From Gammaproteobacteria bacterium (GTDB taxonomy: Bacteria > Pseudomonadota > Gammaproteobacteria > Ga0077554 > Ga007554), in NCBI GenBank assembly GCA_021731145.1, contig JAKFXX010000039.1, positions 1 through 49,482 of the forward strand: 49,482 bases of DNA, in the 5' to 3' direction. This document shows positions 1 to 49,482 of the stretch, in pieces. Under the pieces are notes generated by a model. That model did not search any database and was not told the DNA's origin. It saw only the letters and a program-made list of their open reading frames with translations. Position 1 is the first letter of the stretch. Each line of letters opens with the position of its first letter. The translations under genes and the position numbers were made by a program.

Positions 1-110
1 CCGCCTTCGACACGCCGGTTGGAAAGTATCACCGCATCCGGCCCAAGCTCATCGCGTACTTTACGTATCGCCTGGCGTATGTCGGGGGCGAAAAAGCGTT
101 TCATTTTCAT
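1..110 (-). CDS. flhF: Flagellar biosynthesis GTPase FlhF, N-terminal fragment (cut by window edge)
   Basis: Only the first 36 or so codons are in the window; the gene runs off the left edge. The visible protein starts MKMKRFFAPDIRQAIRKV and continues through a GPDAVILSNRRV-type stretch, the usual start of FlhF, an SRP-type GTPase that sets the place and number of polar flagella. It lies 93 bp downstream of flhA on the same strand, the usual order in polar-flagellated gammaproteobacteria. The GTPase domain is not visible. Identity rests on the N-terminal motif and synteny. Confidence 0.85.
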   Translation of the reverse strand, partial: MKMKRFFAPDIRQAIRKVRDELGPDAVILSNRRVEG

Positions 111-203
111 TCCACATGCCTTTTATTATGAGATCGGCGGCTGCGAATTCTTTCGCACTCACCAGCCGTATTGCCCTAGAGCGCAAATCAATTCAGCCCT
201 GCA

Positions 204-2285
204 TTACTTGCCCACACTCGCCACGATCCTGATCTGCTTGCTGTCGGGGATCTCGTTGTACGACAACACATGCAAACCAGGAATCGAGTGTCTCACCAAG
301 CGAGACAAGGGCAGTCGCAATGGCATTGACACCAACAACACCGCAGGCTGCCCTGCAAGCTCCTGACGTTGTGCGCTTTGCTCAAGCGCCGAATGCATCC
401 TTTCTGCCAGTCCCGGCTCTAAACCCATCCCTGCTGAACCGGGTGCTTGCAATGAGTTTTGCAATATCTGTTCCAAATCAGGATCCAGCGTAATAACCGC
501 AAGCTCAGGAGCCACTCCATTGATTTGCTGAACAATTAATCTACTCAATGCGACACGCGCAGCGGCAGTCAATACGGCGGGATCCTGACTTTTTGGCGTA
601 TGTCCTGCCAATGTTTCGGCAATCGTGCGTATATCGCGGATCGGAATGCGTTCTTCCAAAAGGTTTTGCAATACTTTCAGTACCACACCCAATGGCAGCG
701 TATTCGGCACCAAATCCTCAACCAGCTTGGGAGCAGTTTTGGCGAGGTTATTGAGAATCTGTTGTACTTCCTCGCGCCCCAGCAACTCCTGAGCGTGACC
801 TTGCAAAATTTGACTGAGATGCGTCGCCACGACAGTGCCGGCATCAACCACGGTATACCCCAGTGTCTGGGCATGATCGCGTTGTGATGGATCTATCCAT
901 ACAGCCTCCAACCCAAAGGCCGGGTCTTTGCCAGGCATACCCTGCAACGTGCCAAAAACTTGCCCTGGATTGATCGCAAGATCGCGCTCCGGGTGGATCT
1001 CCGCCTCGCCGATAGTAGCGCCCAGCAACGTGATGCGATAAGCATTCGGTGCCAGTTCGAGATTGTCGCGAATATGTACCGGCGGCACGAGAAAGCCGAG
1101 ATCCTGGGTCAACTTCTTACGCACACCCTTGATGCGCCCCATGAGCTGACCGCCCTGATTCTTGTCCACCATTGGAATCAACCGATAACCTACCTCAAGG
1201 CCGATGGGATCGACTGGGACGATATCATCCCAACTCAAATCTCGTGACTCGGGCGCGTTTTCGATCAGTTTTTCCGCAATTACCGGCAGCAATTGCGCGG
1301 TTTTTTGGCGCTGCGCAATCATATAAGCCATCGCCCCCGCCGCCGCCGCCAACGATAGGAACGCCACATTGGGCATCCCCGGCACCAACCCTATGGCTCC
1401 AATAACAGCCGCTGTCACAGCCAATGCGCGCGGACTATCGAACAACTGCTTCAAAATCTGCTTGCCCATGTCTTGAGCACTGGATACGCGCGTCACCATA
1501 ATCGCAGCCGCAACCGACAATAGCAGCGCCGGGATCTGTGTCACCAATCCATCACCAATGGTTAGCAGGGTGTAATTGTGCAGCGCCTCGCTGAATGGCA
1601 TGCCGTGCTGAAGTATGCCAATAAAAAATCCACCAATAACATTCACAAATAGAATCAATATCCCGGCAATGGCATCACCGCGCACGAACTTGCTGGCGCC
1701 ATCCATGGAGCCATAAAAATCCGCCTCCTGAACCACTTCGACGCGGCGCGCCCTGGCTTCATCCTGCGTGATCAAACCCGCGTTGAGATCGGCATCTATC
1801 GCCATTTGTTTTCCTGGCATGGCGTCCAGGGTAAAGCGTGCGCTTACTTCTGAAATGCGCCCGGCGCCCTTGGTGACAACGATAAAATTAATGATCACCA
1901 AAATGGCAAACACAACCAGGCCCACCGCGTAATTACCCCCCACCACGAAGTCGCCGAATGCTTCGATGACGTGGCCCGCCGCGTCAGTCCCGGTATGCCC
2001 TTCCATCAATATCACGCGCGTGGAGGCAATATTCAGCGCAAGCCTGAGCAGCGTAGCCAGTAACAACACGGTAGGAAATGCCGCGAAATCCAGCGGCTTC
2101 TGTACATACACCCCGGTCAGCAACACAACCAGTGAAAGAGCGATGCTGAATGTGAAAAATGTGTCGAGCAGCAGCGGTGGCAACGGCACCACCATCATTG
2201 CCAGAAGCATCATCAGAAACAGCGGCACACCTAAGCCGCGACGGCTGAAATCGCGCAGGCTTTGCAAGATCATGGTCTGGTTCAT
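204..2285 (-). CDS. flhA: Flagellar type III export gate protein FlhA
   Basis: FlhA forms the nonameric export gate ring of the flagellar type III secretion system and docks substrate-chaperone complexes on its cytoplasmic domain. The 693-residue length is normal for the family. The first 320 residues carry about eight hydrophobic segments. The cytoplasmic loop around residues 140-180 has the family signature, including GRISEVSARFTLDAMPGKQM. The C-terminal 350 residues are the soluble FlhA-C domain. It follows flhB by 88 bp and precedes flhF. No truncation or frameshift is seen. Confidence 0.97.
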   Translation of the reverse strand: MNQTMILQSLRDFSRRGLGVPLFLMMLLAMMVVPLPPLLLDTFFTFSIALSLVVLLTGVYVQKPLDFAAFPTVLLLATLLRLALNIASTRVILMEGHTGTDAAGHVIEAFGDFVVGGNYAVGLVVFAILVIINFIVVTKGAGRISEVSARFTLDAMPGKQMAIDADLNAGLITQDEARARRVEVVQEADFYGSMDGASKFVRGDAIAGILILFVNVIGGFFIGILQHGMPFSEALHNYTLLTIGDGLVTQIPALLLSVAAAIMVTRVSSAQDMGKQILKQLFDSPRALAVTAAVIGAIGLVPGMPNVAFLSLAAAAGAMAYMIAQRQKTAQLLPVIAEKLIENAPESRDLSWDDIVPVDPIGLEVGYRLIPMVDKNQGGQLMGRIKGVRKKLTQDLGFLVPPVHIRDNLELAPNAYRITLLGATIGEAEIHPERDLAINPGQVFGTLQGMPGKDPAFGLEAVWIDPSQRDHAQTLGYTVVDAGTVVATHLSQILQGHAQELLGREEVQQILNNLAKTAPKLVEDLVPNTLPLGVVLKVLQNLLEERIPIRDIRTIAETLAGHTPKSQDPAVLTAAARVALSRLIVQQINGVAPELAVITLDPDLEQILQNSLQAPGSAGMGLEPGLAERMHSALEQSAQRQELAGQPAVLLVSMPLRLPLSRLVRHSIPGLHVLSYNEIPDSKQIRIVASVGK

Positions 2286-2373
2286 TGGTCGTTAATCCGT
2301 ATTCAAAAAACTATTTCAGGAAACAGTATGATTTTTAAGAATTCCGCGAAGGCAACGACATTAAAGTGTCGTA

Positions 2374-3519
2374 TCACTCATCGCGCCGCAATTCATCCGG
2401 TATCGGTAATTCCGCCATCGCTAGCGGCGCCCCATCATATTGGGCGTCAGAGTGTTGACGCTGTTTCAACTGATAGACATACGCCAGTACTTGCGCCACC
2501 GCCAAATACAGCCCGGCGGGGATGGCATGATTCAGTTCAGTGCTGTGATGCAGAGCCCGTGCCAGAGGAGGCGCGGAGAGTATTGGTATACGATGTGTGG
2601 CTGCGACAGTACGTATTTGCAGCGCGATGAGATCAGTGCCTTTGGCAACCACCACTGGTGAGCGCATCTTGTCCGGATCATAACGTAGCGCCACGGCATA
2701 GTGGGTCGGGTTGGTAACGATGACATCGGCTTTTGGAACTTCCGCCATCATGCGGCGGCGCGCCATTTCGCGCTGCTGACTTCGAATGCGTCCCTTGACC
2801 TCTGGATTTCCGTCAGTTTCCTTGAATTCTTCCTTGATTTCCTGATGGGTCATCTTGAGTTTTCGGGAATGGTTCCAAAGCTGGAATGGCACATCGACCG
2901 CTGCAATCAGCACCATCGTGCCGCTTAACGCAAGAAATGACCATCCCAACAGACTCGCCACATGGCCCAGGGCATTAGGCAAAGGCTCATAACCCAGACC
3001 GACAAAATCTCCTGCCATTTTCCATAACAGAACAACGGCAGCTATGGCCAACACCATGAACTTTGCCAACGCCTTCATCAGTTCCATCAAACCATGAGGG
3101 CCGAAGATGCGCTTAAGACCCGACAGCGGACTTAGCTTTTCCCATTTAAACCCCAGCGCCTCGCCGCTGAATGACCAGCCGCCCAATACAAGCGGCGCAA
3201 GCAATGCGGCCACTATCATCAGAACAAGGAAAGGTGCCAAAGCAATCAGGGCATCCGCCACGGATTGCTCAAGAAGCTGCAGCATGGCACCAGGATCAAA
3301 TACATTTTCGCGGCTGATGCGAAAATTGTGTCGCATGGAGTCCAGCAACCCCGATGTTATCCGGCCACCCAGCACCAGTAATCCACCGGCGGCGGACAGC
3401 AACATCACTGTCGAGTTGAGATCCAGCGAACGGGCGATTTGCCCTTTCTTTCGCGCATCCTGGAGGCGCTTGGGAGTTGCCTGTTCGGTGCGTTCCTGGC
3501 CGCTGTCTTGCTCTGCCAT
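2374..3519 (-). CDS. flhB: Flagellar type III export switch protein FlhB
   Basis: FlhB switches the export apparatus from rod/hook to filament substrates by cleaving itself. The autocleavage motif NPTH is intact at residues 270-273, inside VTNPTHYAVALRY. Four membrane segments fall at about residues 35-55, 90-115, 150-170 and 185-210, followed by a basic linker and the C-terminal cytoplasmic domain. The N-terminus (EQDSGQERTEQATPKR) is typical. 381 residues is the usual length. It starts 3 bp after the fliR stop, so the two are probably translationally coupled. Confidence 0.97.
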   Translation of the reverse strand: MAEQDSGQERTEQATPKRLQDARKKGQIARSLDLNSTVMLLSAAGGLLVLGGRITSGLLDSMRHNFRISRENVFDPGAMLQLLEQSVADALIALAPFLVLMIVAALLAPLVLGGWSFSGEALGFKWEKLSPLSGLKRIFGPHGLMELMKALAKFMVLAIAAVVLLWKMAGDFVGLGYEPLPNALGHVASLLGWSFLALSGTMVLIAAVDVPFQLWNHSRKLKMTHQEIKEEFKETDGNPEVKGRIRSQQREMARRRMMAEVPKADVIVTNPTHYAVALRYDPDKMRSPVVVAKGTDLIALQIRTVAATHRIPILSAPPLARALHHSTELNHAIPAGLYLAVAQVLAYVYQLKQRQHSDAQYDGAPLAMAELPIPDELRRDE

Positions 3520-3522
3520 GTC

Positions 3523-4302
3523 TTACGTGCCTCCCGCAGCCAGTTTCTGCATCAGGGCAAAAACATCACTCATGAGATTATTTAATTGTGGAGAAATAAC
3601 CGGCAACGTCACGAGCATGACAACGACGCCTAGCAATAGCGTAATCGGAAATCCAATCGCAAAAATATTTAGCTGAGGAGAAGCACGCGTCATGACGCCG
3701 AAGGCAATGTTCGCCACCAGCAACGCGGTAACGGCAGGCAGGGAAATAAGCACCGCACCGGAAAACATCTGGCCACCCCAGATAACGAGATCCCACACAC
3801 CGCTCATTGCCAGTCCATTCGGACCTACAGGCAGGGTGCGAAAACTATCGGCGAGCACTTCAAGCAACACCAAATGGCCGTTGAGTGAGAGAAAAATCAG
3901 CGTCACAAGAACCTGATAAAACTGGCTCACCACCGGCACCTGAACGCCATTCAGCGGATCCACCATTGAAGCAAAACCCAACCCCATAGACTGCCCGATC
4001 AACTGCCCAGCCAATACAAATGCGCCAAACACCAGCTTCAAAGCAAAGCCCATTGCCAGACCAATCAGCACCTGATGAATAACAATCATCAATCCCGCGG
4101 AGCTGAGAGGATCAACTACCGGAACAGGAGGCAGCACCGGGGCTATCACCAGTGTCAAGGCCACGGAAAATCCCACGCGGATACGCACCGGCACGCTTTG
4201 CGCGCCAAACACCGGAGCCATTGCCACCAATGCCATCACGCGGAATAACGGCCAGAGATACATGCCGATCCATGAGGCTATTTCAGCGCTGGTAAATTGC
4301 AT
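3523..4302 (-). CDS. fliR: Flagellar export apparatus protein FliR
   Basis: FliR is an integral membrane component of the FliPQR export core. I chose the start at 4302 (MQFTSAEIASWIG) because this matches the usual FliR N-terminus; an upstream in-frame codon at 4317 would add five residues without family support. The protein is about 259 residues, almost wholly hydrophobic with about six membrane spans, and contains the conserved GxxxLGxxxAxMVDP-like stretch near the middle (MGLGFASMVDPLNGVQ). It lies between fliQ and flhB in the standard order. Confidence 0.95.
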   Translation of the reverse strand: MQFTSAEIASWIGMYLWPLFRVMALVAMAPVFGAQSVPVRIRVGFSVALTLVIAPVLPPVPVVDPLSSAGLMIVIHQVLIGLAMGFALKLVFGAFVLAGQLIGQSMGLGFASMVDPLNGVQVPVVSQFYQVLVTLIFLSLNGHLVLLEVLADSFRTLPVGPNGLAMSGVWDLVIWGGQMFSGAVLISLPAVTALLVANIAFGVMTRASPQLNIFAIGFPITLLLGVVVMLVTLPVISPQLNNLMSDVFALMQKLAAGGT

Positions 4303-4365
4303 GATACGAAACCACAATCGGGTATGCGTGGATCAACGCGGAGCAGGTTCCAAATCCGCTCCTCC

Positions 4366-4635
4366 TCAGCCTATCAATACAGGAATACTCTCTATCAAAC
4401 GCCTCATATAATCCACCAGCCGCTCCAACAGCCATGGTCCAGCGACAACGAATGTCAGCAATGTGATCAGAAGTTTCGGCACGAAGCTACGCGTGACTTC
4501 GTTGATCTGGGTTGCCGCCTGAAACATACTAATCAGCAAACCAACCGCAAGCGCGGGAAGCAGCAAAACCGCAAGCAACAGCACACAGACTTCCAGCGCC
4601 TCCTTTCCTACGGTGATAACTGTTTCCGGGGTCAT
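4366..4635 (-). CDS. fliQ: Flagellar export apparatus protein FliQ
   Basis: FliQ is a two-helix membrane subunit of the FliPQR export channel. The start at 4635 gives MTPETVITVGKEALEVC and an 89-residue protein, the standard FliQ length and N-terminus; starting at 4677 would add 14 residues unlike the family. Two hydrophobic helices lie at about residues 15-40 and 50-75, separated by a short polar loop with the QINEVT-type sequence seen in FliQ. It starts 13 bp after the fliP stop. Confidence 0.95.
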   Translation of the reverse strand: MTPETVITVGKEALEVCVLLLAVLLLPALAVGLLISMFQAATQINEVTRSFVPKLLITLLTFVVAGPWLLERLVDYMRRLIESIPVLIG

Positions 4636-4648
4636 GACACAATCCTGA

Positions 4649-5386
4649 TTAATTAAAACTTGCCGCAAGCGTCCCAATAATCAGCGCCCAGCCATCGACC
4701 AGTACAAACAACATAATCTTGAACGGCAAAGAGATCACCATCGGTGACAACATCATCATACCCATTCCCATCAACACACTGGCAACTACCAGGTCAATAA
4801 TCAAAAATGGAATAAAAATCAGAAATCCAATCTGGAAGGCCGTCTTTAATTCGCTGGTGACGAATGCCGGCACAAGCAGGGTAAACGGTACGGCCTCGGG
4901 TGATTCAATGCCATCGCGGCCTGAGATGTGCGTAAATAATTCAAGGTCGCTATCGCGGGTTTGCCCGAGCATGAAATCCCTGAAAGGCGCCCTGGCGATA
5001 TTAATCGCCTCCTGAGCGGATATTTTTTCATCCATATAGGGTGTCAGAGCTTCTTGATTCACCTTGTCGAATACTGGCGCCATAATGAAGAAAGTCAGAA
5101 ACAATGCCAGACCAAGCAAGGTCTGATTGGTCGGCGTCGCGCCTGTACCCAATGCCTGACGCAGAATTGCCAGCACAATAATGATGCGCGTAAACGATGT
5201 CATCATGAGCAATGCTGCCGGCAACAGGGACAACAGCGTCATGAACAGCAGTGTCTGGATGCTCACGGTATAGGTCTGCGCACCGTTGGCGCCGGCCGTC
5301 ACTGTAGCCACATCCAGCCCCGGTGCCGCCATGGCTGTCCCCAGAGGCACAAGCATGCCAAGAATCACAACCAGGCTGCGCTTCAT
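4649..5386 (-). CDS. fliP: Flagellar export apparatus protein FliP
   Basis: FliP forms the pentameric core of the flagellar export pore with FliQ and FliR. The 245-residue protein begins with a cleavable signal peptide (about residues 1-20, ending AMAAPG), as is usual for FliP. It contains the family patterns [19 protein letters not shown] (residues about 64-82) and [15 protein letters not shown] near the C-terminus. The ATG overlaps the fliO stop (ATGA), indicating coupling with fliO. Confidence 0.97.
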
Positions 5387-5877
5387 GACTGTTTTCGCTG
5401 CTTGATTGCCAGACTCAGCCGTTCGGCAAAGCCTCTTGCATCACCCGCGACCAGTTTTCCCAATAGATTATTTGGCGGTTCATCTGGCGAGGATGGCGTC
5501 AATCGTACTGGATGTTGCAGATGATGCAGCGCTTGCACCCGTCCCGGAGCCACCCCGATCAACAATTGCTCTTCTCCCACCTGCAACAACACCACACGTT
5601 CGCGAGGACCAATAGACAGACCACCGAGAATTTTCAGAGATCCGCTCGCAGAGGATTGAAACCGGCCATAGCGGCGCAACATCCATGCCGCGCCAACAAT
5701 AACCAGCAACACCACCAATAACCCCAGCGTTACCTGCAATAAACTCCCGGTGGAAACACCTGCCGGAACGGATCCGCTGGCGGCTGGACCCACCTTTTCC
5801 ACGGCGAAAGACATGGCTGGCCATAACAAATATCCAGACAGAAAAAGGCCGCCACATGAAAGATGTTTACTCTTCAT
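5383..5877 (-). CDS. fliO: Flagellar biosynthesis protein FliO
   Basis: FliO is a small membrane chaperone that helps assemble the FliPQR core. It is 164 residues long. It has a signal-like N-terminal hydrophobic segment, a membrane span at about residues 45-67 ([20 protein letters not shown]), and a soluble FliO domain with the [20 protein letters not shown] pattern typical of the family. It overlaps fliN by one base at its start and fliP by four at its end. FliO is poorly conserved, so the call leans on both this pattern and position. Confidence 0.93.
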
Positions 5878-6314
5878 TATTTCAACTTTTTGACGCGCTC
5901 AGCAGGGCTAATAACATCGGTTAAACGTATCCCGAATTTCTCATTGACCACGACCACCTCGCCATGAGCAATTAACGTCCCATTGACCATGACATCCATC
6001 GGCTCACCCGCCAAACGATCCAACTCAACAACAGAACCCTGATTGAGCTGCAACAAATGGCGGATACTGATCAGTGTGCGTCCAATCTCCATCGAAAGGG
6101 TAACTGGAACATCCAAAATCACGTCCATGTTCACTTCGCCAGACGACCCTGAAAAGGTAGGCTCCGGCTGCAACTCATGGAATTGCGCACGGGAATAGTC
6201 CGCATTACCTGAGCTGGACGCTCCTCCAGCATTGGTCTGTGCCGGAGTTGGCGCGGCGTCCTGTTCCGCCAGTGCCGCAGCCCATTCATCCGCTATATCG
6301 ATGTCTTCGCTCAT
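5877..6314 (-). CDS. fliN: Flagellar motor switch protein FliN
   Basis: FliN forms the bottom of the C-ring and binds CheY-P to reverse rotation. The C-terminal 80 residues are a SpoA (surface presentation of antigens) domain with VILDVPVTLSMEIGRT, LLQLNQGSVVELDRLAGEP and NEKFGIRLTDV. The N-terminal 60 residues are acidic and low in complexity, as in many gammaproteobacterial FliN proteins of 120-155 residues. It lies 14 bp downstream of fliM. Confidence 0.96.
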   Translation of the reverse strand: MSEDIDIADEWAAALAEQDAAPTPAQTNAGGASSSGNADYSRAQFHELQPEPTFSGSSGEVNMDVILDVPVTLSMEIGRTLISIRHLLQLNQGSVVELDRLAGEPMDVMVNGTLIAHGEVVVVNEKFGIRLTDVISPAERVKKLK

Positions 6315-6328
6315 AACATTCTCCTGGC

Positions 6329-7333
6329 CTATTTACTTTGACTCGACGGGGATGACCCTTGATGTTTTATAGATTCCACTATCTTGATCGCGCTGTACCC
6401 TTCCGACACTCCAAACCTGCCACGGAACACGGGGACATCTTCAGCACGCAACATTACCGTTTCAGGAATTTCCACGGGAATCACATCGCCTGCTTTCATC
6501 TTCAGCAAATCCCTCAAACTAATATTGGTTTCTGTCAACACACTGCTGATTTCCACCTTGGCTTCCCTTATTTCATCACGCAGTGCAACCAGCCAGCGCT
6601 CGTCAACATCGGAACGGTCACTTTGCATTCCCGCATCAAGCACATCACGGATAGGCTCGATCATCGAATAGGGAAAAGTTACGTGCAGATCCCCCCCTCC
6701 CCCATCAAGCTCGATATGGAAGGTGCTCACAACGACCACCTCGGTAGGACTCACAATATTGGCAAACTGAGGGTTCACTTCCGAGTTGATATATTCAAAA
6801 TCAACGGACATCACCGGCATCCAGGCCTCTTTGAGGTCTTTAAATACCTGTTGTAGCACCATCTGAATGACACGCATCTCTGTTGGCGTAAATTCACGTC
6901 CTTCGATCCTTGTATAAAACCGCCCTTCTCCCCCAAAGAAATTGTCCACCACAATAAAAACCAATTTTGGATCAAAGATGAATAGCGCTGTTCCCCTGAG
7001 TGGACTCACGCGAACAAGGTTCAAACTGGTAGGAACAAACAAACTGTGTACATACTCTGCAAATTTGAGCATTTGCACACCGCTTACAGAAATTTCCGGG
7101 GAACGGCGCAGCATATTAAAAAGACTGATGCGAAAGTGACGAGCAAATCTTTCGTTGATCATTTCCAGTGTGGGAAGGCGCCCGCGCACAATGCGGTCCT
7201 GACTGGCAAAATTATAGCTGCGCGCCGTCCCATCCGACGCAAGCTCGCTTCCATCGGTGTCCACGTCCCCACTATCGACACCATGCAACAGCGCATCAAT
7301 TTCATCCTGGGAAAGAATATCTGTAACTGACAT
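6329..7333 (-). CDS. fliM: Flagellar motor switch protein FliM
   Basis: FliM is the middle-ring protein of the flagellar switch. The N-terminus has the CheY-P binding peptide (LSQDEIDALLHGV, residues 7-19). The central CheC-like domain covers about residues 40-230 and includes the GG-type loop near FFGGEGRFYT. The C-terminal SpoA domain occupies about residues 255-325. At 334 residues it has normal length. It lies 5 bp from fliL and is intact. Confidence 0.97.
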   Translation of the reverse strand: MSVTDILSQDEIDALLHGVDSGDVDTDGSELASDGTARSYNFASQDRIVRGRLPTLEMINERFARHFRISLFNMLRRSPEISVSGVQMLKFAEYVHSLFVPTSLNLVRVSPLRGTALFIFDPKLVFIVVDNFFGGEGRFYTRIEGREFTPTEMRVIQMVLQQVFKDLKEAWMPVMSVDFEYINSEVNPQFANIVSPTEVVVVSTFHIELDGGGGDLHVTFPYSMIEPIRDVLDAGMQSDRSDVDERWLVALRDEIREAKVEISSVLTETNISLRDLLKMKAGDVIPVEIPETVMLRAEDVPVFRGRFGVSEGYSAIKIVESIKHQGSSPSSQSK

Positions 7334-7338
7334 GGCCG

Positions 7339-7875
7339 TTATTGCATCACAAAACTGGTGAAATAAACCGCTTCCACACCGTTGGATCCTGTCTGCTCTT
7401 TCATGATTTTCTGAATTTCCTTCAAGGCATCGGCGCGAATCTTTTCCTTTCCTTGACGAGTGCTGACGCTTTCGGGTGTCTGGGTGCCAAACAACATTAC
7501 GAGATTGTTGCGTATCAACGGTGTATGTGTTTTAACAGCCTCGATCACGAGCGGATCACGCGCCATGACCTCCACGGTAATCTGCAAGAACCGCACGGAA
7601 GATTCATCCTGGAAATTCACAACAAAGGCCGGATCGAGGGCAAAATAGACGGCTGGTGCTTTAATGGCTTTATCGCTGCCTGCTTCCTTGTGTCCTCCTG
7701 ATTCACTTTTACCGTGGCCACCTCCTCCGCTCATGAATATGGCGACCCCGGCACCGCCTCCTGCCAGAACCAAGGCACCGACGACAATAAGGATGATTTT
7801 TACAACCGGCGATTTTTTCTTCGCTGGTTTTTTATCATCCGTACTATCGTCTTTGTCCAATTTTTCAACCGCCAT
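7339..7875 (-). CDS. fliL: Flagellar basal body-associated protein FliL
   Basis: FliL is a single-pass inner-membrane protein near the stator that supports motor torque. I place the start at 7875 (MAVEKLDKDDSTDDKK, 178 residues); an upstream in-frame start at 7941 would overlap the sigma-54 promoter and adds residues unlike FliL. A lysine-rich cytoplasmic tail precedes one membrane helix (about residues 25-46), then a Gly/His/Lys linker and the periplasmic FliL domain ending VYFTSFVMQ. It is first gene of the operon. Confidence 0.95.
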   Translation of the reverse strand: MAVEKLDKDDSTDDKKPAKKKSPVVKIILIVVGALVLAGGGAGVAIFMSGGGGHGKSESGGHKEAGSDKAIKAPAVYFALDPAFVVNFQDESSVRFLQITVEVMARDPLVIEAVKTHTPLIRNNLVMLFGTQTPESVSTRQGKEKIRADALKEIQKIMKEQTGSNGVEAVYFTSFVMQ

Positions 7876-7922
7876 TGTTCCGCACCCTTTCTGAGCTACC
7901 AAATATTTCTTGATATGAGCAA

Positions 7923-7938
7923 AGCAAGCGCCATGCCA
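7923..7938 (-). promoter_or_regulatory. Sigma-54-type promoter for the fliL-flhF operon
   Basis: Read on the minus strand, the site is TGGCATGGCGCTTGCT. It matches the sigma-54 consensus TGGCACG-N4-TTGCW at all but one position, with the -24 GG and -12 GC at the required spacing. It lies about 50 bp upstream of the fliL ATG at 7875. In Vibrio and Pseudomonas the equivalent operon is RpoN-dependent and is activated by a FleQ/FlrC-type protein; the same is inferred here. No activator site was identified. Confidence 0.8.
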
Positions 7939-7941
7939 CAC

Positions 7942-8274
7942 ACGTAAAAATGATTTATAACCATATAATCATGCTGTTATGATTTCATCTATAAGAGATG
8001 TCAGCGAATTGACAGAGAAATGGGAGGAGTCTGCCGAAAATATGACGGGGGATTTCAGGGGTTGATGGAGGAGAGTTTTTGAAAATGGCATAAGGGACTC
8101 TCCAAATTTACTTGACCATTACAAGGGCGACGAGAAGTGGCGTTTCAGCCTCGGCTGGGGGATACGGCTTCGGCAAGTGATAAGGTCAGCCGGACAGTCA
8201 TGATGGGGTCGACTTGACAAATGATTCGAACACGATCTTAATGACATCTCATAATCCTTAACCGCCAAATCATC
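7942..8274. other. Intergenic boundary between flagellar operon and metal island
   Basis: This 333-bp stretch separates the divergent fliL operon from the plus-strand metal genes. I see no convincing gene. It is AT-rich near 7945-8000. A promoter-like TTGACA lies at its right end (listed separately). It is the probable left edge of the metal-resistance island, but no tRNA gene, attachment site or direct repeat was seen to mark an integration point. Confidence 0.6.
8214..8242 (+). promoter_or_regulatory. Candidate sigma-70 promoter for the His-rich protein gene
   Basis: A perfect -35 hexamer TTGACA (8214-8219) is followed, after 17-19 bp, by a weak -10 (CTTAAT or TAATGA, depending on spacing). 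It lies about 35 bp upstream of the ATG at 8275. Unlike the promoters at 9691 and 23956, no dyad is visible in its spacer, so direct MerR control is not indicated. Confidence 0.35.
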
Positions 8275-8676
8275 ATGCGCCAACTCGCAAGACAGCTTCT
8301 GTTGCTATTTGTTGCGCTGCATCTCGTGACGATGCCGGCCCATGCCCAGCTTGCGTGCATCAAGGCCTGTACGGCTCATGCCGGACAGGGACAGGCCCAT
8401 GCCTCGCCCGCCCATGCGCATCATATGGATGTGCATGGTGCGCAGCACGCCGGCAAGTCTCATGATGTCGCGGCACATGACCTCGCCAAGAAGACCAAGC
8501 CCTGCGGTAGCGGCGCCAGTCACTGCCATGGTGGAGCGAACTGCTGCATGGTTTTCATGACCAGCTTCACCCTCGCTTTGCCGGCGCCGAGCATGCCAGA
8601 CACAGAAAATCCCTGCCGTCTCGTCAGCACGCCCGTCCCCCCCGAGCTCCGACCTCCACCCCCTTTTCCCGTCTGA
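8275..8676 (+). CDS. His-rich periplasmic protein of the copper island, function unknown
   Basis: The 133-residue protein has a clear signal peptide (about residues 1-24, hydrophobic core then MPAHAQ). The mature part holds about a dozen histidines in residues 35-85 and cysteine pairs (CIKAC, CHGGANCC), then a Pro-rich tail. This composition fits a periplasmic metal-binding or metal-sensing protein, and its place before a CusF-like gene and a MerR regulator supports copper or silver as ligand. No named family is recognised with confidence; it loosely resembles small His/Cys-rich proteins near copper loci. The ribosome binding site is weak. Confidence 0.7.
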   Translation: MRQLARQLLLLFVALHLVTMPAHAQLACIKACTAHAGQGQAHASPAHAHHMDVHGAQHAGKSHDVAAHDLAKKTKPCGSGASHCHGGANCCMVFMTSFTLALPAPSMPDTENPCRLVSTPVPPELRPPPPFPV

Positions 8677-8831
8677 GCGGCTAACGCCCGGATTCTCATC
8701 CCGGCGCGTGCCTGTGTCACTGTGCGACTCCAGGCTTTGCCACGTTGCATTCTTGCCATCCGTGTATGTACCAGGCCATATCAGGTCCGTTCGCGGGTTG
8801 CAGTATTTGTCCAGCAAGGAGACCGGATGCC

Positions 8832-9179
8832 ATGAAAAAAATCGCGTATATGCTGCCCGTACTGATCCTGTTGAGTCCGCCGGTATTTGCCCACGGCGCC
8901 CACCACCACAATGCTTCCACGGAAGCTGGGGCAAGCCAGGCCGCGGCTCAAGTCCGCACAGGCCGGGGCACGGTCGACAAAGTGGATGCGGCGGCGGGCA
9001 TCGTTACCCTGACCCGCGATTCGCTCAAGGGCCTGGGCTGGCCCGACATGGCGATGGAGTACAAGGTCAAGGACAATGCCATGCTGGATAAAATCAAAGC
9101 TGGCATGAAGGTCGACTTTGAGCTGACCAAAGAACCCGATGGCACGTTCGTCATGACGCGCATCACCCCGGTCGACTAA
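8832..9179 (+). CDS. CusF-like periplasmic copper-binding protein
   Basis: CusF-type proteins pass Cu(I) or Ag(I) to the CusCBA pump in the periplasm. The start at 8832 (MKKIAYMLPVLILLS) gives a 115-residue protein with a signal peptide cleaved near VFAHG. The mature N-terminus has HGAHHH. The domain contains the metal-site motif WPDMAM, matching the Trp and two Met ligands of CusF. The His ligand of E. coli CusF, just before the Asp preceding this motif, appears to be Arg here (LTRD). The protein may therefore use the N-terminal His cluster or only Met ligands (inference). Confidence 0.85.
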   Translation: MKKIAYMLPVLILLSPPVFAHGAHHHNASTEAGASQAAAQVRTGRGTVDKVDAAAGIVTLTRDSLKGLGWPDMAMEYKVKDNAMLDKIKAGMKVDFELTKEPDGTFVMTRITPVD

Positions 9180-9203
9180 CACGATATTGAAAAGCCCATC
9201 CAC

Positions 9204-9662
9204 ATGAATGAAAGTTCGAAAAGAAAAATCATGGCAGAGGTGATGACTGTCAACCAGTTTGCCAAGCGGGCCGGCGTGGCGCCGCATGTGATCCGCTATT
9301 ACGCACGCATCGGTTTGCTGAAACCTCGCCGGTCCGGCAGCGGTTACAAACTGTTTGCCGTAGCAGATGTGAAACGGCTGCACTTTATCCATCGGGCAAA
9401 AGCGCTGGGGTTCACCCTGGACGAGATCGCTGAAATCTTCCATGAGAGCAGCCATGGCAAATCGCCCTGCCCCAGGGTGCGCGAAATCATCCGGCGGCGT
9501 ATCGACGAAAACCGCCGCGCACTGGATGAGTTGAGGGCGCTGCAACGCCGCATGGAAAGGGCGGCAGCTCAATGGGAGGAGATGCCCGATGGTATGCCGG
9601 ATGGCGATACGGTATGTCATCTCATCGAATTCCTGGGGGATGTGGAGACGCGGAAGCGTTGA
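9204..9662 (+). CDS. MerR-family heavy-metal-responsive regulator
   Basis: MerR-family activators bind between the -35 and -10 of promoters with long spacers and untwist the DNA on metal binding. The winged-helix domain is at residues 14-82 (VNQFAKRAGVAPHVIRYYARIGLLKPRR). A dimerisation helix spans about 88-122. Two cysteines, C89 (KSPCPRV) and C138 (DTVCHLIE), sit where metal-sensing members keep ligands, but the exact CueR C-x7-C loop is not obvious, so the metal is uncertain. Start codons at 9231 or 9243 are also possible. It is 138 bp upstream of the RND operon and its likely target promoter (9691-9721). Confidence 0.88.
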   Translation: MNESSKRKIMAEVMTVNQFAKRAGVAPHVIRYYARIGLLKPRRSGSGYKLFAVADVKRLHFIHRAKALGFTLDEIAEIFHESSHGKSPCPRVREIIRRRIDENRRALDELRALQRRMERAAAQWEEMPDGMPDGDTVCHLIEFLGDVETRKR

Positions 9663-9690
9663 GAAACCGGGCGGTTTCAAAGAAGAAGTC

Positions 9691-9721
9691 TTGACCTGTG
9701 TGTGAGGTACAGGTTTTAAAT
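9691..9721 (+). promoter_or_regulatory. MerR-type promoter/operator of the RND efflux operon
   Basis: TTGACC (9691-9696) and TTAAAT (9716-9721) are separated by exactly 19 bp, the overlong spacer typical of MerR-controlled promoters. The dyad ACCTGT...ACAGGT overlaps the -35 and fills the spacer. It lies 79 bp upstream of the outer-membrane efflux gene. A related site with the same left half (TTGACCTGTGTG) occurs at 23956-23986. Confidence 0.8.
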
Positions 9722-9799
9722 GTCAGCGACAGGTGCGGATGAGGAAGGTGTGACATGTTTTGCATATTGCAGCCATAGACGGGATTTTCCGGAGTAATA

Positions 9800-11077
9800 A
9801 TGAGATTCAGGTTCGCGTACCGGTTTCTTTCGCTGATTTTGGCGTTCCACTGCGCCGCGCCTGTTTTCGCCCGCGATGCCGTAGCGGTCGAGAACCTCGC
9901 GGACCTTGTCACGGCTGCGCTTGCCAACAACCCGGAACTCAAGGCATCGGAGGCGCGCTGGGAGATGTTCAGCAACCGCATCAAGCAGGCCGAGGCGCTC
10001 GATGATCCGATGTTGATGCTGAAGATTCAGAATGGCATCGCGGGCGACCCTCTCAACTTCAGGAAGGATCCCATGACGCAGAAGGTGGTCGGCCTCAGCC
10101 AAGCGCTGCCCTTCTGGGGAAAACGGGCCTTGCGGGGGGAGATGGCGGTGAAGCAGGCCGAGTTCTACCAGTGGCAACTGGAGGAACGGAAGCTGGAACT
10201 GAAACGCATGGTGAAGGAGTCCTATTACCAGATCTTCTTTGTTGACAAGGCATCGGGGATCGTCGAGAAGAATATAAAAATTCTGGATGATTTCATCACG
10301 CTCAGCAAGACCAAATATGCCGTCGGGCAAGGGGTGCAGCAGGATATTTTCAAGGCGCAGGTGGAACGCTCCAGAATGCTGGACATGCAAATCGCTCTCG
10401 TCCAGCAGCGCACGAGTCTGCAAGCCAATCTTAACGCGCTGCTTTACCGTCCGGCCGACAGGCCCGTCGGCGGCATTTCCGATTTCGAGCCCGCACTTCT
10501 CTCGCTGTCAGCCTCCGAACTGATGGAGATCGTCGACACGAATCGTCCCCTGGTCAAGGGCTATACCGCTCTTATCGAAAAGGGGCAGGCGGGGCGCAAG
10601 CTCGCGCAAAAGGAATACTATCCCGATTTCAACGCGGCATTCGAGTATATGCAGCGCAATCCGGTGGGGGGCGAGATGGGCCTGGATATGTATGCCGCCG
10701 GTATTACCCTTAATCTTCCTGTCCAGCGCGAACGGCGCTCCGCCATGCTGGCCGAGTCGAATGCGGAAATCTCCATGGCGACCGAGGAGCTTAACGCCCT
10801 GAAAAATACCATCAGCTATGGTATTGCCGACCTGCTCGCCCAGCTTGAAAAGAGAAAGCGCCTGATCGAGCTTTACAAAACCGGCATCATTCCCCAGGCA
10901 CAGCGTTCTCTGGAATCGGCGATCATCGGCTACCGCGTCAACAAGGTGGATCTGCTGACGCTGCTCGACAACCGCATGACACTTTTTACTTACGAGCGCG
11001 AGTACTACGACTCCCTGGCGGATTACCAGATGAAGCTGGCGCAGCTCGAGGCCCTGGTAGGAAAGGAGTTGCCATGA
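9800..11077 (+). CDS. CusC/TolC-like outer-membrane efflux protein
   Basis: This is the outer-membrane channel of a tripartite metal efflux pump. It is 425 residues long with a signal peptide ending near VFARDA. It shows the duplicated outer-membrane efflux (TolC-like) repeats, with long helices at about residues 30-210 and 230-420. A conserved GAMI-like pattern appears as VGLSQALPFWGKRALRGE, typical of the heavy-metal branch. It is followed by the fusion protein (11133) and pump (12348) genes. No lipobox cysteine was found, unlike E. coli CusC. Confidence 0.92.
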   Translation: MRFRFAYRFLSLILAFHCAAPVFARDAVAVENLADLVTAALANNPELKASEARWEMFSNRIKQAEALDDPMLMLKIQNGIAGDPLNFRKDPMTQKVVGLSQALPFWGKRALRGEMAVKQAEFYQWQLEERKLELKRMVKESYYQIFFVDKASGIVEKNIKILDDFITLSKTKYAVGQGVQQDIFKAQVERSRMLDMQIALVQQRTSLQANLNALLYRPADRPVGGISDFEPALLSLSASELMEIVDTNRPLVKGYTALIEKGQAGRKLAQKEYYPDFNAAFEYMQRNPVGGEMGLDMYAAGITLNLPVQRERRSAMLAESNAEISMATEELNALKNTISYGIADLLAQLEKRKRLIELYKTGIIPQAQRSLESAIIGYRVNKVDLLTLLDNRMTLFTYEREYYDSLADYQMKLAQLEALVGKELP

Positions 11078-11132
11078 ACGTTCGGGCAGGCAGGCATGAA
11101 GGCGGACGGCCCGTTTTGGAGGTGAATCCGGC

Positions 11133-12338
11133 ATGAACAAAAGGATCGTAATCGCTCTTGCCATAACGGCCATCGCCGCTGCCGGCGGAGGATATTACCT
11201 GTGGCGCGAAAAAGGCGCCGCGACCGGTCAGGCGATGTCCGCGACGCCGCCCGCGCGCCGTGCGGCAGACGGGCAGACTGGAGCGGAGCGTTCGAACGAT
11301 GCGGACATGTTGCGTGATGTTTCATTGTCGCCTGCGCAATTGGTGATGGCGAATGTCGCCACGGTGGAGGCCCGTATGATGCCGCTCACCAAGGAGATCA
11401 ACGCCGTCGGCATCGTCGCTTATGATCAGGCCAGGCAGGCGAAGGTCACCGCGTGGGTGGCGGGGCGCATCGACCGCCTCTATGTGAATACCGTCGGCGC
11501 CCATGTCTCGAAAGGAGCGCCGGTCGCCGAGGTGTACTCCCCCGACCTGGTTGCATCGCAGCAGGAATATCTGCTCGCGCTGCGCAGCCGGGAACAATTC
11601 AGTGATTCACCGATTCCGTCCATTGCCCAGGGCGGCGAGGGGCTGGTGGAATCGGCCAGGCAGCGGCTGAAGCTGCTGGGCGTGAAGGACTATCAGATCG
11701 CCGCCCTGGAAAGGTCAGGGCAACCTACGATCAGGCTGCCGGTTTATACCCCGCTCTCCGGCACCGTGATCGAGAAAATCGCGCTGGAGGGGCAGTACGT
11801 GAATGTCGGCGATCCGCTGTTCGCCATCGCCGATCTGTCCGTGGTGTGGGTGGAGGTGGAGGTCTATGAAAACGAATTTCCGTTTATCAGGATCGGGCAA
11901 CAGGTGAAGGTCTTTTCCCAATCCTATCCTGACAGGACATTCATGGGCCGGGCGGTCTTCGTCTATCCCTTTCTCGACCCGAAGACGCGGACCGTCAAGG
12001 TGCGGCTTGAACTTCCCAATCCCCGGCATGAGCTGAAGGCGGACATGTTCGTGAACGCCGTGGTGCAAGTCCCGCTGGGTGATGCGATGGCGGTGCCGGT
12101 GACGGCGGTATTGGAAACCGGCAAGCGCCGTGTGGTGTGGGTGGAAAAAGAGCCGGGGATGTTCGAGCCGCGCGAGGTGAATGTCGGGGCCCGGGTCGGA
12201 GACCGGTTTCAGATCCTGGCGGGCCTGCGCGCGGGAGAAAAGGTCGCGGCCTCCGGTGGTTATATGATCGATTCCGAACTGCAATTGCGCGGCAGTCCGG
12301 GAATGGCAGGCATGGGTGACATGAAGATGAATCAATGA
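11133..12338 (+). CDS. CusB-like RND membrane fusion protein
   Basis: The periplasmic adaptor joins the RND pump to the outer-membrane channel. The N-terminus is a membrane anchor or uncleaved signal (residues 1-24, then WREKGA). Family motifs include VTAWVAGRIDRLYVNTVGAH (barrel-sandwich start), SGTVIEKIALEGQYVNVGDP and the beta-barrel sequence PFLDPKTRTVKVRLELPN. It is 401 residues, normal for CusB types without an added CusF domain. The C-terminal tail is Met-rich (GMAGMGDMKM), fitting Cu(I)/Ag(I). It ends 9 bp before the pump gene. Confidence 0.95.
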   Translation: MNKRIVIALAITAIAAAGGGYYLWREKGAATGQAMSATPPARRAADGQTGAERSNDADMLRDVSLSPAQLVMANVATVEARMMPLTKEINAVGIVAYDQARQAKVTAWVAGRIDRLYVNTVGAHVSKGAPVAEVYSPDLVASQQEYLLALRSREQFSDSPIPSIAQGGEGLVESARQRLKLLGVKDYQIAALERSGQPTIRLPVYTPLSGTVIEKIALEGQYVNVGDPLFAIADLSVVWVEVEVYENEFPFIRIGQQVKVFSQSYPDRTFMGRAVFVYPFLDPKTRTVKVRLELPNPRHELKADMFVNAVVQVPLGDAMAVPVTAVLETGKRRVVWVEKEPGMFEPREVNVGARVGDRFQILAGLRAGEKVAASGGYMIDSELQLRGSPGMAGMGDMKMNQ

Positions 12339-12347
12339 TATTGCGCC

Positions 12348-15300
12348 ATGATAGATAACATCATCGAATATTCGGCACGCAACCGCCTTGTCATCCTGGT
12401 GCTCTTCGCGCTGGTCATCGTATGGGGGGGCTGGGCCGTCTATACCACGCCCGTGGATGCCATCCCCGATCTTTCCGATAACCAGGTCATCGTCTTCACC
12501 GAGTATCCGGGCCGCGCGCCGCAGGTGGTAGAGAATCAGGTCACCTATCCGCTGGTGGTCAACCTGCAAGGGCTTCCCAAGGTCCGCGCGGTGCGCGCCT
12601 CGTCGGCTTTCGGTTTTTCCATGATCTATGTCATTTTCGAGGACGATGCTGACATCTACTGGGCGCGCACCCGGGTGCTGGAGCGGCTCAACTACGCCGC
12701 CGCGCTGCTGCCGCCCAATGTGCGGCCTGCCCTCGGGCCGGATGGCACCGGCGTCGGCCATGTATTTTGGTACACACTCCAGGGCAAGGGCTACGACCTC
12801 GAACAATTGCGCACCCTGCAGGACTGGTTCGTGCGCTATCAGTTGAACACAGTGCCCGGTGTCGCCGAGGTGGCATCCATCGGCGGCTTCGTGCGCGAAT
12901 ACCAGATCGATCTCGACCCCAACCGGCTGTTCGCCTATGGCATCAAACTGAGTGATGTGGTCGAAGCGGTAAAGCAATCCAACAACGATGTGGGCGGCAG
13001 GTTGCTGGAACAGGCGGATGCCGAATACCTGATCCGCGGCCAGGGGTACATCCAATCGAGCCAGGATCTGGAAAACATCGGGGTTGGGGCGGACATGCGC
13101 GGCGTCCCCGTCTATATCAAAAACCTCGGGACGGTGCAGCTCGGCGGGGCCATCCGCCGCGGCCTGCTGGATCTGAACGGAAAGGGGGAAGCGGTCGGCG
13201 GCATCGTGGTGATGCGCTACGGCGAGAACGCCAAGGATGTTATCGACCGCGTCAAACAGAAGATCAAGATGATCGAACCGGGACTTCCTCCGGGCATCAA
13301 GATCATTGCCGCCTACGACCGTTCCGATCTCATCCTGCGCGCCATCGAGACGCTCAAGCGGGTGCTTGTCGAGGAGTCGGTGGTCGTCTCGCTGGTGGTG
13401 CTCATCATGCTGCTGCACCTGCGCAGCGCGCTGGTGATCGTGCTGACCCTGCCGATCGGCGTGCTGATGGCGTTCATCGCCATGAAATATCTGGGGGCCA
13501 CCTCCAACATCATGTCGCTCGGCGGCATCGCCATCGCCATCGGCGTGATGGTGGATGCGGGCGTGGTGATGGTGGAAAACTGCTACCGCCACCTCTCCGA
13601 GCTTGCCCCCGAAGAGCGCAAGGAAAAGCGCCTGGAGGTGATCATCAACGCGGCAAAGCATGTAGGCCGTCCGATCTTTTTCGCGCAGGCGATTATCATT
13701 CTGTCTTTTGTTCCGGTGTTTATGCTCGAAGGCCAGGAGGGCAAGCTGTTTCATCCGCTGGCCTTCACCAAGACTTTTTCCATCATCGGCTCGGCGGTGA
13801 TCGTCATCACCCTGGTGCCGGTGCTGATGTATTACTTCCTGCGCGGCAGGATGCCCCGCGAGGAGGCCAATCCCGTTTCCAGCTTTTTCATCAAGATGTA
13901 TACGCCGATCGTCCAGTGGGTGCTGAAGTGGAAAAAGACCACCATCGCCCTCAATGTCGTGGCGCTCGTCATCGCCGGGCGGCTATTCATGTCCGTCGGC
14001 AGCGAATTCATGCCGCCGCTGGATGAAGGATCACTGCTGTACATGCCCGTCACGCTGCCCAACATCACCATCAGCGAGGCCAAGCGCCTCGTCCAGGTGC
14101 AGAACCGCATCATCAAGACCGTGCCGGAAGTGGAGCATGTGCTGGGCAAGGTGGGGCGCGCCGAGACCTCCACCGATCCCGCGCCGGTCTCGATGTTCGA
14201 AAACATCATCATCCTCAAGCCCAAAGAGCAATGGCGCGCAGGGATCACCAAGGCGGATATCGTGGAGGAACTGGACGGTAAGCTACAGCAAATCGGCGTG
14301 AGAAATGGCTGGACCCAACCCATCATCAATCGCATCAACATGCTCTCTACGGGGGTGCGCACCGATCTGGGGGTAAAAATTTTCGGCACGGATCTCAATG
14401 TGCTGAAGGATCTGGCGGTCGATGCGGAAAGCATACTCAGGGGCGTGCCGGGGGCTGCCGATGTGGTCGCCGAGCGGGTCACCAGCGGCAATTACGTGGA
14501 CATCACGGTGGACCGCGAGGCCGCAGCGCGCTATGGCATCAGGGTCGGGGATATTCAGGAGGTGATCGAGATGGCGCTCGGCGGTGAAACGCTGACCACC
14601 GCTGTGGAAGGCAGAAACCGCTTCCCCATTCGCGTCCGTTATCTGCGCGAGCTGCGCGACAACATCCCGGCGATCCAGCGCATGCTCGTCTCCGGCATGG
14701 AAGGGGCACAGGTTCCGCTGTCGCTGGTGACCACGCTCAAGGTATCCTCCGGCGCCCCTGAGATCAACAGCGAGGGCGGGCTGCTGCGCACGGTCGTGTT
14801 CCTGAACGTGCGTGGGCGGGATATGGGCGGCTTCGTCAACGAGGCGAAGGGCACGCTGGAACAGCAATTGAAACTCCCCGCCGGTTATTACGTCACCTGG
14901 TCGGGACAGTGGGAAAATCAGGTGCGGGCCAAGGCGCGCTTGCAGATCATTATTCCTATCGCGGTTCTGGTGATTTTTGCGCTGCTCTATTTCACTTTCC
15001 ACTCCGTGCGTGACGCCGGTGTGGTGATACTTTCCGTGCCCTTCTCCCTGGTCGGGGGCGTCTATCTGGTCTCTATCCTGGGATACAACATGTCGGTCGC
15101 AGTGTGGGTCGGTTTTCTCGCCCTCGCCGGCGTGGCGACGCAGACCGGGGTGGTGATGCTGATTTACCTGAACGAGGCGCTGGACAAGCGGTTGTCGCAG
15201 GGAGCGGTGACACAACAGGATATCTATCAGGCCGCCTATGAAGGTGCAGCGTTGCGCTTGCGGCCAAAGTTGATGACGGTAGCTGTGGCCCTCATAGGGC

Positions 15301-15485
15301 TGATCCCCATCATGTGGTCCACCGGCACCGGCGCCGACGTGATGAAACCCATCGCCACGCCGATGATCGGCGGCATCATTTCCTCGGCGCTCAATGTGTT
15401 GCTGCTGACGCCAGTGATATTTGTGATGATGAAGTCGTATGATTTGAAGAGGGGGAAATTGAAGCCCTCCGGGATAAAACATTAG
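12348..15485 (+). CDS. cusA: CusA-type Cu(I)/Ag(I) RND efflux pump
   Basis: The 1045-residue inner-membrane pump uses the proton gradient to export metal ions from the periplasm or cytoplasm. Twelve membrane spans and two large periplasmic loops are evident. The TM4 region reads GVMVDAGVVMVENCYRH, which fits the monovalent-cation (Cus/Sil) subgroup rather than the divalent Czc type. N-terminus IEYSARNRLVILVLF is typical. The last 137 bp are repeated at 17188-17324 and the last 85 bp at 17449-17533, so this gene is one product of repeated duplication. A stem-loop follows the stop codon. Confidence 0.96.
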   Translation: MIDNIIEYSARNRLVILVLFALVIVWGGWAVYTTPVDAIPDLSDNQVIVFTEYPGRAPQVVENQVTYPLVVNLQGLPKVRAVRASSAFGFSMIYVIFEDDADIYWARTRVLERLNYAAALLPPNVRPALGPDGTGVGHVFWYTLQGKGYDLEQLRTLQDWFVRYQLNTVPGVAEVASIGGFVREYQIDLDPNRLFAYGIKLSDVVEAVKQSNNDVGGRLLEQADAEYLIRGQGYIQSSQDLENIGVGADMRGVPVYIKNLGTVQLGGAIRRGLLDLNGKGEAVGGIVVMRYGENAKDVIDRVKQKIKMIEPGLPPGIKIIAAYDRSDLILRAIETLKRVLVEESVVVSLVVLIMLLHLRSALVIVLTLPIGVLMAFIAMKYLGATSNIMSLGGIAIAIGVMVDAGVVMVENCYRHLSELAPEERKEKRLEVIINAAKHVGRPIFFAQAIIILSFVPVFMLEGQEGKLFHPLAFTKTFSIIGSAVIVITLVPVLMYYFLRGRMPREEANPVSSFFIKMYTPIVQWVLKWKKTTIALNVVALVIAGRLFMSVGSEFMPPLDEGSLLYMPVTLPNITISEAKRLVQVQNRIIKTVPEVEHVLGKVGRAETSTDPAPVSMFENIIILKPKEQWRAGITKADIVEELDGKLQQIGVRNGWTQPIINRINMLSTGVRTDLGVKIFGTDLNVLKDLAVDAESILRGVPGAADVVAERVTSGNYVDITVDREAAARYGIRVGDIQEVIEMALGGETLTTAVEGRNRFPIRVRYLRELRDNIPAIQRMLVSGMEGAQVPLSLVTTLKVSSGAPEINSEGGLLRTVVFLNVRGRDMGGFVNEAKGTLEQQLKLPAGYYVTWSGQWENQVRAKARLQIIIPIAVLVIFALLYFTFHSVRDAGVVILSVPFSLVGGVYLVSILGYNMSVAVWVGFLALAGVATQTGVVMLIYLNEALDKRLSQGAVTQQDIYQAAYEGAALRLRPKLMTVAVALIGLIPIMWSTGTGADVMKPIATPMIGGIISSALNVLLLTPVIFVMMKSYDLKRGKLKPSGIKH

Positions 15486-15535
15486 GGGGCGTTAAGGAAT
15501 AACCAGTGCTTTTCTGGTTAAGCCTTTACGGCCCC
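15486..15535 (+). terminator. Stem-loop after cusA
   Basis: Nested complementary blocks directly follow the cusA stop: GGGGC with GCCCC, AAGG with CCTT, and TAACCAG with CTGGTTA around a 7-nt loop. No T-run follows, so it is either an imperfect terminator or a 3' stabilising hairpin. Confidence 0.5.
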
Positions 15536-15584
15536 TTATGCCGTTCGCGCCATTCTAATGTCCAGGTTAATTTTGAACGACGGC

Positions 15585-15688
15585 TTAGTACATGAACACA
15601 TAAATTGTGCAGCGTAATGCCGCACGATTGTAGGTCGGCCTTCAGGCCGACATGTCTGGCTAAAGCCAGACCTACATGGGATTCGGTT
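15585..15688. repeat. Truncated MITE-like element, copy 1
   Basis: This is an inverted copy of the element at 36369-36504, nearly identical over about 100 bp. It starts with the terminal sequence TTAGTACATGAACACATAAA, then carries two adjacent hairpins, GTCGGCC-TT-CAGGCCGAC-like and GTCTGGC-TAAA-GCCAGAC. The match ends after GGGATTCGG, so the other terminal repeat is missing. The loss ends about 20 bp before the cytochrome-porin start. The loop of the second hairpin is flipped relative to copy 2. Confidence 0.85.
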
Positions 15689-15710
15689 ATTGATTAACAG
15701 CGAGGGAACC

Positions 15711-17078
15711 ATGAAGACCTCACGATTCTTGCAACACGGTTACGCAGCGGCGCGCAGTGCTGTTTTGTTCAGTGTGTTTGTCGCCGCCGGCGCACTGGGA
15801 ATGTATCCGAACGCGGCGCAGGCCGTGCCGAGCATGGCGCGCCAGACTGGCATGCAGTGCGCCGCCTGCCACACGGTATTCCCCGAACTGACATCGTTCG
15901 GGCGCCAGTTCAAGCTGCGCGGCTACAGCATGAGCGTGCCGAAGGACAGGAGCGACTCGATCTTCGGCAACGTGCCGATCTCGGCTCTGCTGCAGGTTTC
16001 ACGCAACACCACCCATAACGTCAGCACGCCCGGGGCCGAGTCCGAGCAGTTCCCGCGCGACCGGGAAACCATTGTGCAGGCCGCAGGCCTCTACTACGGC
16101 GGCAAGATCACCGACAAGTCCGGCGGACTGGTGCAGTACTTCTACGACGGCATTGAGAAGAAGTGGGCGATGGAGATGTTCGACGTGCGCTGGGCCGACA
16201 CGACGACCGCATTGGGCGGCAAGGAGACCATCTTCGGCTTCACGCTGAGCAACAACCCGACGGTCACCGACATCTATAATAGTACGCCGCAGTGGAGCTT
16301 CCCTCACACCGAGACGGCGGCGCTCATGTCGAACGCGCAGGCGGCTATCGATATGCGGCTCGCGGGCCGGGTCGGCGGCCCCGGCGTGTACGCGATGTGG
16401 AATGACCTGCTCTACGGGGAGCTGGCGCTGTACCGCACCACCAAGACCGGTGCCTTGCGCCCGCTCGGCTGGGGCGTCGAAAAGGACGATCTCGTGAGGG
16501 ACACCGCGCCCTACTGGCGCATGGCCCTGCAGCGCGATTTCGGCTCGCACTTCTTCTCCGTGGGCACCTACGGCCTGTCGGCGCGCATCTATACCGACGC
16601 CAAGGATCAGAGTCTCGGCACGGACCGCTTCCGCGACTTTGCGATCGACGGGCAATACCAATTCACCGGGGGCGATCACCTCGTCTCGGCGCAGGCCACA
16701 CAGATCCGCGAAAAGCAAAAGCTTGATGCCGCATTCGCGGCGGGCCTCGCCTCCAACCCGTCCAACACGTTGCGCACCACGCGGGCCGACGTGCATTACT
16801 GGTACAAACGCGCGGTCGGCGGCGGCTTCGGGATGTTCTCGACCACGGGCGATGCCGATCCCCTCAAGTACATGATGCAGCCGGTGATGGGCAGCGCCAT
16901 GGGCAACCCCAAGGGCTGGATGATCGATCTGAACTACCTGCCGGTGCAGAGCGTGAAGCTCGCGCTGCGCTATACGGCATACACGGAGTTCAACGGCGCG
17001 GGTACCAACTACGACGGCTTCGGGCGCAACGCGAAGGATAACAATAGCCTCTTTCTGCTCGCTTGGCTGATGTTCTGA
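15711..17078 (+). CDS. Cyc2-like fused monoheme cytochrome c-porin
   Basis: The start at 15711 (MKTSRFLQHGYAA) follows a GAGG ribosome site. After a signal peptide ending near AAQA, the mature N-terminus has VPSMARQTGMQCAACH, a single c-type heme site (CAACH), then FPELTSFGRQFKLRGYSM. This arrangement (ARQTG-x-x-CxxCH, then FG-R-F-K-x-x-GY) is the signature of Cyc2-type proteins, where one heme is fused to an outer-membrane beta-barrel. The remaining 400 residues alternate as beta strands and end in aromatic Phe (LLAWLMF), typical of porins. Cyc2 proteins carry iron oxidation in some chemolithotrophs; wider relatives have unknown donors. Copper or iron redox is inferred only from context. Confidence 0.82.
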   Translation: MKTSRFLQHGYAAARSAVLFSVFVAAGALGMYPNAAQAVPSMARQTGMQCAACHTVFPELTSFGRQFKLRGYSMSVPKDRSDSIFGNVPISALLQVSRNTTHNVSTPGAESEQFPRDRETIVQAAGLYYGGKITDKSGGLVQYFYDGIEKKWAMEMFDVRWADTTTALGGKETIFGFTLSNNPTVTDIYNSTPQWSFPHTETAALMSNAQAAIDMRLAGRVGGPGVYAMWNDLLYGELALYRTTKTGALRPLGWGVEKDDLVRDTAPYWRMALQRDFGSHFFSVGTYGLSARIYTDAKDQSLGTDRFRDFAIDGQYQFTGGDHLVSAQATQIREKQKLDAAFAAGLASNPSNTLRTTRADVHYWYKRAVGGGFGMFSTTGDADPLKYMMQPVMGSAMGNPKGWMIDLNYLPVQSVKLALRYTAYTEFNGAGTNYDGFGRNAKDNNSLFLLAWLMF

Positions 17079-17187
17079 TGACCATGGAACGTACGAACCC
17101 TCTGGGGCAGTCGCAAACGCTGCGCGAACTGTCCCCCGTCCTGAGAACCCTCTTTACGGGGTTCCTGCTCACGATCGGGTTAAGTGA
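17078..17187 (+). pseudogene. 5' fragment of a membrane-protein gene, cut by a cusA copy
   Basis: The ATG overlaps the stop of the cytochrome-porin gene (TGATG). About 36 codons read MTMERTNPLGQSQTLRELSPV and then a hydrophobic stretch (RTLFTGFLLTIGL). At 17188 the sequence switches to the duplicated cusA 3' end in a different frame. It looks like the beginning of an operon partner of the cytochrome-porin that lost the rest of its length. The family is not recognised. Confidence 0.55.
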
Positions 17188-17324
17188 CCATCGCCACGCC
17201 GATGATCGGCGGCATCATTTCTTCGGCTCTCAATGTATTGCTGCTGACGCCAGTGATATTTGTGATGATGCAGTCGTATGATTTGAAGAGGGGAAAGCTG
17301 AAGCCTTCCGGGATAAAACATTAG
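17188..17324 (+). repeat. Second copy of the cusA 3' end (137 bp)
   Basis: This segment aligns without gaps to 15349-15485 with only about eight substitutions and ends at the same TAG stop (GGGATAAAACATTAG). It has no upstream cusA sequence and no start, so it is a remnant. Its divergence shows that it is not a fresh duplication or assembly artefact. Confidence 0.9.
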
Positions 17325-17357
17325 TCCTGTTGTGTCATAAGCCGATCAGATGTAGAT

Positions 17358-17444
17358 GTAGGTTGGGTCAAGCGAAGCGGACCCAACATTACTCCAGACT
17401 GTGATTCGTTGGGTCCGGAGCTTGCGCTCCTTGACCCAACCTAC
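17358..17444. repeat. Imperfect inverted repeat with TAGGTTGGGTC ends
   Basis: The outer arms GTAGGTTGGGTCA and TGACCCAACCTAC are perfect inverted repeats. Inner parts repeat the theme (GACCCAAC... and GTTGGGTCC...). Such TAGGTTGGG-type repetitive palindromes occur in many gammaproteobacteria. It separates the second and third cusA 3' remnants. Confidence 0.8.
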
Positions 17445-17448
17445 ACTG

Positions 17449-19528
<2,080 letters not shown>

Positions 19529-19532
<4 letters not shown>

Positions 19533-19822
19533 GCAGCCAGAAACCGGATGGGGATCTCAATGGAGAAAAACTCAAAAAGGCCGTGGAACAGCGGGTCGCG
19601 CGCATGAAGCAGGCGGACAAGGAGCGCCCTACCCTGCTGGCGCAATCCGCCTATATTGGTGTGCTGGGCCTGATTTTCGTGCTGCCCGTGATCGGCGGCG
19701 CTTATCTCGGCCGCTGGCTCGATAGCCTGCATGAAGGTTATTCGATAGGCTGGACCTTGAACATGATCATTCTCGGTCTGGTAATAGGTGCAATGAACGT
19801 TTATTTTTTCATAAAGGAATAA
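19529..19822 (+). CDS. atpQ: N-ATPase accessory membrane protein AtpQ (ATPase gene 1 family)
   Basis: The 97-residue protein overlaps the atpC stop by ATGA. After a charged N-terminus it has two membrane helices (about 40-60 and 73-93) joined by GGAYLGRWLDS. This is the AtpI/AtpQ-like pattern of the ATPase gene 1 family, thought to help assemble the c ring. In described N-ATPase operons a second small gene, atpR, follows; here atpB starts only 3 bp later, so atpR is absent. Confidence 0.85.
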
Positions 19823-19825
19823 ACC

Positions 19826-20521
19826 ATGGCCAACCCCGATATCTTTGTCACACCCGTGTTCTCCGCCGGGCCGTTCACCATCACCAGCACAGTGGTGGTA
19901 ACCTGGGGCATCATGGCGGTGCTGGGACTGACCGCCTGGGGCTCGACACGCCGCCTGAAGCTTGACCCTGGGCGCTGGCAGGTCGTTGTGGAGGGGGTTG
20001 TGCTGGCCATCGAAGATGCCATCCGTGCCGTACTTCCCGACCGGCCCTCCCAGTTGCTGCCCTTTATCGCCACGTTGTGGATCCTCATCGTCGTGGCCAA
20101 TCTCGTCAGCCTGATCCCCGGCCTGCGTTCCCCTACCGGCGATTTGTCATTCACCGCCGCGCTGGCGATCCTGGTCTTCCTCGCCGTGCACTGGTATGGC
20201 ATCCGCACCCATGGCCTCAAGAACTATCTGTCCCATTATCTGAAACCGAATCCGCTGTTGCTGCCATTCCATATCATCAGCGAGATCTCGCGCACGCTCG
20301 CTTTAGCGGTTCGCCTGTTCGGCAACATCTTCAGCCTGCAAATGGCAGCGCTGCTGGTTTTGCTGGTGGCGGGTTTTCTCGCGCCGGTGCCGGTGCTGAT
20401 GCTGCACATCATCGAGGCCCTGGTACAAGCGTATATCTTCGGCATGCTGGCGCTGATCTATGTCGCCGGGGCGATTCAGACTCAACAAGTCAAACATAGA
20501 GAAGAACAGGAGGTTGTATGA
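19826..20521 (+). CDS. atpB: N-ATPase Fo a subunit
   Basis: The a subunit forms the ion half-channels against the c ring. It is 231 residues with five or six membrane helices. The essential Arg lies in the conserved helix SRTLALAVRLFGNIFS. Further family patterns are ATLWILIVVANLVSLIPG and ALVQAYIFGMLALIYVAGA. The ATG follows a GGAATAAACC leader with an AAGGA site inside the atpQ end. It overlaps atpE by four bases. Confidence 0.95.
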   Translation: MANPDIFVTPVFSAGPFTITSTVVVTWGIMAVLGLTAWGSTRRLKLDPGRWQVVVEGVVLAIEDAIRAVLPDRPSQLLPFIATLWILIVVANLVSLIPGLRSPTGDLSFTAALAILVFLAVHWYGIRTHGLKNYLSHYLKPNPLLLPFHIISEISRTLALAVRLFGNIFSLQMAALLVLLVAGFLAPVPVLMLHIIEALVQAYIFGMLALIYVAGAIQTQQVKHREEQEVV

Positions 20522-20784
20522 AAGACATGACGTGGTTTGCCCTGGGATCGACCGTGGCTGCGGCGTTGGCCATCGCCATAGGCGCGATGCTGCCGGCCAT
20601 TGCAATGGGGCGCGCCATTGCAATGGCGCTCGACGCCCTGGCACGGCAGCCCGAGGCTGAAAAGTCGATCACGCGGACATTGTTTATCGGCCTGGCGATG
20701 ATCGAATCACTGGCCATTTATGTCCTGGTGGTCGTATTGATCATCCTGTTCAGAAATCCTTTGCTGGAGTACCTGCTCAAATAG
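20518..20784 (+). CDS. atpE: N-ATPase Fo c subunit
   Basis: The 88-residue protein is a two-helix c subunit. Its ion-binding helix 2 has E63, S64 and Y68 (IGLAMIESLAIYVL), and the polar loop is ARQPEA. In Na+-type c subunits and most N-ATPases helix 1 has P-x3-Q; here it is P26-x3-M30, so the Gln ligand is lost. The region consists of two 18-bp units, each starting GCCATTGCAATGG (20596-20631), containing perfect 12-bp palindromes. The change of Gln to Met may reflect exchange between these units (inference). Ion specificity is therefore uncertain. Confidence 0.95.
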   Translation: MKDMTWFALGSTVAAALAIAIGAMLPAIAMGRAIAMALDALARQPEAEKSITRTLFIGLAMIESLAIYVLVVVLIILFRNPLLEYLLK

Positions 20785-20825
20785 CGCTGTTTTCTTCAGC
20801 GCTTCCGGCAAATGAGGAGCGATAT

Positions 20826-21575
20826 ATGGAATTCAACTGGACGACGTTTGCGCTCGAGATCATCAACTTTCTGGTTCTGCTCTGGATCCTGAAGCGCTTT
20901 CTTTACAAGCCGGTGATGGATGCCGTCACGCAACGCAGGTCGGTCATCGAAAAAAGCCTGGCGGAGACGCAGGCAATGCAGGTTGAGGCCGAGTCGTTCA
21001 AACAGCAATATCAGGACCGCCTCACCGACTGGGAACGCGAAAAGGCCGGCTTGCGAACCTCCATGCTCGAAGAGGTCAACGTGGAGCGCGCACGGTCGAT
21101 GGCGGCATTGCAAGCCGCACTGGAACAGGAGCGTGACAGGAATCGCGTGCTGGAGCAGCGGCAGACGGCCGAATTGCGGCGCACACTGGAAGAGGAGGCC
21201 ATGGTCCACGCAGGACAGTTTGCCGCTCGCCTGTTGTCCCGCCTGGCCACTATCGAATTGGAAAGCAGGATAGGCGAAGTGGTGCTGGAAGATCTGCCGC
21301 ATCTTCCCGATGAAAAACTGCAAGCGATACGCGCCGCCTGTCAGGAAAAAAACTCCACCATGAAAGTGACCAGCGCCTACCCCATCGGCGAATCCCAGCG
21401 CAATGCCTTTGTACAAGCGCTCGGCAGTCTGGCCGGGAAAGATATTGCGTGCGAGTTCGCACAGGATGGTCGCTTGATGGCGGGGTTCCGCATCGGCATC
21501 GGCTCCTGGATTCTGCATGCCAATCTGCTGGATGAGTTGAGATTTTTCGGGGAGGCCGCCCATCATGGAAGTTGA
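20826..21575 (+). CDS. atpF: N-ATPase long Fo b subunit with delta-like C-terminus
   Basis: The 249-residue protein is much longer than E. coli b (156). One N-terminal membrane helix (about 8-27, [18 protein letters not shown]) is followed by a long charged coiled coil (30-150). The C-terminal part (about 175-240) resembles the delta C-terminal domain ([18 protein letters not shown], then DELRFF). No separate atpH gene is in the operon, so this protein probably does the peripheral-stalk and delta work. It overlaps atpA by 11 bp. Confidence 0.92.
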
Positions 21576-23052
21576 GCGGAATCCAGCCGGCCCTTCCCCC
21601 ATCGCTGAGCCGGGAGGCTTGTCGCACTACCGGTTTGGCCTGCGCATTGCCGAGCAGGGAAGCGTCCTGTCCATTGGCGATGGCATTGCCTGGATCAAGG
21701 GGCTGCCGTCTGCCGCGATGGACGAGATCCTCCATTTCGAGGACGGCAGCCGGGGGCTGGTTTTCCAGCTTGCCGACGACCGGGCCGGCGCCATTCTCTT
21801 GCAGCAGACCGGCGCCTTGACCGCCGGCGTCGCCGTTTACCTGTCCGGCCAGCGCCTCGCCATAGCGACGGGCGAAGCCCTGCTCGGACGCGTCATCGAC
21901 CCCCTGGGTAACGTGCTCGACGGAGGCCCGCCGCCGGAATGCAGGCACCGGCGCGATCTGGAAGTGCCGTCGCCTCCCATCGTGGCGCGCGATTTCGTGG
22001 CCACCCCCCTTTATACGGGCAACAAGATGATCGACACGCTGATTCCTGTCGGCAAGGGGCAGCGGCAACTGATTATCGGAGACAACGCCGTGGGCAAAAG
22101 CGCGCTGGCGATCGATACCGTGATCAACCAGAAGGGCAAGGATGTCCGTTGCATTTATGTCATCATCGGCCAGAAGCGTTCGAGTGTCGTCAACACCATC
22201 GAAACGCTGCGTCGCGCCGGTGCCATGGAACATACCACGGTGGTCGTCGCCGAAGCCACGGCGATGCCCGGCCTCAAGTATCTCGCGCCGTTCGCTGGCT
22301 GCGCCGTGGCCGAGACGTGGATGGGGCAAGGCAACGATACACTGGTGATTTACGACGACCTGACGACCCATGCCCGCGCTTATCGTGAATTGGCGCTGCT
22401 GTTGCGCCGCCCGCCGGGACGCGAGGCCTACCCGGGTGACATATTTTATCTGCATTCACGTCTGCTGGAGCGTTCCACCCACCTTGCGCCTGCTCATGGC
22501 GGCGGCAGCATGACGGCGCTGCCCATCATCGAAACCGAACAAGGCGAGATCGCCTCTTATATTCCCACCAACCTGATTTCGATCACCGATGGACAGATCC
22601 ATCTCGATCAGCGCCTCTTCGCCAGCGGGTTCCTGCCGGCCATCAATGTGACCCGCTCGGTTTCGCGCATCGGCGGCAAGGCGCAGCATCCGCGCATCAA
22701 GCAGGAAGCGGGACGCATGAAGCTCGATTACTTGCAGTTCCTGGAGCTGGAGGTCTTTACCCGGTTTGGTTCGCGTCTGGAGGCTTCCATGGAGGCAAAG
22801 ATCCGACGCGGCCGCGCACTGCGCGAAATTTTCAAACAAGACCGGCTCTCCCCTCTGCCCATCGAATTTCAACTGGCCTGGATGGTGGCCTTCAACGAGG
22901 GAATGTTCGACAACATCGGCATCGAAACAATCCCAGCCTGTCTGGAACGGATCAAGGCTGGCGTGGAAAACAGCGAACTCGGCATCGGGGACAGCCGGGA
23001 GCAATGGCTGAAAAGCGTCACGGACTGGCTGCAAAGAGAGGGACAGCCATGA
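21565..23052 (+). CDS. atpA: N-ATPase F1 alpha subunit
   Basis: The 495-residue alpha subunit holds the non-catalytic nucleotide sites. Walker A is GDNAVGKS, unlike the common GDRQTGKT but fitting GxxxxGK[ST]. Further family blocks are [47 protein letters not shown] and the arginine-finger region [13 protein letters not shown]. The C-terminal helical domain is complete. It overlaps atpF upstream and atpG downstream. Confidence 0.96.
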
Positions 23053-23912
23053 GCAGACGGCATGAACTGGAGCAGCATCTGCAAGTCCTGGGTGAAATCA
23101 GGGACATCATGAGCGCCATGAAGAATCTTTCATTCATGGAAGTACGCAAGCTGACGCGATTTCTCTCCACCCAGCGCAGGGTCGTGGCGAGCATGGAATC
23201 TGCGGCGGCGGATTTTCTGGGTTTCCATCCGCATCTTCTGGCGCGGCAGGAAAATGCCCGAAACGTCTATCTTCTCCTGGGAAGCGAGCGCGGATTTTGC
23301 GGCGATTTCAACGAAGCCCTGTTGCTGGCCCTGGAGTCGCACCGGCAATCGCATCCTGAGGAGCAAGCCGCAGTGATTGTGATGGGATACAGGTTGTCCG
23401 CCACGGTGATGGGCAAGCTCGCGGACGATCCGCGTGTCGCCGCCCATCTTGACGGCCCTGCCGTGGTTGAAGAGGTGCAGCCAGTGCTGAAGCGATTGGT
23501 GGATACCCTCGATGCTTCACAAAATCGGCGCGATTCGTTTCATCCCTTGCGCCTGACGGTATTTCATCATCACCCGGACAAGTCTGAGGTAAACGTCTCG
23601 GTATTTCAGCCATTCAGGCAATTCGAAGAAAAGACCGCGCATTTTGGACATCCGCCGCTATTGAATCTGCCGCCGCCGGCGTTCCTGACCGAGCTGGTAA
23701 ATCATTACCTGTTCGCCGCCTTGCACGAACTGTTCTATTCTTCGCTGATGGCAGAAAATACCCGGCGCCTGCAACACATGGACAACGCCATCCATCGTAT
23801 CGAGAAGGATTCCATGGAGCTCTCATTGAAGAAGAACAGGTTGCGCCAGGAGGAAATCACCGAGGAAATCGAGGTGATCATGTTGAGCGCGGAGGCAATG
23901 AAGTTGAGGTGA
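23049..23912 (+). CDS. atpG: N-ATPase F1 gamma subunit
   Basis: Start at 23049 overlaps the atpA stop. The 287-residue gamma subunit has the N-terminal rotor helix ([21 protein letters not shown]), a divergent Rossmann-like middle with [13 protein letters not shown], and the C-terminal helix ending [15 protein letters not shown]. It is the last gene of the operon. The central sequence is less conserved than in housekeeping gamma, as is usual for N-ATPases. Confidence 0.94.
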
Positions 23913-23955
23913 TTGCTTTGTTCATTTCTGGAGAGTGATTTTCGAGGCAACGGGC

Positions 23956-23986
23956 TTGACCTGTGTGCAACGCACGGGTTTTTAAT
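23956..23986 (+). promoter_or_regulatory. MerR-type promoter/operator of the CopA operon
   Basis: TTGACC (23956-23961) and TTTAAT (23981-23986) have a 19-bp spacer. The dyad ACC-x-GTG...CAC-x-GGT spans it. The left half TTGACCTGTGTG is identical to the site at 9691, pointing to one shared regulator. It lies 108 bp upstream of the first gene of the second copper operon. Confidence 0.78.
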
Positions 23987-24093
23987 ATTGCTCATCATGT
24001 GTGGTTGAAGGGCGGGGAGAGCAACATCATGGTTTTTGGTAGTGTTAGGCAGTTCGGGCAATGGTACTTTTACTTTTCGAGAGAGGGATGAAT

Positions 24094-24366
24094 ATGACAG
24101 ACCGCAATGAAACATCGGCCAAGCACTCCGCATCGCTGCGGGCAGCGCGGAAACCGGCTAGCCGGGCGGCGGCCAAGGGTATAGCCGCCGGGGATGAGTG
24201 CAGTGATGCCCCGCGTCGCGATCCCGTTTCCACTGATGAGAGGCAGCAGATGATCGCCACCGCAGCGTATTTCCGGGCAGAACGCCGGGATTTCGAGTCC
24301 GGATGCGAGATCGACGACTGGCTGGAGGCCGAAGCAGAGATCGACCGGCAACTCACCTGCGGATGA
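24094..24366 (+). CDS. DUF2934-like small protein
   Basis: The 90-residue soluble protein starts at 24094 behind GAGAGG. The C-terminal half has the DUF2934 pattern: MIATAAYFRAERRDFESG, then DDWLEAEAEID. The N-terminal half is Ala/Arg/Lys-rich. Members occur in many gamma- and betaproteobacteria, and their job is unknown. It is first in the second copper operon. Confidence 0.75.
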   Translation: MTDRNETSAKHSASLRAARKPASRAAAKGIAAGDECSDAPRRDPVSTDERQQMIATAAYFRAERRDFESGCEIDDWLEAEAEIDRQLTCG

Positions 24367-24475
24367 GCCGTGGGCACACTAGCGTGCGCTATGCGCACGG
24401 GAAGGTCATTCCGTGTGTGATTGTGCGCGCGCTATACGATTGATGGATTTTCAGCGCCATGAAGAGGTTCCGGAT

Positions 24476-24685
24476 ATGTTTGCGATAATGGGCGTTATGA
24501 TGGTGTTGATGGTTGTCGTCCTTTTAGGCTCCGGCCATCACCCCATGATGGGAGGCCACGGCAAGGAGGGCCAGAAAGAGGAATCAGTGATAAACAATCC
24601 CGATAAAAAACCTTGCCCGCAGTGTCCGGTTGAACAAAAGACGGAAAATGGACAAGGTGACGGCGCGCCTGAGGAAAAGAAATGA
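24476..24685 (+). CDS. Small membrane-anchored His/Met protein, unknown function
   Basis: The start at 24476 follows GAAGAGG. The 69-residue protein begins with a Met-rich membrane helix (residues 1-19, MFAIMGVMMVLMVV). A GHHPMMGGHG segment follows, then a charged tail containing CPQCP. His, Met and Cys clusters fit Cu(I) binding. No family is recognised. It is probably cotranscribed with its neighbours. Confidence 0.6.
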   Translation: MFAIMGVMMVLMVVVLLGSGHHPMMGGHGKEGQKEESVINNPDKKPCPQCPVEQKTENGQGDGAPEEKK

Positions 24686-24741
24686 GGCCCACAACGGAAA
24701 GCGGATTCCCGGGGAAAGGGTGAAAAAATGAGGAGGTGGCC

Positions 24742-24954
24742 ATGAATCACGAACATCGCACAGAAAATGGCGGGAGACGGCGTTCGCCAGCGGGCTGGGT
24801 GCTGCTGGGCTTTCTCGCCATCGCTGCATTTTTTCTGCTGAGCGAGCACCGTGCCCATGCGCTGGGCGTCTTGCCGTTTCTGCTACTGCTTGCCTGCCCG
24901 CTGATGCATATCTTTATGCATCGCGGCCACGGGGAAGGGCATCGCCATGACTGA
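24742..24954 (+). CDS. DUF2933-like small membrane protein
   Basis: The start at 24742 follows a perfect AGGAGG. The 70-residue protein has two hydrophobic helices (about 19-35 and 41-55) and ends CPLMHIFMHRGHGEGHRHD, the Met/His tail characteristic of DUF2933 proteins found beside copper pumps. It overlaps the next gene by 8 bp. Its role in copper handling is inferred from context. Confidence 0.8.
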   Translation: MNHEHRTENGGRRRSPAGWVLLGFLAIAAFFLLSEHRAHALGVLPFLLLLACPLMHIFMHRGHGEGHRHD

Positions 24955-25594
24955 AACCGCCGGTTACGGGCTGTGGTCCTTGGTGGTCATCAACTCGCTG
25001 GTGTTCATCCTCTTCGCCTTTAGTTTCTTCAAGCCGCAGACGAAACGCGACTGGCGCTCCTTCGGCGCCTTCTCCGCCTTCCTGGTGGCGCTATTCACCG
25101 AGATGTACGGCTTTCCACTTACCCTCTATCTGCTCGCCGGCTGGCTGCAAAGCCGCTATCCCGGCATCAACTGGTTCTCCCACGACGCCGGCCACCTGCT
25201 GGAGATGCTGTTCGGCTGGCGCGCCAACCCGCACTTCGGGCCGTTTCATATCCTGAGCATGATCTTCATCGGCGGTGGTTTCTGGCTGCTTGCCGCCGCC
25301 TGGAGGGTGCTGTACGAGGCGCAGCGCGAGCATCGGCTCGCTGTTACAGGCCCGTATGCCCGGATACGTCATCCGCAATACGTGGCGTTCATCCTCATCA
25401 TGTTCGGCTTCCTCTTGCAGTGGCCCACGATACTGACGCTGCTCATGTTCCCGGTGCTGGTCTATATGTATGTGCGGCTGGCGCGGCGCGAGGAACGGGA
25501 GGTGGCGACCGAATTCGGCGCGGCGTATGCGCGTTACGCCGACGCGACGCCGGCGTTTTCCCCGCGCTGGCGCATAAGCCGGGCTGAAGGATAG
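24947..25594 (+). CDS. Isoprenylcysteine/phospholipid methyltransferase-like membrane protein
   Basis: The 215-residue protein has about five membrane helices. Its C-terminal part carries the ICMT/PEMT-type motif GPYARIRHPQYVAFIL, followed by EEREVATEFGAAYARYA, which forms the SAM-binding region. Such proteins often sit beside DUF2933 genes and CopA in bacterial copper clusters, but the substrate is unknown. A real isoprenylcysteine substrate is unlikely in bacteria; a lipid or membrane-component substrate is an alternative. Confidence 0.82.
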   Translation: MTETAGYGLWSLVVINSLVFILFAFSFFKPQTKRDWRSFGAFSAFLVALFTEMYGFPLTLYLLAGWLQSRYPGINWFSHDAGHLLEMLFGWRANPHFGPFHILSMIFIGGGFWLLAAAWRVLYEAQREHRLAVTGPYARIRHPQYVAFILIMFGFLLQWPTILTLLMFPVLVYMYVRLARREEREVATEFGAAYARYADATPAFSPRWRISRAEG

Positions 25595-25597
25595 CTG

Positions 25598-25770
25598 ATG
25601 CAATTCGAGGGCCGCGCGGTGTGGATCGGCGCAAGGACCGCGAGACCATGTACTACCTCTATAGTGGCGATGACACCTACCGGTTCAAGCAGGAGATCGT
25701 GCTCGGGATCGGCGGCGTGCGGTTGCTGCAGGCGCTCGGCTTCACGGTATGGCACTGCCATCTTGATGGA
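25598..25770 (+). pseudogene. Remnant of an alpha-glucan phosphorylase gene
   Basis: One frame from about 25640 reads LYSGDDTYRFKQEIVLGIGG, followed by VRLLQALGFTVWHCHLD. This resembles the conserved segment of alpha-glucan phosphorylases (LYGGD.RYR..QEIVLGIGGVR). Upstream sequence in another frame (QFEGRAV) suggests a frameshift. Only about 40 codons survive and no other glycogen gene is near, so it is a decayed fragment between the membrane methyltransferase and copA. Confidence 0.55.
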
Positions 25771-25792
25771 GTGTTAAATAAGAGGAGGCGAT

Positions 25793-28123
25793 ATGGCGAC
25801 TGACCCAGTGTGCGGCATGACAGTGGACGAAAAAAGTGCGGTGGATAGCACCATCTACGGCGGACAGACGTACTACTTCTGTTCCGCTCGCTGCCTCAGC
25901 CAATTCCAGGCCAATCCTGCGAAGTTCGCCGGTGGGTCCAAGCGGGCCGCCACTGCCCATGCCCACGGCCAAACGATGACCGCACAGCCGGAAAAAGCCA
26001 ACGGCAAGACAATGGCCAAGGACCCCATTTGCGGCATGCCAGTGGACAAAGCCACCGCGCTCAAATCGGAGCGCGCCGGTCGCGTCTATTATTTTTGCAG
26101 CGTGGGCTGCCAGCGCACCTTCGAGTCACCCGAGCAAGAACTCAAGTCCATGCGCGGCCGCGTGGCCATCGCGCTCACCGGTGTGCTGGCGCTCGCCATC
26201 CTGCGCGCAGCGGCCTTCCTCGCCCTCGCCGCAGGGGCGACGATTGTCACCTGGGTGCCGATCCCAGCGCTGCCCTGGTTCACCTGGGGCATGTGGCTGT
26301 TCCTGCTGGTGACGCCAGTGCAGTTCATCGGCGGCTGGAGCTTCTACAAGGGCGCGTGGAACGCGATGCGCACCCGCAGCATCAACATGGATTTCCTGAT
26401 CGCGCTCGGCACCTCGGTAGCCTATTTCTACAGTGTGGCGGTGCTGTTCTTCCCCGAGGTGTTGCCGGTCGAGGTGGAAGAGCGCGACGTGTATTTCGAA
26501 GTCTCCGCCGTCATCATTGCCTTCGTGCTGCTGGGCAAGTACATGGAGGAGATCATCAAGAAGCGCTCCTCGGCGGCGGTGCGCAAGCTCCTGGACCTGA
26601 AGCCCGCCGTCGCCCACGTCATCCGGGAAGGCGCCGAAATGGAGATGCCCGCCGAGTCGGTGATGGTGGACGAGACCGTGGTGGTGCGGCCCGGCGAGAA
26701 AATCCCCACCGACGGCCTGGTGCTGGAGGGCAACTCCTCGGTGGACGAGTCGATGCTCACCGGCGAGTCCATGCCGGTGGAAAAGGCAGCGGGCAGCGCG
26801 GTGATCGGCGGAACGATCAATCGCACCGGCCTGTTCCGCTTCAAGGCGACGCGGGTCGGGGCTGAGACGGCGCTGGCCCAGATCATCAAGATGGTGGAGG
26901 ACGCCCAGGCCAGCACCGCAGCCGTGCAGCGCCTCGCCGACAAGGTGACCGCATATTTCGTCCCGGCGGTGGTGGCGATCGCTTTCCTGGCTTTTTTCAG
27001 TTGGTGGGCGGCCGGCAATTTCCCGCAGGGACTTCTCGCCTTCATCGCGGTGCTGATCATCTCCTGCCCGTGCGCGCTGGGCGTCGCCACGCCGGCGGCG
27101 CTCATGGTGGGTGTGGGCAAGGGGGCCGAAGCCGGCATCCTGATCCGCGGCGCCGAAGTGCTGGAGCGCGCGGAAAAGCTCACCACGGTGGTGTTCGACA
27201 AGACCGGCACACTCACCCGGGGCGAGCCCACCGTTACCGATATCGTTGCGCTCGGCGCGGCAACGGAGGAAGAAATCCTGCGCCTTGCCGCCGCGGTCGA
27301 GGCCGGTTCCGAGCATCCCTTGGGCGAAGCGATCGTACGCGCCGCGCAACAGCGCGAACTGGCGTTGCCGAAGGTGGCGGGCTTCGAGGCCATTCCCGGC
27401 CACGGCATCCGCGGCCGCGTCGATGACAGGGCCGCGCTGCTCGGCAACCGCCGCCTGTTCGCGCGCGAGAACATTGATGTGGCTGCGGCCGAAGCCGCCA
27501 TGACCCGGCTGGAGACGGAAGGCAAGACCGCCATGCTGGTCGGCATGAATGGCGCACTGTCTGGCATCATCGCCGTCGCCGACACCTTGAAACCGGAGGC
27601 ACAGGAGGCGGTATCCGCGCTGAAGCAAGAAGGCATCGAGGTGATTCTGCTCACCGGCGACAACCAGCGCACCGCGCACACCATCGCCGCGCAACTCGGC
27701 ATAGCACAAGTGATTGCGGAGGTGCTGCCGGGCGACAAGGCGCGCATCATTCAAGAACTGCAGCAACAAGGCAAGGCGGTCGCCATGGTGGGCGACGGCG
27801 TCAACGACGCGCCGGCGCTCGCGGTAGCCGACATTGGCATCGCCATCGGCTCCGGCTCCGACGTGGCGAAGGAGACTGGCGGCATCGTCCTGATCAAGAA
27901 CGACGTGCGCGACGTGGTCGCGTCGATCCGGCTGTCGCGCGCCACGATGCGCAAGATCAAGCAGAACCTGTTCTGGGCCTTCATCTACAACACCATCGGT
28001 ATCCCGGTGGCGGCCTTGGGATTTTTGAACCCGATTATCGCGGCTGCGGCAATGGCCTTGAGTTCGTTGTCGGTGATTGTGAATTCGGCGCTGCTAAAGC
28101 GCTTGAAATTCTCTGCGGGCTGA
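25793..28123 (+). CDS. copA: CopA-type Cu(I) P1B-ATPase with two N-terminal YHS domains
   Basis: The 776-residue pump exports Cu(I) from the cytoplasm using ATP. Two YHS domains (C7/C30/C34 and C80/C102/C106) replace the usual CxxC metal-binding domains. Core motifs: TGES (in [11 protein letters not shown]), CPC at 425-427, phosphorylated D469 in DKTGT, EHPLGEA and [11 protein letters not shown]. The final two helices have FIYNTIGIP and [12 protein letters not shown], the Asn and Met/Ser-Ser ligands of the Cu(I) subgroup. The ATG follows AGGAGG. YHS domain 1 has the same cysteine spacing as the YHS domain on AtpD. Confidence 0.97.
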
Positions 28124-28189
28124 ATTTTGGAGGATGCAGAAGCATATGTACTGGTTTCTTATAACGAAGCCGTCCAGTTAGGAGTCCGC

Positions 28190-29005
28190 ATGAACAAATG
28201 GGTTTGGCTGTGTCCGTCATTCGCTATAGGCCTCGTGGCAGCGGTCTTCACCCTGTGGGGCTTGACCTGGTGGAGCGCCCTGTTGGCCGCACTCCTTCTG
28301 GTCTGTCCCGCCCTCCTATTATGGGGGCTTGCCGTGACGCGACGCTACCCGGAGGCGGCAAATGAGCCCACTCCCGAGACGCGGGGCATGGTCATGAACT
28401 GGCAGGCCCCCTTTTACGATTGGGGATGCCGCGCCGTCGGCCTCGGGCGAAATTTCCGGGACGCAACGCTGCGCCACGCAGCCCTGAGTTCTGGCGAACA
28501 GGTGCTGGATGTGGGCTGCGGCACCGGCGTTCTCACCCGCCTGGCGGCGGAGGCGGCCAGCCTTTCAGGACACGCAGTGGGGATTGATCCGGCACCCAGG
28601 ATGATCGGCGTGGCGCGAGAAAACGCCGCACGGACAGGCAGCCAGGCCAAATTCAAACTCGCCGCCATCGAGCGCCTGCCGTTTGACGACAGCAGCTTCG
28701 ACGTGGTGCTGTCGAGCATGATGTTGCATCACCTGCCGCCGGATTTGAAGCATGATGGTCTCGCCGAGGTGTACCGCGTGCTTAAGCCTGGCGGCCGGCT
28801 GGTCGCAGTCGACATCGATCGCCCCGCCAATCCCTTATGGTGGCTGCTGGTTTGGCCGCTGCTGCTCATGCCGGCTACCGCCGCCAATATGCGCGGGGAA
28901 ATTCCCGATCATTTGCGCGCCGCCGGATTTGATCCGGTTCAAGTCAAGGGCCGCTGGGTGCAATGGCTGACTTTCTGGGTGGCGAGCAAAGGAGATAAAT
29001 CATGA
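28190..29005 (+). CDS. Membrane-anchored class I SAM methyltransferase
   Basis: The start at 28190 (MNKWVWLCPSFAIG) gives 271 residues. Two N-terminal membrane helices (about 5-27 and 30-48) precede a Rossmann-fold methyltransferase: motif I VLDVGCGTGVLTRL, then GIDPAPRMI, FDVVLSSMMLHHL and LKPGGRLVAVDID. It overlaps the rhodanese gene by four bases. The substrate is unknown. This is the second methyltransferase-like protein in the copper operon, which may point to a methylated metallophore, lipid or quinone (inference). Confidence 0.85.
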   Translation: MNKWVWLCPSFAIGLVAAVFTLWGLTWWSALLAALLLVCPALLLWGLAVTRRYPEAANEPTPETRGMVMNWQAPFYDWGCRAVGLGRNFRDATLRHAALSSGEQVLDVGCGTGVLTRLAAEAASLSGHAVGIDPAPRMIGVARENAARTGSQAKFKLAAIERLPFDDSSFDVVLSSMMLHHLPPDLKHDGLAEVYRVLKPGGRLVAVDIDRPANPLWWLLVWPLLLMPATAANMRGEIPDHLRAAGFDPVQVKGRWVQWLTFWVASKGDKS

Positions 29006-29550
29006 AAACGACCTGTTTGAGAAACCTGCTGTTTAGCCTGTTGGCCGGCATTCTGAGTGTGCTGCCTGCGCTGTCATATGCCGCCGTGCACGACCGCATG
29101 GATGCAGGAGGTAGAGCAACGCAAGGAGCAGTTGCCGAGGACGCACAAGTGCCGCGAGAGCCAGAGATGGCGGGAGCGGCCGCCGCGCCAACCAGTGCAA
29201 CCGCGCCGGTGAAGATGAGCGGCGGGTCGTACACGAACGTCACGCCCGCGCGGCTCAAGCAAATGCTCGCGGCAAAGGATTTCCTGTTCGTCAACGTCCA
29301 CATTCCATACGAAGGCGAAATCGCGCCGACGGACGCGTTCATTCCGTACGACGAGGTGGAGAGAAACCGGTCCAAGTTTCCGCTGGACAAGGGCGCGAAA
29401 ATCTTTTTGTATTGCCGCACCGGCAGAATGAGCGCGATCGCCGCCGAAAAGTTGGTGCAACTCGGTTATACCAACGTGTGGAATCTCCAGGGCGGAATGG
29501 TCGCGTGGGAGGAAGCCGGGTTACCAGTTGCCATTCAGAAACCGCGCTGA
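29002..29550 (+). CDS. Periplasmic rhodanese-domain protein carrying the in-frame repeat
   Basis: The 182-residue protein has a signal peptide (about 1-28). A single rhodanese domain spans about 78-175 with the active-site loop CRTGRMS (C138) and the C-terminal pattern GYTNVWNLQGGMVAWEEAGLP. Residues 30-47, right after the predicted cleavage site, are encoded by the 54-bp repeat shared with atpD. An Ala/Pro linker follows. It could transfer sulfur or bind Cu(I) in the periplasm; the role is not established. It is last in the copper operon. Confidence 0.85.
   Translation: MKTTCLRNLLFSLLAGILSVLPALSYAAVHDRMDAGGRATQGAVAEDAQVPREPEMAGAAAAPTSATAPVKMSGGSYTNVTPARLKQMLAAKDFLFVNVHIPYEGEIAPTDAFIPYDEVERNRSKFPLDKGAKIFLYCRTGRMSAIAAEKLVQLGYTNVWNLQGGMVAWEEAGLPVAIQKPR
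29088..29141 (+). repeat. 54-bp repeat inserted in frame in the rhodanese gene, copy 2
   Basis: It is 52/54 identical to 18018-18071, in the same orientation and the same reading frame. It carries the same GGCAAC/GTTGCC-type hairpin (here AGCAAC on the left arm). It lies at the start of the mature protein, where an added peptide would be tolerated. Confidence 0.9.
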
Positions 29551-29747
29551 GCAGAACGCAACTCCGCTACGCTCCGTCGCTGACAATGCGGTGACGCAGG
29601 TGAAGCGCTCCGGCGTTTTTTTTCACGCGTCGGCGCATCATCGAAAAAAGGATCGAACGGCGGCCGCGAGGGAGAATCGATGAGTACCACGGTCAAGGTG
29701 CGCATCGCGCTCCCCTACGCGCCAACTTGGCCTGCGTCTTGTGCCAC

Positions 29748-29774
29748 CCGTAACCACCGTAAAGGTGGTTACGG
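29748..29774. terminator. Perfect hairpin between convergent operons
   Basis: CCGTAACCACC (29748-29758) and GGTGGTTACGG (29764-29774) are perfectly complementary around a 5-nt loop. It lies between the convergent rhodanese (plus) and CbiQ-like (minus) genes, 4 bp before the latter's stop. No T-run is present. It may act as a bidirectional terminator. The 29551-29747 stretch holds no gene that I recognise. Confidence 0.5.
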
Positions 29775-29777
29775 TGG

Positions 29778-30470
29778 TCAGGGTAGATGAGCCAGCCAAA
29801 GCACCACACCCAGCGCCAGCGGGTACAACCATTGTACGGCAGCAGGGCGTCCATTCGCAGGGATTTCGACAGCATGGCAGATCTCATCATCAGCGCGCGC
29901 TAATACCTGCCGGTAGAGCACCGCTGCGGCATCGCCTATCCGGTCGACAGTCCGGCTCTGTGGCGTGGCAATAACGGCTTGGGCTGACAACGCCTGCACC
30001 TTGGGCACCGTCTCCAGCACCAGGGCCATGCGCACCGCCAATCTGTCATGGGAAACGCCCAGCAGCCGCAATGGCCTGGCCAACCAGTGAATGGCACTCA
30101 ACAATTGCTCGCGGGATGTGGTTTGCAACAGGAGATTAACCGCCAGCACTAATGTAATCAGAGAAAGGATACGTATCGTCCCCTCCTCCATTCCTTCGAG
30201 GGTGGGTAGCCAAGCGGATAATGCAGGCGGCAATGAGAACAGCGGTTCACCGGGGGTAAACCAGAAGTAAATAATCACCAGGGAAAGAAACAGCCAGCGC
30301 ATGCGCCGCAGCATCAACATTGCTGGTCTAAGATGCATGCCACCGGCTATGCCATGGAGAATCACGAGTGCCGCAGCGGCCATCATCAGGGGATTCAAAT
30401 CACCGATGGAAAGAAAGCCCGCCAGGACAAAAAAACTCACAACGCGGATGACCGGATGGATCGCCCTCAT
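29778..30470 (-). CDS. CbiQ/EcfT-like membrane protein
   Basis: The 230-residue protein has five or six membrane helices with the EcfT/CbiQ layout (HPVIRVVSFFVLAGF; LLLQTTSREQLLSAIHWLARPL; RMALVLETVP). EcfT proteins couple ATPases to substrate-binding subunits in ECF vitamin and metal importers. The Ala-Arg-Gly coupling motifs are not clearly present, and no ECF ATPase or S component is nearby, so its function as an importer subunit is uncertain. It starts 6 bp after the fimV stop and is probably cotranscribed. Confidence 0.75.
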   Translation of the reverse strand: MRAIHPVIRVVSFFVLAGFLSIGDLNPLMMAAAALVILHGIAGGMHLRPAMLMLRRMRWLFLSLVIIYFWFTPGEPLFSLPPALSAWLPTLEGMEEGTIRILSLITLVLAVNLLLQTTSREQLLSAIHWLARPLRLLGVSHDRLAVRMALVLETVPKVQALSAQAVIATPQSRTVDRIGDAAAVLYRQVLARADDEICHAVEIPANGRPAAVQWLYPLALGVVLWLAHLP

Positions 30471-30476
30471 TGCCGA

Positions 30477-33371
30477 TCAAGCAATCTGCCGCATCAATTC
30501 CTGGGCTTCCTGCTTTTGCGCGTCACTCCCCTCATCCAGCACTTCATCCAGCAGCACTTTTGCGCCTTCCTGATCTTCCATGTCGATATATGCCTTGGCC
30601 AGATCCAACTTGGTGCCTACCATGTCGATCCCGGCAAACAGATCATCATCCGCTTCTTGCACCGGCACATCCTCGAGGGCGGTGCCGTCAAAAGCAGATA
30701 ACGCGGCATCCAGATCCCAGTCGTCGTTGGAAAGCTCTTTGGAAACTACCGCATCCGCTACCTCGCCGGTTTCCTGAGCCAGAAGACCAAAGTCATGGCC
30801 GGCAGAATTGCTGCCTTCAAGATCAAAGGCCAACTCCGATACATCTTCCAGGGTAGGCACCGGCTCTTCAAGAGTAGCGAGCTGTATACTTTCAAACTCA
30901 GCATCAAGGTTTTCATCCAGCGCCATGCTTGAAAAGGCATTACTCGCTCCGCTCATATCCTGCTCATCAAGCGGGTATACACCCGGAGCATTTTCCGCCA
31001 CATCTTGAGCATCGGCAACTTCAGGATTGATATTGACCTCTTGACTCAGATTGTTTATCGCACCGCTCAGGCCAAGATCAAAGTCCAGGGAATTATCCAG
31101 CAGCGCGCCACTCCCGCTTTCCTCCCCCGCACCAGAAGACAAGTGTTCTTCCATCTGAGCGGCCAGTTGCACCGGCGACACCTCGGCGCTGCCCTGCTCA
31201 CTGAATCCAAAATCGAAATCGATGGAATTATCGGCAATAGCGGGTTGCACCGCCGCCTCCTGCACAACAGGCATGTCCAGCTCAGAAAAATCCATAGCGC
31301 TGGCAGTAGAGCCATCATGCGACTCTTCGGCTTGATTGCCGGGCAACGTAAAATCGTCTACATCCTGAGAGGCAAGGGTATTTTGATCAGAATGGAGCCC
31401 ATCCGCAGCAGCAATGGCAGCCGCGCCGGCGCCCACGGCCCCGGCAAGCGCTGCCCCGTACGGCATCTCCTCGGGGGATGGCGTACCAAACAAAGGATGG
31501 CCTGGGCAAATCTGTTTACCCATTTCCACCACTTTGTGCCACAGGGGATGGCCCTCGCCACCCAGAGTGGCATACAGCGTCTCGGCCTGCGTTTCAAAGG
31601 CATCGGCATTTTTGGTCGCGTGATAAATCTCCAGCAGCTTCAGCGTAAGCTCTTGCCTGCCGGGGTCTTGACGCATGGCCTCTTTGATTAACAATTCAGC
31701 CTGGTCATACCGCCTGTACGCCAGATACACATCGGCTTCGGCAAGAGGGTCGATCATGTCTTCATCGGCATGGGTGACATTTGCATCGCCCCGGCCGATA
31801 CCCGCTTCCGGTGCCGTTTTATCACCCTCTTCAGCGCTCTCAAGAGCGGCCACTGGAGCAGCCGACTTTTTCGCTTTAGAGGTGAGCGCATCACGGCCTT
31901 GCGGTGCAAAAGCCCCTTCCGGGGCATCCATCGCGGCTTGCCGGCGCCGGCGCACAAGGGTCCACAACAATGCTGATACGAGCAAAAACCCACCCAGGAT
32001 CATGCCCAGTTGCTGGGGGTTACTGATAATTTCGCTTATTGCATCCGTTGCAACCGGTTGCTCTGGTTCTGGAGCTTTGACAGGTTGCGGTTTGACGGCG
32101 GGCTTGCTGCTTGCCGCCGACCCCGGCGCCGGTACTACAGGTTTCGCAGACGCCGCCCCAGTGGCGGCGGCTGCGCCTGGCTTGTTTTGCAAGGCCGCAA
32201 GATCGCCGTTCTTGAGATTCATCAGGCGCTGCATTGAGGAGATTTGCTGCTCCAGCATCGTCAGGCGGGTGCGCAGCTCTTCATTCTCCTGGCGGGTGGC
32301 ATCCGCCGACTCCAGTGCCACAGCCAATTCCTTGCGCAATGATGTCGGGTCGTTAGCGTCCGGCGCGCCAGCTTTTACGCCACCACCTGCCGTTGCGGCC
32401 GCTTTGCCGCTATCAGGTGTAACCAGCTTCAATTGTGCGCCAGCGCTGTCCTTTTTCGTCACGGGCACAACACTCTCCGCACCCTGCGCCGGTGTCGCGC
32501 GCGCTGTAACGGCCTCACCCTTTTGCCCGCCTAACCACTGCTGATATTGCATGGCGACTTCATGCGCGGCTTCCTGCTGGGGAACGGCGCGGATTGCGTC
32601 CGTGGGAGGCAGGCGCAGGATATAACCCGCCATCAAATTATTCACATTGCCGGTGGAAAACGCATGCGGATTGCCCTTCGCCAATGCCAGCATCACCTGC
32701 GAAATACTGACAGATTTATCCGGGCGCATCTCCTTTGCGATTTTCCATAACGTATCTGTTCTTGTTGTAGGTCCATAACTCGACCCGGCAGCGGAGGATC
32801 TTTCACGCGCGGCTACTTTCCTGGTGCCGTTGCCAGCCATAGGACTGTCAGAGGGAGATGGCACAGAGGGCTCGTCCTGGGATTGCGGCTGTGCTGCCGG
32901 AGAGGCTTCAATACGTGGAGCAACGGGGGAGGAAGGCGCGGAAACAGGTGCCTCTATCGGAGCAGGCTTGCCACCATTCGATACCGGGAAATCGAGCAGT
33001 ACGGTATATTCGCGCACAAAGCGCCCGCTCGACCAGTTAACTTCAACGAGAAAATCGAGAAAAGGTTCGCGGATCGGCTGGCTGGACGTCACCTTGATGA
33101 CATGTGAGCCGTCCGATTTCTGGACAACATTGAATTTGAGCTGGGTCAACAACCCCAGCCGCTCCACCCCCGCGCCAGCAAAGGCCGCCTCGGGAGCAAG
33201 CGCCACGGTCAGACCCTGCAGCTCGGCGGGTGTCGCAGATAGCAGCCGAATCTCGGCATTCAGTGGCTGATTAAGCGCCGAATGCAGTTCAATATCCCCT
33301 ACCCCCAGCGCATAAGCATCTGAGGCTTGCAACAACACCAGCGGAACCAACATCAGAGCCAGCTTGCGCAT
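30477..33371 (-). CDS. fimV: FimV polar hub protein
   Basis: FimV is a peptidoglycan-binding inner-membrane protein that recruits polar type IV pilus and flagellar factors. The 964-residue protein has a signal peptide (1-21) and the FimV N-terminal domain (LGVGDIELHSALNQPLNAEI). A LysM-like segment lies at about 195-260 (TLWKIAKEMRP), with a coiled coil near 340-390 and one membrane helix near 450-470. A long acidic cytoplasmic region ends in the FimV C-terminal domain (LAKAYIDMEDQEGAKVLLDE). Next to asd and leuB, this is the usual gammaproteobacterial neighbourhood. Confidence 0.95.
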   Translation of the reverse strand: MRKLALMLVPLVLLQASDAYALGVGDIELHSALNQPLNAEIRLLSATPAELQGLTVALAPEAAFAGAGVERLGLLTQLKFNVVQKSDGSHVIKVTSSQPIREPFLDFLVEVNWSSGRFVREYTVLLDFPVSNGGKPAPIEAPVSAPSSPVAPRIEASPAAQPQSQDEPSVPSPSDSPMAGNGTRKVAARERSSAAGSSYGPTTRTDTLWKIAKEMRPDKSVSISQVMLALAKGNPHAFSTGNVNNLMAGYILRLPPTDAIRAVPQQEAAHEVAMQYQQWLGGQKGEAVTARATPAQGAESVVPVTKKDSAGAQLKLVTPDSGKAAATAGGGVKAGAPDANDPTSLRKELAVALESADATRQENEELRTRLTMLEQQISSMQRLMNLKNGDLAALQNKPGAAAATGAASAKPVVPAPGSAASSKPAVKPQPVKAPEPEQPVATDAISEIISNPQQLGMILGGFLLVSALLWTLVRRRRQAAMDAPEGAFAPQGRDALTSKAKKSAAPVAALESAEEGDKTAPEAGIGRGDANVTHADEDMIDPLAEADVYLAYRRYDQAELLIKEAMRQDPGRQELTLKLLEIYHATKNADAFETQAETLYATLGGEGHPLWHKVVEMGKQICPGHPLFGTPSPEEMPYGAALAGAVGAGAAAIAAADGLHSDQNTLASQDVDDFTLPGNQAEESHDGSTASAMDFSELDMPVVQEAAVQPAIADNSIDFDFGFSEQGSAEVSPVQLAAQMEEHLSSGAGEESGSGALLDNSLDFDLGLSGAINNLSQEVNINPEVADAQDVAENAPGVYPLDEQDMSGASNAFSSMALDENLDAEFESIQLATLEEPVPTLEDVSELAFDLEGSNSAGHDFGLLAQETGEVADAVVSKELSNDDWDLDAALSAFDGTALEDVPVQEADDDLFAGIDMVGTKLDLAKAYIDMEDQEGAKVLLDEVLDEGSDAQKQEAQELMRQIA

Positions 33372-33464
33372 CTATTTCTCCAGTCTTGCTACGTCCTTAC
33401 TGCCAGGCATCGCGGTTTAAAAACGCAGGGGCGGCCAACGTATTATCCTGCGGCAGGCAGGCTA

Positions 33465-34490
<1,026 letters not shown>

Positions 34491-34615
34491 TGTCATACCT
34501 TAAAATTAAACATTCGGTTTCCAGCCCCTAATGCAGGATGCGTTTATGCGCCGGACCCCGGTGCGCACATTGTGCCCCATTGTCCCCTTACGGGGATTCA
34601 TGGGTACAGCGCACC

Positions 34616-35692
34616 CTACCTTAGCGCATTCACCACCGCGTCGCCCATTTCGGCCGTGCCTGTCTTATGCATGCCCGGCGTGTAAATGTCCGCAGTGCGC
34701 AGCCCTTGATCCAGTACTTTGTTGACTGCCGATTCAACGCGCTCAGCCAATTCCAGCTGGTTCAGTGAGTAGCGCAGCATCATCGCCACCGACAGGATGG
34801 TTGCCACTGGATTGGCGATGCCTTTACCTGCGATATCCGGCGCCGAACCATGTATCGGCTCATACATGCCCTTGCCGAAGGCATCCAGCGACGCCGAAGG
34901 CAACATGCCAATCGAGCCTGTCAGCATTGCCGCGCAATCGGACAGGATATCACCAAACATATTGCCGGTAACCATTACATCAAACTGCTTGGGCGCGCGC
35001 ACCAACTGCATGGCGGCGTTGTCCACATACATATGGCTCAGTGTCACTTCCGGGTAGTCCCTGGCGACACGGGTCATCACCTCGCGCCATAGCTCTGTGC
35101 ATTCCAGAACATTGGCCTTGTCCACTGAACACACCCGCTTGTCGCGGCGCATGGCGATGTCAAACGCGGAGCGGCCAATGCGCTCAATCTCCGATTCGCA
35201 GTACACCATGGTATTAAATCCTTCGCGCTCGCCATTTTCCAGAACGCGAATGCCGCGCGGCTTGCCAAAATAGATATCGCCGGTCAGCTCACGAACGATC
35301 ATGATATCCAGACCAGATACAACTTCGGGCTTAAGCGTCGAGGCATTCGCCAACTGGGGGTACAAGATCGCTGGACGCAGATTGGAAAACAGCCCCAATT
35401 CCGAACGCAATCCCAACAGACCCTTTTCGGGACGCAGCGCAATATCGAGCGACTCCCACTTGTAACCGCCCACTGCCCCCAACAACACCGCGTCCGCCGC
35501 TTTGGCCAGGGCCAAGGTTTGCTCCGGCAGTGGATGGCCAGCGGCGTCATAGGCCGCGCCGCCCACCAGCGCCTGCTCCATCTCGATATTCAACCCAAAG
35601 TCCCGGCGCAATGCTTCCAGCACTTTCACCGCCTCCGCGACGATCTCAGTACCAATACCATCACCGGGTAATACCGCAATTTTTTTAGTCAT
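34616..35692 (-). CDS. leuB: 3-isopropylmalate dehydrogenase
   Basis: LeuB oxidises 3-isopropylmalate in leucine synthesis. The 358-residue protein begins [20 protein letters not shown]. It has the substrate-binding [13 protein letters not shown] and [16 protein letters not shown] blocks, and the metal-binding [24 protein letters not shown] region (two blocks). An upstream TTG would add one residue, but the ATG is preferred. It follows leuD by a few bases. Confidence 0.97.
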
Positions 35693-35697
35693 CAACT

Positions 35698-36345
35698 TTA
35701 ATCCTGCCTGCCAAACAACCAGGGCGCCTCAGCGCCGCGCTTCTTTTCATACGTCTTGATGTCGTCCACATATTGCAATGTAAGACCAATATCATCCAGC
35801 CCATTGAGCAGGCAATGCTTGCGGAATGCGTCAACCTCGAACGTCAACAACTCGCCGCCAGGTGTCGCCACCGCTTGCTGCTCCAGGTCCACCGTCAGCA
35901 TATACCCTGGCTGCGCTTCAACTTCCTTGAACAGCCCGTCTACGCTGCCGACATCAAGCACCAGCGGCAACAAGCCATTTTTGAAACAGTTATTATAAAA
36001 AATATCCGCGAAACTGGGCGCGATAATCACACGGAAACCATAGTCCTGCAACGCCCAAGGGGCGTGTTCGCGTGATGAACCGCAGCCGAAATTGGCGCGT
36101 GCCAGCAAGATCCTCGCGCCTTGATAGCGCGGCTGGTTGAGCACGAAGTCGGGGTTCAATGGGCGCGCGCTGCTATCCTGATCCGGCTCGCCGTGATCCA
36201 GGTAACGCCACTCGTCAAACAGGTTCGGCCCAAAACCGGTACGCTTGATGGATTTCAGAAATTGCTTGGGTATGATCGCATCCGTGTCCACATTGGGACG
36301 GTCCAGGGGCGCCACAACACCTGTCAATCGAATAAATTTTTCCAT
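35698..36345 (-). CDS. leuD: 3-isopropylmalate dehydratase small subunit
   Basis: LeuD pairs with LeuC to isomerise isopropylmalate. The 215-residue protein has the family blocks [29 protein letters not shown] and [21 protein letters not shown]. It is complete. Its partner leuC, usually just upstream, is not in the window; a MITE-like element and a polysaccharide cluster occupy that place. Confidence 0.97.
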
Positions 36346-36368
36346 ATAGACCCTTTACGAAAATCAAG

Positions 36369-36504
36369 CTAGTACATGAAATTATAAATTACGAAACATG
36401 ATCCGAATCCCGTGTAGGTCTGGCTAAAGCCAGACATGTCGGCCTGAAGGCCGACCTACAATCGTGCGGCATTACGCTGCACAATTTATGTGTTCATGTA
36501 CTAG
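36369..36504. mobile_element. MITE-like element, complete copy (136 bp)
   Basis: The ends are 12-bp perfect inverted repeats, CTAGTACATGAA and TTCATGTACTAG. Inside are two adjacent strong hairpins (GTCTGGC/GCCAGAC and GTCGGCC/GGCCGAC) and a TGCGGCATTACGCTGCA segment. No ORF fits. About 100 bp is repeated, inverted, at 15585-15688. It has no transposase of its own. CTAG or TA at the ends may be the target duplication. Confidence 0.88.
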
Positions 36505-36536
36505 TTTCTGTGAACCAACGCCCTCTGCGTTAAAGA

Positions 36537-37682
36537 TTACGCAATGCTCAGCGTTTTCTCAGCCACCTTTTCCCAGGCGAATTCGGCGAACACTCTCTTG
36601 CAGCCATGGGCACCAAACTGACTGGCCAATTCCGGAGAACCAAGCAAGCCAACCAACCCCTTAACAACATCCTCGGCTGATGTCCCATCAACGCGCAAAC
36701 CGGTAACACCATCAAGCACCGCCGAGCCTGTCCCGCCCGCCTGTCCCGCCAAAACAGGCTTGCCACACGCCGAGGCCTCCAAAAATACCATGCCAAACCC
36801 TTCATTATCACCGTTTATTTCACGATTGGGCATGGCGAATACATCAGCCGCATTATACCAGCGAGGAAGATCATCCGGGATAACATGCCCCAATAAATGT
36901 ACCCGGTCTGACACACCGGCATCGCGCGCCAAAGAAGCCAGATAATCATGGTCTTCGCCGACACCAATAATTGCGTAATGAACATCGATGCCCTGCTCCA
37001 ACAGGATCGGCAGCGCCTTGACGACCTGGTCAAATCCCTTGCGGCGGCTCAGGCGCCCCACTGACAAAATCAGCTTTTGATTTTCCGCCAGCCCGATGGA
37101 TACACGCAAATCCGCAACTTCCAAGCCGGGATGGAAGCGATCAATATCCACGCCAGGAGAAATAAGCGAGATCTTATTCGCCCGAACACCAAGCTTGAGT
37201 AGCTCGTCACGGGTGAAATCACTGTTGGCAATGACTCGATCCGCGTGCTTATAGGTAAACACCATTGCCTGAAATTTCCCCGACTGACGCCAGGTCGTGA
37301 TCTCCTCACCGTGAGCATAAACCACGATTGGACGGCGAACCAGCCGCGCCACCACCCAACCCACCAAACCTTCCGGCAGTACCCGCCCGGCATGAATGGC
37401 ATCGAACTTGTTCTGTAGCGCAAGCCGCAGCGACCTACCCAATAGCTTGCCATACATCGCCAGGGATTCCGGCTTCAGCCACCAATGGCGGCGCAATGAG
37501 ATACGATGAATGCTATTCGGATGGTGCGCGTCATACGCTTCGGCACCGGTCACATCCGCCGTTACAATATGAATCTCCTTGCCGCCAATACGTTTGTAAA
37601 CCTCGTCAAACCACACCGCCGTTCCTCCTTTCGTAGGCAGGAACAACTCTGTAATTACCAGATACCGATGCGGTTTATCCAT
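36537..37682 (-). CDS. Family 4 glycosyltransferase
   Basis: The start at 37682 (MDKPHRYLVITELFLP) overlaps the upstream GT2 gene by 8 bp and gives 381 residues. It has the GT-B pattern: N-terminal GGTAVWFDEV acceptor region, SVGRLSRRKGFDQVVKALP, and the nucleotide-sugar E-x7-E-like motif in NEGFGMVFLEASACGKPVLAG. It probably adds a sugar from a UDP- or GDP-donor to a surface polysaccharide or lipid-linked glycan at the cytoplasmic face. Donor and acceptor are unknown. Confidence 0.9.
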   Translation of the reverse strand: MDKPHRYLVITELFLPTKGGTAVWFDEVYKRIGGKEIHIVTADVTGAEAYDAHHPNSIHRISLRRHWWLKPESLAMYGKLLGRSLRLALQNKFDAIHAGRVLPEGLVGWVVARLVRRPIVVYAHGEEITTWRQSGKFQAMVFTYKHADRVIANSDFTRDELLKLGVRANKISLISPGVDIDRFHPGLEVADLRVSIGLAENQKLILSVGRLSRRKGFDQVVKALPILLEQGIDVHYAIIGVGEDHDYLASLARDAGVSDRVHLLGHVIPDDLPRWYNAADVFAMPNREINGDNEGFGMVFLEASACGKPVLAGQAGGTGSAVLDGVTGLRVDGTSAEDVVKGLVGLLGSPELASQFGAHGCKRVFAEFAWEKVAEKTLSIA

Positions 37683-38628
37683 GGTTTTTTCCCTTGCCGG
37701 CACCGCGCATTATCGAGAGTAGATCACGCAGGGTTGTAAAACCGGGGCTGGCAATGAGAGAGGGCAGAACAGCGCGGATCGCTTCGCCCTGCCTGCCCTG
37801 CCGAAGCAGCACATAGGCCAGATTCAGCCGGGCGCGCCGCAATCGGCCCCGCCAGCCGCGTTTTATCAGCGCGGGGGCGCTGACCAAAGCGTCTTTCAGG
37901 GGAAGCAGCGCCTCCACGGTAAGCTGCTGGGCACGCAACGGATCCGAGCGCGTCACGCTATTGCCATGGATAAAATAGACGGCCATCGGCTCACAAACCA
38001 CGCCGATATTCTTGCTTTGAGCACAGAGGCGGATCAGAAAATTGACGTCCTCGCATACGCGGCGGCCCACCGGGTAACCACCCAATTCCAGAAAGGTTTT
38101 GCGTGGCACGCTCAAGGTGTGTGTGTCCCCAAAATGATTTTCAATATACAGGCTGATTTCACCCTCCTCCATGAGTATTTCGCGTCGCCCGGCGGCCCTT
38201 TTCAAAACCATTGAGCCTGCCTCGGTTTTTTCCATGGACCGGCTGATCAGACTACCGTCGGAGCGAACATAATCGTAATCACCCGTCAGAAAATCCAGCG
38301 CAGTATCGCGCGCTATCCATTCAGCATGCAGCCGCAACCGGTCAGGATAATACCAATCATCCGCGTCGAGAAATGCCAGCCACTCGCCTGTCGCAAGCTG
38401 TGCCCCAGCATTACGCGCGGCGGAGACCCCGGCGTTCGACTGATACACATAACGCACACGCCCGCCAAATTGCGCCACCTCCACGGCTGTTGTGTCGGTG
38501 GAGCCGTCATCCACCACAATCAATTCAAGCGCGGGATAGGTTTGCGACAACACCGATTCAACGGCGCGGCGAATAGTGTTTGCGCCGTTATAAACGGCGA
38601 TAATGACGGAGAAAGCAGGCTTACCCAT
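37675..38628 (-). CDS. Family 2 glycosyltransferase
   Basis: The 317-residue GT-A enzyme has FSVIIAVYNGANTIRRAVES, the VVDDGSTD motif and the metal-binding LDADDWYYP. The C-terminal 80 residues are basic and lack clear membrane helices. It overlaps the deacetylase-like gene upstream and the GT4 gene downstream, indicating one operon for surface glycan synthesis. Confidence 0.9.
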   Translation of the reverse strand: MGKPAFSVIIAVYNGANTIRRAVESVLSQTYPALELIVVDDGSTDTTAVEVAQFGGRVRYVYQSNAGVSAARNAGAQLATGEWLAFLDADDWYYPDRLRLHAEWIARDTALDFLTGDYDYVRSDGSLISRSMEKTEAGSMVLKRAAGRREILMEEGEISLYIENHFGDTHTLSVPRKTFLELGGYPVGRRVCEDVNFLIRLCAQSKNIGVVCEPMAVYFIHGNSVTRSDPLRAQQLTVEALLPLKDALVSAPALIKRGWRGRLRRARLNLAYVLLRQGRQGEAIRAVLPSLIASPGFTTLRDLLSIMRGAGKGKNHG

Positions 38629-39856
38629 TGCCCTTCACGCCCCCGCAAAAAAGACGCGCCGTGAAAAATAATAGCGCCCCAGGGACTATGGCGCCCGTCA
38701 GCCACGCCAACTTCCACAAACGGGGCACTTCGCGCGACCGCAGCAGCCACACGGCTATCCGGCGCATCACATTAACTTCCACCAGGCTTGTGTCAGCAAT
38801 GCTCATGCGGTGCGCAAGCTGTTCAGTGGATGTAAAGATCACGTCCGGAAAACGCTGCAATGCCCCGGCGATTAACCCATCAAGCTCGTTGAGCGCCGCA
38901 TCCGCCACATCCGGATCGTCAACAAAGTTAAAGCGGTGCGTCTCCAGCAGGGTTGGCCGACCCATGCGGGATTTTATTTGCATCGCTGCCAATCCTTTTT
39001 CGGCCATGTGGCCGAGTGCCGGCTCAAAATAATCATCGCGCACCACATACATCACACCTCCGGCGCCAGCCTGACCGTTCAGAATAGGGCCACCATTAGC
39101 GATCAAAGCTCCGGCGTGATCACGCGCCTCATAGCGTTGACCAGGCGTGACTATGACGCGCACGCCCGCATCGGCCCACGCCTTTTCAACCACCGGATTC
39201 CAAGCGAAAGTCGGCGGCACCACAACACGCGGCGGGCAACCAAAAATCGCAATGAATGCTTCAACTTCCTCGGCCACGGTGGCATTGACCTGGCTTTCCG
39301 GAATTGGTCTGGAAGGTAGGCCGGAGGCATTCATCCAGCGGCTTTGCAGATGCGATGGCAGGCTTTCCGTTCTTGCCTCGTCGCCAGTCAGCCAGCGCCT
39401 GATATCTGGATCGAGGCTCGCAGCCGCCATCAACGCAGGTGGCCAGAAATGTTCCGTGCCATGTAGCTGAAGCGCGAACACACCCGATGCAACGCCACGC
39501 TGAATAACATCGCGCATCGCCGGATACTGAGGGTGGGAAAGCAGAACCCGGTGATAGCGCTGACAGCCTTCCTGCCGCATAAGCTCCGCATCAGGCACAG
39601 CCAACACCATCCCCAGCGTCATCACGGGAGGGTGTCCATCGCTATCCTTGTAACGCGACAACACCTTGGCGACGCGATGCAATTGCTGCGCATCCGCCTT
39701 GGGTCCAGGCCCCCAATCATCACTTTCGATAACCAGCACAGGACGACGTAACACCGGCTCGCGCCATAAGGACAGCAGATCACGACGGTAGTGCCAAATC
39801 AACACTGCGCCTGCCGTGAGCCATAGAAAAAACAATATTACGACCAAAAGTTGCAT
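38621..39856 (-). CDS. Polysaccharide deacetylase-like membrane protein
   Basis: The 411-residue protein has a membrane helix at each end (about 3-22 and 385-405), with a large domain between. VLVIESDDWGP resembles the catalytic start of NodB-like deacetylases, and LQLHGTEHFWPP and a later LETHRFNFV supply candidate metal-binding His residues. Family assignment is by these motifs and operon context, and it may be a divergent deacetylase or a non-catalytic relative. Confidence 0.7.
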   Translation of the reverse strand: MQLLVVILFFLWLTAGAVLIWHYRRDLLSLWREPVLRRPVLVIESDDWGPGPKADAQQLHRVAKVLSRYKDSDGHPPVMTLGMVLAVPDAELMRQEGCQRYHRVLLSHPQYPAMRDVIQRGVASGVFALQLHGTEHFWPPALMAAASLDPDIRRWLTGDEARTESLPSHLQSRWMNASGLPSRPIPESQVNATVAEEVEAFIAIFGCPPRVVVPPTFAWNPVVEKAWADAGVRVIVTPGQRYEARDHAGALIANGGPILNGQAGAGGVMYVVRDDYFEPALGHMAEKGLAAMQIKSRMGRPTLLETHRFNFVDDPDVADAALNELDGLIAGALQRFPDVIFTSTEQLAHRMSIADTSLVEVNVMRRIAVWLLRSREVPRLWKLAWLTGAIVPGALLFFTARLFCGGVKGNG

Positions 39857-39871
39857 TATTTTGGATAGACT

Positions 39872-40795
39872 TTAAAAGTCATACCCCATCGCGCGTGCCA
39901 CATCGGTAACCGAGGGCATGATACGCTCGATGCGCTCATGATTGCGTCCATCCCGCCATTTGTCGAGGCGGATTTCGGAAAAGGCGTTGTAAGGGGTATC
40001 AAGCACCTCCGCACAATGTCTTTCCAGCTCAGGAGTGAAGGTAAGGCCGCATGATGCAAAAGATCTTCGAAACCCCGCGACCGGATCCTTGACCAGATCC
40101 TCGTAAAATATTTCATTCCACTGCGCGGGAGGGACGAGATTACGCCCCTCGATGATCGCCTGGTTGATCGCCCTGTATTGAAAGGCACAGACTTCTTCAA
40201 CAGGGGCACGCAGATAATTTCGCCATCCTTCCGCAAGAAAAAAACACCAGCGCGCATAGCGGCCATTATCAACAGCGACGGTCTCAGGCAAATCGTTTGA
40301 CCAGGTAGCGAATTCGTCCGCCTTACCCCACCCCTCGATCAGCGAGTTGATGTTGTCGCCGGGGCTACGCTTGACATAAACAAAATGCGCATCGGGGAAA
40401 AGCGCGTAAAGATAGGGCACGCACAAACCGTTCTGATTGTTTTTGTCTACAAAACGGTGTTTTCCGGTGTTGCTATAGAAATAGCGTGAAACGGCGTCAC
40501 GGTCTTGTGGGCTGGCGTCCTGGGCATCCAACGCATGGGTATCCCAGTTTTTTTCCGGCAAAGGATGCAAATCAACCCAGAAATCATGGGTTTCACGCTG
40601 CAAGGAGCCAATTTCCAGGGATTCGGAGAACGTTTTGTACACCAGGGTAGTGCCGGCACGGCTGCATCCCAAAATAAAAATGGGGCGCTGTGCCGCAGGG
40701 CGCCTCACCCCCCAGGCCACGCCTCGCGCAGCACTCAATGTCCTGCGACCATGATAAGCTAGTGTTTTCTCAACCTTCCGCCAAAATTCACTCAC
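39872..40795 (-). CDS. Sulfotransferase family protein
   Basis: The 307-residue protein has the PAPS 5'-phosphosulfate loop PIFILGCSRAGTTLVYKTF and the 3'-phosphate motif YVKRSPGDNINSLI. These fit a sulfotransferase acting on a surface polysaccharide or lipid. It is divergent from the asparagine-synthase-like gene at 40899. A sulfated exopolysaccharide is inferred. Confidence 0.88.
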   Translation of the reverse strand: MSEFWRKVEKTLAYHGRRTLSAARGVAWGVRRPAAQRPIFILGCSRAGTTLVYKTFSESLEIGSLQRETHDFWVDLHPLPEKNWDTHALDAQDASPQDRDAVSRYFYSNTGKHRFVDKNNQNGLCVPYLYALFPDAHFVYVKRSPGDNINSLIEGWGKADEFATWSNDLPETVAVDNGRYARWCFFLAEGWRNYLRAPVEEVCAFQYRAINQAIIEGRNLVPPAQWNEIFYEDLVKDPVAGFRRSFASCGLTFTPELERHCAEVLDTPYNAFSEIRLDKWRDGRNHERIERIMPSVTDVARAMGYDF

Positions 40796-40898
40796 AACCG
40801 ACCTTGCGCCTTGGTAAAGTGTATAAATTCACCATTATACGCTAACATTTGGCACATTTTTGGTTGGCCGTGGCATTGCGTCAAAAAGAGAGTTTGAA

Positions 40899-42737
40899 AT
40901 GAGCGGGATTTGCGGCTGGATGAACAGCGCCTTCGCATCGCATGAGGCGGATGCACTATTGGCAGACATGCTCCATAACCTTGGCGGCAACCAGGATGCT
41001 ACCCTCGCGCCTCGCGCGCGGGACACAAACAGCGGGCTGGCGACATGCTCCCGATTTGCGCTCGCCAGCCTGCACCAAGAGTACGGCATCAAGGTCGCAG
41101 TGGAGGGCCGGATTCATTGGCGATCCGACACCTTGGAAGCCCTTTCCCGCAAGCAAGGTTCCGCTGCCGCCACCGCGCTGGCCTATCAGCGTAGCGATCT
41201 GGATTTTCTCCAGGAAATCCACGGGCCGTTCGCACTCGCCATCATCGACGCCAGCCAAAATCAGGCACTACTGGCAATAGACCGGCTGGGCATCCAGCCG
41301 CTGTGCTACGCCCACATTGATAGCCAGCTCGTGTTCGGCTCTACGACGGACAGCGTTATCGCGCATCCCGCCATCAACCGCATGCTCGACCCGCAAGCGA
41401 TTTTCAACTATCTGTACTGCCACATGGTGCCGAGTCCGGGCAGTATTTATCAGGGCGTACAAAAGCTGCTGCCGGGACAGTACGCCCTTTTCCGCAATGG
41501 ACAGATTGAAAAAGAGTTCTACTGGCGACTCCATTACCAGGATGGAGATCACGAATCACAGGCGGCACTGACATCGCGGTTCCGCCAGATCTTGAGCGAA
41601 TCCGTCCAGCGCGCTGTTACCCGCAATGAAGTAGGGGCGTTTCTCAGCGGCGGCACTGACAGCTCGACCGTCTCAGGCACGCTCGGAGAGGTGCTTGGCA
41701 AACCTGCGGACACCTATTCCATAGGATTTCAGGCCGAGGGCTTTGATGAAATCGAATATGCGCGTATCACCGCCCGTCACTTTGGCGCCCGCACCCATGA
41801 ATATTATGTAACTCCGCAGGACGTGGTGGACGCCATCCCACTCATCGCCAAAGCCTATGATGAACCCTTTGGCAACGCCTCCGCCGTCCCCACTTATTAT
41901 TGCGCGAAGATGGCGCGCGAAGACGGCATTCAACTCATGCTGGCGGGCGACGGCGGAGACGAGATCTTCGGCGGTAACGCGCGCTATGCCAAGCAGAAGG
42001 TGTTTGAGTTTTATTCGCTGCCACCCAAGGCGCTGCGGCAAAGGTTGATTGAGCCATTGGCGTTCGCCATGCCGGGAATAGGCCCCATCCAGAAACTGCA
42101 AAGTTACATCCGACAGGCCCAAGTGCCGCTACCCGACCGGCTGGAAGCCTACAACTTCCTGCACCGCACCCCGCTTGCAGAGATCTTCATGGAGGACTTT
42201 CTCGGCCTGATCAATCAAGAAGCACCGGTGGAACTGATGCGCGAGGTCTACCAGCGCACGCGCTCAAACTCGCCGGTCAACCGCATGATGCATCTTGACC
42301 TCAAGCAGACACTCGCCGACAACGACCTGCGCAAGGTGAATCGCATGTGCGAGCTGGCGGGCGTGGAGGTGCATTATCCGTTGCTGGATGAGGCCATGGT
42401 GGAGTTTTCCGCCCAGGTGCCTGCAGCCCTGCAAGTAAAGGGCTTCAAGTTACGCTATTTCTTTAAAGAAGCGCTACGCGACTTTCTGCCGCCGGAGACC
42501 ATCACCAAGACCAAGCAAGGCTTTGGCCTGCCTTTCGGAGTATGGATGAATCAACATGCGCCGTTGCGGGAACTCGCTTACGACAGCCTGCGATCATTCC
42601 GGCAACGCAACTATCTTAAACCCAGCTATCTCGACCAGTTGATTGAGCAGCACCGTTCCGGCCATGCCTCCTATTATGGCGTGATGATCTGGGTGGTGAT
42701 GATGCTGGAACAGTGGCTGCAGACGCGGAAACTGTAA
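40899..42737 (+). CDS. Asparagine-synthase-like protein with degenerate glutaminase domain
   Basis: Start at 40899 gives MSGICGWMNS. Glutamine-dependent asparagine synthases start MCGI with Cys2 as nucleophile; here residue 2 is Ser, and the FNGEIYN-type motif is replaced by VEGRIHW. The synthase domain is intact: GAFLSGGTDSSTVSG (pyrophosphate loop), LAGDGGDEIFGGN and YPLLDEAMVEFS. At 612 residues it has normal length. It may use free ammonia, a partner glutaminase, or another amine, in the surface-polysaccharide pathway (inference). It is divergent from the four minus-strand glycan genes. Confidence 0.9.
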   Translation: MSGICGWMNSAFASHEADALLADMLHNLGGNQDATLAPRARDTNSGLATCSRFALASLHQEYGIKVAVEGRIHWRSDTLEALSRKQGSAAATALAYQRSDLDFLQEIHGPFALAIIDASQNQALLAIDRLGIQPLCYAHIDSQLVFGSTTDSVIAHPAINRMLDPQAIFNYLYCHMVPSPGSIYQGVQKLLPGQYALFRNGQIEKEFYWRLHYQDGDHESQAALTSRFRQILSESVQRAVTRNEVGAFLSGGTDSSTVSGTLGEVLGKPADTYSIGFQAEGFDEIEYARITARHFGARTHEYYVTPQDVVDAIPLIAKAYDEPFGNASAVPTYYCAKMAREDGIQLMLAGDGGDEIFGGNARYAKQKVFEFYSLPPKALRQRLIEPLAFAMPGIGPIQKLQSYIRQAQVPLPDRLEAYNFLHRTPLAEIFMEDFLGLINQEAPVELMREVYQRTRSNSPVNRMMHLDLKQTLADNDLRKVNRMCELAGVEVHYPLLDEAMVEFSAQVPAALQVKGFKLRYFFKEALRDFLPPETITKTKQGFGLPFGVWMNQHAPLRELAYDSLRSFRQRNYLKPSYLDQLIEQHRSGHASYYGVMIWVVMMLEQWLQTRKL

Positions 42738-42764
42738 TAACCACCCAATACTGTTCACTTAACC

Positions 42765-42830
42765 GTTCGTGGTGAGCTTGTCGAACCACCAGCCACTCAT
42801 CCAGAGTTCTTCGACAAGCTCAGGGCGAGC
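42765..42830. repeat. REP-type inverted repeat
   Basis: GTTCGTGGTGAGCTTGTCGAA at the left and TTCGACAAGCTCAGGGCGAGC at the right are inverted, with about 16 matches in the core. The GAGCTTGTCGAA core is a common proteobacterial intergenic repeat. It ends at the stop codon of the response-regulator PAS protein. Confidence 0.85.
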
Positions 42831-42831
42831 G

Positions 42832-44142
42832 CTACTGGCTGCGGAATACCACCACTGCACCGGCGCTACGCTCGCCCTCGCGTAGCGGATAAGAGGAGTA
42901 TTCCACCGTAAATGTGCTGCCGTCCTGGTGCCGCAGGGTTTCGACCAGCCCACGCTGGGGAGCATCGCTGCGAAACGCAGCGCAAATGCGGCACTCTTCG
43001 ACCGGTTGGGGCGTACCGTTGGCGCGGCTGTGGTGGCTGAGTTCGTGCATCACTTGGCCGAGCAGCTCTTCGCGGACCAAGCCCAGCATCCGCAAGGCTG
43101 CATCGTTGACGAAAGTGCAACGGCCTTCGGCATCGAGACCATAGATCCCCTCGCCCACCGATTCGAGCAGCAGGAGGAATCGCTGCTCGCTCTCGCGCAG
43201 CTCCCGCTCCGCATGTCGGCGCTCCTCGATCTCCTTCATCAGGTTGGCATTGGCGGCCCGCAGCAGCCCCGTCTGTTTTTCCAGCTGGAGAGTGCGTTTT
43301 CCCACCAGCTCTTCGAGCCGATGGCGATGATTCTCGAGCTCCTCCTCGCGGCGTTTGTCCTCGGTGATATCCACCAGGATACCCTGCAGGAACAGCGGCG
43401 CGCCCGGCGCATCCTGCACCACCGTCGCCTCATCCAGGAACCAGCGCGTCTCGCCGTTACGGGTCAGCAGCCGATATTCGCAACGCAGCGGTTGCCGCTC
43501 GCCGCAACTGGCAACGAGCGCGTCGCTTAGCCGGGCGCGGTCCTCGGGGTGGACATGCTTGAGCGCTCCATCGGCCAGCCACTCTTCTGCGGAATAGCCG
43601 AGGGCGTGGACCCGTGGGCTGACATAGAGCATGTGGCCGGGCACATCCAGCGCCGCGATGTAGGCGATCGCCGGGATCTGTTCGACCAGGGTGCGATACC
43701 TGGCTTCGGCCACGCGCTTTTCGGTGCGCAGGCGCTGTTCGTCCAAGGCGCGCTCGACCACCGCCGGCAGCAGATTGAGGTACTCGCGCCCGCTGTCCTT
43801 CACCAGATAATCACGCGCCCCGCGCTTCATGGCCGCGACCGCCACGCCGACATCATCGGCGCCGGTGAGCATCAGCACCGGCGCCACAGTTTCCCTGTCT
43901 TGAGAGGTGAGCTCGGCGAGGAACTCCAGCCCATCCTGGTCCGGCAGGCGGTAATCGAGCAGCACCAGATCCGGATGTTGCTCGTGCAACAGTTGCATCC
44001 CCTGCTGCCCGGTCTCCGCTTCGATGATGAGGAAATCGTAAGCGGGGTGTTGCGCCAGCGCGCGCCGGCACGCCAGGCGGTCGACCGCATCGTCCTCGAC
44101 CAGCAACAGACGCACCGGGGTTTTGATCATGTTATTGCTCAT
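42832..44142 (-). CDS. Response regulator with two PAS domains, no output domain
   Basis: The 436-residue protein has an N-terminal receiver (phosphoacceptor D63 in LVLLDYRLP, K in YLVKDSG). A PAS/PAC domain follows at about 145-275, a coiled coil at 275-325, and a second PAS at 326-430. The last residues (GAVVVFRSQ) end where PAS domains usually continue as VVVFRDITERK. No kinase, GGDEF or other output follows; a REP repeat begins at the stop. It may be truncated or an adaptor. It overlaps the preceding regulator gene by four bases. Confidence 0.88.
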   Translation of the reverse strand: MSNNMIKTPVRLLLVEDDAVDRLACRRALAQHPAYDFLIIEAETGQQGMQLLHEQHPDLVLLDYRLPDQDGLEFLAELTSQDRETVAPVLMLTGADDVGVAVAAMKRGARDYLVKDSGREYLNLLPAVVERALDEQRLRTEKRVAEARYRTLVEQIPAIAYIAALDVPGHMLYVSPRVHALGYSAEEWLADGALKHVHPEDRARLSDALVASCGERQPLRCEYRLLTRNGETRWFLDEATVVQDAPGAPLFLQGILVDITEDKRREEELENHRHRLEELVGKRTLQLEKQTGLLRAANANLMKEIEERRHAERELRESEQRFLLLLESVGEGIYGLDAEGRCTFVNDAALRMLGLVREELLGQVMHELSHHSRANGTPQPVEECRICAAFRSDAPQRGLVETLRHQDGSTFTVEYSSYPLREGERSAGAVVVFRSQ

Positions 44143-44555
44143 TCGGGCTGCTCGCTCACGGTCCAGTAGGCGTCGATGGTGCGCATGATCTCGACGAATT
44201 GTTTGTAGTCCACTGGCTTGCGCACATAGCCGGCCACGCCGAGGTCAAAGCTCTCGACCTTGTCGCGCTGCTCATCCGAGGTGGTGAGCACCACCACCGG
44301 GATACGCTTGAGTGCGGCATCGCCCTTGGTCACACCCAGGAATTCGATACCGCCCATGACCGGCATGTTGAGATCGAGCAGGATCAGGCAGGGACGCGAT
44401 TTACCGCCATCGTGCAGGTAGGCGAGCGCCTCCTCGCCGTTTTCGACATGCTCGACTGGATTGGTCACATGCAACTCCTTCAGCGCGCGCCGCACGGTCA
44501 TGGCGTCGATCTGGTCGTCCTCGATCAGCAGGATCGGCTTGGCATGGCTCCTCAT
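44139..44555 (-). CDS. Single-domain response regulator (CheY/Rcp1-like)
   Basis: The 138-residue receiver has acidic residues IEDDQID, phosphoacceptor D61 in LILLDLNMPVMGG, Thr in VVLTTSDE and Lys in VRKPVDY. It lies between the histidine kinase and the PAS regulator with four-base overlaps on both sides, so it probably accepts phosphate from the kinase at 44552-46075. Rcp1-like single receivers often serve bacteriophytochrome-type kinases, but no chromophore domain is present here. Confidence 0.92.
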   Translation of the reverse strand: MRSHAKPILLIEDDQIDAMTVRRALKELHVTNPVEHVENGEEALAYLHDGGKSRPCLILLDLNMPVMGGIEFLGVTKGDAALKRIPVVVLTTSDEQRDKVESFDLGVAGYVRKPVDYKQFVEIMRTIDAYWTVSEQPE

Positions 44556-46075
44556 TGTTCCATCTCTCTTTTGGTTGACACGCCTGCCTTGGGCAGCGTG
44601 AAGTAAAAGGTGCTGCCTTGGCCGGGCGTCGACTCGACCCAGACCTGGCCGCCGTAGAGTTCGACGATCTTCTTCACCAGCGCCAGTCCCACGCCAGTGC
44701 TCTCCTTGCGGTCGCGCGGCGTGAGGGTCTGGAACAGCTGAAAGATGCGTTCATGGTGGCGCGGCTTGATGCCCGGGCCGTTGTCGGCGACGCTGAAGGT
44801 CCAGCGGCTGCCGGCGTCGGCGCAGGCGATGCGGACCTCGCCTTGCGGTTTGTCCAGATGCTTGATGGCGTTGCCGATCAGGTTCTGAAACAGCTGCTGC
44901 AGGCGCGTGCGCTCGGCCACCACCGTGGGCAACGGCCCGTCGACGACGACCGTGATGCCGGGCGGCGGCGCGAGCATCTGGATCACCCCCGCCACCAGCG
45001 CACTCAGCTCCACCGCCACGCGGCTCTCCCTGACACGCCCGACGCGCGAGTATTCGAGTACGCCGTCAATCAGTGCATCCATGCGGCTTACGCGGTTCTT
45101 CATCAGCCCCAGGTACTCCCGTCCCTGCTCATCGAGCTTGTCGGCGTAGTCAGTCACCAGCCAGTCGGCCAGCGAGCCGATGCCGCGCAGCGGCGCCTTC
45201 AGATCGTGCGACACCACGTAGGCGAAGCTCTTCAGCTCTTCGTTGGCGGCCTCGATCTCCTGCAGCAGCTGCGCCTGGCGCGCCTCGGCCTGTTTGCGGG
45301 CGCTGATGTCACGCACCATGCCGGTGAACAACCGCCGCTCGCCCAGGGTAAACTCGCTCACCGCCAGCTCCGCTGGAAACACCGTCCCATCGCGCCGCCG
45401 CGCCGTGACCTCGCGGCCGATGCCGATGATGCGCCTCTCGCCGGTCTGCAGGTAGTGCTGAAGATAGCCGTCGTGCGCCTCGCGATCGGGCGCGGGCATG
45501 AGTAGCGCCACATTGCGCCCGATGATCTCGGCGGCGCGGTAGCCGAACAGCCGCTCGGCCGCTGGGTTGAAGGCATCGATGATGCCGCAGGCATCGATGG
45601 TAATGATGGCCTCCACCGCCGTGTCGACGATGGCGCGCAGGCGCGCCTCGCTCTCACGCAGAAGATGGTCCTCGCGCGCAAGCTCCTCTTCGGCCCGCTT
45701 GCGCCGCGTGATGTCATGCACGGTAGCAAGCACCGGCTGCCCGGCGCCCGTACCGAGTGGACTCAAGCTCACGTCCACCGGAAACTCACTGCCATCCTTG
45801 CGTTGCGCGAGGAGTTCCAGACCAGCGCCCAGCGCCCGTTCGCGCGCGAACGGGCCGAAGGTCGAGCGCTGCGCCACATGGCGGGCGCGCAACCGCTCCG
45901 GGATCAGCTGCTCGATCGCCAGCACGGCAAACTCGTCGCGGCTGTAGCCGAACAGGTGTTCGGCGGCGGGATTGGCGTAGACGATGTTCCCGTCCGCATC
46001 GGCGATCAACATGGCGTCGCTGGCGCGTTCGAGCAGCCAGGTGGCGTCTTTGCCGCCAAGCGCTGCGGGCATCAT
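44552..46075 (-). CDS. Double-PAS sensor histidine kinase
   Basis: The 507-residue protein lacks membrane helices. PAS domains lie at about 12-122 and 140-258, each with a PAC end (HDITRRKRAEEE, RDISARKQAEA). The HisKA domain has H290 in YVVSHDLKAPLRGI. The ATPase domain has QNLIGNAIKHLDKP, ADNGPGIKPRH and STGVGLALVKKIVELYGG. The signal is unknown; no cofactor-specific residues are recognised. It is first gene in its operon. Confidence 0.92.
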   Translation of the reverse strand: MMPAALGGKDATWLLERASDAMLIADADGNIVYANPAAEHLFGYSRDEFAVLAIEQLIPERLRARHVAQRSTFGPFARERALGAGLELLAQRKDGSEFPVDVSLSPLGTGAGQPVLATVHDITRRKRAEEELAREDHLLRESEARLRAIVDTAVEAIITIDACGIIDAFNPAAERLFGYRAAEIIGRNVALLMPAPDREAHDGYLQHYLQTGERRIIGIGREVTARRRDGTVFPAELAVSEFTLGERRLFTGMVRDISARKQAEARQAQLLQEIEAANEELKSFAYVVSHDLKAPLRGIGSLADWLVTDYADKLDEQGREYLGLMKNRVSRMDALIDGVLEYSRVGRVRESRVAVELSALVAGVIQMLAPPPGITVVVDGPLPTVVAERTRLQQLFQNLIGNAIKHLDKPQGEVRIACADAGSRWTFSVADNGPGIKPRHHERIFQLFQTLTPRDRKESTGVGLALVKKIVELYGGQVWVESTPGQGSTFYFTLPKAGVSTKREMEQ

Positions 46076-46283
46076 GCGGGACGGGGCCTGTGGCCAGACT
46101 CAAGCCGTGCGACGGCTCGCACGAGCACTACTCCGATTTGGTTGATTTTCATGTTGTACGCACCCTCAAAGCCCCACCGGGAGTTCTTGTTTTGCATTGT
46201 CTTTCTGTGAATAGGGGGGCAAAGTATAAGCAATTCCTACTATTTTTGAAAGCTTTACTGCGGTCAATGACCACCCAAACAGG

Positions 46284-46311
46284 GAGTTTTAAGGGGTGAG
46301 TTTTAAGGGGT
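46284..46311. repeat. Tandem 14-bp repeat in the kinase upstream region
   Basis: GAGTTTTAAGGGGT occurs twice head to tail. The surrounding 46076-46328 region is the upstream of the kinase gene, with no other gene that I recognise. Confidence 0.7.
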
Positions 46312-46328
46312 CCCTTTTCTCCGGGCGT

Positions 46329-46505
46329 CTTATGCCGCAAGCTTCTTGACCTGTAGTTCGCGGCGATGCTGTTCAGCTTGCCAAAGATCGTACTGGACTT
46401 ATTGGTTCAACCAGCTTTCCGATGAGGCGCCAAACGCGATAGATAGACGAACAGCCATCACCGGACTAATGCCGGCGCGCCCACAGTAGAATTATGCACT
46501 TGCAT
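46329..46505 (-). pseudogene. HigA-type antitoxin remnant
   Basis: One frame reads GISPVMAVRLSIAFGASSE, SWLNQ, a TAA stop, then VQYDLWQAEQHRRELQVKKLAA and TAA. This is the C-terminal half of HigA/VapI antitoxins (ISP.MA.RL...G...E.WL..Q..YDL...). The N-terminal helix-turn-helix half is missing, and the in-frame stop confirms decay. It follows a HigB remnant by 11 bp, in the toxin-first order of higBA loci. Confidence 0.7.
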
Positions 46506-46516
46506 GATAAATTACC

Positions 46517-46765
46517 TCAGCGATAGTCTTCATAATCAACGTTTATCATGTAGCCCTCGAGAAACGTAAAATTCACACGCCAATTGCCGCTTACCCTTAC
46601 CGCCCACGTTCCTTTTAGATTTCCGGCAAGAGGGTGCAGCATGAGGCCGGGAAGGCTCATGTCTTCTGGGACAACCGAAACGCTTAAACGGCCCAAAATC
46701 AGCTCAAGCCTTTCAGCGTGCTGCGCCTGGATGCCTGCCTTGGTACCTTCAGGAATCAGCTTCCT
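46517..46765 (-). pseudogene. HigB-type toxin, N-terminally truncated
   Basis: The frame reads RKLIPEGTKAGIQAQHAERL, then LPGLMLHPLAGNLKGTWAVR, VSGNWRVNFTF and VDYEDYR with a stop. This is the RelE/HigB ribonuclease toxin pattern. A stop codon lies just before the Arg codon, so the first 10 or so residues and start codon are lost. The upstream sequence is a group II intron fragment, whose junction lies at about 46765. Confidence 0.75.
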
Positions 46766-46875
46766 TCAGACCCCAACCTCACGGTGACGCCCTTGCCCTT
46801 CTCCTTGCCTTCGGCTCTGCGAAAACCTGGCTGCCAGACTCCCACCGACATAGTTACGTGCCATGCCCGGCACAC
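46766..46875 (-). mobile_element. 5' fragment of a group II intron
   Basis: Read on the minus strand it starts GTGTGCCGGGCATGGCACG, fitting the GUGYG 5' end and first helix of group II introns. A GTCGGTGGGAGTC block and GAGGTTGGGGTCTGAAGGAAG follow, patterns I associate with domain I of chloroplast-like bacterial introns. It stops at the HigB remnant after about 110 bases. The identification is by pattern only; no reverse transcriptase remains. Confidence 0.6.
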
Positions 46876-46929
46876 ACGCAAAGCTAAGCGGCGGCGCAAC
46901 CGTCCGCTTGAGCGCCTTATTCGTTGGGC
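46876..46929 (-). other. attC-like site interrupted by the group II intron
   Basis: Minus strand: core GCCCAAC, spacer GAATAAG, arm GCGCTCAAGCGG, loop, arm CCGCTTAGC, TTTGC, then GT, where the intron begins. The arms pair with one extra base (C), the bulge typical of integron attC sites. The expected right core GTTRRRY is cut after GT. It follows the ankyrin gene's stop directly. Confidence 0.7.
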
Positions 46930-46935
46930 TTGCTT

Positions 46936-47511
46936 TCATTCCTTAGCTCCGTGTGTGACTAAAATCTTAACGACATCGGCATCGGAACGTTTTTTAAAAT
47001 AAGACAAAACAGAAGTGCCATTTTTGTCGTGCGCGTTTATGTCTGCGCCGGCTAAGATGAGTAGTTCTGCAATAACCAGACGATCGATGTATTTGAGGAC
47101 AAACAATGGCGTTTCACTATCTCGGTTCCTTGCGTTAACGTTTGCTCCTTTTGAGAGAACGTATTTAACTCCCTTGATGCTGTTTGCCCGCACGACCCCA
47201 AATAGGACCGTTTCGTCGTAATCCAACTTCATGTTTATGTCCGCTCCATGCTCTATCAGTTGATCAGCGATTTGGAGTTGACCGTTTGCTATGGCTGTCA
47301 TAAGCGGGGACCAATACTGCGCATCGGAATCATTAAGCTTCACACCGGCGTCGATGTGTTGCCTAACCACGTCAATATGTCCGCACTTGCAGGCCTCAAT
47401 GAGCGTTTCCAGCGATGGATTACGAATCGCTCTTTTTTCACATTCGGCATGCGATAAAGCAGAAAACACACACAACGCGACTGATATTGCTGTAGTGATG
47501 GCGAGTTTCAT
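46936..47511 (-). CDS. Secreted ankyrin-repeat protein in an integron-type cassette
   Basis: The 191-residue protein has a signal peptide (about 1-22, ALSHA-E). About four ankyrin repeats follow (SLETLIEACKCGHIDVVRQH, WSPLMTAIANGQLQIADQLI, ETVLFGVVRANSIKGVKYVL, ETPLFVLKYIDRLVIAELLI). Codon use looks more AT-rich than in the island. GTTAGGC lies 8 bp before the start and an attC-like site 6 bp after the stop, which defines a gene cassette. The binding partner is unknown. Confidence 0.88.
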   Translation of the reverse strand: MKLAITTAISVALCVFSALSHAECEKRAIRNPSLETLIEACKCGHIDVVRQHIDAGVKLNDSDAQYWSPLMTAIANGQLQIADQLIEHGADINMKLDYDETVLFGVVRANSIKGVKYVLSKGANVNARNRDSETPLFVLKYIDRLVIAELLILAGADINAHDKNGTSVLSYFKKRSDADVVKILVTHGAKE

Positions 47512-47518
47512 CTTTGAA

Positions 47519-47525
47519 GCCTAAC
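47519..47525 (-). other. Integron core site GTTAGGC at start of the ankyrin cassette
   Basis: Minus-strand GTTAGGC fits the GTTRRRY recombination core and lies 8 bp before the ATG, as in integrated cassettes. The rest of the preceding attC is not recognisable; the sequence upstream (CCTACAGCGTC) looks unrelated. Confidence 0.55.
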
Positions 47526-47705
47526 GACGCTGTAGGAAAACCCGATTCTGAACGCCCTGTTCAGCCTCGGGGGCGATTTTTTTTAAATAGGTTTTCATCA
47601 CAGCATCGCTCCATTCTTGAATCTGGATCATGCGTAGGCGCACACATGTCGTCCTTTGACGCGCGAGGCGTCAGGGTATGACCACGGAATCAGTGGACCA
47701 TCCCT
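47526..47705. other. Unassigned DNA between cassette and transposase scraps
   Basis: I see no supported gene. A run of eight T lies at 47577-47584 and a short minus-strand ORF of 26 codons at 47521-47598 has no recognised similarity. It may be the end of the IS fragment to its right. Confidence 0.3.
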
Positions 47706-47825
47706 TCATGCCGCATAACCATGATGCGCCAGTTTTTCAAAATTGTGTACCAGGCAATATAACTTCCACTGCCCGTCCACCTTGGTTCTGCCCCGCAGGG
47801 TAAACCGGTCCAGGCGTTTGTTACC
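47706..47825 (-). pseudogene. C-terminal scrap of an IS1182-like transposase
   Basis: The last 39 codons read RLDRFTLRGRTKVDGQWKLY, then CLVHNFEKLAHHGYAA and stop. This matches the C-terminal style of IS1182-family DDE transposases (RG..KV.GQW.LYC.VHN..K). The frame upstream is unrelated, joined to an IS91-like fragment. Confidence 0.6.
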
Positions 47826-47839
47826 GCGCAGGTTGCCAA

Positions 47840-48123
47840 ACGTCAGCGGTGTGGCGTTCCTGCGGCTCCTGCTGCAGCATGTCTTGCCGAAGGGATTCCG
47901 ACGCGCCCGCAACTTTGGCTTCCTGCACCCCAACAGCAAACGACTGATCCAGCTGCTGCAGTACCTGCACAAGCTCATCCCGACACAGGCGGAGATCACA
48001 AAGAGGCCGGCACTGCGCTGCCGTTGCTGTGGGGGCGAGATGACGATTGTGCGAACACGGATCATGCCGGCGCTCGTACCGCACCATCCGCCGGATGTGA
48101 TAGCGGGGGCCCCGGTGATGTAA
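47840..48123 (+). pseudogene. C-terminal scrap of an IS91-like transposase
   Basis: The plus-strand frame reads SGVAFLRLLLQHVLPKGFRR, then ARNFGFLHPNSKRLIQLLQ and LRCRCCGGEMTIVRTR. This matches the C-terminus of IS91-family transposases, with its FLWR..LHVLP.GF.R.R..G pattern and a Cys pair. The N-terminal replication domain is missing. Its orientation is opposite to the IS1182-like scrap beside it. Confidence 0.65.
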
Positions 48124-48260
48124 GCACGGCTACACCCGCCGGTGACCGAACGATCTGCATCCCTAAGCAGAGGGGTTCATCTGGTCTGGATACAGGCCCC
48201 ATTGAGAAAAAACAGCGTCTTTATGCGCTTTTGTTGCTGCAATGGCAGCGATGAACATCA

Positions 48261-48300
48261 AGGCTTGAAGCCCTGCCACTCCTGGCAGGGCTTCAAGCCT
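48261..48300. repeat. Perfect 18-bp hairpin
   Basis: AGGCTTGAAGCCCTGCCA and TGGCAGGGCTTCAAGCCT are perfectly complementary around CTCC. It lies between the IS91-like scrap and the attC site, with no gene nearby in 48124-48358. It may be a REP-type element or terminator. Confidence 0.75.
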
Positions 48301-48358
48301 GTGAAAGTCCAAAAGATATTTTCATGGCAACAGCCGCATCACCCCGAAGGCCGGGCTT

Positions 48359-48421
48359 GTCCAACAACCGGTTCAGATTGTGGTTCGCTTCGCGATCACA
48401 ATCTGACCTTATTCGTTAGGC
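48359..48421 (-). other. Complete attC-like integron recombination site (63 bp)
   Basis: Minus strand: core GCCTAAC (RYYYAAC), spacer GAATAAG, arm GGTCAGATTGTG, TCGC-GAA-GCGA inner hairpin, arm CACAATCTGAACC, GGTT, core GTTGGAC (GTTRRRY). The arms pair perfectly apart from one extra base. All parts fit attC architecture. The left core contains the TAA stop of the membrane-protein gene, a tight arrangement usual for cassettes. It shares the GAATAAG spacer with the site at 46876-46929. Confidence 0.85.
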
Positions 48422-49330
48422 TTCTTTACTCAATTTGGTGTTCAAGCTTCGTAATCCGATTGCAAAGCCCAGCGCGAGCAGACCAGCAATCAATACGGTC
48501 TCCGCCGATGCGCCCAACCGCTCGAACCACTGGGTGTAAAAATGGATGGCGCCAAATACTGCTACCACGTTAACCAACCATCTTCGGTTTCGTTTCCATG
48601 CCCAGGCTCCTGCTGCAATCAAGGCAATCGCCCAAAGTGTCGCAAAAACCCAATCGGCGATGACTATTTCGCCCCCCTCCTTGCGATCGCCCCATAAAGA
48701 ACCGATCCAGAAGCCAAAGTTAACAAGAAACACGCCCGCTCTTGAGGCGGCGATGGCTATCTCTTGGTAGCCGGTAGCGAGACGCTTCGATAGTTGATAG
48801 GTAGCGACCGAGAAAATAGTGAACAAGGCTACTGTTAACGTAGGCTCTTGGATGCCAAGAAAGTACGTGGCGTGAAAATAACCCGTCCTAGCGCCAAGGC
48901 AGGATGAAAGGGCAAGTACCGCAAGAACGGTCAACAACGAGCTGCGTGCAAAAACACCCGCACCCGCGAATGCTGCGGCAACCAACAAGAAGGAACCGAC
49001 AGAACCCTCACCAACCTTGATAACACCACCTCCAAACAGGAGTGCACCCACCAGGATGCAAATGTTGGCAAGAACGCTCCATTTCTCAAAGCGTGCATAT
49101 ACCAACGTGAGCCCAACGGCACAGATCACCAAGCCGAGGGCAATTGCAGTAGTAGGCGTTGGAAGAAGAGCAAGAGTAGCTCCGCCGACCGCGACCACAC
49201 CAAAGCCAACGAGAATGTTGAAGGCGAGATGAGCAGTACCGCGAGCAGAAAACTGACTGAATTTGTCATACTCGGCCTGGTTGATTTTTCCTTCTTCCAA
49301 GAGCTTATCCAGGTCAATCGTTACCTTCAT
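48416..49330 (-). CDS. DUF2157-like multi-pass membrane protein in an integron-type cassette
   Basis: The 304-residue protein has a short soluble N-terminus (MKVTIDLDKLLEEGKINQAE) followed by eight or nine membrane helices. This layout resembles DUF2157 proteins, whose function is unknown. GTCCACAATG and a GAGGAG ribosome site precede it. TAGGC lies just upstream (49352-49356) and a full attC overlaps its stop, so it is a complete gene cassette of about 1 kb. Confidence 0.8.
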   Translation of the reverse strand: MKVTIDLDKLLEEGKINQAEYDKFSQFSARGTAHLAFNILVGFGVVAVGGATLALLPTPTTAIALGLVICAVGLTLVYARFEKWSVLANICILVGALLFGGGVIKVGEGSVGSFLLVAAAFAGAGVFARSSLLTVLAVLALSSCLGARTGYFHATYFLGIQEPTLTVALFTIFSVATYQLSKRLATGYQEIAIAASRAGVFLVNFGFWIGSLWGDRKEGGEIVIADWVFATLWAIALIAAGAWAWKRNRRWLVNVVAVFGAIHFYTQWFERLGASAETVLIAGLLALGFAIGLRSLNTKLSKEA

Positions 49331-49356
49331 TGTGGACTCCTCTGAGGATCGGCCTA

Positions 49357-49482
49357 ATCGGGATAGGAAGAAGCCTCGCGGCCCCTCCCTCCCACACCAC
49401 CGGACGTACGGGTCACGTATCCGGCGGTTCGATGGATTAAATTCCTACCGTGGCGCAAGGCTGGGTAGTCCCAAGTTTTCGA
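49357..49482 (-). mobile_element. 3' end of a group II intron (continues past window)
   Basis: Minus-strand domain V is at 49394-49430: GAACCGCCGGATACG, tetraloop region TGAC, then the pairing CCGTACGTCCGGTGGTGT. A domain VI-like helix with GAGGCTTCTTCCTATCCCGAT follows and ends AT at 49357. The next bases TAGGC are the remainder of an attC core. This resembles the 3' ends of chloroplast-like or attC-targeting bacterial group II introns. The reverse transcriptase gene would lie to the right of the window. Confidence 0.75.

Follow-up and report, generated by a model that had tools for sequence, protein, structure and literature searches.

The window, a stretch of 49,482 nucleotides of a gammaproteobacterial contig, encodes a 612-amino-acid protein of the AsnB type whose N-terminal domain is, judged from its sequence, very probably unable to hydrolyze glutamine. 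We conclude that the protein represents a type within the AsnB family that is new and has had no name, and that it belongs to a known exosortase system, that of exosortase A (XrtA). We favor, as reasonably likely, a role as an ATP-dependent amide ligase of XrtA/PEP-CTERM exopolysaccharide synthesis, with some amine, not ammonia taken from glutamine, as its nucleophile; the enzyme would thus probably join an acid to an amine instead of making asparagine. Searches of an open-licence PMC library found no paper that links an AsnB subfamily without glutaminase to XrtA. The gene, its parts, and its neighbors in the window are as follows.

36537..37703, minus strand: GT4 glycosyltransferase (PF00534, 130.3 bits)
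37675..38628, minus strand: GT2 glycosyltransferase (PF00535, 121.3 bits)
38621..39856, minus strand: putative CE4/NodB-like deacetylase, with a hydrophobic helix at its N terminus (motifs, AF2 model, fold match)
39872..40795, minus strand: sulfotransferase, divergent neighbor of the ligase gene (Sulfotransfer_3, 76.8 bits)
40899..42737, plus strand: candidate glutaminase-less AsnB-type ATP-dependent amide ligase, 612 amino acids (Pfam, alignment, AF2 model, fold matches)
40899..41528, plus strand: N-terminal Ntn-type domain, about residues 1-210 (1xff fold match; catalytic residues lost)
41646..41666, plus strand: PP-loop SGGTDSS, residues 250-256 (sequence; S, G, G, D, and S kept in 54/54 class proteins)
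41949..41987, plus strand: DGGDEIFGGNARY, residues 351-363, including Asn360, which is Tyr in 24/24 aligned paralogues (alignment)

The gene runs from an ATG at 40899 to a stop codon at 42735-42737, and its product begins MSGICGWMNSAFAS (MSGICGW). The listing of open reading frames also offers a longer frame with a TTG start at 40860. Because relatives commonly show M-x-G-I-[CF]-G-W or a near variant of it at the position of 40899, we prefer the ATG. The protein belongs to the PF00733 ATP-pyrophosphatase domain family both by the Pfam gathering score (Asn_synthase, residues 228-608, 286.7 bits versus a gathering score of 21) and by its PP-loop, SGGxDS, while the match to GATase_7 is limited to residues 92-152. 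Its AF2 model (pLDDT, 88.3; pTM, 0.90) retains both domains. The best solved fold for the model is TsnB9 (7ylz; Z = 33.2, 535 aligned, rmsd 3.3), and E. coli AsnB also matches (1ct9; Z = 31.4, 457 aligned, rmsd 3.3). Residues 2-210 of the model match the glutaminase domain of GlmS (1xff; Z = 17.3, 174 aligned, rmsd 3.0), and the N-terminal domain is therefore predicted to keep the Ntn fold with its catalytic residues lost.

To delimit the subfamily, we used a profile built from 20 of 32 close relatives. At E <= 1e-140, the profile matches 54 of the 369 genomes of the window's class, with one match in each; these are referred to below as carriers and their proteins as class proteins. Outside the class, the phylum sample contributes a single genome with a match to the subfamily (G747); 8 of 398 genomes in all have a match at E <= 1e-100. 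Among plasmid records, a search at E <= 1e-60 gave a single match of 29% identity, from Halorussus limi, which is annotated asnB and is not of the subfamily. In a tree of the synthase domain alone (110 rows, quick method, midpoint root), the 84 glutaminase-less rows make up one side of a single branch (SH-aLRT 99; stem, 1.46 changes per column), and the subfamily is, by this sequence comparison, one clade. An AsnB-like protein from Armatimonadetes (L062; VGFD01000057.1, 10001-11701) also starts with MSGICGW and has only Gly75 of the tested glutaminase residues. In the tree, a long branch places it outside the clade, and it possibly represents an independent loss of the glutaminase.

The original prediction, made from the window's sequence, described a protein that starts with MSGICGW, has Ser2 in place of the catalytic Cys, has lost the NGE motif, and probably does not hydrolyze glutamine. 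The frame at 40899-42737 bears out the first two points, and the loss turned out to be wider than the third implied. When the window protein is aligned to E. coli AsnB (L063), five of the six tested residues are changed: Cys1 is replaced by Ser, Asn74 by Glu, Glu76 by Arg, and Asp98 by Ser, and Arg49 falls in a deleted loop. Only Gly75 is kept, so that the NGE motif reads EGR. The N-terminal catalytic Cys of class II (Ntn) amidotransferases is found in none of the 32 close relatives and in none of the 54 class proteins, with the qualification that in 17 of the latter the start is not clear from the motif. Retention of the other residues among the class proteins is similarly low (Arg49 in 1, Asn74 in 1, Glu76 in 2, and Asp98 in 6, with Gly75 in 52), and no row retains more than one of Cys1, Arg49, Asn74, Glu76, and Asp98. 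L050 is the one exception at Glu76 among the 32 close relatives. The 24 aligned paralogues, by comparison, keep Cys1 (24), Arg49 (23), Asn74 (24), Glu76 (23), and Asp98 (24). Neither NGE[IV] nor RGP[DE] occurs in the 330 residues upstream of the PP-loop in any of the 54 class proteins. Together with the five lost residues, this backs the claim that glutamine is probably not hydrolyzed.

The weight that the original prediction placed on Ser2 did not hold up. Residue 2 drifts among S, T, A, D, and R in the 32 close relatives, is never C in them, and is more varied still in the 54 class proteins, so Ser is not conserved there and appears incidental. We also considered Ser2 as the Ntn nucleophile, which the chemistry permits, but many relatives carry D or R at this position and the other residues of the site are gone. 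A replacement nucleophile at Cys5, exposed as a new N terminus by processing, is disfavored, since 16 of the 32 close relatives have Phe at residue 5 and the 54 class proteins vary there. In one class protein (G331), an internal Met precedes the position of Cys5, and the remainder of the glutaminase site is still absent. Because the loss holds across the subfamily, a sequencing error or local artifact was rejected as its cause; a pseudogene was rejected as well, given that the relatives have open frames without stops and low dN/dS.

The synthase domain, which had been described as intact, is so in its ATP site. The PP-loop SGGxDS is present in 54 of 54 class proteins, and S234, G235, G236, D238, S239, D348, D351, E352, and K449 (E. 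coli numbering), that is, including the DGGDE stretch and Lys449, are kept in all of them. The dN/dS values of the domain are 0.07 to 0.15 in nine of ten pairs and 0.32 in the tenth; those of the first 110 residues are looser (0.08 to 0.52, with dS saturated in one pair). These sequence measures show conservation of the ATP site and purifying selection on it. What does not fit the description is that two positions conserved in paralogues are altered subfamily-wide: positions 324 and 357 (E. coli numbering) are both Asn in 54/54 class proteins, while among the 24 paralogues position 324 is Asp in 23 and Gly in 1 and position 357 is Tyr in all 24. E. coli AsnB itself has Arg at 324 and Tyr at 357. 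These two substitutions speak for an altered reaction or an altered acceptor. Five AsnB-like enzymes are reported to share a Glu-Tyr pair, Glu363-Tyr368 in the RiPP enzyme PesC, and the Y368F change is reported to have abolished PesC activity (PMC13060819); the discussion of the same paper once gives the pair as Tyr-Asp. Since the spacing of Glu352 and Tyr357 in E. coli AsnB equals that of Glu363 and Tyr368 in PesC, we infer that the two tyrosines are equivalent and that the subfamily would have replaced the PesC-type Tyr. Asn at 357 might thus mean lost or changed catalysis. TsnB9, however, carries His at the place aligned to Asn360, and Tyr at this place is therefore not universal in the superfamily.

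The subfamily belongs to the XrtA/PEP-CTERM exopolysaccharide system, as shown by shared genomes and loci. XrtA (TIGR03109) scores over the cut-off in 73 of the 369 class genomes and in none of the control genomes. It is present in 49 of the 54 carriers (odds ratio, 119; P = 7e-37, uncorrected for descent), the five carriers without XrtA over the cut-off being G050, G058, G196, G254, and G271. When genomes are counted by family label (182 families), the ligase is found in 35, XrtA in 46, and both in 33 (P = 2.5e-23). In the opposite direction, 24 of the 73 XrtA genomes have no ligase; of the 53 in which XrtA scores at least 299 bits, 45 have it. Ligase and XrtA lie on one contig in 28 genomes and within 26.1 kb of each other in 24. 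The XrtA amidotransferase (TIGR03108) occurs in 65 genomes, including 51 of the 54 carriers (all except G044, G058, and G271 by the cut-off), and 14 genomes have it without the ligase. TIGR03099 occurs in 36 genomes, including 23 of the carriers, and is absent from the other 31, the window's genome among them. In the window's genome, adjacent genes on one contig (C15) encode XrtA and TIGR03108, and the ligase gene is apart from them, on another (C25). The context of polysaccharide synthesis that had been suggested for the gene is thus supported, and the relatives place the ligase in the exosortase A pathway.

The naming of these proteins is a related matter. In a scan of NCBIfam models, the window protein passes no cut-off: its top score is to TIGR03108 (316.9 versus a cut-off of 816.9 bits), and for TIGR01536, asparagine synthase (glutamine-hydrolyzing), it reaches 258.4 bits, under the curated cut-off of 267.1. 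Ten relatives were scored, of which one (L033, 269.8) passes TIGR01536 and none passes TIGR03108. Because at least one relative passes the asparagine synthase model, such genes can be misnamed; the fold-based name cannot fit the subfamily.

In the window, the cluster with a sulfotransferase and glycosyltransferases reported earlier was confirmed, with all of these genes divergent on the opposite strand. It holds an additional neighbor, unnamed in that report, which we assign as a CE4-type deacetylase from its motifs and predicted fold. The motifs SDDWG and HGxxH are found in 18 of 18 homologues, and the AF2 model (pLDDT, 91.0) is best matched by a putative polysaccharide deacetylase (3rxz; Z = 19.8, 232 aligned, rmsd 2.6). 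In Pfam, the protein has only a subthreshold match to GH57 (19.7 versus 21.2), and another member has none. The model also fits the deacetylase domain of human NDST1, which acts on heparan sulfate (8ccy; Z = 16.5, 234 aligned, rmsd 3.7), and the deacetylase beside the sulfotransferase (38621-40795, minus strand) is possibly an N-deacetylase/N-sulfotransferase pair. PADLOC found no families of anti-phage defense, positions 36000-43500 gave no Rfam matches to RNA elements, and promoter and terminator scans of 40600-43000 showed no excess over shuffled sequences.

Elsewhere in the window, a palindromic dispersed element of 110 nt, resembling REP or MITE elements, is present at 36394-36503 and, inverted, at 15586-15695, the copies being 94% complementary; it has 33 matches in its own genome, of which 21 reach at least 93% identity across roughly 100 to 110 nt. 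A 59-nt repeat (18013-18071 and 29083-29141, 93% identical) lies inside an ATP-synthase-beta-like open reading frame and a rhodanese open reading frame and is translated as protein in both. With up to three mismatches allowed, its 45-base core is matched 12 times in the genome, and three of these matches are in tandem on contig C7 in 48-nt steps. At 17557-19125, within an ATP synthase gene cluster, a YHS domain is fused in frame to a protein of the ATP synthase alpha/beta family, and the copper-type P-ATPase at 25793-28123 has two YHS stretches.

We compared 69 loci of relatives, which are not independent of one another, over stretches of up to about 20 kb. Homologues were found of the PEP O-ligase in 45 loci, stp3 in 32, TIGR03108 in 28, the sulfotransferase in 18 (within 400 nt in 17), TIGR03098 in 13, and TIGR03099 in 11; negative results for PEP_O_lig and some other gaps in this survey stem from the overlap of stop-to-stop frames in GC-rich DNA. 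Deacetylases of the window type (24 loci) and of the PF01522 type (22 loci; one member of this cluster was run against Pfam) do not overlap and together account for 46 of the 69 loci, in 35 of them within 3 kb. The compared stretch of the other 23 has neither. A deacetylase-ligase fusion, suspected in G153, G359, and G264 from long open frames, was rejected, as the deacetylase matches lie in other frames. The exosortase A genes named by NCBIfam around the relatives are TIGR03097, TIGR04063, TIGR03108, TIGR03098, TIGR03099, TIGR03100, TIGR03101, and TIGR03088, and in Massilia-type loci the TIGR03098 ligase and the TIGR03099 decarboxylase are directly upstream. Upstream of Thiobacillus loci, a large protein of the sulfatase family (L044:3-1901, plus strand) and its homologues are found in clusters shared with the sulfotransferase; its best NCBIfam match, the arylsulfatase PRK13759, is under the cut-off.

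We propose that the synthase domain would adenylate a carboxylate and that an amine would enter directly, bypassing the glutamine tunnel, and attack the adenylate to form an amide. Because a deacetylase is frequent nearby, we suggest, more tentatively, that the amine could be an amino sugar freed of its N-acetyl group by that enzyme; deacetylase and ligase would then jointly replace the N-acyl group of a glycan precursor by a different one. In loci with an adjacent XrtA-type PLP decarboxylase (TIGR03099), the amine might alternatively derive from decarboxylation, but the absence of this decarboxylase from 31 of the 54 carriers means that such an amine cannot be the general substrate. The presence of TIGR03108 in nearly all carriers implies that another enzyme already takes care of glutamine-dependent amidation, which makes a second amidation of the glutamine type, or one with plain ammonia, less likely. 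For this reason we regard as unlikely an ammonia-dependent amidotransferase that would carry out a WbpS-like, uronamide-forming reaction with free ammonia, although the fold and the ATP site match those of amidating enzymes and the related PesC is reported to accept ammonia in place of glutamine (PMC13060819). Positions 324 and 357, which differ from those of the 24 paralogues (one with Gly at 324), also suggest a different reaction.

The co-occurrence with TIGR03108, seen also in the compared stretch of 28 of the 69 loci, could be read as dependence on a partner, with ammonia supplied by the TIGR03108 enzyme or another glutaminase, or with a heterodimer between the two. The three carriers without TIGR03108, the 14 genomes with the reverse pattern, and the finding of TIGR03108 within 3 kb in one locus only leave this reading with very little probability. 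The protein might instead be a pseudoenzyme or regulator, binding ATP or an acyl intermediate and making no amide; the main ground for keeping this reading is the replacement of Tyr357 with Asn, in view of the loss of activity reported for Y368F in PesC (PMC13060819). We consider it quite improbable, since nine ATP-site positions are kept in 54/54 proteins, dN/dS is low, and TsnB9 does with His at the aligned place.

A more specific version of the amide ligase reading is modeled on type IX secretion, which links cargo to a deacetylated, amino-acylated sugar; there, the deacetylase VimE and the aminoacyl transferase VimA are reported to prepare the linking sugar (PMC7468200). By this analogy, the ligase and the deacetylase would put an amino-acyl group or a diamine on a lipid-linked or polymer sugar, building the amine-bearing acceptor of the exosortase, and XrtA would join the C terminus of PEP-CTERM proteins to that amine. 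We hold this to be a long shot. If it were true, the attachment partner of PEP-CTERM proteins would be the ligase's product. The same paper already extended its speculation to exosortase systems, in which it pointed out asparagine synthase genes, and it describes the attachment partner of exosortase A and the decoration of the exopolysaccharide as unidentified (PMC7468200). A conserved ligase in 45 of the 53 genomes with strong XrtA matches narrows this question of attachment or decoration to one assayable enzyme.

Among known systems, the TIGR03108 XrtA amidotransferase (WbpS-like) shares with the window protein the two-domain architecture and the XrtA context, often in the same cluster. In contrast to the window protein, which keeps one of the six glutaminase residues, the two confirmed and aligned TIGR03108 members (L002, from the window's own genome, and L044, from Thiobacillus denitrificans) keep all six; in the synthase domain, the window protein has Asn for Asp and Asn for Tyr. 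The WbpS-type uronamide synthase likewise differs in having the glutaminase part that the window protein lacks. E. coli AsnB (1ct9) shares the PP-loop, Asp351, Glu352, and Lys449, whereas in the window protein the glutaminase residues are lost, Tyr357 is replaced by Asn, and the aspartate-binding region is different. TsnB9 (7ylz), deposited as a hydroxyamidotransferase, is the closest solved structure in both sequence and fold, although it is only 21% identical over the 535 aligned residues and has His where the window protein has Asn360. The AsnB fold is also shared over the whole chain by beta-lactam synthetase (Z = 29.3, 431 aligned, rmsd 3.4) and carbapenam synthetase (Z = 26.7, 460 aligned, rmsd 3.7). 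In these two enzymes the Cys is likewise lost, and the amine is used intramolecularly. Their sequences are distant (each scores 42.5 bits against the family profile), and the window has no lactam context.

Floc-forming bacteria offer a further comparison. Flocculation of Thauera is reported to require the deacetylase tmz1t_3249, which is encoded near tmz1t_3247, a gene for an asparagine synthase (PMC4784049). For floc formation, two asparagine synthases are reported to be necessary (PMC7662799, citing An 2016, on Zoogloea), and in reviews of floc formers two genes for asparagine synthase are described as required for flocs or as conserved within the cluster. We suggest that the second asparagine synthase of the floc cluster may well be of the glutaminase-less type.
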